From assembly GCF_004959925.1 (NCBI RefSeq), contig NZ_SPUW01000001.1:682001-746000 (forward strand): a stretch of 64,000 nt of DNA, written 5' to 3'. This document shows, piece after piece, positions 1 to 64,000 of the stretch. The notes under the pieces are model-generated. The model worked only from the letters and a program-made list of their open reading frames with translations, was not told the DNA's origin and searched no databases. The stretch is from Pseudooceanicola onchidii (lineage in GTDB: Bacteria; Pseudomonadota; Alphaproteobacteria; Rhodobacterales; Rhodobacteraceae). Every line of letters begins with the position of its first letter. Within the stretch, counting starts at the first letter, position 1. The position numbers and the translations under genes were made by a program.

Positions 1-1840
1 GCAGCATCTGCGTCAGGATGTTCGGCATCTTTTCACGGATGTCGCGCAGCCGCTGCCAGGGGCATTCCTGCAGGAACCGATAGGCCACGTCGAAGGTCGC
101 ACCGCCCCAGCATTCGACCGAAAACAGCTGGCTCAGGTTGCTGGCATAGACCGGCGCGATCTTGACCATGTCGATCGATCGCATCCGCGTGGCCAGGAGC
201 GATTGGTGCCCGTCGCGCATCGTGGTGTCGGTGAACAGAAGCTCCGTCTGGTCCTTCATCCACTTGGCGACTGCCTCTGGCCCCTTGTCGTCCAGCATCG
301 TCCGCGTCCCGGCGGGGGGCTTGGCCTGCTGCAATTCGGGGATGCGCGGCGGCTTGAGGTCGGGGTGCGGCAGCGGACGGCCCTGCACCTCGGGATGCCC
401 GTTCACGGTGATGTCGGCGATATAGGTCAGGACCTTCGTCCCCCGGTCGCGGCGCGGCTTGAAATCGAACAGCTCGGGCGTCGTGTCGATGAACTTTGTC
501 GTGTACTGGTTCGACAGGAAGGTCGGGTGCTTCAGCAGGTTGATGACGAAGTCGATGTTCGTGCTGACGCCCCGGATACGGAATTCGCGCAGGGCCCGAT
601 CCATCCGGCGGATCGCAAGTTCGGGCGTCGGGGCCTTGGCGGTCACCTTGACCAGCAGCGAGTCGTAATACCGCGTGATCACGCCGCCCGCATAGGCCGT
701 GCCACCGTCCAGGCGGATGCCCATGCCGGTGGCTGATCGATAGGCGCTGATCCGGCCGTAGTCGGGGATGAAATTGTTCGTGGGGTCTTCGGTGGTGATC
801 CGGGTCTGCAAGGCGTGCCCGGTCAGCTTGACGTCGTATTGGCTGGCCTTGCCGGTGGCCTCGGCCAGCGCCTTGCCCTCGGCGATCATGATCTGCGCCT
901 GCACGATGTCGATGCCGGTGACCTCTTCGGTCACGGTGTGTTCGACCTGCACGCGGGGGTTCACCTCGATGAAGTAGAACTTGCCCGTTTCCATATCCAT
1001 CAGGAATTCGACGGTGCCCGCGCATTCATAATTCACATGGGCGCAGATCTTGCGGCCCAGTTCGCAGATCTCTTCGCGCTGCGCCTCGCTCAGATAGGGG
1101 GCCGGCGCACGTTCGACGACCTTCTGGTTTCGGCGCTGCACCGAACAGTCGCGTTCATAGAGGTGATAGATCGACCCGTGCTTGTCGCCGAGGATCTGCA
1201 CCTCGACATGGCGCGCGCGGGTGATCATCTTTTCCAGATACCCCTCGCCATTGCCGAAGGCCGCTTCGGCCTCGCGGCGCCCCTCCAGCACCTTTTCCTT
1301 CAACTCCTTGGAGTTCGTCACGGGCCGCATGCCCCGCCCGCCGCCGCCCCAGGACGCCTTGAGCATCAGCGGATAGCCAATCTCCTCGGCCTCCCTGGTG
1401 ATGGCGTCGAAATCGTCGCCCAGCACCTCGGTCGCGGGGATGACGGGCACGCCCGCCGCCACGGCGACCTTCCGCGCGCTGGCCTTGTCGCCAAGCGCGC
1501 GCATGGTTTCCGCCTTCGGGCCGATAAAGGTGATCCCAGCCGCGTCACAGGCATCCACGAAATCCGGGTTTTCCGACAGCAGGCCATAGCCCGGATGGAT
1601 CGCATCGGCACCGGACATCTTGGCGACGCGGATGATCTCCTCGATCGACAGGTAGGCCGCGACCGGCCCCAGCCCTTCACCGATCTTGTAGGCCTCGTCC
1701 GCCTTGAAGCGGTGCAGGCCCAGCTTGTCCTCCTCGGCGTAGACCGCGACGGTTTTCTTACCAAGCTCGTTCGCCGCCCGCATGATGCGGATCGCGATTT
1801 CGCCTCGGTTGGCGATCAGGATTTTCTGGAAATCGGCCAT
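1..1840 (-). CDS. pyc: pyruvate carboxylase, N-terminal part (cut by window edge)
   Basis: ATP- and biotin-dependent carboxylation of pyruvate to oxaloacetate, an anaplerotic cytosolic enzyme. The visible 613 codons begin with the biotin carboxylase motif ILIANRGEIAIRI at residues 7-19, carry the ATP-grasp glycine loop SWGGGGRGM at about 163-171 and the EVNPRVQVEHTVTEE catalytic stretch, then enter the carboxyltransferase domain with DTTMRDGHQS near residue 540. The carboxyltransferase immediately after biotin carboxylase on one chain distinguishes it from acetyl- or propionyl-CoA carboxylase subunits. The family is about 1,150 residues, so roughly half is missing beyond base 1, including the biotinyl domain. 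The ATG at 1840 has GGAGAAGA just upstream. Reading is on the minus strand; the overlapping plus-strand ORFs are shadows. Confidence 0.96.
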   Translation of the reverse strand, partial: MADFQKILIANRGEIAIRIMRAANELGKKTVAVYAEEDKLGLHRFKADEAYKIGEGLGPVAAYLSIEEIIRVAKMSGADAIHPGYGLLSENPDFVDACDAAGITFIGPKAETMRALGDKASARKVAVAAGVPVIPATEVLGDDFDAITREAEEIGYPLMLKASWGGGGRGMRPVTNSKELKEKVLEGRREAEAAFGNGEGYLEKMITRARHVEVQILGDKHGSIYHLYERDCSVQRRNQKVVERAPAPYLSEAQREEICELGRKICAHVNYECAGTVEFLMDMETGKFYFIEVNPRVQVEHTVTEEVTGIDIVQAQIMIAEGKALAEATGKASQYDVKLTGHALQTRITTEDPTNNFIPDYGRISAYRSATGMGIRLDGGTAYAGGVITRYYDSLLVKVTAKAPTPELAIRRMDRALREFRIRGVSTNIDFVINLLKHPTFLSNQYTTKFIDTTPELFDFKPRRDRGTKVLTYIADITVNGHPEVQGRPLPHPDLKPPRIPELQQAKPPAGTRTMLDDKGPEAVAKWMKDQTELLFTDTTMRDGHQSLLATRMRSIDMVKIAPVYASNLSQLFSVECWGGATFDVAYRFLQECPWQRLRDIREKMPNILTQML

Positions 1841-1910
1841 GGGGTCTTCTCCATGAGAGGGACATTTCGCGAAGCAAACGACATGCCGCGCCGCAGCGCA
1901 AGGGGCGAAT

Positions 1911-1989
1911 ATGCAAACTGCAAACGGTTAAGGCTGCGGACTGCAAACCCAGCAAAGCCCTTGCCCCATAAGGCGAAGGAGGGTTTGCG
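1911..1989. promoter_or_regulatory. TGCAAAC repeats upstream of pyc
   Basis: In the 199-base gap upstream of pyc, TGCAAAC occurs in direct tandem at 1912-1918 and 1919-1925, again at 1942-1948, with an opposite-orientation GTTTGCG at 1983-1989. Short TTTGCAAA-like repeats are the kind of site bound by ScfR/RamB-type regulators of acyl-CoA and central carbon metabolism in this order. That link is recalled knowledge and the assignment is inference. Confidence 0.4.
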
Positions 1990-2039
1990 CTAACCTTTGG
2001 TCAAGGGTGGTGTCGTAATTTTCCGGCGGGGGCGCGGAC

Positions 2040-3182
2040 TTAACCGATGACCTGGTCCCACAGCCGATCGCGTACCTCGGCCGGGCGGGTGATCCCCATC
2101 TGGATCATGCCCGAGGTCATGTCTTCGGTCAGGATATGCGTCACATGCGCCGCGCCACGCGCGCCGAAAGCGGCGACGCCCCAGAGCCATGGCCGGCCAA
2201 GCATCACGAAATCCGCCCCCAGGGCGATCGCCCGCAGCACGTCGAGCCCGGAGGTCACCGTGCCGTCGAAGATCACGGGGAAATCCGGGCCAAGCGCCTT
2301 GCGGACAAGGGGCAGGGCGGCGGCCGATCCCGGGGCGCCGTCGAACTGGCGCCCACCATGGTTCGACACCCAGATCGCATCGAAGCCGAGATCCCGCAGC
2401 ATCACCGCATCCGACGGCACCAGCACGCCCTTGGCGATGATCGGCCCGTCCCAAAGCTCTCTCAACCGTTTGAACAGCGCGAGGTCCGGTGCGGCATGCG
2501 GCGCAAGCCCGACGTGCCGCGCCGGTTCATGCGGCGAGGCATATTTGGCCAGCCCGCGCACCGACGGCACACCGGCCCGTGCGACCGCCATCGACCAATG
2601 CGGCCGCAGGACCGATTGCAGGAACAGCCGCGGCGTAATCCGGGGCGGGGTCTGCAACCCGCCACGCCGCTGCCGTTCCCGCCGCGACGGACCGGGGACA
2701 TCGACCGTGAGGACAAGCGTATGGAACCCGGCCGCCTTGGCGCGGGACAGCAGATCCTCGCAATGATCCATGTCGCGCGGTGGATAAAGCTGGAACCAGC
2801 CCTGATCGCCGACATGCGGCGCGAGATCCTCGACCGAGGCCGCAGCGACCGTCGACAGGCCAAACGGCAGCCCCTGCGCCACGCAATGCTGCGCCAGCGT
2901 GATTTCGGCCCCTGGCCAGAACAGGCCCGTCATGCCAACCGGCGACACCCCCCAGGGGCGCGTATAGGTCCGGCCCATCAGCGTGGTCGTCAGATCCGGT
3001 TCGGTCCGTCCCTTGAGAACGGCTGGCGCCAGAACCACCGCATCCAGCGCCTCTCGGGATCGGCGGATGGCCGAATCTTCGCCCGTTCCGCTCTCAAGGT
3101 ATTCCCAGGCGAAATGGGGCAGGCGGCGTTTCGCGCGGGCGCGCAGGTCGGGCAGGGTCGGGTGCGAAAGGTCTAGGTCCAT
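2040..3182 (-). CDS. lldD: FMN-dependent alpha-hydroxy-acid dehydrogenase (L-lactate dehydrogenase type)
   Basis: Flavin enzyme of 380 residues that oxidises an L-2-hydroxy acid (probably L-lactate) to the keto acid and feeds electrons to the respiratory chain. Family marks are the N-terminal FAWEYLESGTGED, the FMN-site PVGMTGLFWPGAE, WFQLYPPRD, the LTVDVPGPSRRERQRR loop, and the active-site block SNHGGRQFDG with its catalytic His followed by the phosphate-binding DGTVTSGLDVLRAIALGA. The start at 3182 (MDLDLSHPTL) is chosen because homologues begin there; a longer frame to 3248 would add 22 residues not typical of the family. It is transcribed away from the next gene. Glycolate or mandelate as substrate cannot be excluded from sequence. 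Confidence 0.85.
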   Translation of the reverse strand: MDLDLSHPTLPDLRARAKRRLPHFAWEYLESGTGEDSAIRRSREALDAVVLAPAVLKGRTEPDLTTTLMGRTYTRPWGVSPVGMTGLFWPGAEITLAQHCVAQGLPFGLSTVAAASVEDLAPHVGDQGWFQLYPPRDMDHCEDLLSRAKAAGFHTLVLTVDVPGPSRRERQRRGGLQTPPRITPRLFLQSVLRPHWSMAVARAGVPSVRGLAKYASPHEPARHVGLAPHAAPDLALFKRLRELWDGPIIAKGVLVPSDAVMLRDLGFDAIWVSNHGGRQFDGAPGSAAALPLVRKALGPDFPVIFDGTVTSGLDVLRAIALGADFVMLGRPWLWGVAAFGARGAAHVTHILTEDMTSGMIQMGITRPAEVRDRLWDQVIG

Positions 3183-3256
3183 GGCCGGGTGACACTGTCC
3201 CCGGTCGCAGGGATTGGCAATAGCGTGAAACACCGTTCCTTTCACCACCGGGCGTG

Positions 3257-3270
3257 TTAACTTCCGTTAA
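3257..3270. promoter_or_regulatory. TTAAC-N4-GTTAA palindrome over a start codon
   Basis: A perfect palindrome TTAACTTCCGTTAA ends on the A of the ATG at 3270. CtrA sites have TTAA-N7-TTAA; this has a 6-base spacing, so it is near-consensus only. Confidence 0.3.
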
Positions 3271-3665
3271 TGCCCGGAGAAACCCACCTTGCCGCGATCC
3301 TCTGCTCGCTCCTCCTGAACGGAGAGGCCGAGGTGCGCCACGACTATACTGTCGGGGACAAGGTGCGTCATATCCGCGTCGACTGCGAGACCGCGACGCA
3401 CGTCTACGAGGTTGGATTTGACGGCAAGCGATCCTCCTTTGATTCTCTGCATCAGGCGGTCTTTGCTGCCGAACTGACCGGCAAGCTGCCTGCGATCGTG
3501 ATCATCGACACCGACGGGCGGGTTGAGCCCGTCGAATACCAGGTGCGCACCGTCGCCAGGGCGGCGGGCGTAAGCTTTCTGACAACGGACAAGGATTTCC
3601 TGATCCGGTGGCAGATGACGGCGCCGTTCCGGCGGGATCAGCGCCCGCCGCTGTTCGGATACTGA
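3270..3665 (+). CDS. small hypothetical protein, possible restriction-endonuclease-like fold
   Basis: A 131-residue soluble protein with no named function. An N-terminal helix with a Glu (ETHLAAILCSLLL), the strand pair IRVDCET and HVYEVGFDGK, and a following helix (SLHQAVFAAEL) before IVIIDTDG resemble the order of elements in PD-(D/E)XK folds, but the canonical E-x-K is not present (EVG), so nuclease activity is doubtful. There is no Shine-Dalgarno sequence before the ATG at 3270; an alternative GTG at 3333 has GGAGAGG upstream but would remove the first helix. It sits 84 bases before uvrD on the same strand, upstream of the LexA box. Confidence 0.6.
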   Translation: MPGETHLAAILCSLLLNGEAEVRHDYTVGDKVRHIRVDCETATHVYEVGFDGKRSSFDSLHQAVFAAELTGKLPAIVIIDTDGRVEPVEYQVRTVARAAGVSFLTTDKDFLIRWQMTAPFRRDQRPPLFGY

Positions 3666-3692
3666 CCCGCAAAACTCTAACAGAAGTCCTGT

Positions 3693-3707
3693 GAACAAGT
3701 CGTGAAC
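3693..3707. promoter_or_regulatory. LexA (SOS) box upstream of uvrD
   Basis: The exact sequence GAAC-N7-GAAC (GAACAAGTCGTGAAC) lies 42 bases before the uvrD start. The alphaproteobacterial LexA operator is GTTC-N7-GTTC, which is this sequence on the other strand. The position suits repression of uvrD until DNA damage. Confidence 0.7.
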
Positions 3708-3749
3708 ACACTCTTCCGTTTCGCTGCCTGACGCGCTATCTTTGCGCGC

Positions 3750-6104
3750 ATGAGCAGCTATGACGAACAGGACGCCTTTGAGGGCGCCTCCCTCTCCGCC
3801 CGCGCCATGGCTGCGCGGCCGACGCCCTATCTGGACGACCTGAACCCCGCACAACGTGAGGCGGTCGAGGCGCTGGACGGCCCCGTGCTGATGCTTGCGG
3901 GCGCGGGAACCGGCAAGACCAAGGCCCTGACGTCGCGGATCGTGCATCTTCTAAACACCGGGCGGGCGCAACCGAACGAGATCCTGTCGGTCACCTTCAC
4001 CAACAAGGCCGCGAAGGAAATGAAGACCCGCGTCGGCCGGATGCTGGGGCAGGCGATCGAGGGGATGCCCTGGCTGGGCACCTTCCATGCCATCTGCGTC
4101 AAGCTCTTGCGCCGCCACGCCGAACTGGTCGGGCTGAAGTCGAACTTCACCATTCTCGACACGGACGACCAGATCCGGCTGCTGAAACAGCTGATCCAGG
4201 CCAACAACATCGACGAAAAGCGATGGCCCGCGCGGCAGCTGGCCGGAATCATCGACCACTGGAAGAACCGCGCCTGGACGCCCGCCAAGGTGCCCTCGGC
4301 CGAGGCCTCGGCCTTCAACAATCGCGGCACCGAGCTTTACGACCAGTACCAGCGCCGCCTGCTGGAATTGAACGCGACCGATTTCGGCGATCTGCTTCTG
4401 CATATCGTGACGATCTTTCAGACCCATGAAGACGTGCTGGCGCAGTATCAGCGCTGGTTCAAATACATCCTCGTCGACGAATACCAGGATACCAACGTCG
4501 CCCAGTACCTCTGGCTGCGGCTGCTGGCGGGCGGGCACAAGAACATCTGCTGCGTCGGGGACGACGACCAGTCGATCTATGGCTGGCGCGGCGCCGAGGT
4601 CGGCAACATCCTGCGGTTCGAAAAGGATTTTCCCGGCGCCAAGGTCGTCCGGCTGGAACAGAACTACCGCTCGACCGAACATATCCTCGCCGCCGCCGGG
4701 GGCGTCATCCGCGGCAACGAGGGGCGCTTGGGCAAGGAGCTTTGGACAGAAGCGCAGGGCGGCGAAAAGGTCCGCCTGATTGGCCATTGGGACGGCGAGG
4801 AAGAGGCGCGCTGGATCGGGGAAGAGATCGAATCCATGCAGTCCGGCACGCGGGGCATGGCCCCGATGTCCTTGGATAACATGGCGATTCTAGTCCGCGC
4901 GTCCCACCAGATGCGCGCCTTCGAGGACCGGTTCCTGACCATCGGTCTGCCCTACCGCGTCATTGGCGGCCCGCGCTTCTATGAACGGCTCGAGATCCGT
5001 GATGCCATGGCCTATTTCCGGCTGGTGGTCTCTCCGTCCGATGATCTGGCGTTCGAGAGGATCGTGAACACGCCAAAGCGCGGGCTGGGCGACAAGGCGC
5101 AGCAGAAGATCCAGCTTTGCGCGCGCGAAAACGGCGTGCCCCTGGTCGACGGGGCGCGCATCCTGCTGAACGAGGGCGGGATCACCGGCAAGGGTGCCGG
5201 ACAACTGCGCGCGCTGGTCGACAACCTGGAACGTTGGGGCCGTATGACGGGCCACGCGGATCTCAGCCACGTCGAACTGGCCGGGATGGTGCTGGACGAA
5301 TCCGGCTATACCGAGATGTGGCAGAACGACAAGACGCCAGAAGCGCCCGGTCGGCTCGAGAACTTGAAGGAACTCGTCAAAGCTCTTGAGAACTTTGAAA
5401 ACCTTCAGGGGTTCCTCGAACACGTCTCTCTCATCATGGACAATGAATCCGACGACCATGGTGCGAAAGTGTCAATCATGACACTCCACGCGGCCAAGGG
5501 GTTGGAGTTTCCTGCGGTCTTCCTGCCCGGGTGGGAAGACGGGCTTTTCCCCTCGCAACGCTCCATGGACGAGTCGGGCCTGAAGGGGCTGGAGGAAGAG
5601 CGTCGGCTGGCTTACGTCGGCATCACCCGCGCAGAAGAGCTTTGCACGATCTCCTTCGCCGGCAACCGTCGCGTCTTTGGTCAATGGCAAAGCCAGCTGC
5701 CCTCGCGCTTCATCGATGAACTTCCCCCCGAACATGTCGAGGTGCTGACGCCCCCAGGCCTCTATGGTGGCGGTTTCGGCGCGGCGGCCGGACAGCCGCA
5801 GGTCGAATCCCAGATCGACAAGCGCGTGTCCGAAGCGAATGTCTACAACTCGCCCGGCTGGAAACGCATGCAGGCCCGCGCGAACCAGCGCCCGGTCAGC
5901 CAGCCACGCGAAACCCGCGCCCAGGTCATCGACGCGCAGGCGATCAGCGCCTACACGATCGGCGACCGGGTGTTTCACCAGAAGTTCGGCTATGGCGCGG
6001 TGACGGGGATCGAAGGCGACAAGCTGGACATCGATTTCGAAAAGGCAGGCCCGAAAAAGGTCGTGGCAAAGTTCGTGATGGCCAGCGACGATATCCCATT
6101 TTGA
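3750..6104 (+). CDS. uvrD: ATP-dependent DNA helicase UvrD/PcrA
   Basis: Superfamily 1A 3'-5' helicase of 784 residues, acting in nucleotide excision and mismatch repair and removing proteins from DNA. Motifs appear in order: Walker A AGAGTGKT at 50-57, LVDEYQDTN (motif II), CVGDDDQSIYGWRGAE (III), RLEQNYRST (IV), LHAAKGLEFPAVFLPGWEDG (V) and EEERRLAYVGITRAEE (VI). The C-terminal tail ends with the Tudor-like strand module FHQKFGYGAVTGIEGDKLDIDF seen in UvrD/PcrA that contact RNA polymerase. Length fits the family. A LexA box upstream indicates SOS control. It converges with the minus-strand sRNA array, separated by 159 bases from its last hairpin. Confidence 0.95.
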   Translation: MSSYDEQDAFEGASLSARAMAARPTPYLDDLNPAQREAVEALDGPVLMLAGAGTGKTKALTSRIVHLLNTGRAQPNEILSVTFTNKAAKEMKTRVGRMLGQAIEGMPWLGTFHAICVKLLRRHAELVGLKSNFTILDTDDQIRLLKQLIQANNIDEKRWPARQLAGIIDHWKNRAWTPAKVPSAEASAFNNRGTELYDQYQRRLLELNATDFGDLLLHIVTIFQTHEDVLAQYQRWFKYILVDEYQDTNVAQYLWLRLLAGGHKNICCVGDDDQSIYGWRGAEVGNILRFEKDFPGAKVVRLEQNYRSTEHILAAAGGVIRGNEGRLGKELWTEAQGGEKVRLIGHWDGEEEARWIGEEIESMQSGTRGMAPMSLDNMAILVRASHQMRAFEDRFLTIGLPYRVIGGPRFYERLEIRDAMAYFRLVVSPSDDLAFERIVNTPKRGLGDKAQQKIQLCARENGVPLVDGARILLNEGGITGKGAGQLRALVDNLERWGRMTGHADLSHVELAGMVLDESGYTEMWQNDKTPEAPGRLENLKELVKALENFENLQGFLEHVSLIMDNESDDHGAKVSIMTLHAAKGLEFPAVFLPGWEDGLFPSQRSMDESGLKGLEEERRLAYVGITRAEELCTISFAGNRRVFGQWQSQLPSRFIDELPPEHVEVLTPPGLYGGGFGAAAGQPQVESQIDKRVSEANVYNSPGWKRMQARANQRPVSQPRETRAQVIDAQAISAYTIGDRVFHQKFGYGAVTGIEGDKLDIDFEKAGPKKVVAKFVMASDDIPF

Positions 6105-6140
6105 ACTGACCGGTCCGACCCGGCCCCTTTGGTCCGGATA

Positions 6141-6210
6141 TCTTCTTCTGGTCAAAAATACCTTCAGGTGAATTGAGCCGCAGGCTCAAGAGGGGCGAAG
6201 CCCCTGACGG
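6141..6210 (-). repeat. gene-end module, copy A
   Basis: Read on the minus strand: a GC hairpin (AGGGGCTTCGCCCCT), a second one (TTGAGCCTGCGGCTCAA), then GGTATTTTTGACCAGAAGAA. Five related copies occur in the window at gene ends; this one lies between the convergent uvrD and the sRNA array, downstream of the array terminator. Confidence 0.55.
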
Positions 6211-6263
6211 CGGCTGATCCACACAGGCGTCCGCGGGCCCGTCGTCTTGCCAATGCAGCCCCC

Positions 6264-6308
6264 AAAAAAAGAAAACCGCGACGCCAGGGAGGAGGAGAGG
6301 CGCCGCGG
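6264..6308 (-). terminator. intrinsic terminator formed by the last CcsR-type hairpin
   Basis: On the minus strand a 10-bp stem (CCGCGGCGCC with GGCGUCGCGG) closes the UCUCCUCCUCCCU loop and is followed directly by TTTTCTTTTTTT (plus-strand 6264-6275). The final repeat unit therefore also ends the transcript. Confidence 0.85.
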
Positions 6309-6348
6309 TTCCATTTCACGATGACCCAGGGAGGAGGAGAGGGCCACC
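6264..6348 (-). ncRNA. CcsR/cuckoo-type sRNA, third unit (hairpins 5 and 6)
   Basis: Two hairpins at 6320-6348 and 6276-6308, 42 nt apart by loop starts, each with the 13-nt loop UCUCCUCCUCCCU containing the anti-Shine-Dalgarno CCUCCUCCC. Stems are 8 and 10 bp and differ in sequence from the other units while keeping pairing. The second hairpin is the transcript terminator. In R. sphaeroides, CcsR RNAs of this design are processed from a transcript that begins with a DUF1127 gene and are induced by stress. Here identity rests on motif, structure and synteny. Confidence 0.8.
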
Positions 6349-6366
6349 GATGCTGTTGTGCAGTGT

Positions 6367-6441
6367 CCGGCGACCCCAGGGAGGAGGAGAGGGGCCGCCG
6401 GTCTTGCTATCACCGACCCAGGGAGGAGGAGAGGGCCGGTG
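6367..6441 (-). ncRNA. CcsR/cuckoo-type sRNA, second unit (hairpins 3 and 4)
   Basis: Hairpins at 6411-6441 (9-bp stem, CACCGGCCC with GGGUCGGUG) and 6367-6401 (11-bp stem), loop starts 42 nt apart. Both loops are the identical 13-mer UCUCCUCCUCCCU. A 50-nt step separates this unit from the third one and 73 nt from the first, longer than the step inside a unit, so I treat it as a separate mature RNA released by processing. Confidence 0.78.
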
Positions 6442-6481
6442 CATTCTGTGCGGAGCGTCTTACCCGGCTCCGGGGATTAGT

Positions 6482-6551
6482 GCGGCGACATCAGGGAGGA
6501 GGAGAGATGCCGCCGCTGTTTTCGACCGGCCCAGGGAGGAGGAGAGGGCCG
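6482..6551 (-). ncRNA. CcsR/cuckoo-type sRNA, first unit (hairpins 1 and 2)
   Basis: Starts 14 nt after the DUF1127 stop codon. Hairpins at 6527-6551 (6-bp stem CGGCCC/GGGCCG) and 6482-6516 (11-bp stem with a G-U pair), loop starts 40 nt apart, both with loop UCUCCUCCUCCCU. The close position to the stop codon indicates that the RNA is cut from the 3' part of the DUF1127 mRNA rather than having its own promoter. Confidence 0.78.
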
Positions 6552-6564
6552 TCCGAACTCTGAA

Positions 6565-6783
6565 TTACATGCTCCGGTAGGCTTCTTCGTAAGCCAGGGA
6601 GCGGATCATCGACCGGTGCAGGCCCAGGTCGCGCAGTTCCCGATCCGACAGGCCGGACAGTTCGTCCAGGCACTTGCGGTAGGTCGTGTACTTTGCGTAA
6701 CGCTCGGACAGACCGGTCAGCAGGCGCGTGAAGAAGCCACCGGTGTGGACTGCTGCGCTGCGGGTTTCGATCATCGTTGCCAT
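6565..6783 (-). CDS. ccaF1: DUF1127 small RNA-binding-type protein (CcaF1-like)
   Basis: A 72-residue basic protein with the DUF1127 (YjiS-like) signature at its C-terminus: YRKCLDELSGLSDRELRDLGLHRSMI, followed by an acidic-aromatic end. In R. sphaeroides the equivalent 71-residue protein, encoded just upstream of the CcsR RNAs and co-transcribed with them, binds RNA and influences CcsR maturation; the arrangement here is the same. The ATG at 6783 is chosen because it starts the conserved region and has GAAAGG about 9 bases upstream; a longer frame to 6906 runs through a structured leader and is unlikely. Confidence in the family is high; equivalence to CcaF1 comes from synteny. Confidence 0.88.
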   Translation of the reverse strand: MATMIETRSAAVHTGGFFTRLLTGLSERYAKYTTYRKCLDELSGLSDRELRDLGLHRSMIRSLAYEEAYRSM

Positions 6784-6857
6784 ATCTTCGTACCTTTCGT
6801 CTTCGCTGCTGTATTTGCGTCTGCAGCGATCTGTTGACTTGAATGTACCTTTTTTCT

Positions 6858-6904
6858 GCATCTGCACAATGGAGGATGCTGCAACGCAGCTATGCGGCAG
6901 ATGC
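6858..6904 (-). promoter_or_regulatory. structured 5' leader of the ccaF1-sRNA transcript
   Basis: On the minus strand, GCATCTGC and GCAGATGC (6897-6904 and 6858-6865) form an 8-bp outer stem that encloses a perfect 5-bp hairpin GCTGC-GTT-GCAGC (6878-6890) and an ATCCTCC stretch resembling the array loop motif. It lies between the promoter and the start codon. Confidence 0.5.
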
Positions 6905-6944
6905 ATGATTAAGGGAGGGAATTAAGATATTGAAAGATATTGAT

Positions 6945-6973
6945 AATATACAAAGCGCCCATTTGGTGTGCAA
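6945..6973 (-). promoter_or_regulatory. promoter of ccaF1 and the sRNA array
   Basis: On the minus strand TTGCAC (6973-6968), a 17-base spacer and TATATT (6950-6945): near-consensus -35 and -10 boxes. A start near 6938 would leave a leader of about 155 nt before ccaF1. In R. sphaeroides the equivalent promoter is used by RpoHI/RpoHII; the boxes here are equally compatible with the housekeeping sigma factor. Confidence 0.55.
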
Positions 6974-7086
6974 AATAATTGTCTCTGACAACCATGTTGA
7001 CGTCACGTCCCGTCAGGATGTTGCACGGCTGGCACTTCGGCCGGATGGACGTTAGACAGGCCCGGAAATGGCCCGGAGGACAGGTT

Positions 7087-8157
7087 TTGCTATCCAAGGA
7101 CACGGTTTTTGCTGCGTTGCAGCGTATCTCTCTGCCGGATGGCGGGGATCTTGTCGCGAACGACATGATCCGCGCGCTGTCGGTCGACGGGGGCAAGGTG
7201 AAGTTCGTGATCGAGGCGCCCTCGGCCGAGATCGCGCGGCAGATGTCGGGCATCGTGCGCGCGGCAGAAGGTGTGGTGCGTGACCTGCCCGGGGTTGAAG
7301 ATGTCAGTGTCGTATTGACGGCCCATGACGCGGCGCCCAAGCCCAAACAGCCGCCGCAGTTGAAGGTCGGCGGTCATCCGACGCCCCAGACGGGGCCGAT
7401 GCGTCCGGCGGGGGTGGCCCGCATTCTCGCCATCGCCTCGGGCAAGGGGGGCGTGGGCAAGTCGACCGTGTCCTCGAACCTGGCCGTGGCGCTGGCGAAG
7501 CAGGGGCGGCGGGTCGGCCTTCTGGATGCAGATATATATGGTCCGTCACAGCCGCGGATGATGGGCGCCTCGGGGCGTCCTGCCTCGCCCGATGGCAAGA
7601 CGATCGAACCGCTGCACGCGCATGGCGTCACGCTCATGTCGATCGGCTTCATGGTGGACGAGGCCAAGGCGGTGGTCTGGCGCGGGCCGATGCTGATGGG
7701 CGCGCTGCAGCAGATGCTGGGGCAGGTCGCCTGGGGAGAGCTGGACGTCCTGCTGGTCGACCTTCCGCCGGGCACGGGCGACGTGCAGCTGACGCTTTGT
7801 CAAAAAAGCGAGCTTTCGGGCGCGCTGGTGGTCTCGACGCCGCAGGACGTGGCATTGATCGACGCGCGCAAGGCGATCGACATGTTCGCGACGCTCAAGA
7901 CGCCTGTGCTGGGCCTGATCGAGAACATGTCTTCTTTCACATGTCCGACCTGCGGCACCGAACACCATATATTCGGTCATGGCGGCGTGGCGGCTGAAGC
8001 CGAGAAGATGGGCGTGCCGCTTCTGGCGCAATTGCCGATCGATCTTGAGACCCGCCTGTCCGGCGACGCCGGAACCCCGGTGGCGGCCGGGGACGGGCCA
8101 ATGGCCGAGTCCTACGCGCGTCTTGCCGAAGGGCTGATCCGAGGCGGCCTCGCCTGA
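7087..8157 (+). CDS. mrp: Mrp/NBP35-family iron-sulfur cluster carrier ATPase
   Basis: P-loop ATPase of about 356 residues that binds and delivers Fe-S clusters in the cytosol. An N-terminal MIP18/DUF59 domain (residues 1-80) is followed by a linker and the deviant Walker [10 protein letters not shown] at 119-127, [16 protein letters not shown], and the CPTCG motif (the Cys pair holding the bridging cluster) near the C-terminal end. I choose the TTG at 7087 because GGAGGA lies 6 bases upstream and the domain starts right there. An ATG at 7045 or 6979 would add 14 or 36 residues unlike the family. It is divergent from ccaF1 and upstream of the dcw cluster. Confidence 0.9.
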
Positions 8158-8231
8158 CCGGCACCTGAGGCGCGGCGGAGCACTGTTCCGGGAAATCGTG
8201 GGATGGATGGGATTGCATGGGCAATCCATGG

Positions 8232-8261
8232 GGCGGCCCGGGCAGGGGCCGCCTTTTCTTT
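8232..8261 (+). terminator. intrinsic terminator after mrp
   Basis: GGCGGCCC and GGGCCGCC form an 8-bp stem over a short loop, followed by TTTTCTTT, 75 bases after the mrp stop codon. Confidence 0.75.
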
Positions 8262-8499
8262 GGCCGCCGCCATGGTGACGGGCGAAGAATCCTTGGCGAT
8301 TCGAGCCTTTTTTGCGGGAAATGCCGGGAAATCGGACCGCGCGGACCCCGCCAAAGTCGCTTTTTCTTGCGGTGCGTAACTTTTCTTTGGATTTCATGGG
8401 ATGGTTGGGCGAAGCCTGTCCGGGGCCTATATATGGTGTTCGATCGCGATTCTGTGACGATATGGGCCATATTTTGCCGATTGTTGGGTGTGGTTGCCC

Positions 8500-8541
8500 T
8501 TGACAAGCCCTGTGGATAACCCTGTCGTTAACCCTTTTTAA
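8500..8541. promoter_or_regulatory. dcw leader promoter region with DnaA box and CtrA-like site
   Basis: A consensus -35 TTGACA (8500-8505) is followed by an exact DnaA box TGTGGATAA (8511-8519, TTATCCACA on the minus strand) and by TTAA-N6-TTAA (8528-8541), one base short of the CtrA spacing. No convincing -10 box stands at 16-18 bases, so the promoter position is tentative. Confidence 0.4.
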
Positions 8542-8797
8542 GCGAAATTGTTGTTGCGTCCCATGATCCCCCATGGCATCCATATCTCACAAGATGAGAC
8601 GGGAAACGGGGCATCAAGACCCCATAAAAAAATCCCTAGGCAGTGATCATACAGGCACCCGCTTTCATCAAACCAAGAGATCCGGCGCGCGGGCGAGCAG
8701 ACATCCCCCCAGGTGGCGCGCGCAGTCGGACATACCCGGAAACGGGACGAGGGCGGCGGATAGGGCAGTGGCAGCAGCTCCTATCCGCCGTTTCCGT
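8535..8797 (+). ncRNA. upsM: UpsM-like sRNA from the mraZ 5' leader
   Basis: The 683 bases between mrp and mraZ hold no plausible gene. After the mrp terminator and the promoter-like region, the part from about 8535 shows small hairpins (for example GGGG-CATCAAGA-CCCC at 8606-8621 followed by an A-rich run) and ends with a strong terminator at 8754-8797, 44 bases before mraZ. In R. sphaeroides the dcw cluster is preceded by a long leader from which the abundant sRNA UpsM is produced by premature termination and RNase E cleavage. The 5' end given here is approximate. Identity is inferred from position and architecture, not from sequence comparison. Confidence 0.5.
8754..8797 (+). terminator. 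terminator inside the mraZ leader
   Basis: Perfect 11-bp stem CGGCGGATAGG (8754-8764) with CCTATCCGCCG (8780-8790), 15-nt loop, then TTTCCGTTT. It would attenuate entry into the dcw cluster and give the leader RNA its 3' end. Confidence 0.75.
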
Positions 8798-8840
8798 TTC
8801 AGGGCCTTAGAAAATTCAAACGGGGGACGGGACGAGGAAC

Positions 8841-9362
8841 GTGGGCTACACGCAGCGGTTCCAGGGCAGCGAAGACATGAAGGTGGACAGCAAGTTCCGC
8901 CTGTCGATCCCGTCCGACTTCCGCCGTGTCCTCGAAAGCCAGGATCCCGACTGGAAACCCGGTGAACAACCCCGCCTCGTGCTTCTGACCTCCGGCCGCC
9001 TTGACGGCTACGTCGAGGGCTATTCCATTGAAACGATTGCCGAAGTTCAGGACGCCTTGGCGCGCAAGCCCAAGGCCGACCCGAAGTTCAAGGCGCTGCG
9101 CGCCCACTATATCCATTCCGCGGTGCAGGTGACGGTCGACGAAACCGGCCGCATTGTCGTGCCCGCCAAGGTCCGTGACCGGCTGGGCCTGGGCAAGGAT
9201 GAATATGTCACCTTCGTTGGTGACCTGAAGACCTTCCAGCTTTGGAAGCGTGTCGATCTTGAGGCCGAGGCCGCCCAGTACGAGGACGACCTGGGCGAAG
9301 ACTTCGATCCCGATGCCGAGATGGATGCCCTGATGTTCGGCGACACCGAAGGGGCGGAGTAG
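8841..9362 (+). CDS. mraZ: MraZ, dcw-cluster transcriptional regulator
   Basis: DNA-binding protein of 173 residues that in other bacteria represses its own dcw promoter. Two AbrB-like half domains are visible: DSKFRLSIPSDFRRVL (about residues 16-31) and VDETGRIVVPAKVRDRLGL (about 97-115), each with the R-hydrophobic-P core. The GTG at 8841 is preferred over the internal ATG at 8877 because the RF(Q)G stretch before the first half domain is normal for alphaproteobacterial MraZ and GACGAGG precedes it. It is followed by rsmH after 3 bases, as first gene of the cluster. Confidence 0.92.
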   Translation: MGYTQRFQGSEDMKVDSKFRLSIPSDFRRVLESQDPDWKPGEQPRLVLLTSGRLDGYVEGYSIETIAEVQDALARKPKADPKFKALRAHYIHSAVQVTVDETGRIVVPAKVRDRLGLGKDEYVTFVGDLKTFQLWKRVDLEAEAAQYEDDLGEDFDPDAEMDALMFGDTEGAE

Positions 9363-9365
9363 GCC

Positions 9366-10361
9366 ATGGTGGACAGCGCCCAGACCCCGGACGCGCCCCA
9401 TATCCCGGTCCTGCTGCGCCCGCTTCTCAGGCTTGTCGCGCCGGTCTCCGGCACCTGGCTGGATGGCACTTTCGGCGCGGGCGGCTATGCCAGGGGCCTG
9501 CTGGCCGAAGGGGCGGATCGGGTCATCGGCGTCGATCAGGATCCGCTGGCGCTCGAGATGGCGGAAAGCTGGATCGGCGATTTCCAGGGCCGGCTTGAGC
9601 TGCGGCAGGGCAACTTCGCCAACCTCGACGACATCGCGGGTGAACCGCTCGACGGTATCGTGCTCGATCTCGGCGTAAGCTCCATGCAGCTGGATCTGGC
9701 CGAGCGCGGATTTTCCTTCATGAAGGACGGCCCGCTGGACATGCGCATGTCGCAGGCGGGGCCGTCGGCGGCCGATCTGGTCAACGGCATGGACGAGGGC
9801 GATCTGGCCGACGTCATCTTTCTGTATGGCGAAGAACGCGCCAGCCGCCGTATCGCCCGCGCGATCGTCCGCAACCGCGCCGAGGCCCCGATTGAGGGCA
9901 CGCTGCGCCTCGCCAATATCGTCGAAGGCTGCCTGCCGCGTGCCAAGCCCGGCCAGTCCCACCCCGCGACCCGCACCTTCCAGGCGCTGCGCATCGCGGT
10001 GAACGACGAATACGGCGCGCTGGCCGAAGGGCTCATGGCCGCCGAACGCGCGCTGAAACCCGGTGGCCAGCTGGCCGTCGTCACCTTCCATTCGGTCGAG
10101 GACCGCATGGTCAAACGGTTCATCCAGATGCGCTCTGGCGGGGGCGGGCGGGCCAACCGCTATGCGCCCGAGATGCCTGAAGACGCCCCGCGTTTCACGC
10201 CCGTCACCAAGAAGGCCGTCGGTCCCGATGACGACGAACTTGCCGTGAATCCGCGCGCCCGGTCCGCCCGGCTGCGGATCGCGCGGCGCACCGAAGCCCC
10301 GGCCGAAGCCATTGATCGCAAGGCCCTGGGGATGCCTGTATTTCAGGGGAAACTGCCATGA
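9366..10361 (+). CDS. rsmH: 16S rRNA (cytosine1402-N4)-methyltransferase RsmH
   Basis: SAM-dependent methyltransferase of 331 residues that modifies C1402 in the ribosomal P site. It opens with [12 protein letters not shown], then the SAM-binding [16 protein letters not shown] (motif I), [10 protein letters not shown], the conserved [13 protein letters not shown], and the C-terminal [14 protein letters not shown] and [11 protein letters not shown]. The length is that of the family. It overlaps ftsL by ATGA, so the two are translationally coupled. Confidence 0.96.
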
Positions 10362-10717
10362 AACCGCTGCTTTACATCCTGTCTTTCGCGCTGCTGATCG
10401 GCCTTGGCTTCTGGGCCTACGAGGAAAACTACCAGACCAAGCAGATCGTCAACGAAGCCGAGCACATGCAGAACCAGATCGCCCAGGCCCGGGCACGTCT
10501 GGGCGTTCTCAAGGCTGAATGGGCCTATCTGAACCGCCCCGACCGGCTTCGTGAACTGGCCGAGCTGAACTTTGATCCGCTGGCGCTTCTGCCGATCACG
10601 CCGGATCAGTTCGGGCGCATGGACCAGGTGGAATACCCGGTCGTCACCGTGCCCGAGGTTGATCTGAACAACCCCGTTGATGTCTCGACCCTCTCCATGC
10701 CGGAGGCCACCGAATGA
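10358..10717 (+). CDS. ftsL: cell division protein FtsL
   Basis: Small bitopic inner-membrane divisome protein of 119 residues: short cytoplasmic end, one membrane segment ([18 protein letters not shown], residues 3-20), then a periplasmic helical coiled coil ([34 protein letters not shown]) that contacts FtsB and FtsQ. Sequence conservation in this family is low, and the call rests on topology and its fixed place between rsmH and ftsI, with ATGA overlaps on both sides. No ftsB gene is in the window. Confidence 0.88.
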
Positions 10718-12507
10718 CCGACACCCCGCTTCGCATCCCGCTTCGTCCGCTGGCCCGAATCCTCGAGGCTCGCGAAAAGGGCGAAAACCCCGACGCGATC
10801 GAACGCGAGAACCTGCGCCTGAGGCACGAGGAAATGCGCGACCGCGCCCGCGTGCGGGCCGAGGGTCGGATCCTGGTGCTTGGGGCGGTCTTTGCGCTGG
10901 CCTTCATGACCATCGGGGTCAAGATGTGGATGGTGGCGGAATCCGAACCCGCCGAACCGCGCACCTCCTATGCCGGGATGGGTATCGTCGCGCAGCGGGG
11001 CGACATCGTCGACCGGCAGGGCAGGGTGCTGGCCACAAACCTCGACACCTTCTCTCTTTATGCGCATCCGCACCAGATGGTCGAACCGCGTCGCGCCGCC
11101 GAAGAGCTTGCTGCGATTTTCCCCGACCTCGACCGCGAGCGTCTGATCAAGGATTTCACCGGATCGCGCCGCTTTGTCTGGATCCGTCGCAAGATCAGCC
11201 CCGAACAGCGTCAGGCCGTGCACGACATCGGCGAACCGGGCCTGCTGTTCGGCCCGCGCGAGATGCGGCTTTATCCGAACGGCGCCATCGCGGCCCATAT
11301 CCTGGGCGGCGCGGGCTATGGCGAAGAAGGCGTTGCGGCGGCCGAGATCAAGGGCACCGCGGGCATCGAACGCGCCTTCAATGACTACCTCACCGATCCC
11401 GCCAACGGCGGCCGTCCACTGCAGCTGTCGCTGGACCTGACCGTGCAGGCTGCCGCCGAAGAAGTGCTTTACGGCGGCATGCGCCTGATGAACGCCAAGG
11501 GCGCAACCTCGATCCTCATGGACGCCCATACCGGAGAGATCATTTCCCTGGTCTCGCTGCCCGACTTCGATCCGAACGACCGGCCCAACCCGCCGACCGA
11601 AGGTCACCCCGACGACAGCCCGCTGTTCAACCGTGCGGTGCAGGGGGTTTACGAGCTTGGCTCGACTTTCAAGATCTTCACGGCCGCCCAGGCGCTGGAC
11701 ATGGGCATCGCCAACCCCAAGACCATGGTCGACATCCGGGGGCCGATCCGTTGGGGCCGCCACACGATCAAGGACTTCCACTGGTACGGCAAGGAACTGT
11801 CGGTGGAAGAGATCATCATCAAGTCGTCGAACATCGGCACCGCGCGTCTGGCCGAACAGATCGGGATCGAACGCCAGAAACAATTCCTCGCGGATCTGGG
11901 GCTGTTCGAACCCACCCCGGTCGAACTCTCCGAAGCCCCCAGTGGCGCGCCGCTGATCCAGAAGAACTGGTCCGAACTGACCACCATGACGGTGTCCTTC
12001 GGTCACGGCATGTCGATCAGCCCGCTGCATCTGGCATCCGCCTATGCCACCATCGCAAACGACGGCCGTCGCGTCCGCCCGACATTGTTGCGCCAGGATA
12101 CGCCGCAGGTCGGCCCGCAGGTGATGTCGGCCGCTGCCGCACGTCAGGCGCAGACCATGCTGCGGCAGGTCGTAACCGAAGGCACGGCCTCTTTCGCGGA
12201 TATCGATTTCTATTCGATTTCGGGCAAGACCGGCACCGCCGACAAGCCCAAGCCGACCGGCGGCTACTACAAGGACAAGACGATTTCGACCTTCGCCTCA
12301 ATGTTCCCGGCGCATGATCCGCAATACGTGCTGATCGTGACCCTGGATGAGGCCGTCGAGACCTCGGGCAAGGATCCCCGCCGCACCGCCGGCTGGACCG
12401 CCACGCCCGTCGCCGCCGAATTGATCACCCGCATCGGTCCCCTGCTTGGCCTCCGCCCCGAGATTGCACCTGTCCCCCTCGCTGATATAACGCTGACATC
12501 CAACTAA
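10714..12507 (+). CDS. ftsI: septal peptidoglycan transpeptidase FtsI (PBP3)
   Basis: Monofunctional class B penicillin-binding protein, 597 residues, cross-linking septal peptidoglycan in the periplasm as partner of FtsW. There is one N-terminal membrane segment (about residues 52-70), a dimerisation/pedestal domain (QRGDIVDRQGRVLATN), and the transpeptidase domain with the catalytic triad of motifs STFK (Ser317-Lys320), SSN (371-373) and KTG (505-507). The cytoplasmic N-terminal tail is longer than in E. coli and highly charged. It overlaps ftsL by 4 bases and is followed by murE after 19. Confidence 0.96.
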   Translation: MTDTPLRIPLRPLARILEAREKGENPDAIERENLRLRHEEMRDRARVRAEGRILVLGAVFALAFMTIGVKMWMVAESEPAEPRTSYAGMGIVAQRGDIVDRQGRVLATNLDTFSLYAHPHQMVEPRRAAEELAAIFPDLDRERLIKDFTGSRRFVWIRRKISPEQRQAVHDIGEPGLLFGPREMRLYPNGAIAAHILGGAGYGEEGVAAAEIKGTAGIERAFNDYLTDPANGGRPLQLSLDLTVQAAAEEVLYGGMRLMNAKGATSILMDAHTGEIISLVSLPDFDPNDRPNPPTEGHPDDSPLFNRAVQGVYELGSTFKIFTAAQALDMGIANPKTMVDIRGPIRWGRHTIKDFHWYGKELSVEEIIIKSSNIGTARLAEQIGIERQKQFLADLGLFEPTPVELSEAPSGAPLIQKNWSELTTMTVSFGHGMSISPLHLASAYATIANDGRRVRPTLLRQDTPQVGPQVMSAAAARQAQTMLRQVVTEGTASFADIDFYSISGKTGTADKPKPTGGYYKDKTISTFASMFPAHDPQYVLIVTLDEAVETSGKDPRRTAGWTATPVAAELITRIGPLLGLRPEIAPVPLADITLTSN

Positions 12508-12526
12508 GCCGGAAAGGCGACAGGCG

Positions 12527-14020
12527 ATGGCAGCAGAAGCTTCCCAGACGCAGACACTCGGACAGCTGGGCCTTTCCGCGCAGGGCGGACGGGACGCCGT
12601 GGTGACCGGCATCGCGGTCGACAGCCGCGAGGTCGAGGACGGCTATCTGTTCGCGGCCATGCCCGGCACGCGGATGCACGGGGGCGAATTCATCCAGTAC
12701 GCGCTGCGTCAGGGGGCCTCGGCCGTGCTGACCGACGCCGAAGGTGCGCGGATCGCCGCCGACGTTCTGGCCGACAGCGACGCCGCCGTGGTGATCGCCG
12801 AAGACCCCCGGCAGGCCCTGGCCTATACCGCCGCGCTGTGGTTCCAGCGCCAGCCCCCCACCATGGCCGCCGTCACTGGCACCAACGGCAAGACCTCGGT
12901 GTCGACCTTCCTGCGCCAGATCTGGATGCTGGTCGGGCGCGAGGCCGTGAACCTTGGCACCACCGGGGTCGAAGGCAGCTATTCCGCGCCACTGATGCAC
13001 ACGACACCCGAACCCATCACCCTGCACCGGATGCTGGCCGAACTGGCGGACGCGGGCATCACCCATGCCGCGATGGAGGCCTCGTCCCACGGGCTGCGCC
13101 AGCGGCGGCTGGATGGCGTGGTGCTGAAGGTCGGCGGGTTCACCAACCTCACGCAGGACCACCTCGATTATCACAAGGATTTCGAGGACTATTTTCACGC
13201 CAAGGCGGGCCTTTTCACCCGTGTCCTGCCCCCCGACGCCGCCGCCGTGATCAACATCGACGGGCTGCGCGGCGAAGACATGGCCGATATCGCCGCCGAC
13301 CGCGGGCTGGATGTCCTGACCGTCGGATCGTCGGCCGAGGCCGAGATCCAGATCCTGGGCCGCCGCTTCGATGCCGACAGCCAGACGATCCGCTTTTCCT
13401 TTGACGGCGAAATTCATCAGGCCACGCTGAACCTGATCGGCGGCTTTCAGGCCGAGAACGTGCTTGTTGCGGCCGGCATGGCGATCCTGTCGGGCGAAGA
13501 CCCGGACGAGGTCTTTGCCGTCCTTCCCGCGCTGACCACCGTGCATGGCCGGATGGAGCTGGCCGCGCGCCGCGCCAATGGGGCGGCGGTCTTTGTCGAT
13601 TATGCCCATACGCCCGATGCCGTGGCCACGGCGCTCAAGGCGCTGCGGCCGCATGTCATGGGGCGGCTGATTGCCGTGATCGGGGCAGGGGGCGACCGGG
13701 ATCGGACCAAGCGTCCGCTGATGGGCGAAGCCGCTGCAACGAACGCCGACGTTGTCTTCGTGACCGACGACAACCCGCGCAGCGAAGATCCCGCCGCGAT
13801 CCGGCAGGCCGTCCTGATGGGCTGCCCCGAGGCGACCGAGGTCGCCGACCGGGCCGAGGCGATCCTGCGGGCGGTCGATTCACTGGGTCCGGGCGATGCG
13901 CTGTTGATTGCCGGAAAGGGACATGAAACGGGTCAGATTGTCGGGGATACCACCTATCCCTTTGACGATTCCGAACAAGCCAGCGTTGCCGTGTCCGCGC
14001 TGGACGGACGGCTGCCATGA
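12527..14020 (+). CDS. murE: UDP-MurNAc-tripeptide synthetase (meso-DAP-adding) MurE
   Basis: ATP-dependent Mur ligase of 497 residues adding the third stem-peptide residue to UDP-MurNAc-L-Ala-D-Glu in the cytoplasm. Seen are the ligase P-loop AVTGTNGKTSVSTF, the central THAAMEASSHGLRQ(R) block, FVDYAHTPDA, and the motif DDNPRSEDP. DNPR is the signature for meso-diaminopimelate rather than lysine. The start has AAAGGCGACAGG just upstream. It overlaps murF by ATGA. Confidence 0.96.
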   Translation: MAAEASQTQTLGQLGLSAQGGRDAVVTGIAVDSREVEDGYLFAAMPGTRMHGGEFIQYALRQGASAVLTDAEGARIAADVLADSDAAVVIAEDPRQALAYTAALWFQRQPPTMAAVTGTNGKTSVSTFLRQIWMLVGREAVNLGTTGVEGSYSAPLMHTTPEPITLHRMLAELADAGITHAAMEASSHGLRQRRLDGVVLKVGGFTNLTQDHLDYHKDFEDYFHAKAGLFTRVLPPDAAAVINIDGLRGEDMADIAADRGLDVLTVGSSAEAEIQILGRRFDADSQTIRFSFDGEIHQATLNLIGGFQAENVLVAAGMAILSGEDPDEVFAVLPALTTVHGRMELAARRANGAAVFVDYAHTPDAVATALKALRPHVMGRLIAVIGAGGDRDRTKRPLMGEAAATNADVVFVTDDNPRSEDPAAIRQAVLMGCPEATEVADRAEAILRAVDSLGPGDALLIAGKGHETGQIVGDTTYPFDDSEQASVAVSALDGRLP

Positions 14021-15447
14021 CGCTGTGGACGGCGGCAGAGGCCGCGCAGGCAACCGGTGGCAAGACCTCGGGGAACTGGCAGGCAACGGGCGTGTCGATC
14101 GACACCCGTACCCTGCAGCCCGGCGATCTGTTCGTGGCCCTGTCGGCCGCGCGCGATGGCCATGATTTCGTGGCGCAGGCGCTTGAAAAAGGGGCGGCCG
14201 CCGCCCTTGTCACCCGTGTGCCTGATGGTGTCGCCTCGGACGCGCCGCTGCTGATCGTGCCCGACGTGCTGCGCGGGCTCGAGGCGCTTGGCCGGGCCGC
14301 GCGTGCCCGCATGACCGGCAAGGTCGTCGCTGTCACCGGGTCGGTCGGCAAGACCTCGACCAAGGAGATGCTGCGCGCGGTCATCGGCGACCAGCGCAGG
14401 GTCCACGCGGCCGAGGCCTCCTATAACAACCACTGGGGCGTGCCGCTGACGCTGGCCCGGATGCCGCGCGAGACCGAGGTCGCCGTGATCGAGATCGGCA
14501 TGAACCACCCCGGTGAGATCGCGCCGCTGGCCAATCTGGCCCGGCCGCATGTCGCCATGATCACGACCGTCGGCACCGCGCATCTGGAAGCCTTCGACGA
14601 CATCAGCGGGATCGCGCGGGAAAAGGCCAGCATCTTCAGTGGCCTGATGCCCAAAGGTCATGCGGTTATCAACGGCGATCTCGACACCACCCCGATCCTA
14701 ATCGACGCCGCCCGCGCCGCCCATGCCACCATTCTGACCTTCGGCGAAAACCCCGCCAACCACCACCGCCTGATGACGGTCGAAATCGTCGACGACACCA
14801 CCGTCGCACTGGCCCGGATCTGGCGCGCCAAGGCGATGTTCAAGGTTGCGGCCGCCGGGCGCCATTACGCGCAGAACGCGCTTGGCGTGTTGGCCGTGGT
14901 GCAGGCGCTCAAGCTGGATCGGGCGCTGGCCTGCGCCAGCCTTGGCCATTGGGCGCCGCCCGCCGGACGGGGCATGCGCGAACGCCTGTTGCTGGACACC
15001 GTGGACGATCGCCTGTCGTTCGAACTGATCGACGATGCCTTCAACGCGAACCCGGTGTCGATGGCCGCCTCGCTCGAGGTGATCGCCGCCGCGCGCACCG
15101 AAAACAACCTGGGCCGTCATGCAAAGGGCCGCCGCATCGCGGTGCTGGGCGAGATGCTGGAGCTCGGCCCCGACGAGATCGCGATGCACGCGCGGCTGGC
15201 CGATCTGCCGTCTGTCGCCAAGCTGGATCTCGTGCACTGCGTCGGCACCCGGATGAAGGCGCTGTATGATGCGCTGCCGCCCGAAAAGCGCGGGCGGTAT
15301 GCCGATGCCGCGGAAGAGCTGGCCCGCGCGGCCAGTCGGCTGGTCGACGCCGGCGATGTCGTGCTGGTCAAGGGATCCAAGGGGTCCAAGGTCAGTCTGG
15401 TTGTTGACGCGATGCGCAAACTGGGGCATCCCGCGCCGGACAATTGA
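14017..15447 (+). CDS. murF: UDP-MurNAc-tripeptide:D-Ala-D-Ala ligase MurF
   Basis: Last cytoplasmic Mur ligase, 476 residues, joining D-Ala-D-Ala (made by Ddl, about 10.7 kb downstream) to the tripeptide precursor. Motifs: N-terminal substrate domain with VSIDTRTLQPGDLFVAL, P-loop VTGSVGKTSTKEML, the EIGMNHPGEIAPLA block, and DDAFNANPVSMAASLE in the C-terminal domain. It is somewhat longer than the E. coli enzyme (452). It is coupled to murE and followed by mraY after 24 bases. Confidence 0.96.
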   Translation: MTLWTAAEAAQATGGKTSGNWQATGVSIDTRTLQPGDLFVALSAARDGHDFVAQALEKGAAAALVTRVPDGVASDAPLLIVPDVLRGLEALGRAARARMTGKVVAVTGSVGKTSTKEMLRAVIGDQRRVHAAEASYNNHWGVPLTLARMPRETEVAVIEIGMNHPGEIAPLANLARPHVAMITTVGTAHLEAFDDISGIAREKASIFSGLMPKGHAVINGDLDTTPILIDAARAAHATILTFGENPANHHRLMTVEIVDDTTVALARIWRAKAMFKVAAAGRHYAQNALGVLAVVQALKLDRALACASLGHWAPPAGRGMRERLLLDTVDDRLSFELIDDAFNANPVSMAASLEVIAAARTENNLGRHAKGRRIAVLGEMLELGPDEIAMHARLADLPSVAKLDLVHCVGTRMKALYDALPPEKRGRYADAAEELARAASRLVDAGDVVLVKGSKGSKVSLVVDAMRKLGHPAPDN

Positions 15448-15471
15448 GGCAGACCCCAAGGAGGACGCGAG

Positions 15472-16554
15472 ATGTTGTATTGGTTAACAGCGCTCTCTGA
15501 CGGCGGAGACGTCTTCAACCTGTTCCGCTACATCACCTTCCGCGCCGGCGGCGCCTTCATGACGGCGCTGATCTTCGGATTCATCTTCGGCCGCCCGCTG
15601 ATCAACGTGCTGCGCCGCCGTCAGGGCAAGGGCCAGCCGATCCGCAACGACGGCCCCGAGGGGCATTTCGTCAAGGCCGGCACGCCGACCATGGGCGGGC
15701 TCTTGATCGTGGGCGCACTGGTGACCTCGACCCTGCTCTGGGCGCGGCTCGACAACGGCTATGTCTGGATCGTGCTCTTCGTGACGCTGGCCTTCGGCCT
15801 GATCGGCTTTGCCGACGACTATGCCAAGGTGTCGAAACAGAACACCAAGGGCGTGCCGGGGCGCGTGCGGCTGCTGCTGGGCTTCGCCATTGCCTTCGTC
15901 GCCTCCTACTGGGCGTCGATGCTGCACCCCGAGGAGCTTCAGTTCCGCCTGGCCCTGCCGGTGTTCAAGGACGTGCTCTGGAACATGAGCTATTTCTTCC
16001 TGCCCTTCGCCATGTTCGTGATCGTCGGCGCGGCCAACGCCGTGAACCTGACCGACGGGCTGGACGGGCTGGCGATCATGCCGTCGATGATCGCGGCCGG
16101 GGCGCTTGGCATCATCGCCTACACCGTTGGTCGCGTTGACTTTTCCGAATATCTGGATGTGCACTACGTCCCCGGCACCGGGGAAATCCTGATCTTCGTC
16201 GCGGGCCTGATCGGCGGTGGCCTGGGCTTTCTGTGGTACAACGCCCCGCCCGCCGCCGTCTTCATGGGCGACACCGGATCGCTGGCGCTTGGCGGCGCGA
16301 TCGGGGCGATCGGCGTGGCCACCAAGCACGAGATCGTTCTGGGCATCGTCGGCGGCATCTTCGTGGTCGAGGCGTTGTCGGTGATCATCCAGGTCGCCTA
16401 CTTCAAGCGCACCGGCAAGCGCGTCTTCCTGATGGCGCCGATCCACCACCACTACGAAAAGAAGGGCTGGGCCGAGCCGACCATCGTCATCCGGTTCTGG
16501 ATCATTTCGCTGATCCTGGCCCTCGTCGGTCTGGCAACGCTGAAACTGCGGTAG
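15472..16554 (+). CDS. mraY: phospho-N-acetylmuramoyl-pentapeptide transferase MraY
   Basis: Polytopic inner-membrane enzyme of 360 residues that transfers phospho-MurNAc-pentapeptide to undecaprenyl phosphate, forming lipid I. About ten membrane segments alternate with the conserved cytoplasmic loops: [27 protein letters not shown] (the Asp pair), [27 protein letters not shown] and the histidine loop [12 protein letters not shown]. The ATG at 15472 has AAGGAGG well placed upstream. It is separated from murD by a 65-base gap holding one gene-end module. Confidence 0.97.
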
Positions 16555-16556
16555 GG

Positions 16557-16610
16557 AGCGGGGGCTGTGCGCCCCCACACCCCCCAGAGTATTTTGGGCA
16601 AGATGAAGGG
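16557..16610 (+). repeat. gene-end module, copy B
   Basis: After the mraY stop: hairpin GGGGGCTGTGCGCCCCC, then a C-rich stretch and GAGTATTTTGGGCAAGATGAA. Most degenerate of the six copies, and the only one lying inside an operon. Confidence 0.5.
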
Positions 16611-16619
16611 GATGCGGGC

Positions 16620-18026
16620 ATGATCCCGGTGCGCGGTGTGGAAGGGCAGAAGATTGCGGTGCTGGGGCTGGGGCGGTCCGGCCTGATTGCCGCACGGGCG
16701 CTGCGGGCCGGCGGCGCGGAGCCGATCTGCTGGGACGACAACCCCGCCGCCCGCGACAAGGCCGAGGCCGAGGGGTTCCTCACCGCCGATCTCTCCAAGC
16801 CTGCCGGGATGGAGGGCGTGGCCGCCCTGATCGTCAGCCCCGGCATCCCGCATCTTTACCCCGATCCCAATCCGGTGATCCGGCTGGCCTGGGACCAGGG
16901 CGTGCCGGTCGACAATGACATCGGGCTTTTCTTCCGCTCGCTCGGTGGTGCGGACTGGGACGATTTCGACAGCCAGCCCAAGGTCGTGGCGGTCACCGGG
17001 TCGAACGGGAAATCGACGACCTCGGCCCTGATCCACCATATCTGCGTCACCGCCGGGCGATCGGCGCAACTGGCCGGCAATATCGGGCGTGGCGTGCTGG
17101 ACATCGATCCGCCCGAAGATGGCGGCGTCGTGGTGTTGGAACTGTCGTCCTACCAGACCGACCTGGCGCGGGCGCTGACGCCGGATGTGGCCATATTCAC
17201 GAACCTTTCGCCGGATCACCTTGACCGGCATGCGGGCCTGGGCGGCTATTTCGCGGCCAAGCGTCGGCTGTTTGCCGAAGGCGGACCGGACCGCGCCGTG
17301 ATTGGCGTGGACGAGGACGAGGGGCTGTATCTGGCCAACCAGCTGTCCGAAGGGGCGGTGGATGATCGGGTGATCCGTGTGTCGTCCGGGCGCAAGCTGG
17401 CAGGGCCGGGTTGGCTGGTCTATGCGCGCAAGGGCTTCCTGACCGAATGGCGCAAGGGCAAGCAGGTCGGCGCGATCGATCTGCGGGGCATCACCGGTCT
17501 GCCCGGTGCCCACAACCACCAGAATGCCTGCGCTGCCTATGCCGCATGTCGCGCGCTCGGGCTGGCGCCGCGCGTGATCGAAGCCGCCTTCCACAGCTTT
17601 GCAGGCCTGCCGCACCGGAGCCAGACCGTGGCCGAACATCATGGTGTCCGTTTCGTAAATGACAGTAAGGCGACGAATGTGGATGCTGCCGCAAAGGCCC
17701 TTGGCGCCTTTGAAAACATCCGGTGGATCTGCGGCGGGCTTGAGAAGGAGGGGGGGCTGGATGACCTGCTGCCTGCCACCGGCTCCGTGCGCCGGGCCTA
17801 TGTCATCGGGCGTGAGGCCGCGCAATTTGCCGTAAAGCTGCGGGGGGTCGACGCAGAGGTCTGCACCGACATGGCCACCGCCGTCGCACGCGCTGCCGAG
17901 GATGCCGAGGCGGGGGATACGGTCCTTCTGGCTCCGGCTGCAGCATCATTTGACCAGTACGACAGCTTTGAGCGGCGTGGAGAGGATTTCGTGGCCCGGG
18001 TAAACGCATTGATCGCCGAAGGGTAG
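16620..18026 (+). CDS. murD: UDP-MurNAc-L-Ala:D-Glu ligase MurD
   Basis: Cytoplasmic Mur ligase of 468 residues that adds D-glutamate to UDP-MurNAc-L-Ala. N-terminal Rossmann fold [19 protein letters not shown]-loop [39 protein letters not shown], and C-terminal [17 protein letters not shown]. The start at 16620 is the first methionine of the homologous region; the open frame extends upstream into mraY but that is only read-through. It is the last gene of the first dcw block; the next gene is on the opposite strand. Confidence 0.95.
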
Positions 18027-18119
18027 CTCAAGTTTCCTTATCCTGCTGCGACCAATTGCTGGGCGTTGGTTCGAATACTGACGCAAAGATTCCCATTTTG
18101 AGTCAATTTGACGAATAAG

Positions 18120-18135
18120 CGGGCCAAAAGGCCCG
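18120..18135. terminator. hairpin between convergent murD and flavoprotein gene
   Basis: CGGGCC-AAAA-GGCCCG, perfect 6-bp stem, in the 160-base convergent gap. No T-run follows on either strand, so termination by this stem alone is uncertain. Confidence 0.4.
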
Positions 18136-18186
18136 GCGCCGGGGTGGTCGCATGAGTAACGCCATGCAAGCCGCTGAGAACGAAGA

Positions 18187-19356
18187 CTAAACCGCGCGGA
18201 TCGCCCGCGCTGCTGCCATGGCCGACGCCCAGGCCCACTGGAAGTTGTAGCCGCCCAACCAGCCCGTCACGTCGACACATTCGCCGATGAAATAGAGGCC
18301 CGGCTGCGCCTTGGCTTCCATCGTCTTGCTCGACAGCGCATCGGTGGATACGCCGCCAAGCGTAACCTCGGCGGTGCGGTAGCCTTCGGTGCCGCCCGGC
18401 ACGACCTGCCAGTGGTGCAACCGATCGGCGACCTCTCGCAGGACCGCGTCGGACATGTCGGCCAGGTTGCCGGTCAGCCCCGTTTCCTCGACCAGTGCGT
18501 CGGCCAGGCGGGCCGGGATCAGCGCGGACAGGGCACGGGCCAGGCCGCGGCGGCCGGCCTCGGACCGGGCCGCGCGCAGGGCGTCGAAGGCCGACGCAGC
18601 AGGGAGCAGGTCGATGCGCACGGCCTCTCCCTCGCGCCAGTAGGAGCTGACCTGCAGCATCGACGGACCCGACAACCCCCGGTGCGTGAAAAGCAGCGCC
18701 TCGGCGAATTCGGGGCCGGTCTGGGCGCCTGCGTTGACGAGCAAGGCCACGCCGGCCAGTGGCGCAAATCGCCCCTCGGGGAAGGTGAAGGGTACAAGAC
18801 CCGCGCGCGTCTCGACCAGATCCAGCCCGAATTGCCGTGCGATATCATAGGCCAGGCCCGTCGCGCCCATCTTGGGGATCGACTTGCCGCCGGTGGCCAC
18901 GACCAGCGATCGCGCCGTCACCACGCCCGAGGACAGGGCCACGCGATAACCGCCCGGCACCGCCTCCACGCCCGCGACCGACGTGGAGAGCCGAAGCTCG
19001 GCCCCCGCATCCGCGACCATGCCCGTCAGCATCGACACGATCTGCATGGCGCTGTCGTCGCAAAAAAGCTGCCCAAGCGTTTTCTCATGCCAGGCAATGC
19101 CATGGTCCGACACCAGCGACACGAAATCCCAAGGGCCATAGCCCGCCAGGGCGGATTTGACGAAGTGCCTGTTCTGCGACAGGAAATTGCCTGGCTCACA
19201 GCCCGTGTTGGTAAAGTTGCACCGCCCGCCGCCGGAAATCCGGATCTTTTCCCCGGCCTTCTTCGCATGATCCACGATCAGCACCCGCCCGCCGCAATGC
19301 GCGGCGCACATCAGGCCGGCCGCCCCGGCGCCAAGGATGATCGTGTCAAACTCCAT
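18187..19356 (-). CDS. BaiN/HI0933-family flavoprotein (NAD(P)/FAD oxidoreductase)
   Basis: A 389-residue FAD protein of unknown substrate. Dinucleotide-binding motif IILGAGAAGLMCAAHC at the N-terminus, then the family mark EKIRISGGGRCNFTNTG, VATGGKSIPKMGATGLAYDIARQFG, and the C-terminal FAD loop ECVDVTGWLGGYNFQWAWASA. The last block resembles the TIGR03862 branch (PP_4765-like). The start MEFDTI at 19356 begins the Rossmann fold; an upstream in-frame ATG would add 17 residues. It is inverted within the dcw cluster, converging on murD and divergent from ftsW, so ftsW probably needs its own promoter in the 138-base divergent gap. Confidence 0.85.
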   Translation of the reverse strand: MEFDTIILGAGAAGLMCAAHCGGRVLIVDHAKKAGEKIRISGGGRCNFTNTGCEPGNFLSQNRHFVKSALAGYGPWDFVSLVSDHGIAWHEKTLGQLFCDDSAMQIVSMLTGMVADAGAELRLSTSVAGVEAVPGGYRVALSSGVVTARSLVVATGGKSIPKMGATGLAYDIARQFGLDLVETRAGLVPFTFPEGRFAPLAGVALLVNAGAQTGPEFAEALLFTHRGLSGPSMLQVSSYWREGEAVRIDLLPAASAFDALRAARSEAGRRGLARALSALIPARLADALVEETGLTGNLADMSDAVLREVADRLHHWQVVPGGTEGYRTAEVTLGGVSTDALSSKTMEAKAQPGLYFIGECVDVTGWLGGYNFQWAWASAMAAARAIRAV

Positions 19357-19494
19357 CCCCCGCCCATGCCGCAAACCGGCAGCCAGCGCAACGCGGGCGG
19401 CGTGCATTCAGACTGGCCAGAGCGGCAAAAATTGGCTAAACTATGGCATCAGACCCCGAAAAACGGGGCGGACAGAGGCAGAAGGCAGTGTCCA

Positions 19495-20661
19495 ATGACA
19501 GAGATGGTGTATGGCGCGCTCCCCGTCCCGGACGGAGAGCCGATCCTTCCCAAGTGGTGGCGGACGATCGATCGTTGGTCACTCTTCACGATCATTATCC
19601 TTTTTGCGATCGGCCTGCTTCTGGGGCTTGCGGCTTCTCCGCCGCTGGCTGAGCGCAACGGCTATCCGCCCTTCCACTACGTGACGCGGCAGGCCTTTTT
19701 CGGCACGCTGGCGATGATCGCGATGATCGTGACCTCGATCATGACGCCGCAATCGGTGCGCCGCCTGTCGGTGCTGGGGTTCATGGTGGCCTTCGCCGCC
19801 ATCGCCCTGCTGCCGGTCTTCGGCACCGACTTCGGCAAGGGCGCGACGCGGTGGTATTCGCTCGGGTTCGCGTCGCTCCAGCCGTCGGAATTCCTCAAAC
19901 CCGTCTTCATGGTCGTCACCGCCTGGCTGCTGGCGGCCGCGCAGGACCTGAACGGGCCTCCGGGGCGGCTCTGGTCCTTCATGTTGATGACGATCATCGT
20001 CGGCTTTCTGGCCGCGCAGCCAGACTTCGGACAGGCCAGCCTGGTGCTGTTTGGCTGGGGCGTGATGTATTTCGTCGCCGGTGCGTCGCTGAAGCTGCTG
20101 CTGGCCATGGCCGGGGGCGTCGTGATCTTCGGCGTCATGGCCTACAACAGCTCGGAACACTTCGCGCGGCGGATCGACGGCTTCCTGACCTCGGAAATCG
20201 ACCCGACCACGCAGATCGGCTATGCCACGAACGCCATCCGCGAAGGCGGTCTGTTCGGCGTCGGCGTCGGCCAGGGCGAGGTCAAGATGTCGCTGCCCGA
20301 TGCGCACACCGACTTCATCATCGCCGTCGCGGCCGAGGAATACGGCCTTGTCCTCGTCGCGGTCATCATCCTGCTGTACCTGAGCCTTGTGCTTCGCTCC
20401 CTGCTGCGGCTGACGCGCGAACGCGATCCCTTTGTCCGCCTGGCGGGCGTGGGGCTGGCCGCGACATTCGGCGTGCAGGCGATGATCAACCTTGGTGTTG
20501 CGGTGCGTCTGCTGCCCTCGAAGGGGATGACGCTGCCCTTCATTTCCTACGGCGGGTCGTCAGTCATCGCCTCGGGAATCGCCGTCGGCATGCTGCTGGC
20601 GCTGACCCGCAGCCGTCCGCAGGGCGAGATCACCGACCTTCTGTCAGGACGAAGCCGATGA
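19495..20661 (+). CDS. ftsW: peptidoglycan glycosyltransferase FtsW
   Basis: SEDS-family polymerase of septal glycan, 388 residues, partner of FtsI. About ten membrane segments begin with [24 protein letters not shown] marks include [23 protein letters not shown] (with the conserved QPSE), [19 protein letters not shown], the large periplasmic loop with [17 protein letters not shown], and [19 protein letters not shown]. It overlaps murG by ATGA. The ATG at 19495 is the first in the homologous region. Confidence 0.95.
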
Positions 20662-21755
20662 ACCTGTCTGCACCGCTGCTGATCATCGCGGCGGGCGGCA
20701 CCGGGGGGCACATGTTCCCCGCGCAGGCCCTGGCGGAAACCATGCTGGCCCGGGGCTGGCGGGTCAAACTTTCGACCGATGCGCGCGGCGCGCGCTATAC
20801 CGGCGGCTTCCCCCCGGGCGTCGAGATCGAGGTGCTGTCCTCGGCTACCTTCGCGCGCGGCGGCCTGGCGGCCAAGGCCATGGTGCCGTTCCGGATCATC
20901 GGTGGCGTGATCGGGGCCGTGTGGAAGATGCTGCGCGACAAGCCCAGTGTGGTCGTCGGGTTCGGTGGCTATCCCGCGATCCCGGCGATGGCGGCGGCAA
21001 CCATCCTACGACGCCCGCGGATGATCCATGAACAGAACGGCGTGCTGGGCCGGGTGAACCAGATCTTTGCCAAGCGCGTCGATGCGGTGGCCTGCGGCAC
21101 CTGGCCCACGACCCTGCCCGAGGGCGTCGAGGCCGTGCACACCGGCAACCCCGTCCGCGCTGCGGTGCATGACCGGGCGGGCGCCGGGTACATTCCGCCG
21201 GGCGATTACCCGATGTCGATCCTCGTCATCGGCGGATCGCAGGGCGCGCGGATCCTGTCCGATGTCGTGCCACCCGCCATTGCCGCCCTGCCGCCCGAAC
21301 GTCTGCGGCACATCCGTGTCAGCCATCAGGCGCGTGACGAGGACCAGGAGCGCGTGGCCGCGTACTATGCCGAAAACGGCATCGACGCGGATGTCGAACC
21401 CTTCTTCCACGATGTGCCGACCCGGCTCAGTGAGGCACAGCTGGTGATCAGCCGGGCAGGGGCTTCGACCGTGGCGGACCTGACCGTGATCGGCCGTCCG
21501 TCGATCCTTGTGCCGCTGGCCGCCGCGATCCGCGACGAACAGACCGCCAATGCGCGCGGGCTGGTGAATGCCGACGCCGCGATCCTCGTGCCCGAGAAGC
21601 ACTTCGAGGCGCAGACTCTCGCCGAACAGATCGACAGCATCTTGTCGAACCCGCAGGCGGCAGAGCATATGGCGCGCGCGGCCCTGTCGGTCGGACGTCC
21701 CGATGCGGCGGTCGCGCTGGCCGAGATGGTGGAAACCCTCGCCGCCAAGGGGTAA
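20658..21755 (+). CDS. murG: UDP-GlcNAc:lipid I GlcNAc transferase MurG
   Basis: Peripheral inner-membrane GT28 glycosyltransferase of 365 residues that converts lipid I to lipid II. Seen: [19 protein letters not shown] (N-domain glycine loop and catalytic His), [25 protein letters not shown], the donor-site loop [13 protein letters not shown] and [23 protein letters not shown]. Translationally coupled to ftsW. Confidence 0.96.
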
Positions 21756-21793
21756 AGGGCGCCATCCGGCGACCGTGAACAAAGGACAGTACC

Positions 21794-23191
<1,398 letters not shown>

Positions 23192-23202
23192 CGGCCTAGC
23201 GT

Positions 23203-23224
23203 GGGGTGGACAGGCGTCCACCCC
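23203..23224 (+). terminator. hairpin after murC
   Basis: GGGGTGGAC-AGGC-GTCCACCCC, a perfect 9-bp stem 12 bases after the murC stop codon. No T-run follows, so it may be an mRNA-end stabiliser or a Rho-type boundary instead. Confidence 0.45.
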
Positions 23225-23305
23225 TGCGATCCCGGTGTTGCAAAATCGACTCTCTTTATGGGCGAGTTCCCGCTGATCGGGTTTTAGGTTTGCCGGTCAC
23301 ATGTT

Positions 23306-23339
23306 GATGATGGACCATCATCCCCATCAAGGGATGGGG
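23306..23339 (+). promoter_or_regulatory. two adjacent perfect inverted repeats before the murC-murB small gene
   Basis: GATGATGG-A-CCATCATC (23306-23322) abuts CCCCATC-AAGG-GATGGGG (23322-23339), 8 bases before the ATG at 23348. The G-rich right arm GGATGGGG is also the only candidate ribosome-binding site, so the second hairpin would hide it; the related arms permit alternative pairing. Confidence 0.5.
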
Positions 23340-23347
23340 CCACTCAC

Positions 23348-23635
23348 ATGTTCTTCCTTCAGACAAACTACTTCTTCATCGTCACGATCCTGTCGTTCCT
23401 GACGGGGCTGTCGGTCTGTTACGCGCTGACCAGCACGCGCATCTGGCCCAAGGGGTTGATCCTGCCGGTCATGGGCGTGCTGATCCTGTTGCAGACCGTC
23501 TATGTTCCGATCCCCGGGTCGGACCTGCTTCTGATCGGGGGCATCGGGGTGATGCTTGTTGCGGGCAGCCTGCTGGGGCTGGGCGCGCGGGTCATCGTGC
23601 GAGCGATCCAAGCGCGTCGGGCACGCTTCGCCTGA
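23348..23635 (+). CDS. small inner-membrane protein between murC and murB
   Basis: A 95-residue hydrophobic protein with three likely membrane segments (about residues 7-27, 37-55 and 58-83) and a basic tail [11 protein letters not shown] that should lie in the cytoplasm. I do not recognise a catalytic motif. Rhodobacterales often carry a small DUF2484 membrane protein at this place, and this may be a divergent relative, but I cannot confirm the family. It is followed by murB after 64 bases. Its place among peptidoglycan genes suggests an envelope role; that is inference. Confidence 0.75.
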
Positions 23636-23699
23636 CACCGCCGGCTGGACGGCGCGGGGCGCGGTTGCTATCCCGGCGCGACGCCGGAAAGGAACTGCC

Positions 23700-24641
23700 A
23701 TGCCCCGCCCAGACCAGATCGAGATCCGCGGCCGCCTGACCGGCGACCGTGCCCTGTCCGACCTGACATGGCTGCGCGTCGGCGGCCCGGCTGACTGGTT
23801 CTTCCAGCCCGCCGACGAAGACGACCTGGCGTATTTCCTGGCCCATCTCGACGCCGACGTGCCCGTGTTTCCCATGGGCGTCGGGTCGAACCTGATCGTG
23901 CGCGACGGCGGGCTGCGCGGCGTGGTGATCCGGCTGGGGCGCGGGTTCAACGCCATCGAAGCAGAAGGCCAACGGGTCACCGCAGGCGCCGCCGCGCTGG
24001 ACGCCCATGTCGCCAGGCGCGCGGCCGAGGCGGGGATCGACCTGACCTTCCTGCGCACAATTCCGGGCTCCATCGGCGGGGCGCTTCGCATGAATGCTGG
24101 CTGCTATGGCAGCTATACCGCCGATCATTTCATCGCCGCCCGAGCCGTGACCCGTGACGGGCAGCAGGTGACGCTGCGCGCGGATGACCTGAACTTCGCC
24201 TATCGCCAGACCGATCTGCCCGAGGGCTGGGTGATCACCCAGGTCACCTTCGAAGGCCCCGCAGGTGATCCCGCCGAACTGGCCGCCCACATGGACGCGC
24301 AGCTGAAAAAGCGTGACGAAACTCAACCCACCAAGGACCGGACCGCCGGGTCGACCTTCCGCAATCCGGCCGGCTTTTCGTCGACCGGGCGCGCGGATGA
24401 CGTACACGACCTCAAGGCCTGGAAGGTCATCGACGACGCCGGGATGCGCGGCGCGCGGCAGGGCGGGGCGCAGATGAGCGAGAAACATTCGAACTTCCTG
24501 ATCAACACCGGCGACGCCACGGCGGCCGACCTTGAAGGATTGGGCGAAGAGGTTCGAAAAAGGGTCTTACAATCCTCGGGTTTGACGCTAGAATGGGAAA
24601 TCATGCGCATCGGAGAATTCGTCCCGTCAGAGGACAGCTGA
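23700..24641 (+). CDS. murB: UDP-N-acetylenolpyruvoylglucosamine reductase MurB
   Basis: FAD/NADPH enzyme of 313 residues reducing UDP-GlcNAc-enolpyruvate to UDP-MurNAc. Seen: [18 protein letters not shown]-binding [33 protein letters not shown], and the catalytic serine region [13 protein letters not shown]. The C-terminal [21 protein letters not shown] is typical of the type without the long E. coli insertion. GGAAAGGAACTGCC precedes the ATG. It is followed by ddl after 72 bases. Confidence 0.95.
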
Positions 24642-24713
24642 GCGCAGGCAGAAAACAGGACCTTCCAGGTCAAAAGCTACTAACAAGGGCGAGAAGCCCG
24701 AATGAGGCGCTAA

Positions 24714-25649
24714 GTGGGTGTGTCGAGCAGGACAACCCTCAAGGTGGCGGTACTGATGGGTGGACCCTCTGCAGAACGCGAGGTGTCTTTATCCACCGGG
24801 CGTGAATGCGCGGCCGCCCTGCGGGGTGAAGGGTATGACGTGGTCGAGGTCGATGCAGGCCCCGATCTTCCTGCGCGCCTGTCCCAGATCGCCCCCGACG
24901 TCGTTTTCAACGCCCTGCATGGCCCCTTCGGTGAAGATGGCTGCGTGCAGGGTATGCTGGAATGGCTGAAGATTCCCTATACGCATTCCGGCGTTCTGGC
25001 CTCGGCCTTGGCCATGGACAAGGAAAAGACCAAGGGCATCTATCGCACCCATGGTCTGCCCGTGGTGGCAAGCCAGCTGGCCAGCAAGGATGAGGTCCGC
25101 GCCCGCCACGTGATGGCGCCGCCCTATGTCGTCAAACCCTACAACGAAGGGTCGTCGGTCGGCGTCTATATCGTGAACGAAGGCGCCAACACGCCGCCCG
25201 CCCTGTCCGACGACATGCCCGACACCGTCATGGTCGAAGCCTTCGCGCCGGGCCGTGAACTGACGGTCTCGGTCATGGGGACGGGCGAGGGCGATCCGGG
25301 CGCGCTTTGCGTCACCGACATCCTGACCGACGGCTGGTACGACTATACCGCGAAATACGCCCCCGGCGGATCGCGCCACGTCTGCCCTGCTGAGATCCCG
25401 TCCGAGATCGAACAGGCCTGCCTCGACTACGCCGTGCGCGCCCATATGGCGCTTGGCTGTCGCGGGGTGAGCCGGACGGATTTCCGTTGGGACGAGGCGC
25501 GCGGGCTCGACGGGTTGATCCTTTTGGAGACGAACACGCAGCCGGGCATGACGCCGACCTCGCTGACGCCGGAACAGGCGCAGGCCCGTGGCTTCAGCTT
25601 TGGCGCCCTGTGCCGTTGGCTGGTGGAGGATGCCTCATGCAGCCGCTGA
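24714..25649 (+). CDS. ddl: D-alanine:D-alanine ligase
   Basis: ATP-grasp enzyme of 311 residues making D-Ala-D-Ala for MurF. Seen: VAVLMGGPSAEREVSLSTG at the N-terminus, YTHSGVLASALAMDKEKTK, VVKPYNEGSSVGVYIV (ATP loop), CRGVSRTDFRWDE and LLETNTQPGMTPTSLTPEQA (Mg-binding, substrate loop). The GTG at 24714 is preferred, with GAGGCG upstream; a second GTG two codons on is possible. It overlaps ftsQ by 13 bases. Confidence 0.94.
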   Translation: MGVSSRTTLKVAVLMGGPSAEREVSLSTGRECAAALRGEGYDVVEVDAGPDLPARLSQIAPDVVFNALHGPFGEDGCVQGMLEWLKIPYTHSGVLASALAMDKEKTKGIYRTHGLPVVASQLASKDEVRARHVMAPPYVVKPYNEGSSVGVYIVNEGANTPPALSDDMPDTVMVEAFAPGRELTVSVMGTGEGDPGALCVTDILTDGWYDYTAKYAPGGSRHVCPAEIPSEIEQACLDYAVRAHMALGCRGVSRTDFRWDEARGLDGLILLETNTQPGMTPTSLTPEQAQARGFSFGALCRWLVEDASCSR

Positions 25650-26563
25650 TCGCCCGCCGCCCCGTCGGTGCCCGGCCCGACCCGGCCGAACGCGCCGCCC
25701 CAAAGCCCAAGGCCGATCCCGCGCCCTCGCGCGCCGCCTACCGGATGCAGCGCCTGATGCTGACCCCGGCCTATCGCCTGACGCTGCGGGTCTTCCTGCC
25801 GTTCCTGATCGGGCTGAGCGCGGTGCTGATCTACATGTCCGACGCTGATCGCAAGGATGCGGTCCTTCTGGGCATTGTCGACCTGCGCAACCAGATCGAA
25901 ACCCGCCCCGAATTCATGGTCAAGCTGATGGCCATCGACGGCGCCTCGGCCGAAACCGAAGGCGATATCCGTGAGATCTCGCAACTCGACTTCCCGGTCT
26001 CGACCTTCGATCTCGATCTCGACACGCTGCGCGAAAACATCATCGGGCTGCCTGCGGTGGCTGCGGCTTCGGTCAGCGTGCGCCAGTTGGGCGTGCTGGA
26101 AATCACTGTGACCGAACGCGAACCGGCGCTGCTGTGGCGGCGCAACGACGGCATCCAGGTGCTGGACAACACCGGCATCATCATCGGCGAACTCGACAGC
26201 CGCACCCTGCGGCCCGACCTGCCGCTGATCGCCGGCTACGGCGCCAACGACCACGTGGAGGAGGCGATGGACCTGCTGCGCGTGATCTCTCCTCTGCATG
26301 ACCGTCTGCGCGGCATTGTCCGCATGGGCGAACGCAGGTGGGACATCGTGCTGGACGGCGATCTGCGGATCATGCTGCCGGCGCACCAGCCCGTTCTGGC
26401 GCTGGAACGGGCGATTGCATTGCACGACGCACAGGACGTGCTGAACCGGGACATCGCGGCGCTGGACCTGCGCCTTGCCGCGCGCCCGACACTTAGAATG
26501 AATGCCGGGGCGCTCGAACGCTGGCGGCAGATCAAGGACATGCGTGTGGAGACGGGCAGATGA
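25637..26563 (+). CDS. ftsQ: cell division protein FtsQ
   Basis: Bitopic divisome scaffold of 308 residues: a cytoplasmic tail rich in Pro/Ala/Arg, one membrane segment (LTLRVFLPFLIGLSAVLIYM, about residues 50-69), a periplasmic POTRA domain and the beta domain with VRQLGVLEITVTEREPALLWRR and IQVLDNTGIIIGELD. The start lies inside ddl, and the end overlaps ftsA by ATGA, so the ddl-ftsQ-ftsA segment is likely one translational unit. Confidence 0.92.
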   Translation: MQPLIARRPVGARPDPAERAAPKPKADPAPSRAAYRMQRLMLTPAYRLTLRVFLPFLIGLSAVLIYMSDADRKDAVLLGIVDLRNQIETRPEFMVKLMAIDGASAETEGDIREISQLDFPVSTFDLDLDTLRENIIGLPAVAAASVSVRQLGVLEITVTEREPALLWRRNDGIQVLDNTGIIIGELDSRTLRPDLPLIAGYGANDHVEEAMDLLRVISPLHDRLRGIVRMGERRWDIVLDGDLRIMLPAHQPVLALERAIALHDAQDVLNRDIAALDLRLAARPTLRMNAGALERWRQIKDMRVETGR

Positions 26564-27894
26564 CGATGCTCTATGAGACTCAGCGGGCGATGCGCAACAT
26601 GCGCAAGGCGGCGATGCAGCGCGGCGTGGTGGCCGTTCTGGACGTCGGCAGCTCCAAGATCGCCTGCCTCGTGCTGCGGATCGACCAGTCCGGCAGCGGG
26701 ATGCGCGACGATATCGGCGGCTCTCTCGCCGGGCAGGTCGGTTTCCGGGTCATCGGCGCGGCCACCACCCGGTCGCGTGGCGTGAACTTCGGTGAAATCG
26801 ACAGCATGCCCGAGGCCGAGCGCGCCATCCGCACCGCCGTTCAGGCCGCGCAGAAGATGGCCAACATCCGCGTCGATCACGTCATCGCCTGCTTCTCGGG
26901 CGCCGACCCGAAGTCCTACGGCCTCTCGGGCGAGATCGAGGTCGAAGGGCAGGCGGTGTCCGAACAGGATATCTCCCGCGTTCTGGCCTCCTGCGACGTG
27001 CCCGACTATGGCGCGCACCGCGAAGTCCTGCACGCCCAGCCCGTGAACTTCGCGCTGGATCACCGATCGGGCCTCAGCGACCCGCGCGGCCAGATCGGCC
27101 ATCACCTGTCGACCGACGTGCACATGCTGACCGTCGATGCGATCGCCGTGCAGAACCTGGCCTACTGTCTGAAACGCTGCGACCTGGAACTGGCGGGCAT
27201 CGCCTCGTCGTCCTATGTCACCGGCGTGTCCTGCCTGGTCGAGGACGAGCAGGAACTGGGCGCGGCCTGCATCGACATGGGCGGCGGCACCACGGGCCTG
27301 TCGATCTTCATGAAAAAGCACATGATCTATGCCGACACGGTGCGGATGGGCGGCGATCACGTGACCTCGGACATCTCGATGGCGCTGCAGATCCCGACCT
27401 CTCATGCCGAACGGATCAAGACCTTCTACGGCGGCGTCGTCGCCACGGGCCGCGACGATCTGGAACGGATCGAGCTGAAGGGCGAGACCGGCGACTGGAA
27501 CCACGACCGGCGCGAAGTTTCGGTGGCCGAGCTGATCGGCATCATGCGCCCCCGCGTCGAGGAAATCCTCGAAGAGGTCCGCCACCGCCTGGACGCCGCG
27601 GGCTTCGATCACCTGCCGAGCCAGCAGATCGTGCTGACCGGCGGCGCCAGCCAGATCCCCGGCCTTGACGGCCTTGCCGCGCGCATCCTCGGCCAGCGCG
27701 TCCGCCTGGGTCGCCCGCTGCGCGTGCATGGTCTGCCACAGGCCGCCACCGGCCCCGGTTTTGCGTCCTCCGTCGGCATGTGCCTCTTTGCGGCGCGTCC
27801 GCAGGACGAAAGCTGGGACTTCGATCTGCCGGTCGAACGCTACCCCTCCAAAAGCCTGCGCCGCGCGGTGCAGTGGTTCAAAGAGAACTGGTGA
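26560..27894 (+). CDS. ftsA: cell division protein FtsA
   Basis: Actin-like ATPase of 444 residues that tethers FtsZ to the membrane. Seen: phosphate-1 loop VAVLDVGSSKIACLVL, the 1C domain (VDHVIACFSGADPKSYG), IDMGGGTTGLSIF (phosphate 2), VTSDISMALQIP, IVLTGGASQIPGLDGLA (adenosine loop) and a C-terminal amphipathic helix (LRRAVQWFKENW) for membrane binding. The N-terminus has an extra basic segment (QRAMRNMRKAAMQRG) common in this order. Between it and ftsZ lies a surface-protein gene, so the usual ftsA-ftsZ adjacency is broken. Confidence 0.95.
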   Translation: MTMLYETQRAMRNMRKAAMQRGVVAVLDVGSSKIACLVLRIDQSGSGMRDDIGGSLAGQVGFRVIGAATTRSRGVNFGEIDSMPEAERAIRTAVQAAQKMANIRVDHVIACFSGADPKSYGLSGEIEVEGQAVSEQDISRVLASCDVPDYGAHREVLHAQPVNFALDHRSGLSDPRGQIGHHLSTDVHMLTVDAIAVQNLAYCLKRCDLELAGIASSSYVTGVSCLVEDEQELGAACIDMGGGTTGLSIFMKKHMIYADTVRMGGDHVTSDISMALQIPTSHAERIKTFYGGVVATGRDDLERIELKGETGDWNHDRREVSVAELIGIMRPRVEEILEEVRHRLDAAGFDHLPSQQIVLTGGASQIPGLDGLAARILGQRVRLGRPLRVHGLPQAATGPGFASSVGMCLFAARPQDESWDFDLPVERYPSKSLRRAVQWFKENW

Positions 27895-28006
27895 TTGGCG
27901 GCGACACCCGCGAATTGACGGGTGCAATTTCCTGCGTGTCGGGTTAGACGGGGCCAAGGTGACACCACCTTGAGCCCGATAAGGCCCATTACTCGAAGGA
28001 ATTAGC

Positions 28007-28579
28007 ATGATCAGAATGACCATGACGGCAGCTGCCGTTTCTATTTTTGCCCTGACCGCCGCCGAAGCGGCAACCGTTGCGTCCGGCGCTACGCTTGCCA
28101 GTAATGATGGCGGTATCGAATCTAACGACGGCCCGTCCTACGCCGTGTCTCACGGATCCTATTCCAGCGAAGTCACGACCCCCGCATCCGAGTGGGTCTG
28201 GAACGGCACCGCTGTCAACGTTGACACGACCTACACCTTTACTTTCGACCTGACGGGATACGACGTTTCCTCGGCCAGCCTGTCCGGAAAGTGGGGCGTC
28301 GACAACGTCGGTACTGTTGCGCTCAACGGCACCATTCTCGATTCGCTGAATGCGGTTGTTACGGGAAATTTCAACAGCTTGCACGATTACTCGGCAAACA
28401 CTGGCTTCCTTGCTGGCGTGAACAGCCTCGTTTTCACTTTGCGTGATGTCGGCGCGCCGGGTGCTTTCCGCGCGACCGCAGTCGTCGATGCCACGGCCGT
28501 TCCGCTGCCTGCCTCCGCGCCCCTGCTTCTCGCCGCAATCGGTGGCGTTGCCGCGCTGCGTCGCAAGCGCCGCGGCTGA
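28007..28579 (+). CDS. secreted VPLPA-CTERM sorting-domain protein
   Basis: A 190-residue exported protein: signal peptide MIRMTMTAAAVSIFALTAAEA, a beta-rich middle with Asn/Asp/Thr-rich strands (for example TYTFTFDLTGYDVSSASLSG), and a C-terminal tripartite sorting signal consisting of VPLPASAPLLL, a short membrane helix and the basic tail RRKRRG. Such ends are cut by exosortase (XrtD type) in gammaproteobacteria and many Rhodobacterales; no exosortase gene is in this window. GAAGGAATT precedes the ATG. A leader hairpin (CAAGGTG-ACAC-CACCTTG, 27955-27972) lies upstream and a strong terminator follows, so it is its own transcription unit. Lower GC than its neighbours suggests recent arrival. 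Confidence 0.85.
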   Translation: MIRMTMTAAAVSIFALTAAEAATVASGATLASNDGGIESNDGPSYAVSHGSYSSEVTTPASEWVWNGTAVNVDTTYTFTFDLTGYDVSSASLSGKWGVDNVGTVALNGTILDSLNAVVTGNFNSLHDYSANTGFLAGVNSLVFTLRDVGAPGAFRATAVVDATAVPLPASAPLLLAAIGGVAALRRKRRG

Positions 28580-28603
28580 GCCGACCCACACATGACGACA
28601 TGG

Positions 28604-28638
28604 GCAAAGGCCGTCCCCCTTGGGCGGCCTTTGCTTTT
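28604..28638 (+). terminator. intrinsic terminator after the VPLPA-CTERM gene
   Basis: GCAAAGGCCG (28604-28613) pairs with CGGCCTTTGC (28625-28634) and is followed by TTTT. It separates this gene from ftsZ, which must then have its own promoter. Confidence 0.8.
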
Positions 28639-29021
28639 GCGAAAGCCCTGCGGAAATTGGCCGGTCTGCTTGGCGTATTCCGGGCTTTGTGCAACAATCC
28701 GCGCAACAAGGGACGGAAAACGTCCGAGTCGGCGCGAGCAGTGACCACTCACCCTATATCAAGAATCGCAGCGCCGCTAAGCCGCGATAGATGCTGCATA
28801 ATCGGACTAATCTTGCTGTTGTCCGCTCTATTCTTGCGTCTCCTTGCACATCAAGATATTGCTGTAACGGCAATATTACGCTGACTTAATCGTAACTGAC
28901 CCCAGATTTTGCTAGCGTTTCAGAGATTCAGGCGTGACCTCAGCCGAGACTCACGCTACAGTTGGCAACGATAGACATGAATAAAAGCTGTCGATAGATG
29001 GACACACAGGCGGACGTAACC
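28639..29021 (+). promoter_or_regulatory. ftsZ upstream region, no gene seen
   Basis: About 380 bases, clearly less GC-rich than the genes around it. It contains a 7-bp perfect inverted repeat ATATTGC-TGTAACG-GCAATAT (28856-28876) and a small hairpin GGACG-GAAAA-CGTCC. I could not settle on a -35/-10 pair. Because a terminator stands at its left end, the region must hold the ftsZ promoter or promoters. Confidence 0.5.
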
Positions 29022-30701
29022 ATGGCATTGAACCTCTCGGTACCGGGACAGGACGAACTGAAACCGCGCATCACCGTGTTCGGTGTCGGTGGCGCTGGCG
29101 GCAACGCAGTCAACAACATGATCGACAAGGCGCTGGACGGGGTCGACTTTGTCGTCGCCAACACCGACGCCCAGGCGCTTCAACAGGCCAAGGCGGAACA
29201 TCGCATCCAGCTGGGTGTGAAGGTGACCGAAGGTCTGGGGGCAGGGGCCAAGGCCTCGATCGGCGCCGCGGCGGCCGAAGAGTCCATCGAACAGATCGTC
29301 GACCAGCTGGCCGGGGCACACATGTGCTTCATCACCGCCGGCATGGGCGGCGGCACCGGCACCGGCGCTGCCCCGATCATTGCGCAGGCCGCCCGTGAGC
29401 TTGGCGTTCTGACCGTCGGCGTCGTGACCAAGCCCTTCCAGTTCGAAGGCGCCAAGCGGATGCGCCAGGCGGAAGACGGTGTCGAAGCCCTTCAGAAGAT
29501 GGTCGATACGCTGATCATCATTCCGAACCAGAACCTCTTCCGGCTCGCCAACGAAAAGACCACGTTCACCGAAGCCTTCTCGATGGCCGATGACGTGCTC
29601 TACCAGGGTGTGAAAGGCGTGACCGACCTGATGGTCCGTCCGGGTCTCATCAACCTCGACTTTGCCGACGTTCGCGCCGTGATGGACGAAATGGGCAAGG
29701 CGATGATGGGCACCGGCGAGGCCGAGGGCGAAGACCGCGCCATCCAGGCCGCCGAAAAAGCCATCGCCAACCCGCTGCTCGACGAGATCTCGCTGCGCGG
29801 TGCGAAGGGCGTGCTGATCAACATCACCGGATCGGACGATCTGACCCTGTTCGAACTGGACGAAGCCGCGAACCGCATCCGCGAGGAAGTGGACCCCGAG
29901 GCGAACATCATCGTCGGTTCGACCCTCGACCCGAACATGGACGGCAAGATGCGCGTGTCGGTCGTCGCGACCGGCATCGACGTGACCGAGATGTCGCAGG
30001 ACATTCCGACCCCGCGCCGTCGCATGGCCGAGGCGCGCCAGACCGCGCCCGAGCAGATCGAGGTGGCCGAACAGCCCGCCCCGGCACCGGTCGAAACCGC
30101 CTACGAACCCGCACCGGCCCCGGCTCCGCGCCGTCCGGCCCCGATGTTCGTCGCGCCGACCCCGGCACCGGCTCCGGTTGAAGATGTGATCGAGGAAGAC
30201 GACGCGCCGTCCCTGTTCACCGGCTTTGACGCCAACGAAGCGGGCCGCGACATCGCGCGGGACACCTACGCCGAGGACGCCGACGACGGCCTTCCGGCCC
30301 CGGCCTACCGTCCCGAGGTGATCGAGGCCGCGCCGCAGCCCGCGCCGGAACCGCAGCCGCAGCAGACCGAGGCCTTCGTGGCCCCCAAGGCGCCGCGTCC
30401 GGGCCAGCCCTCGGCTGAAACGCTTGCCCGCCTGCAGGCCGCGATCCACCGCGCGCCCTCGCGCCAGGCGGAGCAGCCGCAGGAAGAAAAATCCCGCTTC
30501 GGGATCAACTCCCTGATCAACCGGATGACCGGAGAGCGTCAGCACGGACAGGCCGCCGCCGCGCAGCCCGCACCGCAGCAGCCGGTCCGCCAGCAGCCCG
30601 CGATGCGCCCGCAGGAAGCACCGCGCGCCGCCGACCCGGCCCGTGATCAGGATCAGGAGCGGATCGAAATCCCCGCTTTCCTGCGCCGCCAGGCAAACTG
30701 A
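29022..30701 (+). CDS. ftsZ: cell division GTPase FtsZ
   Basis: Tubulin-like GTPase of 559 residues forming the division ring. Seen: [21 protein letters not shown] at the N-terminus, the GTP signature [23 protein letters not shown], the synergy-loop residues [11 protein letters not shown], then a Pro/Ala/Glu-rich linker of more than 200 residues and a short conserved C-terminal peptide [13 protein letters not shown] that binds FtsA. The long linker is normal for alphaproteobacteria. I start at 29022 ([10 protein letters not shown]), which matches the family and has AGGCGG upstream; an in-frame ATG at 28998 would add eight residues and has no ribosome site. Confidence 0.95.
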
Positions 30702-30722
30702 TCCTACGCAAATCGTGAACGG

Positions 30723-30757
30723 AAAGGGTCGCCGACGGGCGGCCCTTTTCTTTTGCT
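30723..30757 (+). terminator. intrinsic terminator after ftsZ
   Basis: AAAGGGTCGCC pairs with GGGCGGCCCTTT (one mismatch) followed by TTCTTTT, 22 bases after the ftsZ stop codon. Confidence 0.8.
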
Positions 30758-30951
30758 AGCAAGGGGTTCCGACGGTGTCTTCACCCGATGCGTCAATTTT
30801 CGCCGCGCTGCGGCGGTTGTGTTTCAAACCGTTGCAAAGAGTGAATTGAGATGTCGGGCCGTCACAACTAGTTAAGGATCAGCAGAACGCCCCCGTATGG
30901 CCGAACCATGCAGCTGGCCCGGGATCATTGCGTTCAAGACAAGGGGTTGCC

Positions 30952-31875
30952 GTGCAGAAGACGATCAAGTCGCCAGTCCGCTTCGAGGGTGTCGGTCTCC
31001 ATTCGGGGAAACCGGCGACGCTCGTGGTGCGCCCGGCCTCTGCCTATCACGGCATCTGGTTCAAGCGGACCGACATCAAGCTGGGCGATGCCAAGATCCC
31101 CGCACGTTGGGATGCGGTCGACCGCTCGCCCCTGTGCACCCGGATCGAAAACGCGGCCGGCGCCACCGTGTCGACCATCGAACACCTGATGGCCGCGCTG
31201 GCGGGCTGCGGCATCCACAATGTGCTGATCGAAATCGACGGCCCCGAGGTCCCGATCCTCGACGGCTCGTCCGCGCCGTTCGTGCGCAGCTTTTTGACCT
31301 GCGGGCTGCAGGTCCAGGCCGCCCCGATCCGCGCGATCGAGATCCTCAAGCCGGTCGAGGTGTCCAACGGCGACGCCGTGGCCCGGATCGAACCGAACCG
31401 CGTGATGGAAATCGCCTTCCAGATCGACTTTGCCGATGCGGCCATCGGGCAGCAGGCCAAGCATCTGACGATGGAAAACGGCACCTTCGTGCGCGAGCTG
31501 TGCGATTGCCGCACCTTCTGCCGTCAGGCGGATGTCGACGCGATGCAGGCCAACGGTCTGGCGCTTGGCGGCGTTGCGGGCGAAAACGCGGTTGTGTTCG
31601 ACGGTGATGACGTGGTCAGCCCCGGCGGTCTGCGTCGCGGGGACGAACCCGTGCGTCACAAGATGCTGGACGCCCTTGGCGATCTGACGCTGGCCGGTGG
31701 CCCGATCCTGGGTCTCTACACCGGCACCCGCGCCGGTCACAGCCTGACCAACACCCTGCTGCGCAAGGTTTTTTCCGATCCTGCGAACTATCGCGTGGTT
31801 GATTGCACCGACGCACAGGCCGCCCGTCTGCCGGGCGCGGGCGCGCATCTTGCGGAAATGCCCGCAGTCGCCTGA
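30952..31875 (+). CDS. lpxC: UDP-3-O-acyl-GlcNAc deacetylase LpxC
   Basis: Zinc enzyme of 307 residues committing the cell to lipid A synthesis. Zinc and catalytic residues are in place: STIEHLMAAL (first His ligand), LDGSSAPFV, FCRQADVDAMQANGLALGG, VRHKMLDALGDLTLAG (second His and Asp ligands) and TRAGHSLTN (catalytic His). The GTG at 30952 is chosen: AAGGGG precedes it and the length fits the family; a TTG at 30928 would add eight residues. It stands alone between the ftsZ terminator and bamD, as in other alphaproteobacterial dcw regions. Confidence 0.95.
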   Translation: MQKTIKSPVRFEGVGLHSGKPATLVVRPASAYHGIWFKRTDIKLGDAKIPARWDAVDRSPLCTRIENAAGATVSTIEHLMAALAGCGIHNVLIEIDGPEVPILDGSSAPFVRSFLTCGLQVQAAPIRAIEILKPVEVSNGDAVARIEPNRVMEIAFQIDFADAAIGQQAKHLTMENGTFVRELCDCRTFCRQADVDAMQANGLALGGVAGENAVVFDGDDVVSPGGLRRGDEPVRHKMLDALGDLTLAGGPILGLYTGTRAGHSLTNTLLRKVFSDPANYRVVDCTDAQAARLPGAGAHLAEMPAVA

Positions 31876-31935
31876 TTTTCAGGGCAAACCTGCTCTTGTC
31901 CTCCTCTGCCAAACGGGCGATTGTCGATTTGCCCC

Positions 31936-31961
31936 CCGGGTTTTCTGTGTTAGACCCGGGT
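31936..31961 (+). terminator. inverted repeat between lpxC and bamD
   Basis: CCCGGGT (31936-31942) and ACCCGGG (31955-31961) form a perfect 7-bp stem over 12 bases, 61 bases after the lpxC stop. There is no T-run; it may be a weak terminator or an operator. Confidence 0.35.
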
Positions 31962-32015
31962 AACCGCGGCCCCGAGGGTGGCGGTAACCGGAGTGGGCAG
32001 GTCCAAAAAGACGAC

Positions 32016-32891
32016 ATGGGGCGGCTAGTGGTGAACTCTCGAATTGCGGCAAATGGCACGCGTGCCTTGGCGACCTTGATGCTGTGCGGGGCTCTTGCCG
32101 CCTGCAGCGGCGAGGCCACCGATGGTCTTGGCATGAACGGTCAGCCGATCGAAGCCTTCACGGCCGAACAGATCTTTGGCCGGGCCGAGTTCGAAATGAA
32201 CCGCCGTCGCCACGAACGGGCCGCCGAATACTTCGGAGAGGTCGAACGCCTGTATCCCTATTCCGAATGGGCGAAACGCGCGCTGATCATGCAGGCCTTC
32301 GCCTATCACAAGGACAAGGACTACGAGAACAGCCGCTCGTCCGCGCAGCGCTACATCGATTTCTATCCGGCGGATGAAGACGCGGCCTATGCGCAGTATC
32401 TTCTGGCGCTCAGCTACTATGACCAGATCGACGAAGTCGGCCGTGACCAGGGCCTGACCTTCCAAGCGCTGCAGTCGCTGCGCACCGTGATCGAGCGTTA
32501 TCCCGACAGCGAATATGCCAAGTCGGCGATCCTGAAATTCGACCTCGCCTTCGACCATCTCGCCGCGAAAGAGATGGAGATCGGGCGTTACTACCTCAAA
32601 CGTCATCACCACACCGCGGCGATCAATCGCTTCCGCGTCGTGGTCGAAGACTTCCAGACCACCACCCACACGCCCGAGGCGCTGCATCGCCTGGTCGAGG
32701 CCTACCTGTCACTCGGCCTGACCGACGAAGCGCAGACCGCCGGCGCGATCCTGGGCCACAACTTCCAGTCCACCAACTGGTACGAAGACAGCTATCAACT
32801 GCTGACAAAGCAGGGGCTGGAACCGAAGGTGCGCGGGAAGAACTGGCTGTCTGCCATCTATCGGCAGATGATCCAGGGCAAGTGGCTGTGA
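32016..32891 (+). CDS. bamD: outer-membrane assembly lipoprotein BamD
   Basis: Outer-membrane lipoprotein of 291 residues, essential part of the BAM complex that folds beta-barrel proteins. The signal peptide ends in a lipobox LAAC (TLMLCGALAAC). TPR-like repeats follow: FGRAEFEMNRRRHERAAEYFGEVERLYPYSEWAKRALIMQAFAYHKDKDY, then YIDFYPADEDAAYAQYLLALSYYDQI, and KFDLAFDHLAAKEMEIGRYYLKR. The start at 32016 gives a normal lipoprotein signal; GTG codons at 32028 and 32031 are alternatives. recN follows after 36 bases. Confidence 0.93.
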   Translation: MGRLVVNSRIAANGTRALATLMLCGALAACSGEATDGLGMNGQPIEAFTAEQIFGRAEFEMNRRRHERAAEYFGEVERLYPYSEWAKRALIMQAFAYHKDKDYENSRSSAQRYIDFYPADEDAAYAQYLLALSYYDQIDEVGRDQGLTFQALQSLRTVIERYPDSEYAKSAILKFDLAFDHLAAKEMEIGRYYLKRHHHTAAINRFRVVVEDFQTTTHTPEALHRLVEAYLSLGLTDEAQTAGAILGHNFQSTNWYEDSYQLLTKQGLEPKVRGKNWLSAIYRQMIQGKWL

Positions 32892-32927
32892 CGCTGCCCC
32901 TTTGGGGATCTGCGACAGGATAAGCTG

Positions 32928-34574
32928 ATGCTGCGCGGGCTGGACATCCGGGACATGCTCATCATCGACCGGCTGGAGCTTGAGTTCCAGCCCGGTCTAA
33001 ACGTGCTGACCGGTGAGACCGGCGCGGGCAAGTCCATCCTTCTGGATTCGCTTGGCTTCGTGCTGGGCTGGCGTGGCCGGGCCGACCTGGTGCGCACCGG
33101 CGCCGATCAGGGCGAGGTGACGGCCGTCTTCGACCTGCCCGCCGATCATCCCGCACGCGCCGTCCTGGCCGAGGCCGGGCTGCCTGCCACGGACGAACTG
33201 ATCCTGCGCCGCGTGAACACCGCCGATGGCCGCAAGACCGCCTGGATCAACGACCGCAGGTCGTCGGGCGAAGTGCTGCGCAGCTTGTCGGAAACCCTGA
33301 TCGAACTGCATGGCCAGCACGACGACCGGGGCCTGCTGAACCCGCGCGGGCACCTGGCGCTGCTGGACGCCTACATGGATCAGCCCGCGCTGGTGGACGC
33401 CACCCGCCAGGCCTGGCGCACCCGGCGCGAGGCCGCCAAGGCGCTCGACGTTGCCCGCGCCGCCATCGAAGAGGTCAAGGCCGAGGAAGACTTCCTGCGC
33501 CATGCCGTGGCCGAACTGGACAAGCTGGGCCCGCAGCCGGGCGAGGAAGCCGAGCTCGACAGCAGCCGTCGCCGGATGCAGGCCGCGGAAAAGGTCCGCG
33601 AAGACGTCGCCCGCGCGATGCAGGCCCTTGGCAGTGACGGGGCCGAGGGCGTGATGACCGACGCGCAACGCTGGCTGGACGGGGCTGCTGCCCAATTGGG
33701 CGACGCGCTGGACGCGCCCCTCGCGGCCCTGTCGCGGGCCTTGACTGAACTGGGCGAGGCCGCCGACGGGGTGGAACGGTGCTTCGATGCGCTGGATATC
33801 GACCCGCTGGAACTGGAACGGACCGAGGAACGGCTGTTCGCAATCCGCGCCATGTCGCGCAAGCACGGCATCGTCGCCGATGACCTGCACGCCTTTGCCG
33901 ACACGCTGCGCGAACGGCTGACCCGGCTGGACCGTGGCGCCGAGGATATCGAGGACCTGGAGGCCGCCGCCGCCAAGGCCGACAAGGCCTATCAGGCCGC
34001 CGCTGCCCGCCTGACCGAGGCCCGGGCCGAGGCCGCAGGTCGGCTCGACAAGGCGGTGGAGGCCGAACTGGCTCCGCTCAAGATGGAACGCGCCCGGTTC
34101 ACGACCGCGCTGACCCCCGCCGATCCCGGTCCCGATGGACAGGATGCCGCGACCTTTACCGTCGCCACCAACCCCGGCGCGCCTGCAGGCCCGTTGAACA
34201 AGATCGCCTCGGGCGGGGAACTGTCGCGCTTTTTATTGGCGCTGAAGGTCTGCCTGTCGGGCGAGGCCTCGGGCGTCACCATGATCTTTGATGAAATCGA
34301 CCGGGGGGTTGGCGGCGCGACCGCCGATGCCGTCGGGCGCCGCCTGGCCGAACTGTCCGCGACGGGCCAGGTTCTGGTGGTCACGCACAGCCCGCAGGTC
34401 GCCGCGCTTGGGTCGCATCACTGGCGGGTGGCGAAATCGGTCGATGGCGATGTCACCCGGTCGACGGTCACGCCCCTGGCGCAGGACGAACGGGTCGACG
34501 AAATCGCGCGGATGCTGTCTGGTGATCGCGTGACGCCGGAAGCCCGCGCTGCCGCGCAATCGCTTCTGGGCTAG
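32928..34574 (+). CDS. recN: DNA repair ATPase RecN
   Basis: SMC-like ATPase of 548 residues acting in double-strand-break repair. N-terminal LRGLDIRDMLIIDRLELEFQPGLNVLTGETGAGKSILLDSL (Walker A GETGAGKS at about 30-37), a central coiled coil, ABC signature KIASGGELSRFLLALK, Walker B VTMIFDEIDRGVGGATADAVG, and the VTHSPQVAALGSHHWRVAK His loop. No LexA box of the GTTC-N7-GTTC type stands just upstream, so any SOS control would have to come from farther away. Confidence 0.95.
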   Translation: MLRGLDIRDMLIIDRLELEFQPGLNVLTGETGAGKSILLDSLGFVLGWRGRADLVRTGADQGEVTAVFDLPADHPARAVLAEAGLPATDELILRRVNTADGRKTAWINDRRSSGEVLRSLSETLIELHGQHDDRGLLNPRGHLALLDAYMDQPALVDATRQAWRTRREAAKALDVARAAIEEVKAEEDFLRHAVAELDKLGPQPGEEAELDSSRRRMQAAEKVREDVARAMQALGSDGAEGVMTDAQRWLDGAAAQLGDALDAPLAALSRALTELGEAADGVERCFDALDIDPLELERTEERLFAIRAMSRKHGIVADDLHAFADTLRERLTRLDRGAEDIEDLEAAAAKADKAYQAAAARLTEARAEAAGRLDKAVEAELAPLKMERARFTTALTPADPGPDGQDAATFTVATNPGAPAGPLNKIASGGELSRFLLALKVCLSGEASGVTMIFDEIDRGVGGATADAVGRRLAELSATGQVLVVTHSPQVAALGSHHWRVAKSVDGDVTRSTVTPLAQDERVDEIARMLSGDRVTPEARAAAQSLLG

Positions 34575-34744
34575 GGCGGCCGCGTCTCAACCCCTTGAAA
34601 AATAGAGGCCCCCGAAGATCGCACAGCGTTCCTCGAAGGCCCCAACACGTCACTCAATATTCGCGGACCATAGGAACCGTCCCCCAGGCCGTCATGCCCC
34701 ATTTGGGCTAAATTTTCCGGTCGTCCACGATTTTCCTACAAGCC

Positions 34745-36568
34745 CTAGCTTGCAGGAAGATGCGCCATCCGCTTGAGGTGCTGCAGGACCATGTCCCATT
34801 TCTGGAAGAACAGGAACGATCCGGCGCCTTCGACCGGGATGATGGTCACCCAAGGGTAATCCGCGCGATATTCGGCGATGGTTTCGGCAGTGATGCCCTG
34901 ATCCTCGGTGCCGATCAGATCGACGATCTGCACCCGGTCGCGCATCGCCTCGAACTCGCTCCGCCAGTCACTGCGGTGCACGATCGAGATCTCCTGCGCA
35001 TAGGCGCGCGCGGCTTCGAACCCTTCCGACAGGATGACGTCGGATCCGCTTTCCACCGATTCGAACAGGCGCGGCACCCGGGTCATGGCAACGTCGGCGG
35101 GCGACCCGGCATAGACCTGCCGCACGAATTCCGCCTTGCCGATCTGGCGCGCCATGGCAAAGCCCAGCCGGACCACGAAGGGCAACAGCGCCGGCACGTA
35201 CCGTGCCGTGCCCAGTATGAACCGGTGCCAGCGCCCCATGCGTTCATACTGTTCTGGCCGGGTCAGCGGCAGGAAGGCCGAAGACCCGAGGATGCTGTGG
35301 ATGCGGTCCGGGGCATGGCGGAAAAGGCGCGCGACATAGGGCATGTCCTCGTCCAGCACGATGACCTGCGCCGCGCCGATCACCAGCTTGTCCATCACGG
35401 CCAGCACGTCCTGCGCGAAACAGTCCAACCGGTCGTCTCCGGGCGCCAGCGGCGAGGATCCCCCATAGCCCGACCGGATCGGCGCGATGATCCGCAGGCC
35501 CGACTGTTCGGCGGCAAATTCAGCGGTGGCCGGCCAGCGGCAGGTCCCGAACGACGAACTGAGGAAGATCACCGGCCGTCCCTCGGGATCGCCGAAATCA
35601 AGGTAATCGAACCGCCGCCCGTCGGGCCGCGTGATCTGGCGGAAGGGCAGGGGCGACAGTTCGGCCCCGCCGCGCGATACCCGCAGCCCCGTCCCGTCGC
35701 TGCGTGGGCTGATGCGGTCCGTGTCCCCCGGCGCGATATCCATCAGCGACAGGGCGATGCGCAGCAGTTCGGATTGCCCGCGCGCTTCGGTCTTGGCCTG
35801 CAGCGATTTGACCTGCGACCTGACCGTGGCCAGCGACCGGCCCCGCGCCGCGGCAATGTTCTTGAGCGAATGGTGCCGCGTCAGGGCGATCATCACCTCG
35901 GCTTCGGCCTCGGTCAGGTGGAAGGCATCGCGCAGAAGGGTCCGGGCCTGCGGGGTCCAGTGGATATCGGTGGTGGCAACCAGGACGAAATCCGGCTCGT
36001 CCTCGGCGCCAGGCACATAGTGGACAAGAAAGAGGATCGGCCGGTCGTCGGTCACGCGTCGCGCGCGGACGATGCGTGTCGGCTGTCCGCCGGGCGCCTC
36101 ACCGGACAGCAGCGCCTGCACGGTCATCGACAGCCGCGCCAGGTCGTCCTCTCCGATCCGCAGATCCCGCAGGGCCTGGCCGCGTCGAAGGCCCAGCATC
36201 CGGCCCGCCGCCGAATTCGCCACCGTGATCCGCAGTTTCGCATCCAGCGTGAAGGCCGCGGCCCGGTGGAACCTGTCCAGCGCCCGGTCCTGCGCCGAAG
36301 ACCGCGACGCCTGCGCGCCAAGCTTCAGGATTTTCTCAAGCCGCCCGAGGTGCCGCAGCATCCCGCTGCGGTCCAGATGGGCCCGGCGCGTCTGGGCCGA
36401 GAGCCGCCAATTCGGAACAAAGACCTTGTCCCAAAGGGTGACGAGGTCGGTCAGACGTCGCGGCTCAAGCGCCGCATCGTAGGATTGATCGACGACCGAC
36501 GCCTCAACGTCCGTATCTGCGCCGTCGTCCGTATGTGCCGCGTCCGGCTGGCGTTCTGCCTGTGTCAC
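34745..36568 (-). CDS. PAS/LuxR-HTH regulator fused to an alpha/beta-hydrolase-fold domain
   Basis: A 607-residue cytoplasmic protein of three parts: a PAS-like sensor (about 95-205), a LuxR-type helix-turn-helix (about 215-272, LTEAEAEVMIALTRHHSLKNIAAARGRS), and an alpha/beta-hydrolase fold (about 315-600). The hydrolase part has the oxyanion-like FLSSSFGTCRWPA and SGYGGSSPL, but the nucleophile elbow reads VLDEDMPYV (404-412) with Asp408 where Ser is usual, and the catalytic His position reads GAGSF (Ser584). It therefore looks like a ligand-sensing, non-hydrolytic domain. GTG start with AGGGG upstream. Target genes are unknown; there is no obvious operon partner. Confidence 0.8.
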   Translation of the reverse strand: MTQAERQPDAAHTDDGADTDVEASVVDQSYDAALEPRRLTDLVTLWDKVFVPNWRLSAQTRRAHLDRSGMLRHLGRLEKILKLGAQASRSSAQDRALDRFHRAAAFTLDAKLRITVANSAAGRMLGLRRGQALRDLRIGEDDLARLSMTVQALLSGEAPGGQPTRIVRARRVTDDRPILFLVHYVPGAEDEPDFVLVATTDIHWTPQARTLLRDAFHLTEAEAEVMIALTRHHSLKNIAAARGRSLATVRSQVKSLQAKTEARGQSELLRIALSLMDIAPGDTDRISPRSDGTGLRVSRGGAELSPLPFRQITRPDGRRFDYLDFGDPEGRPVIFLSSSFGTCRWPATAEFAAEQSGLRIIAPIRSGYGGSSPLAPGDDRLDCFAQDVLAVMDKLVIGAAQVIVLDEDMPYVARLFRHAPDRIHSILGSSAFLPLTRPEQYERMGRWHRFILGTARYVPALLPFVVRLGFAMARQIGKAEFVRQVYAGSPADVAMTRVPRLFESVESGSDVILSEGFEAARAYAQEISIVHRSDWRSEFEAMRDRVQIVDLIGTEDQGITAETIAEYRADYPWVTIIPVEGAGSFLFFQKWDMVLQHLKRMAHLPAS

Positions 36569-36680
36569 CTGTGCCCCTACCGTCCCAATTCCGGTCCGGC
36601 GCGCAACATCCCCAAGACGCTGCAGAATGCAGCGCCGCCGGGTCCCAATGATGTCGCGCGTCTGGGCGCATCAATAGACT

Positions 36681-38057
36681 CTAATTGGCGTCAGGCGCAA
36701 GTTTTCCCGGGTTCAGGATGTTCTGCGGATCCAGCGCGCGCTTGATCTGCCCCATCACCTGCCAGGCATCCCCATGTTCACGGGTCATGAAGCCCTTCTT
36801 GCCGATGCCCACGCCATGTTCCCCGGTCGAGGTGCCGCCCATCTCCAACGAAAGCGCCACCATGCGGTCCGAGGCCGCCTTGACCCGTTTCAGGTCGGCT
36901 TCGTCCGTCGGATCGACCAGCAGGATCGCGTGGAAATTCCCGTCGCCCACGTGGCCGAGGATCGGGCCGGGGATACCGGCTTCCTCAAGATCCTTCTGGG
37001 TCGCCTCCACCGCTTCGGCCAGGCGCGAGATCGGCACGCAGATATCCGTGACCACCGCCCGCGTCCCGGGCCGCGCCGCGAGGATCGCCCAATAGGCGTG
37101 GTGCCGCACGGTCCAGAGCGCCTTGCGATCCTCGGCATTGGCCGCCCATTCGAACCCGTGGCCGTGGTGTTCGGCCACGATATCGCCAAAGACCTCGGCC
37201 TGTTCGGCGACCCCGCCCTCGGAGCCGTGGAATTCCACCAGCAGATGCGGCTTCAGCGGCATCGCCATGCCCGAATAGCGGTTCACCGCATCCACCGTCG
37301 CCGCATCGACAAATTCGATCCGCGCCATGGGAATGCCCATCTGGATGGTGTCCGACACGGCGCGCACCGCGTCCCCGATGGTGTCGAAGGCACAGACGGC
37401 GGCGCTGACCGCTTCGGGCTGGCCGTGCAGGCGCACCACCATTTCGGTGATCAGGCCAAGCGTGCCCTCGGCGCCGATGAAAAGCCCCGTCAGGTCGTAC
37501 CCGGCCGAGGACTTCCGCGCCCGCGTGCCGGTGCGGATCACCCGGCCGTCGGCCAGCACGACCTCAAGCCCCAGCACGTTGTCCCGCATCGTGCCGTAGC
37601 GCACCGCCGTCGTGCCGCTGGCCCGGGTCGAGGCCATGCCGCCAAGCGTGGCATTGGCGCCGGGATCGACCGGAAAGAACAGCCCAGTCGCCCGCAGTTC
37701 CTCGTTCAGCGCCTCGCGGGTGACACCGGGCTGGATGCGGGCATCCATGTCGGCCTGACCGATCTCGATCACGCGGTTCATCCGGGCGAAGTCCACCACC
37801 AGCCCGCCCGAGAACGCCTGCGCCTGGCCCTCAAGCGAGGTACCCGCGCCATAGCCGATCACCGGCACACCATGCGCCGAACAGATGCGCATCAGCGCCG
37901 AAACCTCGGCCGTCGTTTCGGGATAGGCCACCGCATCGGGCAGGGTCAGGGGGAAATAGCTTTCCGAGGCGCCGTGCGCCTCCAGTTCCGGCTTGGACCG
38001 CGTGACCCGATCGCCTAAGACATCGGTAAGGTCGGGCCAGGCGTTTTCCAGCGTCAT
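36681..38057 (-). CDS. FAD-binding oxidase of the GlcD / D-lactate dehydrogenase family
   Basis: A 458-residue flavoprotein that should oxidise a D-2-hydroxy acid (D-lactate or glycolate) and pass electrons to a cytochrome or quinone. The FAD PCMH domain has VPVIGYGAGTSLEGQAQA and VDPGANATLGGMASTRASGTTAVRYG; the C-terminal FAD-oxidase domain has LGHVGDGNFHAILLVD and GGTSTGEHGVGIGKKGF, the metal-binding His blocks of this family, and ends in ALDPQNILNPGKL. The start at 38057 follows GGAGA. The open frame continues upstream under the ClC gene but that extension is a shadow. It is divergent from clcA. Confidence 0.9.
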   Translation of the reverse strand: MTLENAWPDLTDVLGDRVTRSKPELEAHGASESYFPLTLPDAVAYPETTAEVSALMRICSAHGVPVIGYGAGTSLEGQAQAFSGGLVVDFARMNRVIEIGQADMDARIQPGVTREALNEELRATGLFFPVDPGANATLGGMASTRASGTTAVRYGTMRDNVLGLEVVLADGRVIRTGTRARKSSAGYDLTGLFIGAEGTLGLITEMVVRLHGQPEAVSAAVCAFDTIGDAVRAVSDTIQMGIPMARIEFVDAATVDAVNRYSGMAMPLKPHLLVEFHGSEGGVAEQAEVFGDIVAEHHGHGFEWAANAEDRKALWTVRHHAYWAILAARPGTRAVVTDICVPISRLAEAVEATQKDLEEAGIPGPILGHVGDGNFHAILLVDPTDEADLKRVKAASDRMVALSLEMGGTSTGEHGVGIGKKGFMTREHGDAWQVMGQIKRALDPQNILNPGKLAPDAN

Positions 38058-38165
38058 CTCGTCTCCTGCGGCTGAACGTGTCCCGTCTCTATTATGGCAC
38101 GGGACCGGGGGAGGGAAGGGCACCACATCCGGCACAACGCACAACCACGGAGGCCGCAAGGCGCC

Positions 38166-39854
38166 ATGAGCTCCAACGCCAGATCGCCCTTGGCCGCCGT
38201 GATCGAACGGATGCGCGCCAATCTTCTGGACGGCTGGCACGTGATCCGCACGCGCGGCCCCAACCAGGTGCAGTTCTGGCTGATCGCGCTTGCCGTCGGG
38301 ATCGCGGGCGGCGCCGCAGCACTTGGCTTCCGGCTGGGGATCGAGGCGCTGCAGGCCTTCCTCTATCGCACCGATGACATCACCCGCCTGTCGAGCTTTG
38401 CCAGTGACCTGCCCTGGTACTGGGTGCTGACGATCCCGATCTGCGGTGGCCTTCTGGTGGGCGTCATCCTGCACAAGTTCACGCCCGACGCCCGGGTCAG
38501 GTCGGTGGCCGACGTGATCCAGGGGGCGGCGCTGAACAATGGCCGGGTCGAGGGCAAGGCAGGCCTCGCCTCCGCTGCGGCCTCGCTCATCACGCTTGGC
38601 TCGGGCGGGTCGTCGGGGCGGGAAGGGCCGGTGGTGCACCTGGCCGCCGTGATCTCGACCCGGGTGCTGACCTGGCTCAAGGCCGATGGCGTCACCGGGC
38701 GCGATCTTCTGGGATGCGCGGTGGCGGCGGCGGTCTCGGCCTCGTTCAACGCGCCGATCGCCGGGGCGCTCTTTGCGCTCGAGGTGGTGCTGCGCCACTT
38801 CGCCATCCATGCCTTCGCCCCGATCGTCATCGCCTCGGTCGCGGGCACGGTGATCAACCGGCTCGAATTCGGCGGCGTGACCGAATTCACCCTGACCACC
38901 GGGTCGATCCTGCATTTCTACGAAGAACTCCCCGCCTTTCTCATCCTGGGCGCGATCTGCGGTCTGGTGGCGGGGATGCTGATGCGGTCGATCTTCGCGG
39001 CCGAGGATGTCGCCTCCTACATCCAGGCGCGCTACCGCCTGCCGCGCTGGCTGCGCCCGGGCCTCGCCGGCGCAATGCTGGGCGTCATGGCGATCTGGTG
39101 CCCGCAGATCATCGGGGTGGGGTACGAGACGACCTCGCTGGCGCTGACCGGCCAGATCGTTCTGTGGAACGCGATCCTGCTGGCGGTGATCAAGACGGTG
39201 GCGGTGTCGATCACCATCGGCGGACGGATGGGCGGCGGGGTCTTCTCGCCCTCGCTGATGATCGGGGCGCTGACCGGCCTGGCCTTTGGCCAGATCGCCA
39301 CCGGCATCTTCCCCGACATCTCGGGCTCGGCGACGCTCTATGCGCTGGCGGGCATGGGCGGCGTTGCGGCGGCGGTGCTGGGCGCGCCGATCTCGACCAC
39401 GCTGATCGTGTTCGAACTGACCGGCGACTGGGCCACGGGGCTGGCGGTGATGGTCACCGTGTCGATCTCGACCGCGATCGGCACGCGGCTGGTCGACCGG
39501 TCCTTCTTCCTGACCCAGATCGAACGGCGCGGCGTCCACCTGGCCGCCGGGCCGCAGGCCTATCTGCTGGGGCTGCTGAAGGCACAGCAGGTCATGCGCA
39601 TCCGGGGCGAAAAACGCGCCCCCCCCGACGACGACTGCTGGGCGATGATCGAGGCCGGCGACTACATCGACGCGCAATCCACGCTCGAGGCCGCGCTGCC
39701 GGCCTTCGACCGCACCGGTGCCGTATTCCTGCCGGTGGTACAGTTGACACGCGCCGACCAGCCGCCTGACCTGCTGGGTGCGCTCTACCACGTCGATGCG
39801 CTCAGGGCCTACAACCGGGCGCTGGCCGCGACGGCCGCCGAGGAACACAGTTAG
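38166..39854 (+). CDS. clcA: ClC-family chloride channel/transporter with C-terminal CBS-like region
   Basis: Polytopic membrane protein of 562 residues with the ClC fold. The gating-glutamate loop LGSGGSSGREGPVV is present (Glu153), and the helix FNAPIAGALFALEVVLRHF corresponds to the E. coli segment ending in IEE, but the second Glu of that pair (proton glutamate E203) is Val207 here, as in ClC channels. The selectivity segment GSGIP is not conserved (VRSVADV). Later blocks include GGRMGGGVFSPSLMIGALTG and VLGAPISTTLIVFELTGD. The last 100 residues resemble part of a CBS pair. The start is the first ATG near a purine-rich region. Transport mode is inferred only. Confidence 0.87.
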   Translation: MSSNARSPLAAVIERMRANLLDGWHVIRTRGPNQVQFWLIALAVGIAGGAAALGFRLGIEALQAFLYRTDDITRLSSFASDLPWYWVLTIPICGGLLVGVILHKFTPDARVRSVADVIQGAALNNGRVEGKAGLASAAASLITLGSGGSSGREGPVVHLAAVISTRVLTWLKADGVTGRDLLGCAVAAAVSASFNAPIAGALFALEVVLRHFAIHAFAPIVIASVAGTVINRLEFGGVTEFTLTTGSILHFYEELPAFLILGAICGLVAGMLMRSIFAAEDVASYIQARYRLPRWLRPGLAGAMLGVMAIWCPQIIGVGYETTSLALTGQIVLWNAILLAVIKTVAVSITIGGRMGGGVFSPSLMIGALTGLAFGQIATGIFPDISGSATLYALAGMGGVAAAVLGAPISTTLIVFELTGDWATGLAVMVTVSISTAIGTRLVDRSFFLTQIERRGVHLAAGPQAYLLGLLKAQQVMRIRGEKRAPPDDDCWAMIEAGDYIDAQSTLEAALPAFDRTGAVFLPVVQLTRADQPPDLLGALYHVDALRAYNRALAATAAEEHS

Positions 39855-39922
39855 AGGGCGCTGCCCTCTCTTGAGCCCATGCGGGCTCAATTCACACCCG
39901 GGATATTTTCGGCAAAAAGAAA
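39855..39922 (+). repeat. gene-end module, copy C
   Basis: Immediately after the clcA stop: GAGGGCGCTGCCCTC hairpin, TTGAGCCCATGCGGGCTCAA hairpin, then GGATATTTTCGGCAAAAAGAA. It shares the TTGAGCC stem with copy A. Confidence 0.55.
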
Positions 39923-39937
39923 TCAGCCAACGCCGCT

Positions 39938-39980
39938 TTCTTTTTGCTCCAAATATCCCCGCCGGAGGCATCCGACCCCG
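39938..39980 (-). repeat. gene-end module, copy D
   Basis: Minus-strand copy just after the RND pump gene: GCCTCCGGCGGGGATATTTGGAGCAAAAAGAA. It faces copy C, one for each of the two convergent genes. Confidence 0.5.
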
Positions 39981-39989
39981 CCACGGGCG

Positions 39990-42900
39990 TCACGCGTGGG
40001 CGTCGTCGGGCGCCTTGGGCAGCAAGGGCTGGATCGCGCGCAGGAAGCTGTCGATATAGGTCAGCAGCACCGGCACCACCACCAGCGTCAGCAGCGAGGA
40101 CGAGATCAGCCCGCCGATCACCGCATGGGCCATGGGCGCGTTCTGGCCCGAACCGCCGTGGATGTTCAGCGCCAGCGGCAGCATCCCGAAGATCATCGCC
40201 AGCGTCGTCATCACGATCGGGCGGAAGCGGGTCGTCCCGGCCTCGACCAGCGCGTCGAAAAGGTTGAGCCCCGCGCGCCGGTGCTGGTTGGCGTTGTCGA
40301 CCAGCAGGATCGCGTTCTTCACCACGAGGCCCATCAACATGATGAAGCCGATGATCGAGAACATGTTGAGCGTCGATCCCCCGACCAGCAGGCCCGCCAT
40401 CACCCCGATCAGCGCCAGCGGCAGGGATGACATGATCGCCAGCGGCTGCACGAAGCTGGCGAACTGCGAGGCCAGCACGAGGTAGATGAAGACCACCGCC
40501 AGCAGCAGCGCCGCCGCCGCCGAGGCGCCGGATTCGGCGATCTGTTCGCTGTCCCCGCCAAAGCCCGTCCGGTAGCCCGGCGGCATGTCGAGCGCGGCGA
40601 TGGCCTCCTGAATGAAGGGCTGGGCGGTGCGGATGTCGAGCCCGTCAAGGCCGGAGGTCACCTGGACCGACCGTTCGCGGCCTTCCCTGGTGATCTCTCC
40701 GGGACCTTCCGAGGGTTCGACGACCGCGATCTGGTCCAGCCGGACGACGCCGGTGCCGCTGGCATCCGTCGCCACCGGCAGCGACCCCAGCCGACCCGCA
40801 TCGTTGCGCACGCCTTCGGGCAGGCGCAGCAGCACGTCGTAGCTGTCGCCATTGGGCGCGGTCCAGTCCGACACGGTCTGCCCGGCGATCATCGGCGACA
40901 GGGCGTTGCCCACCTGCGCCAGCGACACGCCAAGGTCCGAGGCCGCGTCGCGGTCGACCCGGATGCCGATGGTCGGCTGCGGATCGTCGAGGCTGGTGCG
41001 CACATCGGCAAAGCCCGGCACGGCCTCGAGGTTGTCGGCCAGCTGGCGCGACAGGCGGCCAAGCGTATCCAGGTCTTCGCCGAAGATCTTGATCACCACC
41101 GGCGATTCCACCCCGCCCCCGAAGCTTCCCGGAGGGCCGACGCGGAACTTGGCGCCGGGCACCGCCGAAAGCGCCTCGCGCATCAGCGGCGTGAGGGTCG
41201 TGGGGGTCAGTTCGCGTTCGGTCGGGTTGGTCATGCGCAACACGATGGAGGCCGCGTTTTCACCGGAATTCGTGCCCGAATTCACGGTGGCATAGGTGCC
41301 GATCACCTCGGGAAAGCTGCGGGCGATGGCATCGACCTGGGCGATCTTTTCGGCAGTCCGGTCCAGCGGCGTGCCGACCGGCATCTCGAGGTCGATCTGC
41401 ATTTCCGAATTGTCGGCCGGCGGCACGAATTCTGCGCCGACCAGCGGGAACAGGGCCAGCCCGCCGACGAAGAACCCGAAGGCCGCCAGCAGCGTCGTCT
41501 TGCGCCAGCGCAGCGCGACCTTCAGCAGCCCGCGATACCGGCGGCCCAGCCAGTCGAAGAACCGTTCGAACTGGTGGATCGCACGGCCGAGCGGCCCGCG
41601 TTTGACATTGGCGTCCGCCGCCGGGTCGTACCAGACCGAGGACATCATCGGATCAAGCGTGAAGGACACGAAGAGAGAGATCAGGACTGCCACCGACACG
41701 GTCACCCCGAACTGCAGGAAGAACCGCCCCAGGATGCCTTCCATGAAGGCCACCGGCAGGAACACCGCGACGATCGACAGGGTGGTGGCAAAGACCGCCA
41801 GGCCGATCTCGTTCGTGCCGTCCAGCGCCGCCTGGTCGTGCGGTTTGCCCATCTGCAGGTGTCGCATGATGTTTTCGCGCACCACGATGGCGTCGTCGAT
41901 CAGGATGCCGACGGCAAGGCTGAGCGCCATCATCGTCATCATGTTGAGCGTGAAGCCCAGGAAATAGATCGCCGCCATCGTCCCGATGATCGAGATCGGC
42001 AGGGTCAGCCCGGTGATCACCGTGGACCGCCATGAATTGAGAAAGAGGAACACGATCACGGTGGCCAGCAGCGCCCCTTCGATCAGCATCGACTGCACGG
42101 ATTCAAAGCTGTGTTCGACAGGCACGGCATTGTCGCGGATGATCTCAAGCTCGATCCCGTCATAGAGAGGGTCTTCGGCCAGTTTCGCGATTTCCTCGCG
42201 GACGGCCTCGGCCACGGCGACGGTATTGGCGCCCTGGGTCTTCACCACGTCGACCGCCAGCGCGCGCTGGCCGTCCAGCATGGCAAGGCTTTCGGCATCC
42301 GCAAGGTTGGTGCTGGTCTGCGCCACGTCGCCCAGCCGCACCGGGTAACCGCCACGGCGCGAGATGATGATGTCGTCGAAATCGGCCAGCGCGGCGATGC
42401 GGCCTTCGACCTGCACCGATTGCTTGCTGTCGCCGCTGGTGACCGACCCGGCGGGCAGGTCGGTGTTGTCGGCGGCCAGGGCCTGCACGATTTCCGAGGC
42501 GCCGATGCCAAGCGCCGCCTGGCGGTCCGGATCGATCAGCACATGCACCTCGCGCGGGACGCCGCCGACGACCGAGGCCCGGCCCACGCCCGGAATGTTC
42601 GACAGGCGCGTCGCCAGCTGGTCTTCGGCCAGGGCCGTCAGAACCCCGGTGTCGAACCTCTCCGAGGAGATCCCGACCGAGATGATGGGCAGTTCAGAGG
42701 GATCGAACCGCAGGATCTGCGGATCTTCGGCGTTGTCGGGCAGTTGTGAAGCGATCTGGGCGATCCGGTCACGCACGTCCTGGGCTGCGACGGAACTGTC
42801 GATCTCCAGTTCGAACTGCACGATGGTCATGGCCGATCCGGTCAGCGCGGTCGAAGTGATGGCGTCGATGCCTGACAGGGTCGACACCCCGTCCTCGATC

Positions 42901-43097
42901 GGCTTGATGATGTCGGCCTCGACCGCCTCGGGCGTGGCCCCGGGGTAGGTGGTCACGATGGCGACGACCGGGAAGTCGACCTCGGGCAACTGTTCGACCG
43001 GCAGGCGCTGGTACGAGAAGAGCCCGATCACGAAGATCGCGACCATGATCATGGTCGCGAACACCGGCTGGGCAACGGAAATGCGGGTCAGGAACAT
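39990..43097 (-). CDS. RND-family efflux transporter (HAE1 type)
   Basis: Proton-driven inner-membrane pump of 1035 residues, the AcrB/MexF-like part of a tripartite efflux system. N-terminal [20 protein letters not shown], two large periplasmic loops, TM4 with the proton-relay Asp pair [15 protein letters not shown], and the C-terminal half [22 protein letters not shown]. Length is typical. The adaptor gene ends 3 bases upstream of this start, so the two form one operon with the regulator. Substrates cannot be told from sequence; drugs, bile-like compounds or solvents are all possible. No outer-membrane factor gene is in the window. Confidence 0.92.
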
Positions 43098-43100
43098 CGC

Positions 43101-44357
43101 TTACTCTCCAACCACGGTGATCTGCATGCCGGGCTGCAGGCGGGGCATGGCGGCGGTGACGATCACGTCGCCGTCCGTCAGGCCTTCGGTCACCTGCACG
43201 ACGCGTCCCCGATCCCAGGACTGGCCAAGCGTCACCGGCTGACGCACGACGCGCCCGCCATCCCGCTTGAGCACGAAAGACCCGTCGCCGTCTTCGCGGA
43301 TCGCATCGACGGGCACACCGAAGGCATCGGTCACCTGGTCCAGCACCAGAAGCCCCGAGGCGAACATGCCGCCACGCAGCACTTCGTCGGGGTTGTCGAT
43401 GGTGGCATAGATGGGCAGCATCCGCGTGCCCGAGACCGCCACCGGGGCAACGCGTTCGATCTTGCCCGAGAAACTTTGATCGCCAAAGCCATCGACGGTC
43501 AGTTCGACCGTCTGGCCGGTCTGGATGCGGGGGCCGTAGTTCACCGGCACCGCGCCTTCAAGCTCCAGCGACGAGACATCGACCAGCGTCATCAACGCCG
43601 TGCCGGGGCTGACATAGGCGCCCGGATCGACCAGCCGTTCGGACACCACGCCGGGGAAGGGCGCGGTGATCGTCGCCTTTTCCATGGCACGCTCGGCGTT
43701 CGACACCTGTTTTTCCAATGCCGCCAGATTGGCGCGCAACTGCCGCACGTTGGCTTCGTTGCTGTCCAGCGTCGAGGACGCCGACACGCCGCGATCCACA
43801 AGGCTTTGCGTCCGGGTGAACTGTTCCTGCGCATAATCCAGCTGCGCCCGCGTCGCATCCGCCGTCGCCCGGCTTTGTTCCAGCTGGTTGCGCAGGGTCT
43901 CCAGATCGATCTGGATCAGCGTCTCGCCCTCGACAGCCGTCTGCCCGGCCTTCTTGGCCACCCGCTGCACCCGGCCCGAGACCTCGGCCGGAATGCCCAG
44001 CTGACGGACGGGGGCAAGCGATCCGGTCAGGCGGACGGTGTCGCGCAGGGTGGTCGGTTCGATCCGGGTCAACTCTCCCGGCAGCAGCTGCATGACGACC
44101 TCGCGCGCGGGGGCTTGGGTTTCGGCAGGCGTTTCGGGTGCGGGCGCGTCGGCCGTTTCCTCGGCGGGCGGGGTGCCCAGCAGGCCACGATCCTGCGCGA
44201 CCCAGGCGCCTGCTCCGACTGCTGCCAGCGCCACCACGATCCAGGGCCAGCGCCGACGGGGGCCGCGCCGCCCGTCGGCCTGCGCCGCCTTGACCTTGCG
44301 TTCACGACCGGTCAGCGCCCAGTCGGGCTTGGGCGGGTCTTGGGGTTTGTCTGCCAT
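43101..44357 (-). CDS. RND efflux periplasmic adaptor (membrane fusion protein)
   Basis: A 418-residue adaptor linking the pump to an outer-membrane channel. A basic cytoplasmic tail is followed by a membrane anchor (WPWIVVALAAVGAGAWVA, about residues 38-55), a Pro/Ala/Glu-rich spacer, a lipoyl/biotinyl half (IPAEVSGRVQRVAKKAGQTAVEGETLIQID), an alpha-hairpin coiled coil (about 150-220) and the second lipoyl half ATITAPFPGVVSERLVDPGAYV, then the beta-barrel and membrane-proximal domains. It is one base downstream of the regulator stop and 3 bases upstream of the pump. Confidence 0.92.
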   Translation of the reverse strand: MADKPQDPPKPDWALTGRERKVKAAQADGRRGPRRRWPWIVVALAAVGAGAWVAQDRGLLGTPPAEETADAPAPETPAETQAPAREVVMQLLPGELTRIEPTTLRDTVRLTGSLAPVRQLGIPAEVSGRVQRVAKKAGQTAVEGETLIQIDLETLRNQLEQSRATADATRAQLDYAQEQFTRTQSLVDRGVSASSTLDSNEANVRQLRANLAALEKQVSNAERAMEKATITAPFPGVVSERLVDPGAYVSPGTALMTLVDVSSLELEGAVPVNYGPRIQTGQTVELTVDGFGDQSFSGKIERVAPVAVSGTRMLPIYATIDNPDEVLRGGMFASGLLVLDQVTDAFGVPVDAIREDGDGSFVLKRDGGRVVRQPVTLGQSWDRGRVVQVTEGLTDGDVIVTAAMPRLQPGMQITVVGE

Positions 44358-44358
44358 G

Positions 44359-44859
44359 TCAATCGCTCACTGTCTTGTCGGGGGCCTCGGCCCCTCGTGT
44401 CTGGTCCTTCGGGGCCGCGTCGAGCGTCTGGGCCCACTGCGACAGGAATTCGGATGATTTGTGGTAGAAGTCCGAGAATTCCTCGACCTTCCTGCGTTGC
44501 CGTGCCTGGCCGGGATCAAAGCTGTCGGCGATCTCGTCGATCCGCTCGGCATTGCGCCGGAACCTGAGCGACAGGCTTTCCAGCACGCCGCGATGCATCC
44601 GCGCCTCGGCCCGCCAGTGGTCCTGACGTGATCCGGGCCGCGCCTCGCGCACCGCGATGCCCTTGGCTTCCAGCAAACGGACATTGGTCGACACCGACGC
44701 CTTCGAGACCTGCAGCGTCTCGGCGATTTCGGTCAGGCTCAGCGCGCGGTCGGCCAGGGCCAGCTGTCCAAGGATGCGGCCCGAGATCGGCGGCATGCCT
44801 TCGCCCTGAAAGATCAGGCCCAGGGTTTCGACGAAACGGTCTTCGGGTGTGTCGGTCAT
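44359..44859 (-). CDS. GbsR/MarR-like transcriptional regulator of the RND operon
   Basis: A 166-residue winged-helix protein: the recognition region is ALADRALSLTEIAETLQVSKASVSTNVRLLEAKGIAVRE (about residues 35-75), followed by a basic wing (PGSRQDHWRAEAR) and a helical C-terminus suited to dimerisation. The layout is that of GbsR-type MarR relatives. It is first in the operon, with the adaptor following after one base, and perfect inverted repeats stand 10-32 bases upstream of its start, so it probably represses the operon and itself. The inducer is not known. Confidence 0.85.
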   Translation of the reverse strand: MTDTPEDRFVETLGLIFQGEGMPPISGRILGQLALADRALSLTEIAETLQVSKASVSTNVRLLEAKGIAVREARPGSRQDHWRAEARMHRGVLESLSLRFRRNAERIDEIADSFDPGQARQRRKVEEFSDFYHKSSEFLSQWAQTLDAAPKDQTRGAEAPDKTVSD

Positions 44860-44868
44860 CGTTTTCCT

Positions 44869-44891
44869 CGTTCGGAACGTTCAATATGAAC
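44869..44891. promoter_or_regulatory. operator candidates before the RND operon
   Basis: Two overlapping perfect palindromes, CGTTC-G-GAACG (44869-44879) and GTTCA-ATA-TGAAC (44879-44891), with a further TGAACG beyond. They lie just upstream of the regulator start codon, a typical place for an autorepressor. Confidence 0.6.
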
Positions 44892-44983
44892 TGAACGATG
44901 AGGGTGCAAGTCAGACACCGACGATTTCCGTCGTGCCGTAGCGGAATTTGCCGATCTTGCGTCCGATATGGGCCGCGAACACG

Positions 44984-45012
44984 AAAACGCCCGCATCCTG
45001 GGATGCGGGCGT
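44984..45012 (-). terminator. intrinsic terminator after the DUF427 gene
   Basis: On the minus strand a perfect 12-bp stem ACGCCCGCATCC-CA-GGATGCGGGCGT followed by TTTCGTG. Confidence 0.7.
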
Positions 45013-45038
45013 CGTCAGATCCGGTGGTGCGGCGGGGG

Positions 45039-45380
45039 TCAGACCCGTTCGACCGCCACGAAGTCGGTGGCATAGAAGGCAAGGTGGTCCTTGATCCGTT
45101 CCATGCCTTCCTTGGGTGTCTCATAGCTCCAGGCTGCGTTTTCCAGCGTCGTGCTTTTCGTCACGATCGAGAAATAGGTCGCATCGCCTTTCTTGGGGCA
45201 GTGGGTGGTGTGATCCGTCCGGTCCAGGAAGGCCATCGCGATATCGCCGCGCGGGAAGTAGATCACCGCCGGATAGCCGCCCTCGGTCAGTTCAAGTGCG
45301 TCGCGGCTTTCGCCCAGAACGGCGCCCCCGGCGCGCACGACCCATGTGCCCTCGGCCTTGTGAATTTGTATGTCCGTCAT
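45039..45380 (-). CDS. DUF427 domain protein
   Basis: A 113-residue single-domain protein. DUF427 marks: WVVRAGGAVLGESRDALELTEGGYPAVIYFPRGDI, then FLDRTDHTTHCPKKGDATYFSI and AAWSYETPKEGMERIKDHLAFYATDFVAVE. The family has a small beta-tent fold and no agreed function. GGAGGGACGA stands before the ATG at 45380; an upstream in-frame start would add seven residues and bury that ribosome site in the coding region. It is a single-gene unit with its own terminator. Confidence 0.9.
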   Translation of the reverse strand: MTDIQIHKAEGTWVVRAGGAVLGESRDALELTEGGYPAVIYFPRGDIAMAFLDRTDHTTHCPKKGDATYFSIVTKSTTLENAAWSYETPKEGMERIKDHLAFYATDFVAVERV

Positions 45381-45452
45381 TCGTCCCTCCCGGCAGGCCA
45401 TCCTGCCTTTGCCCTCACTGTGCGACAGTGAAGTGACAATTCTGTAATATGC

Positions 45453-47243
45453 TCAGAGAGCTTCAACCGCCGCGTCAAACCATAGCCTGCAGTCCTGCGG
45501 CAGGAGAGGGCCGATATTGTCGCGGCATGTGGCGTGGTACGCATTTATCCACGCCCGTTCCTCTGCCGTCAACAGGTCGGTCGCGATCAGCCGCCGGTCA
45601 ATGGGCACCCAGGTCAGCGTCTCGAAATCCAGCATGTCCCGCGCATCGCCGCCGGTGACGGGATCGGCAGGCTGAACGGCGATCAGGTTCTCGATCCGGA
45701 TGCCGAAGGCGCCGTCGCGGTAATAGCCGGGCTCGTTCGACAGGATCATGCCGGGCAGAAGCGGCACGTCACCGCCCCGGGCAAGCCGCTGCGGCCCTTC
45801 GTGTACACAGAGGTAGGCGCCGACGCCGTGCCCGGTGCCATGGTCGTAATCCATCCCCGCAAGCCACAGCGGATACCGCGCCAGAGCATCCAGATGCGCC
45901 CCCGCCACGCCGCGCGGAAACCGCGCCCGGGAAATCGCGATCATGCCCTTGAGGACAAGGGTGAAGGCGCGCTTTTCCTCGGCCCCCGCATCGCCGACGA
46001 CCAGCGTGCGGGTGATATCGGTGGTGCCGTCGGGATATTGCCCGCCGCTGTCCAGCACGATCAGCGCACCCTCTTCGAGCCGACGGTTCGTGTCGGTGCT
46101 GACCCGGTAATGGGGCAGGGCACCGTTCGGCCCCGCACCGGCGATCGTGTCGAACGAGATCTCGCGCAGCATGTTCGTATCCCGACGGAACCCTTCGAGA
46201 GAGGTCACCAGGTCGATCTCGGACAGGTCCGTCTGATCGGCGGCGTCGAACCAGGCCAGGAACCGGCACATGGCGACGGCGTCGCGGATATGGGCGTCGC
46301 GCATCCCCTGCAGTTCGCCTGCGTTCTTGCAGGCCTTGGGGATACGGCAGGGATCGGTGCCATGCCGTGCCTCTTGCCCGGTGTCGGCCAGCATGTCGGC
46401 CACCGCCTGCGGCGTCGACTGCGGGTCGATCCGCAGCGGGCCGGTCAGATCGGCAAGGACCGCGGCCAGATCGCTTTCGGTGCGGATCTGAACCTCGGGG
46501 CCCAGGTGGTCGCGCACCGCGTCGCATTTCGCCGGATCGGTCAGCAGCACCGCAGAGCCATCGGCCCGCAGCACGGCGAAGGCATGGGCAATCGGGTTGC
46601 GGGGGATGTCGGCGCCGCGGATGTTGAACAGCCAGGCCACGCTGTCGGGGAGGGTGATCAGCGCGGCGGCCTCGCCCGCCTTGCGCAGGTCCTCGGCCAG
46701 CCGGGCGCGCTTGGCATCATGCGTCTCACCCGCGAATTCCAGCGGATGGGCCGTGATCGGCGCGGCGGGCGGGGCGGGCTGGTCGGCCCAGATCCGGTCG
46801 ATCAGGTTGTCGGTGCGCCGGAAGGTCATCTTCGGCAGATCGCGCGACAGGCGCGTGATCTCGTCGATCGTGTGCAGCCAGGGATCGAAGGCCAGAACGC
46901 CACCGTCGGGGTAGGTCTGGGCCAGCCAGCCGACATGGCTTTGCGCGGGCCAGTCCATCGGGGTGAAATCGGGCGCGACCTGCGCGCGCACCTGCACGCG
47001 GTAGCGGCCGTCGACGAAGACCAGCGCATGATCGGCGCTGACCAGCGCAAAGCCCGCCGATCCGGTGAACCCCGTCAGCCAGGCCAGCCGGTCGTCGCGC
47101 GGCGCGACGTATTCGCCCTGGAACCGGTCGGCGCGGGGCACGAGGTAGGCGTCGATCTTCTCGGCCGTCATGACATCGCGCAGACGCGCCAGGCGGGGCG
47201 GGCCCTGATCCGGCGAAGAGGGGCTGTCGAAGGTCTGGAACAT
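45453..47243 (-). CDS. pepP: Xaa-Pro aminopeptidase (M24B), three-domain type
   Basis: Cytosolic metallopeptidase of 596 residues removing N-terminal residues that precede proline. Two creatinase-like N-terminal domains (residues about 15-150 and 160-310) precede the pita-bread catalytic domain. All metal ligands can be seen: the Asp pair in VLDSGGQYPDGTTDITRT, the His in HGTGHGVGAYLCVHEGP, and the two Glu in LSNEPGYYRDGAFGIRIEN. Length fits the 600-residue (XPNPEP1-like) class rather than the 440-residue E. coli PepP. It runs in the same direction as cobT, about 78 bases downstream. Confidence 0.92.
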   Translation of the reverse strand: MFQTFDSPSSPDQGPPRLARLRDVMTAEKIDAYLVPRADRFQGEYVAPRDDRLAWLTGFTGSAGFALVSADHALVFVDGRYRVQVRAQVAPDFTPMDWPAQSHVGWLAQTYPDGGVLAFDPWLHTIDEITRLSRDLPKMTFRRTDNLIDRIWADQPAPPAAPITAHPLEFAGETHDAKRARLAEDLRKAGEAAALITLPDSVAWLFNIRGADIPRNPIAHAFAVLRADGSAVLLTDPAKCDAVRDHLGPEVQIRTESDLAAVLADLTGPLRIDPQSTPQAVADMLADTGQEARHGTDPCRIPKACKNAGELQGMRDAHIRDAVAMCRFLAWFDAADQTDLSEIDLVTSLEGFRRDTNMLREISFDTIAGAGPNGALPHYRVSTDTNRRLEEGALIVLDSGGQYPDGTTDITRTLVVGDAGAEEKRAFTLVLKGMIAISRARFPRGVAGAHLDALARYPLWLAGMDYDHGTGHGVGAYLCVHEGPQRLARGGDVPLLPGMILSNEPGYYRDGAFGIRIENLIAVQPADPVTGGDARDMLDFETLTWVPIDRRLIATDLLTAEERAWINAYHATCRDNIGPLLPQDCRLWFDAAVEAL

Positions 47244-47271
47244 GTCAGGCGCCTCGCTTGTGGGGGCCGCC

Positions 47272-47321
47272 GGAGGGCGCTGCCCTCCGGACCTCCCGGG
47301 ATATTTGGGGCAAAAAGAAGA
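47272..47321 (+). repeat. gene-end module, copy E
   Basis: Between cobT and pepP (both minus): GGAGGGCGCTGCCCTCC hairpin, then GGGATATTTGGGGCAAAAAGAA. Here the module reads opposite to the flanking genes. Confidence 0.5.
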
Positions 47322-49196
47322 TCAGGAGGCCTTCCTGATCCCCGAGAACCGGGCCCGGGCCCGCGGGTCTGTGTCGAAAAGCGCGGCCAGCTGTTCGGTC
47401 ATCGCACCGGCCAGCTGATCGACGTCCGTGATCGTCACGGCGCGGTCGTAATAGCGGGTCACGTCGTGGCCGATGCCGATGGCCAGCAGTTCGACCGCCT
47501 TGCGCTTTTCCACCATGGCGATGACATCGCGCAGGTGCTTTTCCAGGAAGTTCGCCGGGTTGACCGACAGGGTCGAGTCGTCCACCGGCGCCCCGTCCGA
47601 GATCACCATCAGGATCTTGCGCGCTTCGCGGCGGCCCTGCATCCGGCGGTGCGCCCATTCCAGCGCCTCGCCGTCGATGTTTTCCTTCAGCAGACCTTCC
47701 TTCATCATCAGGCCAAGGTTTTCGCGCGCGCGCCGCCAGGGCGCGTCGGCGGACTTGTAGACGATGTGGCGCAGGTCGTTCAGGCGGCCGGGCTGCTGCG
47801 GCCGACCGTCGTTCAGCCAGGCCTCGCGGCTTTGTCCGCCCTTCCAGGCGCGGGTGGTGAAGCCCAGGATTTCCACCTTGACGGAACACCGTTCCAGCGT
47901 GCGGGCCAGAACATCCGCGCAGATCGCCGCGATCGAGATCGGACGGCCGCGCATCGAGCCGGAGTTGTCGAGCAGGAGCGTCACGACGGTGTCGCGGAAT
48001 TCCATGTCCTTTTCGACCTTGAACGACAGCGGCGTGGTCGGGTTGGCCACGACCCGGGCCAGGCGGCCGGCATCCAGCACGCCCTCTTCCTTGTCGAATT
48101 CCCAGCTGCGGTTCTGCTGCGCCTGAAGGCGGCGCTGCAGCTTGTTCGCCAAACGCCCGACCGCGCCCTTCAACGGTTCGAGCTGCTGGTCGAGATAGGC
48201 GCGCAGGCGTTCCAGTTCGACCGGATCGGCAAGGTCTTCGGCCGCGATTTCCTCGTCATTCTCGGTGGAATAGACGGTATAGTTCGGGTCAGCTTCCGAC
48301 GCGGGTGGCGGGGGCGGCGGCTCCAGCGGGGCCTCGCCTTCGGGCATCTCGGCCTCGTCGCCCATTTCCTCTTCGGCCATGTCGTCCATCGACACGGTCG
48401 CTTCAGAGGGATCCTGCTGTTCTTCCTGGCTTTGCTCGGGCGAGGCCTCGGCGTCGTCCTGGTCGTCGCTGTCGCCGGTGCTGTCGGGCTGTTCTTCTTC
48501 GTCCTGCCCGTCCTCGGTCGCCTCGTTGTCCTCGTCATCGCCGCCGTCCGGGTCATCCCCCAGCTGGTCGCCGTAGCCGAGGTCTTCGATGATGCGTCGC
48601 GCGAAACGGGCGAATTCGGCCTGGTCCGACAGTTTCTCCGCGAGGTTTTCCAGCGTGCCGCCGGCCTGATCCTCGATGAAGGGTCGCCAGAGCTCCATCA
48701 CGTTCTGCGCGCCCGCAGGCATCTCGCGCCCTGTGGCAAGGTGGCGGATCAGGTAGCCCGCCGCGACCGGCAGGGGCGCATCGGCCATCTGGGTCACGCC
48801 TTCATAGCCCGCGCGCTTGGCCTCGGCGCCGATCTTGGCGTCGATATTGCCGGCGGTGCCGGGCATGTCGCGGGCGCCCATGGCTTCGCAGCGGGCAGTT
48901 TCCATCGACTCGTAGAGATCCCGGGCCATCTGCCCCGGAGGCGCGAATTTCGCATGGGTCGCGGCGTCGTGGTAGCGTCGGTGCATGGCCAGCGCATCCG
49001 CCGTGCCCCGCGCCAGCAGGACCTCGTCCTTGGTCATCCGCCGGCTGATCTGCGGCAGGCGCATGTTGTCGCCCGAGGTGCCCGAGGGATCGACGGAATA
49101 GCTGACGTTCAGCTCCGGATCATCGGCCATGACCTTGGTGGCCTCGGCCAGGGCCTTCTTGAACGGATCGGCGGGATTGTCGCTTGGCTTGCTCAT
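47322..49196 (-). CDS. cobT: aerobic cobaltochelatase subunit CobT
   Basis: A 624-residue subunit of the CobNST chelatase, which inserts cobalt into hydrogenobyrinate a,c-diamide in aerobic cobalamin synthesis. An N-terminal helical region ([24 protein letters not shown]), a very acidic linker (about residues 213-300), and a C-terminal VWA domain with the MIDAS motif [15 protein letters not shown] and [13 protein letters not shown]. It works with the AAA+ partner CobS, encoded about 1.5 kb upstream on the same strand; cobN is not in the window. The start at 49196 begins the homologous region. Confidence 0.95.
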
Positions 49197-49338
49197 GCGA
49201 GAGGTAAAGCACTCCGCGCGGTCCTCGGCAAGCGGTTCGCGGCGTGAGGGGGGCAGACCAAGGCCGCTCATGAGGGCAGGGAGGGGCGGGGCAGCATCCT
49301 GCCATTGCGCCCGGTCGGCGCGTCGCGGTCAAGGGGGG

Positions 49339-49722
49339 TCAGCTGGTCATCAGGAACAGGCATCGTTCCAACGCGGCGCGGGCGGTGGCACGGGCCTGTC
49401 GGGCCTGTTGCGGATCCCGGGTGAAACTGGCCCGCTGAAGCAGGGCGGCCTGCGCGAACTTTGCCTCGATCCGGGTGGCGAGGATGGCGGGACCCGCATC
49501 GGCCGGGCGCGCCGCATCGACGAGGTCGATCATCATGGCGCGCTGGCGCGTGACCTCGGCCGGGTCGTGGCCCATCAGCCAGCTGTGTTCCATTTCGGCA
49601 GAAAAGCGCCCGGCACAATCGGCGAAGATCATCACCGGATCCGACAGGTCGCCCGGCCCGGCCTGTCCGGTTGCCGGGGCAACCAGCCCGAGAGAGACAA
49701 CAAGGGCGCGCACAAGATGCAT
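49339..49722 (-). CDS. small secreted hypothetical protein upstream of cobT
   Basis: A 127-residue protein with a signal peptide (MHLVRALVVSLGLVAPATGQA) and a helical mature part rich in Ala and Arg, with two cysteines (in FADCAGRF and ALERCLFL) that could form a disulfide in the periplasm. I do not recognise a family. Neither the ATG at 49722 nor the GTG at 49740 has a clear ribosome site. It stands 142 bases before cobT in the same direction and may share its transcript. Confidence 0.7.
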   Translation of the reverse strand: MHLVRALVVSLGLVAPATGQAGPGDLSDPVMIFADCAGRFSAEMEHSWLMGHDPAEVTRQRAMMIDLVDAARPADAGPAILATRIEAKFAQAALLQRASFTRDPQQARQARATARAALERCLFLMTS

Positions 49723-49852
49723 GGGATCAAGATAGCGCACATTTCTTAATCAGACCCTTAGAAAATCGCGAGAATTTGGCAAAGGATGCAAATTTGCACT
49801 TTTCAGGTGGGCCGGAGTGTTGCAGCCGCGGTGACCGGCGACTCTCCGTTCC

Positions 49853-49869
49853 CGCACAGTCCATGTGCG
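49853..49869. promoter_or_regulatory. inverted repeat upstream of the FMN reductase gene
   Basis: CGCACA-GTCCA-TGTGCG, a perfect 6-bp palindrome about 75 bases before the start of the flavin reductase, in the 220-base divergent gap. It may be an operator; no regulator gene is adjacent. Confidence 0.3.
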
Positions 49870-49942
49870 ACGGCCGGCCTTTTGCCTGCGCCTCCGCACG
49901 AAGATATTCCGCACATCGCAAATGCAAAACGGGGAGACACCA

Positions 49943-50551
49943 ATGTCCCGCAATCCGAAGATCGCCCTCATCATCACTTCGACCCGCGACAGCCGCTGGG
50001 GTGAAGTGCCCGCCCAATGGATGCTGACCCAGGCGCAGGCCCGCACCGACCTGGACGTCGAACTGGTTGACCTCAAGGACTTCGACCTGCCGATGTTCAA
50101 CGAACCGGCGTCGAACATGTGGATGCCGACGAGCGACGAGAAAGCCGTTGCCTGGCAGAAGAAGATGGCCGAATTCGACGGTTTCATCTTCGCCGTGGCC
50201 GAATACAACCACACCATTTCCGGCGCCCTGAAGAACGCGCTGGACCAGGCCTACAACGAATGGGTCCGCAAGCCGATGACCGCCATCGCCTATGGCTCCA
50301 TGGGCGCAACCCGCGCGCTGGAACACCTGCGCAACATCGCCGTCGAACTGCAGATGGTGCCGGTGCGCAACGCCGTGCACATCGGCGGCGCGGACTTCTT
50401 CAAGGTGCACCCGATGGGTGGTGGCGCCCCGATTTCCGAGGTCGAGGAAAACCTGCTGCCCGCCGCCAAGGCAACGCTGGACGACCTGGCCTGGTGGGCA
50501 CGCGCGACCATGGCCGCGCGGGACGCGGACGCTCAGAAGGCCGCTGCCTGA
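49943..50551 (+). CDS. NADPH-dependent FMN reductase (flavodoxin fold)
   Basis: A 202-residue flavoprotein of the SsuE/YieF-type family, reducing FMN, quinones or chromate-like acceptors. It opens with the phosphate-binding loop ALIITSTRDSRWGEVPAQWM, then PASNMWMPTSDEKAVAWQKKMAEFDGFIFAVAEYNHTISGALKNALDQAYNEW (the EYN-H segment is the family's flavin site) and YGSMGATRALEHLR. GGGGAGA is well placed before the ATG. It lies on the plus strand between the minus-strand cobT and cobS and ends in a strong terminator, so it is an independent unit set into the cob locus. Confidence 0.9.
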   Translation: MSRNPKIALIITSTRDSRWGEVPAQWMLTQAQARTDLDVELVDLKDFDLPMFNEPASNMWMPTSDEKAVAWQKKMAEFDGFIFAVAEYNHTISGALKNALDQAYNEWVRKPMTAIAYGSMGATRALEHLRNIAVELQMVPVRNAVHIGGADFFKVHPMGGGAPISEVEENLLPAAKATLDDLAWWARATMAARDADAQKAAA

Positions 50552-50557
50552 GGCATC

Positions 50558-50603
50558 CCGGGGCTCTGCCCCGGACCCCGAGGTATTTCGGACCAGAAGA
50601 AAC
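50558..50603 (+). repeat. gene-end module, copy F
   Basis: CCGGGGCTCTGCCCCGG hairpin then GAGGTATTTCGGACCAGAAGAA, straight after the FMN reductase stop codon. Like copy A it has the GACCAGAAGAA variant. Confidence 0.5.
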
Positions 50604-50606
50604 GAG

Positions 50607-50634
50607 AAAGGGCCGCGCGATGCGGCCCTTTTGT
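50607..50634. terminator. bidirectional terminator between FMN reductase and cobS
   Basis: AAAGGGCCGC (50607-50616) pairs with GCGGCCCTTT (50622-50631), T-rich on the plus strand and followed by CTCGTTTCTTC on the minus strand. It serves the convergent ends of both genes. Confidence 0.75.
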
Positions 50635-50651
50635 CGTTGGGATGACCCCGG

Positions 50652-51635
50652 TCAGCTGGCAGCCGAGGCGGCGCTTTCGGGAAGCTCCTCGTCGAAGCAG
50701 CGCTGGTAGAATTCGGCCACCGTCTGGCGTTCCAGCTCGTCGCACTTGTTGAGGAAGGTCAGGCGGAAGGCGTAACCGATGTTGCGGAAGATTTCGGCGT
50801 TCTGGGCCCAGGTGATCACGGTCCGCGGCGACATGACGGTCGACAGGTCGCCGTTCATGAAGGCGGTCCGGGTCAGGTCGGCAAGACGTACCATCTGGCT
50901 GACGGTCTTGCGGCCCTTTTCGTTGTTGTAGTGCGGCGCCTTGCTGAGGATGATCGCGGTTTCCGCATCATGGCTCAGGTAGTTCAGCGTCGCGACGAGG
51001 GACCAGCGGTCCATCTGTGCCTGGTTGATCTGCTGCGTGCCGTGATACAGGCCCGTCGTGTCGCCAAGGCCCACGGTGTTCGAGGTCGCGAAGAGGCGGA
51101 AATACTTGTTGGGCGTGATGACTTCGTTCTGGTCGAGAAGCGTCAGCTTGCCGTCATGTTCCAGCACGCGTTGGATCACGAACATCACGTCCGCGCGGCC
51201 CGCGTCGTATTCGTCGAACACGATCGCGGTCGGGTTGCGCAGGGCCCAGGGCAGGATCCCTTCGTGGAATTCGGTGACCTGCTTGCCGTCGCGCAGCTTG
51301 ATCGCGTCCTTGCCGATCAGGTCGATCCGGCTGATGTGGCTGTCGAGGTTGACGCGCACGCAGGGCCAGTTCAGCCGCGCGGCGACCTGTTCGATGTGGG
51401 TCGACTTGCCCGTGCCGTGATAGCCCTGAACCATCACGCGGCGGTTGTGCGAAAAGCCCGCAAGGATGGCGAGCGTCGTGTCGGGGTCGAACTTGTAGGT
51501 GCTGTCGACCTCGGGAACGCGGTCGGTCCGGTCCTCGAACCCCTTGATCACCATGTCGGTATCGATGCCGAAGACTTCGCGAACCGAGATTTCCTCGGTC
51601 GGTTTTGCGTTGATATCGGTCATGCCCTCGGCCAT
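50652..51635 (-). CDS. cobS: aerobic cobaltochelatase subunit CobS
   Basis: AAA+ ATPase of 327 residues forming the ring with CobT that drives cobalt insertion by CobN. Walker [20 protein letters not shown], Walker [22 protein letters not shown], the sensor-1 region [33 protein letters not shown] and the arginine-containing lid. Length fits the family. AAAGGACAGGG stands before the ATG at 51635. I see no cobalamin riboswitch upstream. It is divergent from the ECF sigma gene. Confidence 0.95.
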
Positions 51636-51769
51636 GGTTGCCCTGTCCTTTCCTCGTGAAAGCCTTGCTTGAGGCCCGCCCCGCAACATATCGAAGCGGA
51701 AAATGAGGGAAAGGGCAAAATGGCTGTCTTGCGGCCAATATCCGGGCCCACCCCCGGGGAAGGAGCACG

Positions 51770-52312
51770 ATGACCACACGGCAGGAGATCGAGACCCTGA
51801 TCGATAAGTGCGCCACCGGCGACCGGCAGGCCTTTTCCGATCTCTATCGATACACCTCGGCGAAACTCTTCGGCACGGCCCTGCGTATCTTGAAATCAGA
51901 AGCCGAAACGGAAGAGGCGGTACAGGAAATCTACGTCAAGATCTGGCGCAACGCCGATCGCTACCGGGCCGGGGGAACCAGCCCGATGACCTGGCTCATC
52001 ACGATCGCGCGCAACCATGCGATCGACCGGCTGCGCGCCCGGCGCGCCATGGGCGGCGGGATGGACGAGGCCGAGGCCATCGCCGATGCCGCCCCGGGGC
52101 CCGAAGCCCTGGCCATGGCGGCCTCGGACCGGTCACGGATCGTTGCCTGTTTTGCGCTGCTGCCGTTGGACCGCGCCGAAGCCGTCCGGCGGGCCTACCT
52201 TGAAGGCGAAACCTATGCGGACCTGGCCAGCCGGTTCGAGGTGCCGCTGAACACGATGCGAACCTGGCTGCGCCGCAGCCTGATGAAACTGAAGGACTGT
52301 CTGTCGGAATGA
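51770..52312 (+). CDS. ECF-family RNA polymerase sigma factor
   Basis: A 180-residue extracytoplasmic-function sigma factor. Region 2: [44 protein letters not shown] and [20 protein letters not shown] (-10 recognition). Region 4: [52 protein letters not shown] (-35 recognition). The two are joined by an acidic linker. AAGGAGCAC precedes the ATG. Its stop overlaps the start of the anti-sigma gene by ATGA. The pairing with an RskA-like partner suits an oxidative or envelope stress response; the signal is not readable from sequence. Confidence 0.93.
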
Positions 52313-53001
52313 GCGACGAGGATACCATAGGCGACGGCGACGACCGCATCCTGGCGGCCGAGTATGTGCTGGGGCTGCTGTCGCCCGCAGACATGCGCGG
52401 GGTCGAAGACCGGCTGGGGGGCGATGCCGCCCTGCGGTCCGAGGTCGCGCAGTGGCAGGAAACCTTCGTGACCTTCACCGACCCGATCCCCGAGGTCACG
52501 CCGCCCGAGCACCTCTGGCCTGCGATCACCCGGGATCTCGACACGCCCGTGACGACGCGGCCGCGCCGGTTCGGGCTGGGCGTGCTGGGCTATGCCCTGG
52601 GCGGTGTGCTGGCGGCGGGCCTGGCCTGGGTCGCCTTCGACAGCGGCGTGATGAGGCCCGCAGCCCCCGAGTATCAGGCCCGCATCGCGGCCGAGGACGA
52701 CAGCCTTGTCTTCGAGGCCGCCTTCGACGCCGACACGGGCCAGCTGGCGCTGCAGTACCGGACGGGCGGCCATGCGCCCGGGACCTCGCTGGAATTCTGG
52801 CTGATCGCCGAAGGGCAGGCGCCGGTATCGGTCATCGTCTGGCCGGACGGGTCGCAGGCCGAAACGGTCGAGCTTCCCTCGGACCTGACGGGGCAGTTGA
52901 CGGGCGCGGTGCTGGCCATTTCGGAAGAACCTGCCGGCGGGTCGCCGACCGGTCAGCCGACCGGACCGGTGCGCGCCGTCGGACCGCTGCAGGGCGTCTG
53001 A
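52309..53001 (+). CDS. RskA-like membrane anti-sigma factor
   Basis: A 230-residue partner that should hold the sigma factor inactive. The N-terminal cytoplasmic part (ILAAEYVLGLLSPADMRGVEDRLGGDAALRSEVAQWQ) lacks the zinc motif H-x3-C-x2-C of ZAS proteins, a single membrane segment follows (LGVLGYALGGVLAAGLAWVAF, about residues 92-112), then a periplasmic RskA domain (LQYRTGGHAPGTSLEFWLIAEGQAPVSV). ATGA overlap with the sigma gene ensures balanced synthesis. A 9-bp hairpin follows the stop. Confidence 0.88.
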   Translation: MSDEDTIGDGDDRILAAEYVLGLLSPADMRGVEDRLGGDAALRSEVAQWQETFVTFTDPIPEVTPPEHLWPAITRDLDTPVTTRPRRFGLGVLGYALGGVLAAGLAWVAFDSGVMRPAAPEYQARIAAEDDSLVFEAAFDADTGQLALQYRTGGHAPGTSLEFWLIAEGQAPVSVIVWPDGSQAETVELPSDLTGQLTGAVLAISEEPAGGSPTGQPTGPVRAVGPLQGV

Positions 53002-53014
53002 CATTTACGGATCC

Positions 53015-53038
53015 CGACGTCCCCGAAGCGGGACGTCG
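53015..53038. terminator. hairpin between convergent anti-sigma and J-domain genes
   Basis: CGACGTCCC-CGAAGC-GGGACGTCG, a perfect 9-bp stem 13 bases after the anti-sigma stop. No T-run follows. Confidence 0.45.
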
Positions 53039-53081
53039 CATGTGCCACCCCGCCCGGACAGATGGGCAGGGGGCCGCAGGG

Positions 53082-53711
53082 TCACTTGAAGTTGCGGCTG
53101 TCCTTGATCTGATCCCAGGCCCAGACGACCAGCTGAAGCTGTTCTTCCTGGCTGCGGTCGCCGCCGTTCATGTCCGGGTGCAGCACCTTGATCAGCGCCT
53201 TGTAGGACTTGCGGACCTCGGCCTTGGTCCAGTGGTCCTTGGCTTCCAGGATCTCGACCGCGCGGCGTTCGGTCGAGGGCAGACGACGCGTGGTGGCGCC
53301 GTTCGTGGACCGGCCCGGGTTGCGCGTGGCGTTCGATCCCAGCACCTGGTGCGGGTCGTCGATGCCCAACCGGGCCCAGGCCCGGGCCTCGGGATCGCCC
53401 AGGGGTTTCGTCTGGCGTTCCCAGACCTTGTCCTTGGACATCTGCGCGTTCATCTCGGCCTCGGTCGTGCCGTCGAAGAAGCTCCACTTCTGGTTATATT
53501 CGCGCACGTGGTCCTTGCAGAACCAATAGTAGTCATCCAGCACGTCCGGCGCCTTGGGCGCACGGTACTGCCCGGCTTCTTCGCAGCCCGGGTGTTCGCA
53601 CTGTTTCTGCGAGGTCTCGGAGGCCCCGGTCATGCCCCGGCGGCCGCGGTTGGTCTTCTTCTTGGCCGAAGAAACCGACATGTCGAATCCGAAGGGGTCA
53701 TTTTTGGCCAT
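53082..53711 (-). CDS. J-domain protein (DnaJ family) with C-terminal J domain
   Basis: A 209-residue co-chaperone for DnaK. Unlike classical DnaJ, the J domain is at the C-terminus (about residues 150-209): AVEILEAKDHWTKAEVRKSYKALIKVLHPDMNGGD with the essential HPD motif. The N-terminal half holds a possible zinc site, CEHPGCEEAG followed by WFCKDHVREYN (C-x4-C ... C-x2-H), and a basic stretch SAKKKTNRGRRG. It is divergent from bolA by 74 bases, and this pair close to cobS is a common order in the group. No glycine/phenylalanine region or Cys-rich DnaJ repeats are seen. Confidence 0.88.
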   Translation of the reverse strand: MAKNDPFGFDMSVSSAKKKTNRGRRGMTGASETSQKQCEHPGCEEAGQYRAPKAPDVLDDYYWFCKDHVREYNQKWSFFDGTTEAEMNAQMSKDKVWERQTKPLGDPEARAWARLGIDDPHQVLGSNATRNPGRSTNGATTRRLPSTERRAVEILEAKDHWTKAEVRKSYKALIKVLHPDMNGGDRSQEEQLQLVVWAWDQIKDSRNFK

Positions 53712-53785
53712 GAGATGTCCTTTCCGAGTCAGGCGCAGGAGTTTAGACTGTCTGTCCGAAGATTGAAGAGGCGAGGTTACAAAAA

Positions 53786-54043
53786 ATGCTGGTATCGGCA
53801 GAGATACGCGAAAAGCTGGACGCGCGGTTTTCCCCGCGCGAGCTTGAGGTGATCGACGAGAGCGAACAACATATCGGCCATGCAGGGTATCAGGAAGGCG
53901 GGCAAAGTCACTTTCGGGTCAGGATGCGCGCCGAGGAACTGGACGGGTTGTCGCGGGTCGCGCGGCACCGCGCCGTGCACGATGCCCTGGGGCCCGATCT
54001 GATCGGGCGGATCCACGCGCTGGCGCTGGATCTCGCTGCCTGA
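53786..54043 (+). CDS. bolA: BolA-family protein
   Basis: An 85-residue BolA protein, partner of monothiol glutaredoxins in Fe-S cluster handling or a stress regulator. Conserved pattern: EIREKLDARFSPRELEVIDESEQHIGHAGYQEGGQSHFRVRM, with the invariant His of HxGH and the class-I-like loop SHFRV, then RVARHRAVHDALGPDL. Length is normal. It is a single-gene unit converging on the DUF4177-like gene, whose stop is 3 bases away. Confidence 0.92.
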   Translation: MLVSAEIREKLDARFSPRELEVIDESEQHIGHAGYQEGGQSHFRVRMRAEELDGLSRVARHRAVHDALGPDLIGRIHALALDLAA

Positions 54044-54046
54044 GGG

Positions 54047-54583
54047 CTATTCGGCCGCCGTGCGCCTCTGGGCTGCGGCGGCATCCTCAACCGGGTCTTC
54101 GGCATCCTCGGCAAAGCGCGACGCCAGATCCTCAAGCGCCGCATCCGACGGGGCCTCGACCTCAGGATCGCTGTCCGACTGCCGTTGCGCGGCGCGTCGC
54201 CGCAACAGACCGCTCAGACCGCCCGCATCGGGGTCGGGCGCATCCCCCGAGACGGAGCCAGAGGTGTCGCTACCGGACACAGGGGGCAGCAGTAACGGCG
54301 CCTGCGGGGCCTCTTGGATCGCGCGCGGATCGAAGGCCGCCAGGTCCGACTGGCGCTTGCGGCGAAACACCAGCACGTTGCGATAGACGGTATGGGCATT
54401 CACCAGCCCGGTCTTTTCCTCGGACGGCAGGGTTTCGGCGCGCTGGTATTCCCACCCCTCGGCCGCCATGTCGTTCATCACCAGTTCCAGCGAATGGGCA
54501 AACCGGCCCTCGGGGCCGCTGATGCCCCGTCCACGCTTGCCACGCGCGGGCGCGGGGACGACCTTGTATTCGTAATGGCTCAT
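54047..54583 (-). CDS. DUF4177-like protein with acidic tail
   Basis: A 178-residue soluble protein. The first 85 residues have the DUF4177 pattern MSHYEYKVVPAP, LELVMNDMAAEGWEYQRAETLP and TVYRNVLVFRRK; the rest (about residues 90-178) is low-complexity, rich in Asp, Glu, Ala, Ser and Pro, and probably unfolded. The function of the family is not known. The start at 54583 is the first residue of the domain; the frame continues upstream without homology. It is tail-to-tail with bolA. Confidence 0.8.
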   Translation of the reverse strand: MSHYEYKVVPAPARGKRGRGISGPEGRFAHSLELVMNDMAAEGWEYQRAETLPSEEKTGLVNAHTVYRNVLVFRRKRQSDLAAFDPRAIQEAPQAPLLLPPVSGSDTSGSVSGDAPDPDAGGLSGLLRRRAAQRQSDSDPEVEAPSDAALEDLASRFAEDAEDPVEDAAAAQRRTAAE

Positions 54584-54720
54584 CTCAATCCGTTCCGTCC
54601 TGCCAAAATGGCCCGGGGCCTGGCGGTTTTGGCCAGTATTCCCCGATCCGGACCGAATATGAAGGCAAAACATGCCCTTGGGACACGGACCCTGCGCCTG
54701 TGCCCCCGCTGCACGTCAGA

Positions 54721-55191
54721 TCACTTGCGGATCGCCATGGGTGCGCCGACCCAGTCGGGCACCGGCAGCTTCGCATGTGCGTCCAGCGTCTCGGTCAGCT
54801 TCGCCAGAACCTCGGGCGGGTAGGGGGCGACACGGGGGCCGGACTGGTCGATGTGCAGGCTGATCCCTTCGCCGGTGGCGGCGATCCAGCCGTCCTCGTG
54901 GATCAGCTCCTGGCAGAAGTGATGCGCCTTGGGGCCGACATCCAGCAGCCGGAAGGACGCACGAACCTTGTCGCCCACATGCAGTTCCCGGACATAACGG
55001 ATACGGAATTCGGCCGAATAGGTCGTGTGCGTTCCCTTCGAGGTATAGTCCCATCCCAACCCGAAGGTCTTGGCCACCTCGTCGACGCCGGTGTCGAACA
55101 GCACGCCGTAATAGGCCATGTTCAGGTGCCCGTTCTGGTCAATCCACTCCGGTTTGACCTCCATCTCGGGGGACAGGAAAATATCGCTCAA
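54721..55191 (-). CDS. acyl-CoA thioesterase (4HBT hotdog fold), second of a tandem pair
   Basis: A 156-residue hotdog-fold thioesterase. The catalytic-type N-terminal block WIDQNGHLNMAYYGVLFDTGVDEV has the Asp/Asn and His of the 4-hydroxybenzoyl-CoA thioesterase group; YSAEFRIRYVRELHVGDKVRASFRL forms the central strands. I choose the TTG at 55191: GGGAG lies 7 bases upstream and the start overlaps the upstream stop as TTGA. The substrate is not known; carnitine-related or short/medium acyl-CoA compounds are possible. It is a clear paralogue of the gene before it. Confidence 0.82.
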   Translation of the reverse strand: MSDIFLSPEMEVKPEWIDQNGHLNMAYYGVLFDTGVDEVAKTFGLGWDYTSKGTHTTYSAEFRIRYVRELHVGDKVRASFRLLDVGPKAHHFCQELIHEDGWIAATGEGISLHIDQSGPRVAPYPPEVLAKLTETLDAHAKLPVPDWVGAPMAIRK

Positions 55192-55700
55192 GATCTCACT
55201 CCCAATGGCAGCCCGACCCAATCGGGCACGGGTGAACTTGCCTGTTCTGCCGCCATCTTTTCAAGCGCATTCCTCAGCTTGTCGGTATAGGGCACCACTT
55301 TGCGCGCCTCCATGTCGACATGCAGGTTGACCGTTTCCGCCGTGGCGGCGACCCATCCGTCGCTGTGGATGAGCTCCTGGCAGTAGTGGAACGCCCGCGT
55401 CCCGACCTTCACGATCCGGAACGAACAGCGCACCCGGTCTCCCAGCAGCAGCTCTCGCAGGTAGCGGATGCGGAAATCGGCGGTCATCGAGGTCATGCCG
55501 TGATCGCGCCGGTAGTCCGCACCAAAGCCGATGGCGTTGAAACCATGGTTGCAGCCGATGTCGAACAGAACACCGTAGTAGGCCATGTTGAGATGCCCGT
55601 TGAAATCGATCCATTCGGGAAGGATCTCCATCTCTTCGGACAGGAAACGGCCGTCGATCATCTCTCCGGTCATGTTGCGGGCGTAGGGGTCGTGGGTCAT
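55188..55700 (-). CDS. acyl-CoA thioesterase (4HBT hotdog fold), first of a tandem pair
   Basis: A 170-residue hotdog-fold protein with the same WIDFNGHLNMAYYGVLFDIGCNHG and FRIRYLRELLLGDRVRCSFRI blocks as the next gene and the same C-terminal PVPDWVGLP ending. AGAGGATCC precedes the ATG at 55700. The 4-base overlap with the following gene shows a translationally coupled tandem duplication, so the two products may form a heteromer. Substrate unknown. Confidence 0.85.
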   Translation of the reverse strand: MTHDPYARNMTGEMIDGRFLSEEMEILPEWIDFNGHLNMAYYGVLFDIGCNHGFNAIGFGADYRRDHGMTSMTADFRIRYLRELLLGDRVRCSFRIVKVGTRAFHYCQELIHSDGWVAATAETVNLHVDMEARKVVPYTDKLRNALEKMAAEQASSPVPDWVGLPLGVRS

Positions 55701-55840
55701 GCGGATCCTCTGGTTCGGACCCGTGGTAAGGGGCGAGGCCACCGGGGTAAAGGCAAGGACGCCTTCGCCAGATATGCAAACGGCGGCAGGCTGGTGTCGC
55801 CTTGCCGCCGCTGCGGTGATGACTGGACGATTGGCCGGGC

Positions 55841-57355
55841 TTAAAGCCCCAGCTTCTCCGTCACCAGCTGGTTGACCGCCGCCGGGTTGGCCTTGCCGCC
55901 AGTGGCCTTCATGACCTGTCCGACGAACCAGCCTGCCAGCTTGGGATTCTGCTTGGCTTTTTCGACCTGCGCGGGGTTGGCCGCGATCACCTCGTCCACG
56001 GCGGCCTCGATGGCGCCGGTGTCGGTGACCTGCTTCATGCCCTCGGTCTCAACGATCTCTTCGGGGTCGCGGTCCTGGGTATAGGCGATCTCGAAGACGT
56101 CCTTGGCGATCTTGCCGGAAATGTCGCCCTTCTTGATCAGCGCCACGATCTGGCCCAGGCGCGCCGGGGAAATCGGGCTGTCCGAAATCTCGGCATCGTC
56201 CTTCTTCAGGCGGCCGAACAGTTCGTTGATGACCCAGTTCGCCGCCAGCTTGCCGTCACCGCAGGCCGCGACGACCTCTTCGAAGAAGTTCGCGTTCTCG
56301 GTTTCCGCAGTCAGCACCGAGGCATCGTAGTCCGACAGCCCCATGTCGCCCATGAAGCGCGACTTCTTGGCGTCCGGCAGTTCGGGCAGGGAGGCCGCGA
56401 TGTCGTCGACCCAGGCCTGCTCGATCTCGAGAGGCAGGAGATCGGGATCGGGGAAGTACCTGTAATCCTGCGCCTCTTCCTTGGACCGCATCGACCGGGT
56501 TTCGTTCTTGTCCGGATCGTACAGGCGGGTTTCCTGCACGACGGCGCCGCCGGCCTCGATGATCGCGATCTGGCGCCGGGCTTCGACGTCGATGGCGGCC
56601 TGGATGAACCGCATGGAGTTCATGTTCTTGATCTCGCAGCGCGTGCCGAGATGCGAGAAATCCTGCGTTTCCTGGTACTTCTCGTACTGGCCCGCACGGC
56701 AGACCGACACGTTGACGTCCGCCCGCAGGTTGCCGTTCTGCATGTTGCCGTCACAGGTGCCCAGGTACCGCAGAATCTGGCGCAGCTTGGTGACATAGGC
56801 CGCCGCTTCCTCGGGGCCACGGATATCGGGGCGCGACACGATTTCCATCAGCGGCACGCCGGTGCGGTTGATGTCGATGAAGGACATGTGCGGATCCATG
56901 TCGTGGATCGACTTGCCCGCGTCCTGTTCGATGTGGATCCGTTCGATCCGCACCAGCCGCGCGACGCCTTCGCCCATTTCGACCAGCACTTCGCCTTCGC
57001 CCACGATCGGGTGATAGAGCTGCGAAATCTGGTAGCCTTGGGGGCTGTCGGGGTAGAAATAGTTCTTGCGGTCGAAGGCCGACCACAGGTTGATCTGCGC
57101 CTTCAGGCCCAGCCCGGTGCGGACCGCCTGTTCGACGCAATATTCGTTGATGACAGGCAGCATCCCCGGCATCGCGGCATCCACGAAGGACACGTTCGAA
57201 TTCGGCTCGGCGCCGAAGGCGGTCGAGGCGCCCGAGAAAAGCTTGGCGTTGGACGACACCTGGGCGTGGATTTCCATCCCGATGACGAGTTCCCAGTCGT
57301 GCTTGGCCCCGGCAATGACCTTGGGCTTCGGGGTCTCATAAGTCAGATCGAGCAT
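55841..57355 (-). CDS. gatB: Asp-tRNA(Asn)/Glu-tRNA(Gln) amidotransferase subunit B
   Basis: A 504-residue subunit of GatCAB, which converts Glu-tRNA(Gln) (and Asp-tRNA(Asn)) to the amide form. Seen: [24 protein letters not shown], the kinase-like core with [23 protein letters not shown] (metal-binding and tRNA contact), [35 protein letters not shown] and the tail domain [21 protein letters not shown] (YqeY-like). Length fits. gatA and gatC are elsewhere, which is common in this order. Confidence 0.96.
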
Positions 57356-57466
57356 AACCGCCTCATGTGTCGCATATCGACAGGCGTTCTAGGCGGGATG
57401 GGCCAGCGGGGCAAGGGGGCCTGCGGGGCGGGCGCGCCCGGGGGACGGTCCGGGACCGGCACTGCC

Positions 57467-58624
57467 CTACATCCGGGCGTTGGTCCGGTTCGCCTGATGG
57501 ATCGCGCCCATGGAAAGCGCGGAATTCACCGCGCCCTGCGCCCGTTTCGTCGCCGCCGCGATCCGACCCGAGGACAGCGGGCCTAGGTGCGATGCCCCGG
57601 GCAGCGCATCGGCGCGGGCCCAGACCTGCGGATGCAGTTCGGTCAGGTGGCGGTCGGTCAGTTCGGGCAGGGCCGCGTGGATCCGGCTCCGCGCCGTCTG
57701 GGCCGACCGCGACAGGTCGTCCGGCGCGACCTCGGGGTCCATGCCGTCGGCATAGGCCGCAAACAGGTTTGCCAGAACGGGATCGGGGCGCGAGGTCAGA
57801 ATGTCGTGCATGCCCGCAATGAAGCGTTCGGTATCCAGCACCGAGGCCGCCGAGGGATCAAGCCGCAGCGCGTCGAACCACATCCAGGTATAGCCGCCAT
57901 CGCGCCAGACCGATTTCATCTCGGCCGCGACGGACTGGGCCGTGGTTTCAAGGCGGTCGTGGGTGCCGAACCAGCGCGGCAGAAGATGCACCCCGTAGGC
58001 GCGCAGCCGGCCCGGGTTGGCCGCATCGGCGTCGATCGCCGACTGGTGCAGCGCATCGACCCGTGCGCCGGCACCGGGATCGGCGGCCAGCAGATCGCAG
58101 CGGGTCGCGGCGATCTCGGCGCTCAGGGGGGCGGTGACGGCGGCCTGCACGATCAGCGCCGAGGCTGCCTCGAACCGGTCAAGGAACCCCGCGCTCGGGG
58201 CTGCGGGCAGGGCATAGGGATCGACCTGGCCTTCATAGGCCCAGGCGCATTCGATCTGCGCCCGTGCCACGACCAGCGCGACGCCCCAGAAATCATCGTG
58301 TTCTTCCGCGATCTCCTCAAGCGCGCGGATGCCGCCGGGGACCGGCGCGCCGCCTTCGGTGATTGCACCCCGGGCATGTCGTACCGCGTCCGATCGGGCC
58401 CCGTCGGCCAGTAGCGCCGCCATCGAGACACCCGAGGGCGAGGTCACGCGCTTGCGGTCGGTTTCGTGGATCAGCTTGGCCAGCATGTCCCATCGTTCCT
58501 GCCGCGCCAGCGTCTGCCCCTTGGCAAAGTAGACATTGCGCCCCCGATCCTGCGCGGTCTCTCCGCGCACCGGAAGGGAAGGTCTGGGGGCCGTGGCCGT
58601 CTGTCTGGGGCGAAGGGGGGTCAT
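57467..58624 (-). CDS. uncharacterised 385-residue protein
   Basis: A soluble, mostly helical protein that I cannot place in a named family. No signal peptide, membrane segment or catalytic motif is visible. Repeating helix pairs rich in Ala and Arg (for example GGIRALEEIAEEHDDFWGVALVVARAQIECAWAYEG and RFEAASALIVQAAVTAPLSAEIAATRCDLLAADPG) suggest a TPR-like solenoid. A Trp-rich patch (YTWMWFDALRLD) is notable. GGAGCTGCCC precedes the ATG at 58624. It runs in the same direction as gatB (111 bases upstream of it) and SDR. Confidence 0.75.
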   Translation of the reverse strand: MTPLRPRQTATAPRPSLPVRGETAQDRGRNVYFAKGQTLARQERWDMLAKLIHETDRKRVTSPSGVSMAALLADGARSDAVRHARGAITEGGAPVPGGIRALEEIAEEHDDFWGVALVVARAQIECAWAYEGQVDPYALPAAPSAGFLDRFEAASALIVQAAVTAPLSAEIAATRCDLLAADPGAGARVDALHQSAIDADAANPGRLRAYGVHLLPRWFGTHDRLETTAQSVAAEMKSVWRDGGYTWMWFDALRLDPSAASVLDTERFIAGMHDILTSRPDPVLANLFAAYADGMDPEVAPDDLSRSAQTARSRIHAALPELTDRHLTELHPQVWARADALPGASHLGPLSSGRIAAATKRAQGAVNSALSMGAIHQANRTNARM

Positions 58625-58807
58625 GGGCAGCTCCGTCGTTCTGCCGATGGGTATGACGCCGCTTTCAGGCCGAAACGGGGCAGGTGTCGGGTCTTTGAAC
58701 GAAATTGGCGTGACCGTCCGGGGCGAGCTTGGCGCAAAGATGGCCGCCGCGTGCCAATTGCGGCACCTTCGCCCGATACCCGTCCACAAGGTGAACGCCG
58801 TCTTGCC

Positions 58808-59554
58808 TTAACGGCCGCCCGCCACGTCTAGGATCGACCGCGTGGTATAGCTGGCGCCGTCCGACAGCAGCCACAGGATCGCCTCGGCCACTTCCTCGGC
58901 GGTGCCGGGACGGCCAAGGGGCGGGGTATGGCCGATCTGGCCCAGCCGGTCGGGCTCGCCCCCCTTGGCGTGGATATCGGTCTCGATCAGCCCGGGCCGC
59001 ACGGCGTTCACGCGGATGCCTTCGCCTGCAAGCTCATCCGCCAGCCCGATGGTGAAACAGTCGATCGCCGCCTTCGAGGCCGCGTAATCCATGTACTGCC
59101 CGCCCATCCCCTTGCGCGCGGCCGTGGACGAGACGTTGACGATATGCCCGCCCGCGCCCCTGCGCCGCATAAGCGCCACCGCTTCGCGCGCCACAAGGAT
59201 CGCGCCGATGGTATTGACGGCGAACATCCGCGTCAGGCGCTCGGGCGTCAGATCGGCCAGCGAGGCCCGGGTGTCGACGATGCCCGCGTTGTTGACCAGG
59301 TGCAGCGGCAGGTCCGGATCCGACGCCTCGGCGGCCTCCTGTCCCAACCGCGCGATGTCATCCGGGGTTTCCAGATCCGCCTGGATCAGCGTGACCTCGG
59401 CCCCACGGGTCCGGGCGTCATCGGCCACGTCCTCGGCCGCCTCGCGATTGCGGCCGTAGTGCAGCAGCAGATGCTGATCCGATGCCGCCGCCAGCCGCGC
59501 GCAGGCGGCCCCGATCCCGGAACTTGCGCCGGTGACAAGCAGAGTGCGTTTCAT
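58808..59554 (-). CDS. short-chain dehydrogenase/reductase
   Basis: Classical SDR of 248 residues, NAD(P)-dependent. Cofactor loop TGASSGIGAA at residues 8-17, NNAGI, the catalytic Ser in NVSSTAA, the YAASK catalytic pair in MDYAASKAAIDCF, and VRPGLIETDIHAKGG. The basic residues after the first strand (YGRNREAA) favour NADPH. Substrate cannot be told; glucose-dehydrogenase or FabG-like activities are possible. It ends 183 bases before the uncharacterised gene, and 68 bases separate it from pepN upstream. Confidence 0.92.
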   Translation of the reverse strand: MKRTLLVTGASSGIGAACARLAAASDQHLLLHYGRNREAAEDVADDARTRGAEVTLIQADLETPDDIARLGQEAAEASDPDLPLHLVNNAGIVDTRASLADLTPERLTRMFAVNTIGAILVAREAVALMRRRGAGGHIVNVSSTAARKGMGGQYMDYAASKAAIDCFTIGLADELAGEGIRVNAVRPGLIETDIHAKGGEPDRLGQIGHTPPLGRPGTAEEVAEAILWLLSDGASYTTRSILDVAGGR

Positions 59555-59622
59555 GATCCTGATCCTCCGCCCGCGATCTGATCACGGGCGGACGCGACTG
59601 GCAACCAACTGACGCCGCCCCA

Positions 59623-62175
59623 TCAGGCGTCGAGGATACGCCCCACCATTTCACCGGTGTCGCGGCTCAGCCCTTTCAGCCCCGCGATGCGGTCCAGTTG
59701 TTCGCGCATCATGCCCTGCCGGTCCGCATCATAGCGCCGCCAGGTCTGGAAGGCGGAACACATGCGCGCGGTGGTCTGGGGGTTCACCGGATCCAGTTTC
59801 ATCAGCCAGTCGGCCATCAGGCGATAGCCCGCGCCGCTGGCATGGTGGAACCCGGCCTGGTTCATCGCCAGCGCCCCAAAGACCGCGCGGAACCGGTTGG
59901 GGTTGGTCATGGTGAAATCGGGCCGTTCCGTCAGCCCCTGCGCCACCTGTGCGGCCAGTTCGGGGCGGGCATGGGCGACCTGCACCATGAACCACTTGTC
60001 CATCACCAGCCGTTCCCCGGCCCATTGGTCGGCAAAAAGCCCGAGTTGCAGTGACCCCAGCCCGGCCGCCAGAAGCGACGACAGCGCGCCCAGCTGTTCG
60101 GTCATGTTGTCGGCGGTCTCGTATTGCGCGGCCGCCGCCGCTCCGCCATCGCGCAGCGTGATCAGCGACAAGAGCGCGCCGGTCAGCGCGCGCCGCCCGG
60201 CGGGTCCCGCGTCAGGTGAATAGGGGCCGGTCACGCGGTGGCGGTCGTAAAGCGGTTGCAGGTCGCCCGACAGCGTGTCGGCCATCGCCAGGCGCATGGC
60301 CTGTCGCCCGGCCCAGATCGCCTGCGGGTCCGGGGTGCGCCCGGCATCGGACAGCGCCTGCGCCAGGTCGTCTTCCGACGGCAGGCCCATGCACAGGGCG
60401 CGGAATTCCGGATCGAGACTGTCATCCGTCACCAGCCGACGCAGACCGTCAAGGAACCCCTGATCGGGCGACTGCCCGCCGTCGATCATGCCAAGCAGCG
60501 CGGATTTCGCCAGCTGCCGCCCGGCCTCCCACCTGTTGAAGGGATCGGTGTCATGCGCCAGCAGGAAGGCGCGGTCCTCGTGCGTGACCTCACGCTCAAG
60601 GATCACCGGGGCCGAGAAGCCGCGCAGCGGCGACGCCACGGGCCGATCGGCGAGCCCTTCGAAGGTAAAGCTTTGTTCGGCCTCGGTGAATTCCAGAAGC
60701 GTGGTCGGCACCACCTCTGCCCCCGACCGGTCCAGCAGGCCGATCGCGAAGGGGATCACCTGCGGTTTCTTGTCGGCGCATTCGGGCGTCGGCCGCAGGG
60801 TCTGTTTCAGATGTACGGTATAGGTGCCATCGGCCCAATCCTCGGTCATATCGACCCTGGGCGTTCCCGCCTGACTGTACCACAGCTTGAACTGGCTCAG
60901 ATCGCGGCCGGTCGTATCCTCGAACACCTTCAGCCAGTCCTCGATCGTGCAGGCCTGACCGTCATGCCGGTCGAAATAGAGATCGAGCGCGCGGGCATAG
61001 GCATCATCCCCGACCAGGCGTTTGAGCATGCCGATGACCTCTGCGCCCTTTTCATAGACGGTCGCAGTGTAGAAATTGTTGATCTCCTGAAAGCTTTCGG
61101 GCCGGACCGGATGGGCCAGCGGCCCGCCGTCCTCGCGAAATTGCCGCCCGCGCAGATCCAGCACGTCCGAGATCCGCTTGACCGGCTCGGACCGCATGTC
61201 GGCCGTGAACTGGGCGTCGCGAAAGACGGTCAGTCCTTCCTTCAGGCACAGCTGGAACCAGTCGCGGCAGGTGATCCGGTTGCCCGTCCAGTTGTGGAAA
61301 TATTCGTGCGCGATGATCGCCTCGATCCGTTCGAAATTCGCGTCCGTCGCGGTTTCCGGGCTGGCCAGAACGGCGGAGGAGTTGAAGATGTTCAACCCCT
61401 TGTTCTCCATCGCACCCATGTTGAAGTCATCGACCGCCACGATGTTGAAGATGTCGAGATCGTATTCCCGGCCATAAACCTCCTCGTCCCAGGTCATCGA
61501 CTTCTTCAGCGCCTCCATCGCGAAGTCGCACTTGTCCTCGTCACCCTTGCGGACCCAGACGTTCAATTCGACGTCCCGGCCGGACCGGGTGGTGAACTGG
61601 CCCGGCAGGTTCAAAAGCTCTCCGGCGACCAGCGCGAACAGGTAGGCAGGCTTGGGCCAGGGGTCGTGCCATTCCGCGAAGCCAGGTCCCTCTGCCTGCT
61701 TGTTGCCGTTGGACAGCAACACCGGCAGGTCCGACTCGATCCGGACGGTGAAGACCGCCATCACGTCGGGGCGGTCGGGATAGTAGGTGATCTTGCGAAA
61801 GCCCTGCGCCTCGCATTGCGTGGAATACATGCCGTTCGACATGTAAAGGCCTTCGAGCGCGGTATTGGTCTCGGGGCTGATCTCGACCTCGGCCTCCCAG
61901 GTGAAGGGGCCGTCGGGCACGTCGCATGTCAGGCCTTCGGGCGACACGGTGGGTGACACCTCAACGCCGTCGATTGCGGCGCGGATCAGGGTCAGCTGCT
62001 CCCCTTCCAGAAAGAACCTCCGATCCGTCGTGTCCGGGTTGGGCGTGAACCGCACCTTCGATGTCACGCGGGTCGCGGTCGGGGCGAGCCGGAAGGCCAA
62101 ATGCACGTCTTCGACCAGCCAGGCGGGGGGCGTGTAATCCTTGAGATAGATGGTCGGGTTTGCCGCGTCCGTCAT
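59623..62175 (-). CDS. pepN: aminopeptidase N (M1 family)
   Basis: Zinc aminopeptidase of 850 residues, cytosolic, broad removal of N-terminal residues in peptide turnover. The exopeptidase motif GAMEN is at 254-258 and the zinc motif HEYFH at 290-294 with the third ligand Glu313 (LKEG). The C-terminal helical domain DUF3458_C is long and typical of the E. coli-like subgroup. A run of acidic residues in the N-terminal beta-saddle domain is normal. It has no signal peptide. Confidence 0.96.
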   Translation of the reverse strand: MTDAANPTIYLKDYTPPAWLVEDVHLAFRLAPTATRVTSKVRFTPNPDTTDRRFFLEGEQLTLIRAAIDGVEVSPTVSPEGLTCDVPDGPFTWEAEVEISPETNTALEGLYMSNGMYSTQCEAQGFRKITYYPDRPDVMAVFTVRIESDLPVLLSNGNKQAEGPGFAEWHDPWPKPAYLFALVAGELLNLPGQFTTRSGRDVELNVWVRKGDEDKCDFAMEALKKSMTWDEEVYGREYDLDIFNIVAVDDFNMGAMENKGLNIFNSSAVLASPETATDANFERIEAIIAHEYFHNWTGNRITCRDWFQLCLKEGLTVFRDAQFTADMRSEPVKRISDVLDLRGRQFREDGGPLAHPVRPESFQEINNFYTATVYEKGAEVIGMLKRLVGDDAYARALDLYFDRHDGQACTIEDWLKVFEDTTGRDLSQFKLWYSQAGTPRVDMTEDWADGTYTVHLKQTLRPTPECADKKPQVIPFAIGLLDRSGAEVVPTTLLEFTEAEQSFTFEGLADRPVASPLRGFSAPVILEREVTHEDRAFLLAHDTDPFNRWEAGRQLAKSALLGMIDGGQSPDQGFLDGLRRLVTDDSLDPEFRALCMGLPSEDDLAQALSDAGRTPDPQAIWAGRQAMRLAMADTLSGDLQPLYDRHRVTGPYSPDAGPAGRRALTGALLSLITLRDGGAAAAAQYETADNMTEQLGALSSLLAAGLGSLQLGLFADQWAGERLVMDKWFMVQVAHARPELAAQVAQGLTERPDFTMTNPNRFRAVFGALAMNQAGFHHASGAGYRLMADWLMKLDPVNPQTTARMCSAFQTWRRYDADRQGMMREQLDRIAGLKGLSRDTGEMVGRILDA

Positions 62176-62344
62176 GGCCTGCGCTCCTTCATGGCTGGGT
62201 CACGCCGTTGTTCCAGCCGCGACGGAGGAGTGCAAGGGGGGCAGGGCGGATGCGGAAGCGCGGCGGGCAACGCTGCGGCCTGTTTGAACCCGCGGTCCGG
62301 CGCTGCGTGACCATGCAGGTGGTGTCGGGCATGCCCACATCCGG

Positions 62345-63706
62345 TCAGGACACCATGCGCAGCCCCACGTTGTCGCGGCCTTCGTCGCCCGTGCGGAACC
62401 GGCTGACCTCGTGCATCAGCCCGTCGGCCTCGCCCTTCAGCGTGCGGCTCATGTCGGCGGCCGAACGGATGTTGGCGGCGTTGCGTTCGGTGTCGGTGCT
62501 CAGCTTGGTGGTCGCCATGTTGATCTCGGAAATCGTCATGGCCTGTTCGTCCAGGGTGGTCATGTTCGACGCGACGTTCTGGGAGATCGTGCCGATTTCC
62601 TCGAAAATGCGTTGCAGCACCTCGTCGGCGCGCGCCACGAGCTTTGATCCGTTCTTCACCCGCTCGTCGCTGGATTTCACCAGCAGCTTGATCTCGGTCG
62701 CGGCGTCAGAGGCCCTCTGGGCAAGAGAGCGGACTTCGGAGGCGACGACGGCGAAGCCGCGACCCGCATCGCCGGCGCGGGCGGCTTCGACCCCGGCATT
62801 CAGGGCCAGCAGGTTGGTCTGGAAGGCGATTTCATCGATGCTCGATAGGATGTGGCCGATCTGGGTCGAGGACGCCTCGATCTCGTTCATGGCCCCCTTG
62901 ACCGAATCCACCACCTTGCGGCCGTCTTCGGCGCTTTCCTGCGACGACTTGGCCAGATCGTGGCTTTCGCGCGCGCGCTGGACAGAACTTTCGGCGCTGG
63001 CCGACAGTTCGTTGATGGCAGCCGCGACCTGTTCCAGCGACGCGGCCTGGCTTTCGCCGCGCTGGGCAAGGTCGTCGGTGGCCGCATCCAATTGGCTGGC
63101 GATGCCATGCGCCGACGTCGAGGTCATCCGCACCTTGCGGACGAAATCCGCCATCGACGTCACCATCTCGTTGAACCGCAGCCCCAGTTTGCGCACCACG
63201 TCATACCTGTCGTCGAACGTCGCAGGCGTCAGGTCCCCGTCACGCAGATTGTCGAGGCCCTGGAACAGAAGGCTGTTCATCAGGTGCCTGTCGGTGATGT
63301 CGCGGGCGACCTTGATCACGCGCGCGACCTTGCCGCTGGCATCGAAGACCGGGGCATAGGTCGCGTCGATCCAGATTTCGCTGCCATCCCTGCGCAGGCG
63401 CTTGAAGACATCCGTGTGGGGCTGGCCGTTTCGCAGAAGGTCCCAGAAGGTGGCGTATTCGGCAGACTCGGCAAAGTCGGGTTCCACGAAGATCGCGTGT
63501 TTCTGCCCCTGGATTTCGCTGACGTCGGAAAACCCCATGGCGCCGAGGAAGTTGTCGTTGGCAAACAGGATGGTCGCATCGGGGGCGAAATGAATCACCG
63601 CCTGGGTCGACATGACCATCTGGACCAGAGCGTCGTTGCGTTTCTGTTCTTCTTCGGAAGCCTTGTGCGCACCGCGTCTGGTGTCGCGAGAAAGAGAGCG
63701 AAGCAT
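62345..63706 (-). CDS. soluble PAS-containing methyl-accepting chemotaxis protein
   Basis: A 453-residue chemoreceptor without membrane segments: N-terminal PAS fold (about residues 34-140, [28 protein letters not shown] and [32 protein letters not shown]), then a coiled-coil signalling domain (about 190-440). The hairpin tip that binds CheA/CheW is [37 protein letters not shown], the most conserved part of all MCPs. PAS plus MCP without transmembrane helices indicates a cytosolic or polar sensor, possibly of redox state or a bound haem/FAD. AGGACACCCG precedes the ATG at 63706. Confidence 0.92.
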
Positions 63707-63860
63707 CGGGTGTCCTATGTTTACTGACCCGACCTGTCTACGGCGCAAAGGTTACGAAAACCTCTAACGGTCCCCTGATACTTTCGTGACCGGACAAGAA
63801 GCGGATTGAACCCGATCCGCCCGTCCTGCGTTCATCCTTTGGAAACCCGAAGGAGCTATC

Positions 63861-64000
63861 ATGTCCGCACCGACAACGAACATCGAGAAACAGGCACACC
63901 GTCACAGCACACCGATCTGGGGGATCCTGGCAGCCGTCATCTTCGGCGGGCTGATGGGCGCCGCGATCACCTGGACCGCGACCAGTGGCGATGCCCCCGA
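63861..64000 (+). CDS. small membrane-anchored protein, N-terminal part (cut by window edge)
   Basis: The visible 46 residues are MSAPTTNIEKQAHRHSTPIW, one membrane segment (GILAAVIFGGLMGAAITWTAT) and the start of an outer part (SGDAP). AAGGAGCTATC before the ATG is a good ribosome site. The rest is beyond base 64000 and no family can be named. It is divergent from the chemoreceptor gene. Confidence 0.65.
   Translation, partial: MSAPTTNIEKQAHRHSTPIWGILAAVIFGGLMGAAITWTATSGDAP

Follow-up and report, generated by a model that had tools for sequence, protein, structure and literature searches.

On the minus strand of the 64,000-nucleotide stretch of Pseudooceanicola onchidii DNA analyzed here (the window), six hairpins that expose the same loop follow a gene for a small DUF1127 protein, which raises the question of what this array is, how its expression could be controlled, and on what it could act. 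We consider it highly probable that the array is part of a chromosomal operon of the ccaF1-CcsR type (CIN1/cuckoo), in the form carried by Pseudooceanicola-like Rhodobacterales, whose stress-induced, LsrB-activated RNAs would silence Shine-Dalgarno (SD) sequences.

The first-pass annotation of this DNA had described six minus-strand hairpins with identical loops, and six copies of TCTCCTCCTCCCT were indeed located there, each with a C-G closing pair (Table 1). The loop common to all six hairpins is UCUCCUCCUCCCU, which contains an anti-SD sequence as the annotation had claimed. The 15-mer CTCTCCTCCTCCCTG, made up of the loop plus the pair that closes it, has six copies in the 3.67 Mb genome assembly, all of them within the array, and its reversed control has no occurrence in that assembly. 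By our own count, the stems of H1 to H6 measure 6+5 bp with one mismatch, 11, 9, 11, 9, and 12 bp; the lengths given earlier (6, 11, 9, 11, 8, and 10 bp) hold for H2 to H4 and had to be corrected for H1, H5, and H6. Five of the six hairpins (H2-H6) feature a G-U pair at stem position 4 or 5, in agreement with the statement that most stems contain one. Folding of the 311-nt array yielded a minimum free energy of -141.4 kcal/mol, in comparison to a shuffle mean of -115.7 (z -5.0, with 0/100 shuffles as good), and all six hairpins are present in that fold.

Table 1. Features of the array and its upstream region (window positions).
Feature	Position	Strand	Remarks
LsrB-type box TGCA-N6-GCAT (TGCATCTGCCGCAT)	6892..6905	-	122 nt upstream of ATG
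VtlR-box-like 15-mer CGCATAGCTGCGTTG	6882..6896	-	differs at 3 positions from the reverse-complemented VtlR motif quoted in PMC12595884
Putative -35 TTGTGC	6864..6869	-	opens conserved stretch TTGTGCA-N3-GCAG
Putative -10 TACATT	6842..6847	-	separated from TTGTGC by 16 nt; weak for this species
DUF1127 small protein gene, 72 aa, CcaF1-like	6565..6783	-	PF06568, E 3.4e-11 on the longer ORF 6906-6565
Six-hairpin array	6274..6557	-	loops of CCUCCUCCC type; basis: sequence, fold, covariation
Hairpins H1-H6	6557-6521, 6516-6482, 6441-6411, 6401-6367, 6349-6319, 6310-6274	-	
Loops H1-H6	6545-6533, 6505-6493, 6432-6420, 6390-6378, 6340-6328, 6298-6286	-	
CcsR1 matches	6558-6477, 6446-6362, 6353-6270	-	two hairpins each
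Two-hairpin units	H1-H2, H3-H4, H5-H6	-	CcsR1 spans
Spacer hairpin CGGAGC/GCTCCG	6451..6472	-	conserved, without anti-SD motif; between units 1 and 2
T-rich tract TTTTCTTTTTTT	6264..6275	-	adjoins H6, whose stem is closed by the first two bases of the tract

Evidence that this structure is selected was obtained from an alignment of six related arrays, namely those of the window, Pseudooceanicola atlanticus, P. batsensis, P. nitratireducens, Primorskyibacter flagellatus, and Pseudooceanicola sp. SP158. Across the alignment, 98.6% of 414 cells are paired, a measure that favors register 0 because the structure was derived from the window sequence, and sliding the register lowered pairing to 26-49%. 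Both sides have changed in 11 of the 69 pairs, against a shuffle mean of 5.0 and with 0/500 shuffles as high, which corroborates the earlier reading of the stems as compensatory and selected. One of the five covariation measures, the number of further pair types, did not rise above the shuffles (294/500 as high). Stem identity is 0.46 among the six hairpins of one array, in comparison to 0.85 for counterpart hairpins across the six species. We conclude that the six hairpins are real, selected RNA structure; the annotation had named unrelated low-complexity sequence as a way in which the loop conservation could be explained, and the covariation contradicts that origin. We also rejected a coding explanation, as the ORFs across the array are mechanical and the compensatory changes in the stems speak for RNA. 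The six pairs of the spacer hairpin are invariant in the six sequences, which provides no covariation evidence for or against its fold; it perhaps has a role in processing.

The PF06568 match bears out the claim that the array lies downstream of a DUF1127 gene. The closest relatives of the encoded protein align from about the ATG at 6783, and its nearest named relatives, in Pseudooceanicola and Primorskyibacter, share 67-71% identity. By similarity to this protein we collected 80 named loci (80 kept of 106), which together with the window make a set of 81 loci that were all chosen by that gene. In 80 of the 81, at least four exact CCTCCTCCC motifs were present no more than 2.1 kb downstream of the matched start. 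The commonest array size is six (30/81 loci) and the largest is 14; a same-genus locus (L021) showed 16 hairpins in a count that demands a stem score of 6, and the two counts differ because the 81-locus count makes no such demand. Among 60 genomes searched for the exact 15-mer, our own included, 26 contained it, and each of the 21 same-genus genomes searched had 3 to 15 copies. The two larger arrays that were examined are tandem duplications of 103-115 nt with 93% matches. For the window array, no tandem repeat of units was found, the only row reported being a 10-nt repeat at 6924-6943. The window array is thus of ordinary size. A run of at least six T in 8 nt follows the last hairpin at 65/81 loci and any earlier hairpin at 6/81, which suggests that H6 probably doubles as an intrinsic terminator, corresponding to the Rho-independent terminator of the ccaF1-CcsR operon. 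A consensus intrinsic-terminator scan, limited to loops of up to 8 nt, reported none.

To which RNA family does the array belong? The annotation had named the CcsR/cuckoo RNAs and proposed a covariance-model search as a check. At gathering scores, Rfam reported nothing for the array. By E-value, CcsR1 (RF02791) gave three matches of 53.1, 44.4, and 42.3 bits (E 2e-12 to 4e-9), the best of which is below the gathering threshold of 65.3, and ar14 (RF02344) gave two matches of 53.4 and 52.9 bits (E up to 5e-9), below its threshold of 58.8. Among 120 family genomes searched, our own included, 99 contained a CcsR1 match, and only 7 contained one at or above the gathering score. The CcsR1 matches, the covariation, and the DUF1127 neighbor together support the family assignment. 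Each CcsR1 match covers two hairpins, which indicates that the array consists of three CcsR-like units. A two-hairpin unit, as in the R. sphaeroides RNA RSs0680a with its two stem loops (PMC3927594), is also apparent in the gap lengths of the 81 loci: of 475 inter-hairpin gaps, 274 measure 46 nt or less and another 187 fall in the range of 47-85 nt. The annotation had called six hairpins an expanded version of the four RNAs of R. sphaeroides. We rejected this claim because it sets hairpins against RNAs, which is the wrong unit; six hairpins amount to three units and are the commonest size. In a separate family genome (G096, locus L108), the array contains seven two-hairpin units, several of them nearly identical, and gave the top CcsR1 score of the 120 family genomes, 106 bits; its seven units compare with the four CcsR RNAs published for R. 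sphaeroides.

Identical loops on variable stems have already been published for cuckoo/CcsR RNAs (PMC3927594, PMC10746234). With adjacent hairpins, CCUCCUCCC loops, and variable stems, and with a position 3' of a small DUF1127 gene on the same strand as at the CIN1 locus, the array is, judged by its sequence, of the cuckoo/CcsR kind in the wide sense of PMC3927594. In R. sphaeroides, the described order is promoter, ccaF1, CcsR1-4, and terminator; an RpoHI/RpoHII promoter drives ccaF1 and CcsR1-4 as one transcript, which RNase E processes, and CcsR levels are influenced by CcaF1, which binds RNA (PMC10253847). The window resembles that locus (CcsR1-4/ccaF1, RSs0680a-d) in that a DUF1127 gene is followed, in the same order and on the same strand, by two-hairpin CCUCCUCCC units and a terminator. 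It differs in featuring three units rather than four published RNAs, in its UCUCCUCCUCCCU loops, which stand in place of the aCCUCCUCCC and cuaUCCUCCUCCCu of the CcsR1 consensus, in scoring under the Rfam gathering threshold, and in its weak RpoH-like -10. With rhizobial ar14/NfeR1 (RF02344), as far as described, the window shares identical anti-SD loops, variable stems, and an LsrB-type box upstream. However, NfeR1 has three hairpins, whereas the window has six behind a DUF1127 gene and an ar14 score of 53.4 against the required 58.8. NfeR1 is reported to silence ntrB through these same loops and to be activated by LsrB (PMC10746234).

We also investigated the region upstream of the operon, where the Rhodobacterales loci share a strongly conserved element within 450 nt of the matched DUF1127 start. 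In 76 loci, which are the 81 minus L037, L054, L055, L075, and L080, for which the scan picked another TTGTGC, TATTTT or TATCTT follows TTGTGC at 16-17 nt in 49. The pattern TTG-N17-19-CYATNT, which we take to approximate the RpoH promoter, fits 46 of these 76 loci and does not fit the window. The pattern TGCA-N6-GCAT, described for the NfeR1 promoter as its LsrB site (PMC10746234), is present in 76/81 DUF1127 upstream regions and in 0/80 full-length control regions; shuffled upstream regions contained it at a mean of 2.2/81 and a maximum of 5 over 20 rounds. It lies about 40 nt before TTGTGC at 57/81 loci and overlaps TTGTGC at 60/81, with both positions occupied at 42/81; the window has the upper box only. 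VtlR is the Brucella name for LsrB (PMC11975290), and a VtlR 15-mer with no more than 3 mismatches was found in 74/81 upstream regions versus 1/80 controls, although this result is not independent of the former because the two motifs share letters. The same 15-mer, at the same stringency, was present at 10/10 CcsR1-hit loci fetched from other family genomes. On its own, it is unspecific in the genome (103 matches with up to 3 mismatches, versus 25 for the reversed control), and the strict VtlR consensus GCAT-N3-TG-N3-T occurs in only 10/81 upstream regions (shuffled mean 3.1).

A box of this kind implies a regulator, and the genome contains 30 HTH_1 matches, two of them in one ORF. The LysR gene L125:763-1686:- matched PDB 9HH1 at 256 bits, with the next match at 112, in a comparison that covered this LysR protein alone. 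Because 9HH1 is Agrobacterium LsrB (PMC11975290), the closest solved relative of this protein is LsrB, clear of other LTTRs. This gene is not located beside trxB in this genome, and so the PDB and the trxB neighbors of other families were used instead. We fetched 30 trxB loci, the best-scoring of 76 genomes, from other alphaproteobacterial families. A LysR-like ORF adjoins trxB in 16 of them, and among the LysR genes of our genome all 16 are closest to L125:763-1686:-, with identities of 44-50% for 14, 36% for one, and 25% for one; for those 14, the next-best full-length matches were about 28-33%. An LsrB-type match (E up to 1e-60) was obtained in 116/120 family genomes, our own included, mostly at 70-84% identity. 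By sequence relationship, LsrB-type genes appear to occur outside Rhizobiales, which disagrees with a 2025 paper in which LsrB, on the basis of a few representative species, is said to appear restricted to Rhizobiales (PMC11975290). Fourteen family genomes encode an LsrB-type protein that is 70% or less identical to the one found here, and 12 of them are without a CcsR1 match; this joint pattern of divergence and absence may reflect phylogeny or co-loss.

The genome contains four DUF1127 genes, i.e., three besides the array-linked one. TGCA-N6-GCAT occurs about 100-122 nt before the start in three of the four, namely the array-linked gene and the genes at L165 and L168, at about 100-110 nt in the latter two, which would place both in the same LsrB-type regulon; it was not found upstream of the L167 gene. 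At up to 3 mismatches, the VtlR 15-mer occurs once, far upstream, at L165 and not at L167 or L168. The L167 gene (1450-2687) is divergent from a LysR gene (L130), with no LsrB/VtlR-like box there. The VtlR/LsrB regulon of Rhizobiales, as described, comprises AbcR sRNAs and DUF1127 genes. The window resembles it in a box close to the published motifs, with a DUF1127 gene and anti-SD sRNAs beneath it, but in the window the protein and the sRNAs would depend on a single promoter, and the LTTR gene lies apart from trxB. The hairpin design of AbcR differs from that of the window array. What is new here is the LsrB-type promoter link, which we propose on the conservation of the box and the presence of the gene; LsrB-type control of a CcsR operon was not found in print among open-licence papers.

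If the box belongs to the sRNAs, copies that stand alone are expected to carry it. Two-hairpin copies without a DUF1127 gene nearby were found at L022, L025, L247, L248, and L250. L022 and L025 showed the box at 1 and 2 mismatches, and no DUF1127-like frame was found in about 3 kb around either of them; the box was not found at L014 and L016. The L022 copy is not independent of the Sulfitobacter and Mameliella plasmids, with which its segment is shared. Of 32 matching plasmid records, 14 were fetched, of which 3 include a DUF1127 gene. In the 400 nt or less before the first hairpin, the best site had at most 2 mismatches in 5 copies, 4 in 3, and at least 5 in 6; in the controls, 1/28 had 2 mismatches or fewer, 2/28 had 3 or fewer, and 7/28 had 4 or fewer, which makes 4 mismatches uninformative alone. 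At L246, the promoter before the DUF1127 gene falls outside the 400-nt stretch and features TGCA-N6-GCAT and TTGTGC. In sum, the 14 plasmid copies comprise 6 with a box, 3 doubtful, and 5 with none. The prediction therefore holds in part: it is true for some of the stand-alone copies, and several others lie downstream of an unrelated gene. The five copies named first, on Rhodobacterales plasmids or contigs, have an LsrB/VtlR-like box and promoter directly upstream and no annotated feature beneath them in the plasmid records. Five other two-hairpin copies on Rhodobacterales plasmids (L240, L241, L243, L244, and L253) have no recognizable box, and all of these except L240 follow a gene on the same strand, as though carried along on its 3' end. 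No viral contig with two such loops was found.

We also searched for candidate targets. The sequence GGGAGGAGG lies 3-10 nt before an ATG at 8 sites in the genome, one of them antisense within the array, and the reversed control gave 0. Others precede genes for a TRAP substrate-binding protein, an acyl-CoA dehydrogenase-like protein, an acyl-CoA ligase (L205), and pdhA (TIGR03182); the remaining sites precede a ligase-looking protein (L203), a 152-aa protein without an NCBIfam match, and a 20-codon frame. The pdhA gene, with a 9-nt perfect loop complement before its start codon, is of interest because CcsR1-4 are described as affecting the pyruvate dehydrogenase complex (PMC8307010). At 30 pdhA loci drawn from 61 genomes, our own included, 18/30 pdhA genes showed at least 7 contiguous loop-complementary letters before the start, versus 5/54 other ORFs at the same loci, in a test weakened by the choice of the best-site start and by the use of unverified control ORFs. 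These data are suggestive only, and pdhA is a candidate target.

From the conserved promoter region, the array, and its likeness to published RNAs, we infer how the operon could work. A stress-responsive promoter, at whose conserved TGCA-N6-GCAT box the LsrB-type LysR regulator probably acts as activator, would yield a transcript that carries the DUF1127 gene followed, within the 3' UTR, by three two-hairpin units, and transcription would end at the sixth hairpin. RNase E, with the DUF1127 protein participating, would cut this transcript into two-hairpin RNAs of about 80 nt, whose exposed UCUCCUCCUCCCU loops would pair with purine-rich SD sequences and thereby silence mRNAs. Several identical loops would provide a higher dose and avidity. 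Candidate targets, in which a perfect 9-nt complement of the loop precedes the start codon, include pdhA, the TRAP transporter gene, and the acyl-CoA genes. Several results count against this reading: the Rfam scores below the gathering thresholds, the weak -10 of this species with its misfit to the RpoH-like pattern, the rarity of the strict VtlR consensus, the single box in the window where 42/81 loci have two, the separation of the LysR gene from trxB, and the five plasmid copies without a recognizable box.

Other explanations have to be weighed against this account. With regard to control, the promoter element could be bound by another LysR-type protein, for which the 30 HTH_1 matches provide candidates, or it could be an extended RpoHI/RpoHII promoter, consistent with such a promoter on the R. 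sphaeroides operon (PMC10253847) and with the fit of TTG-N17-19-CYATNT at 46/76 loci. We regard this possibility as doubtful, because the conserved stretch continues some 40 nt further upstream than the -35 and agrees with the LsrB site described for the NfeR1 promoter (PMC10746234), and because VtlR, as LsrB is named in Brucella, is presented as the primary regulator of DUF1127 genes there (PMC12595884, PMC11975290).

With regard to function, the hairpins could mainly serve the processing, stability, or termination of the DUF1127 mRNA, or form a protein-binding array that titrates CcaF1, with no action in trans. The position of the array behind a DUF1127 gene at 80/81 loci (which were chosen by that gene), the T-run after the last hairpin at 65/81, and the reported binding of RNA by CcaF1 with its effect on CcsR levels (PMC10253847) are all consistent with such a role. 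However, nine invariant anti-SD letters per loop would be superfluous for termination, two-hairpin copies occur without a nearby DUF1127 gene (L022, L025, L247, L248, and L250), and NfeR1 is reported to silence in trans through the same loops (PMC10746234), which together make a purely local role improbable. That the array is functionless low-complexity or repeat-element sequence is scarcely credible: the loop is pyrimidine-rich and the arrays of the two relatives examined contain tandem duplications of 103-115 nt, but the window array lacks a tandem repeat of units, its stems show compensatory changes, it occupies one locus in the genome, and counterpart hairpins are 0.85 identical between species.

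The ccaF1-CcsR-type reading extends to a broader proposal, toward which we lean with less assurance, namely that LsrB/VtlR directly controls DUF1127 genes and anti-SD RNAs in both Rhodobacterales and Rhizobiales. In Rhodobacterales, R. sphaeroides relatives included, it would drive ccaF1-CcsR, typically through two boxes, and the number of units would change quickly by tandem duplication, acting as a dosage dial. If true, LsrB would not be confined to Rhizobiales, and the published R. sphaeroides RpoH promoter would account for one half of the regulation. As for the array, it adds one more medium-sized example to an sRNA family already described, and the spread of array sizes represents a natural dosage series that bears on why many identical anti-SD loops are kept. 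Taken together, one redox-linked LysR regulator would connect the CcsR RNAs of Rhodobacterales with NfeR1, AbcR, and the DUF1127 genes of rhizobia, Agrobacterium, and Brucella.
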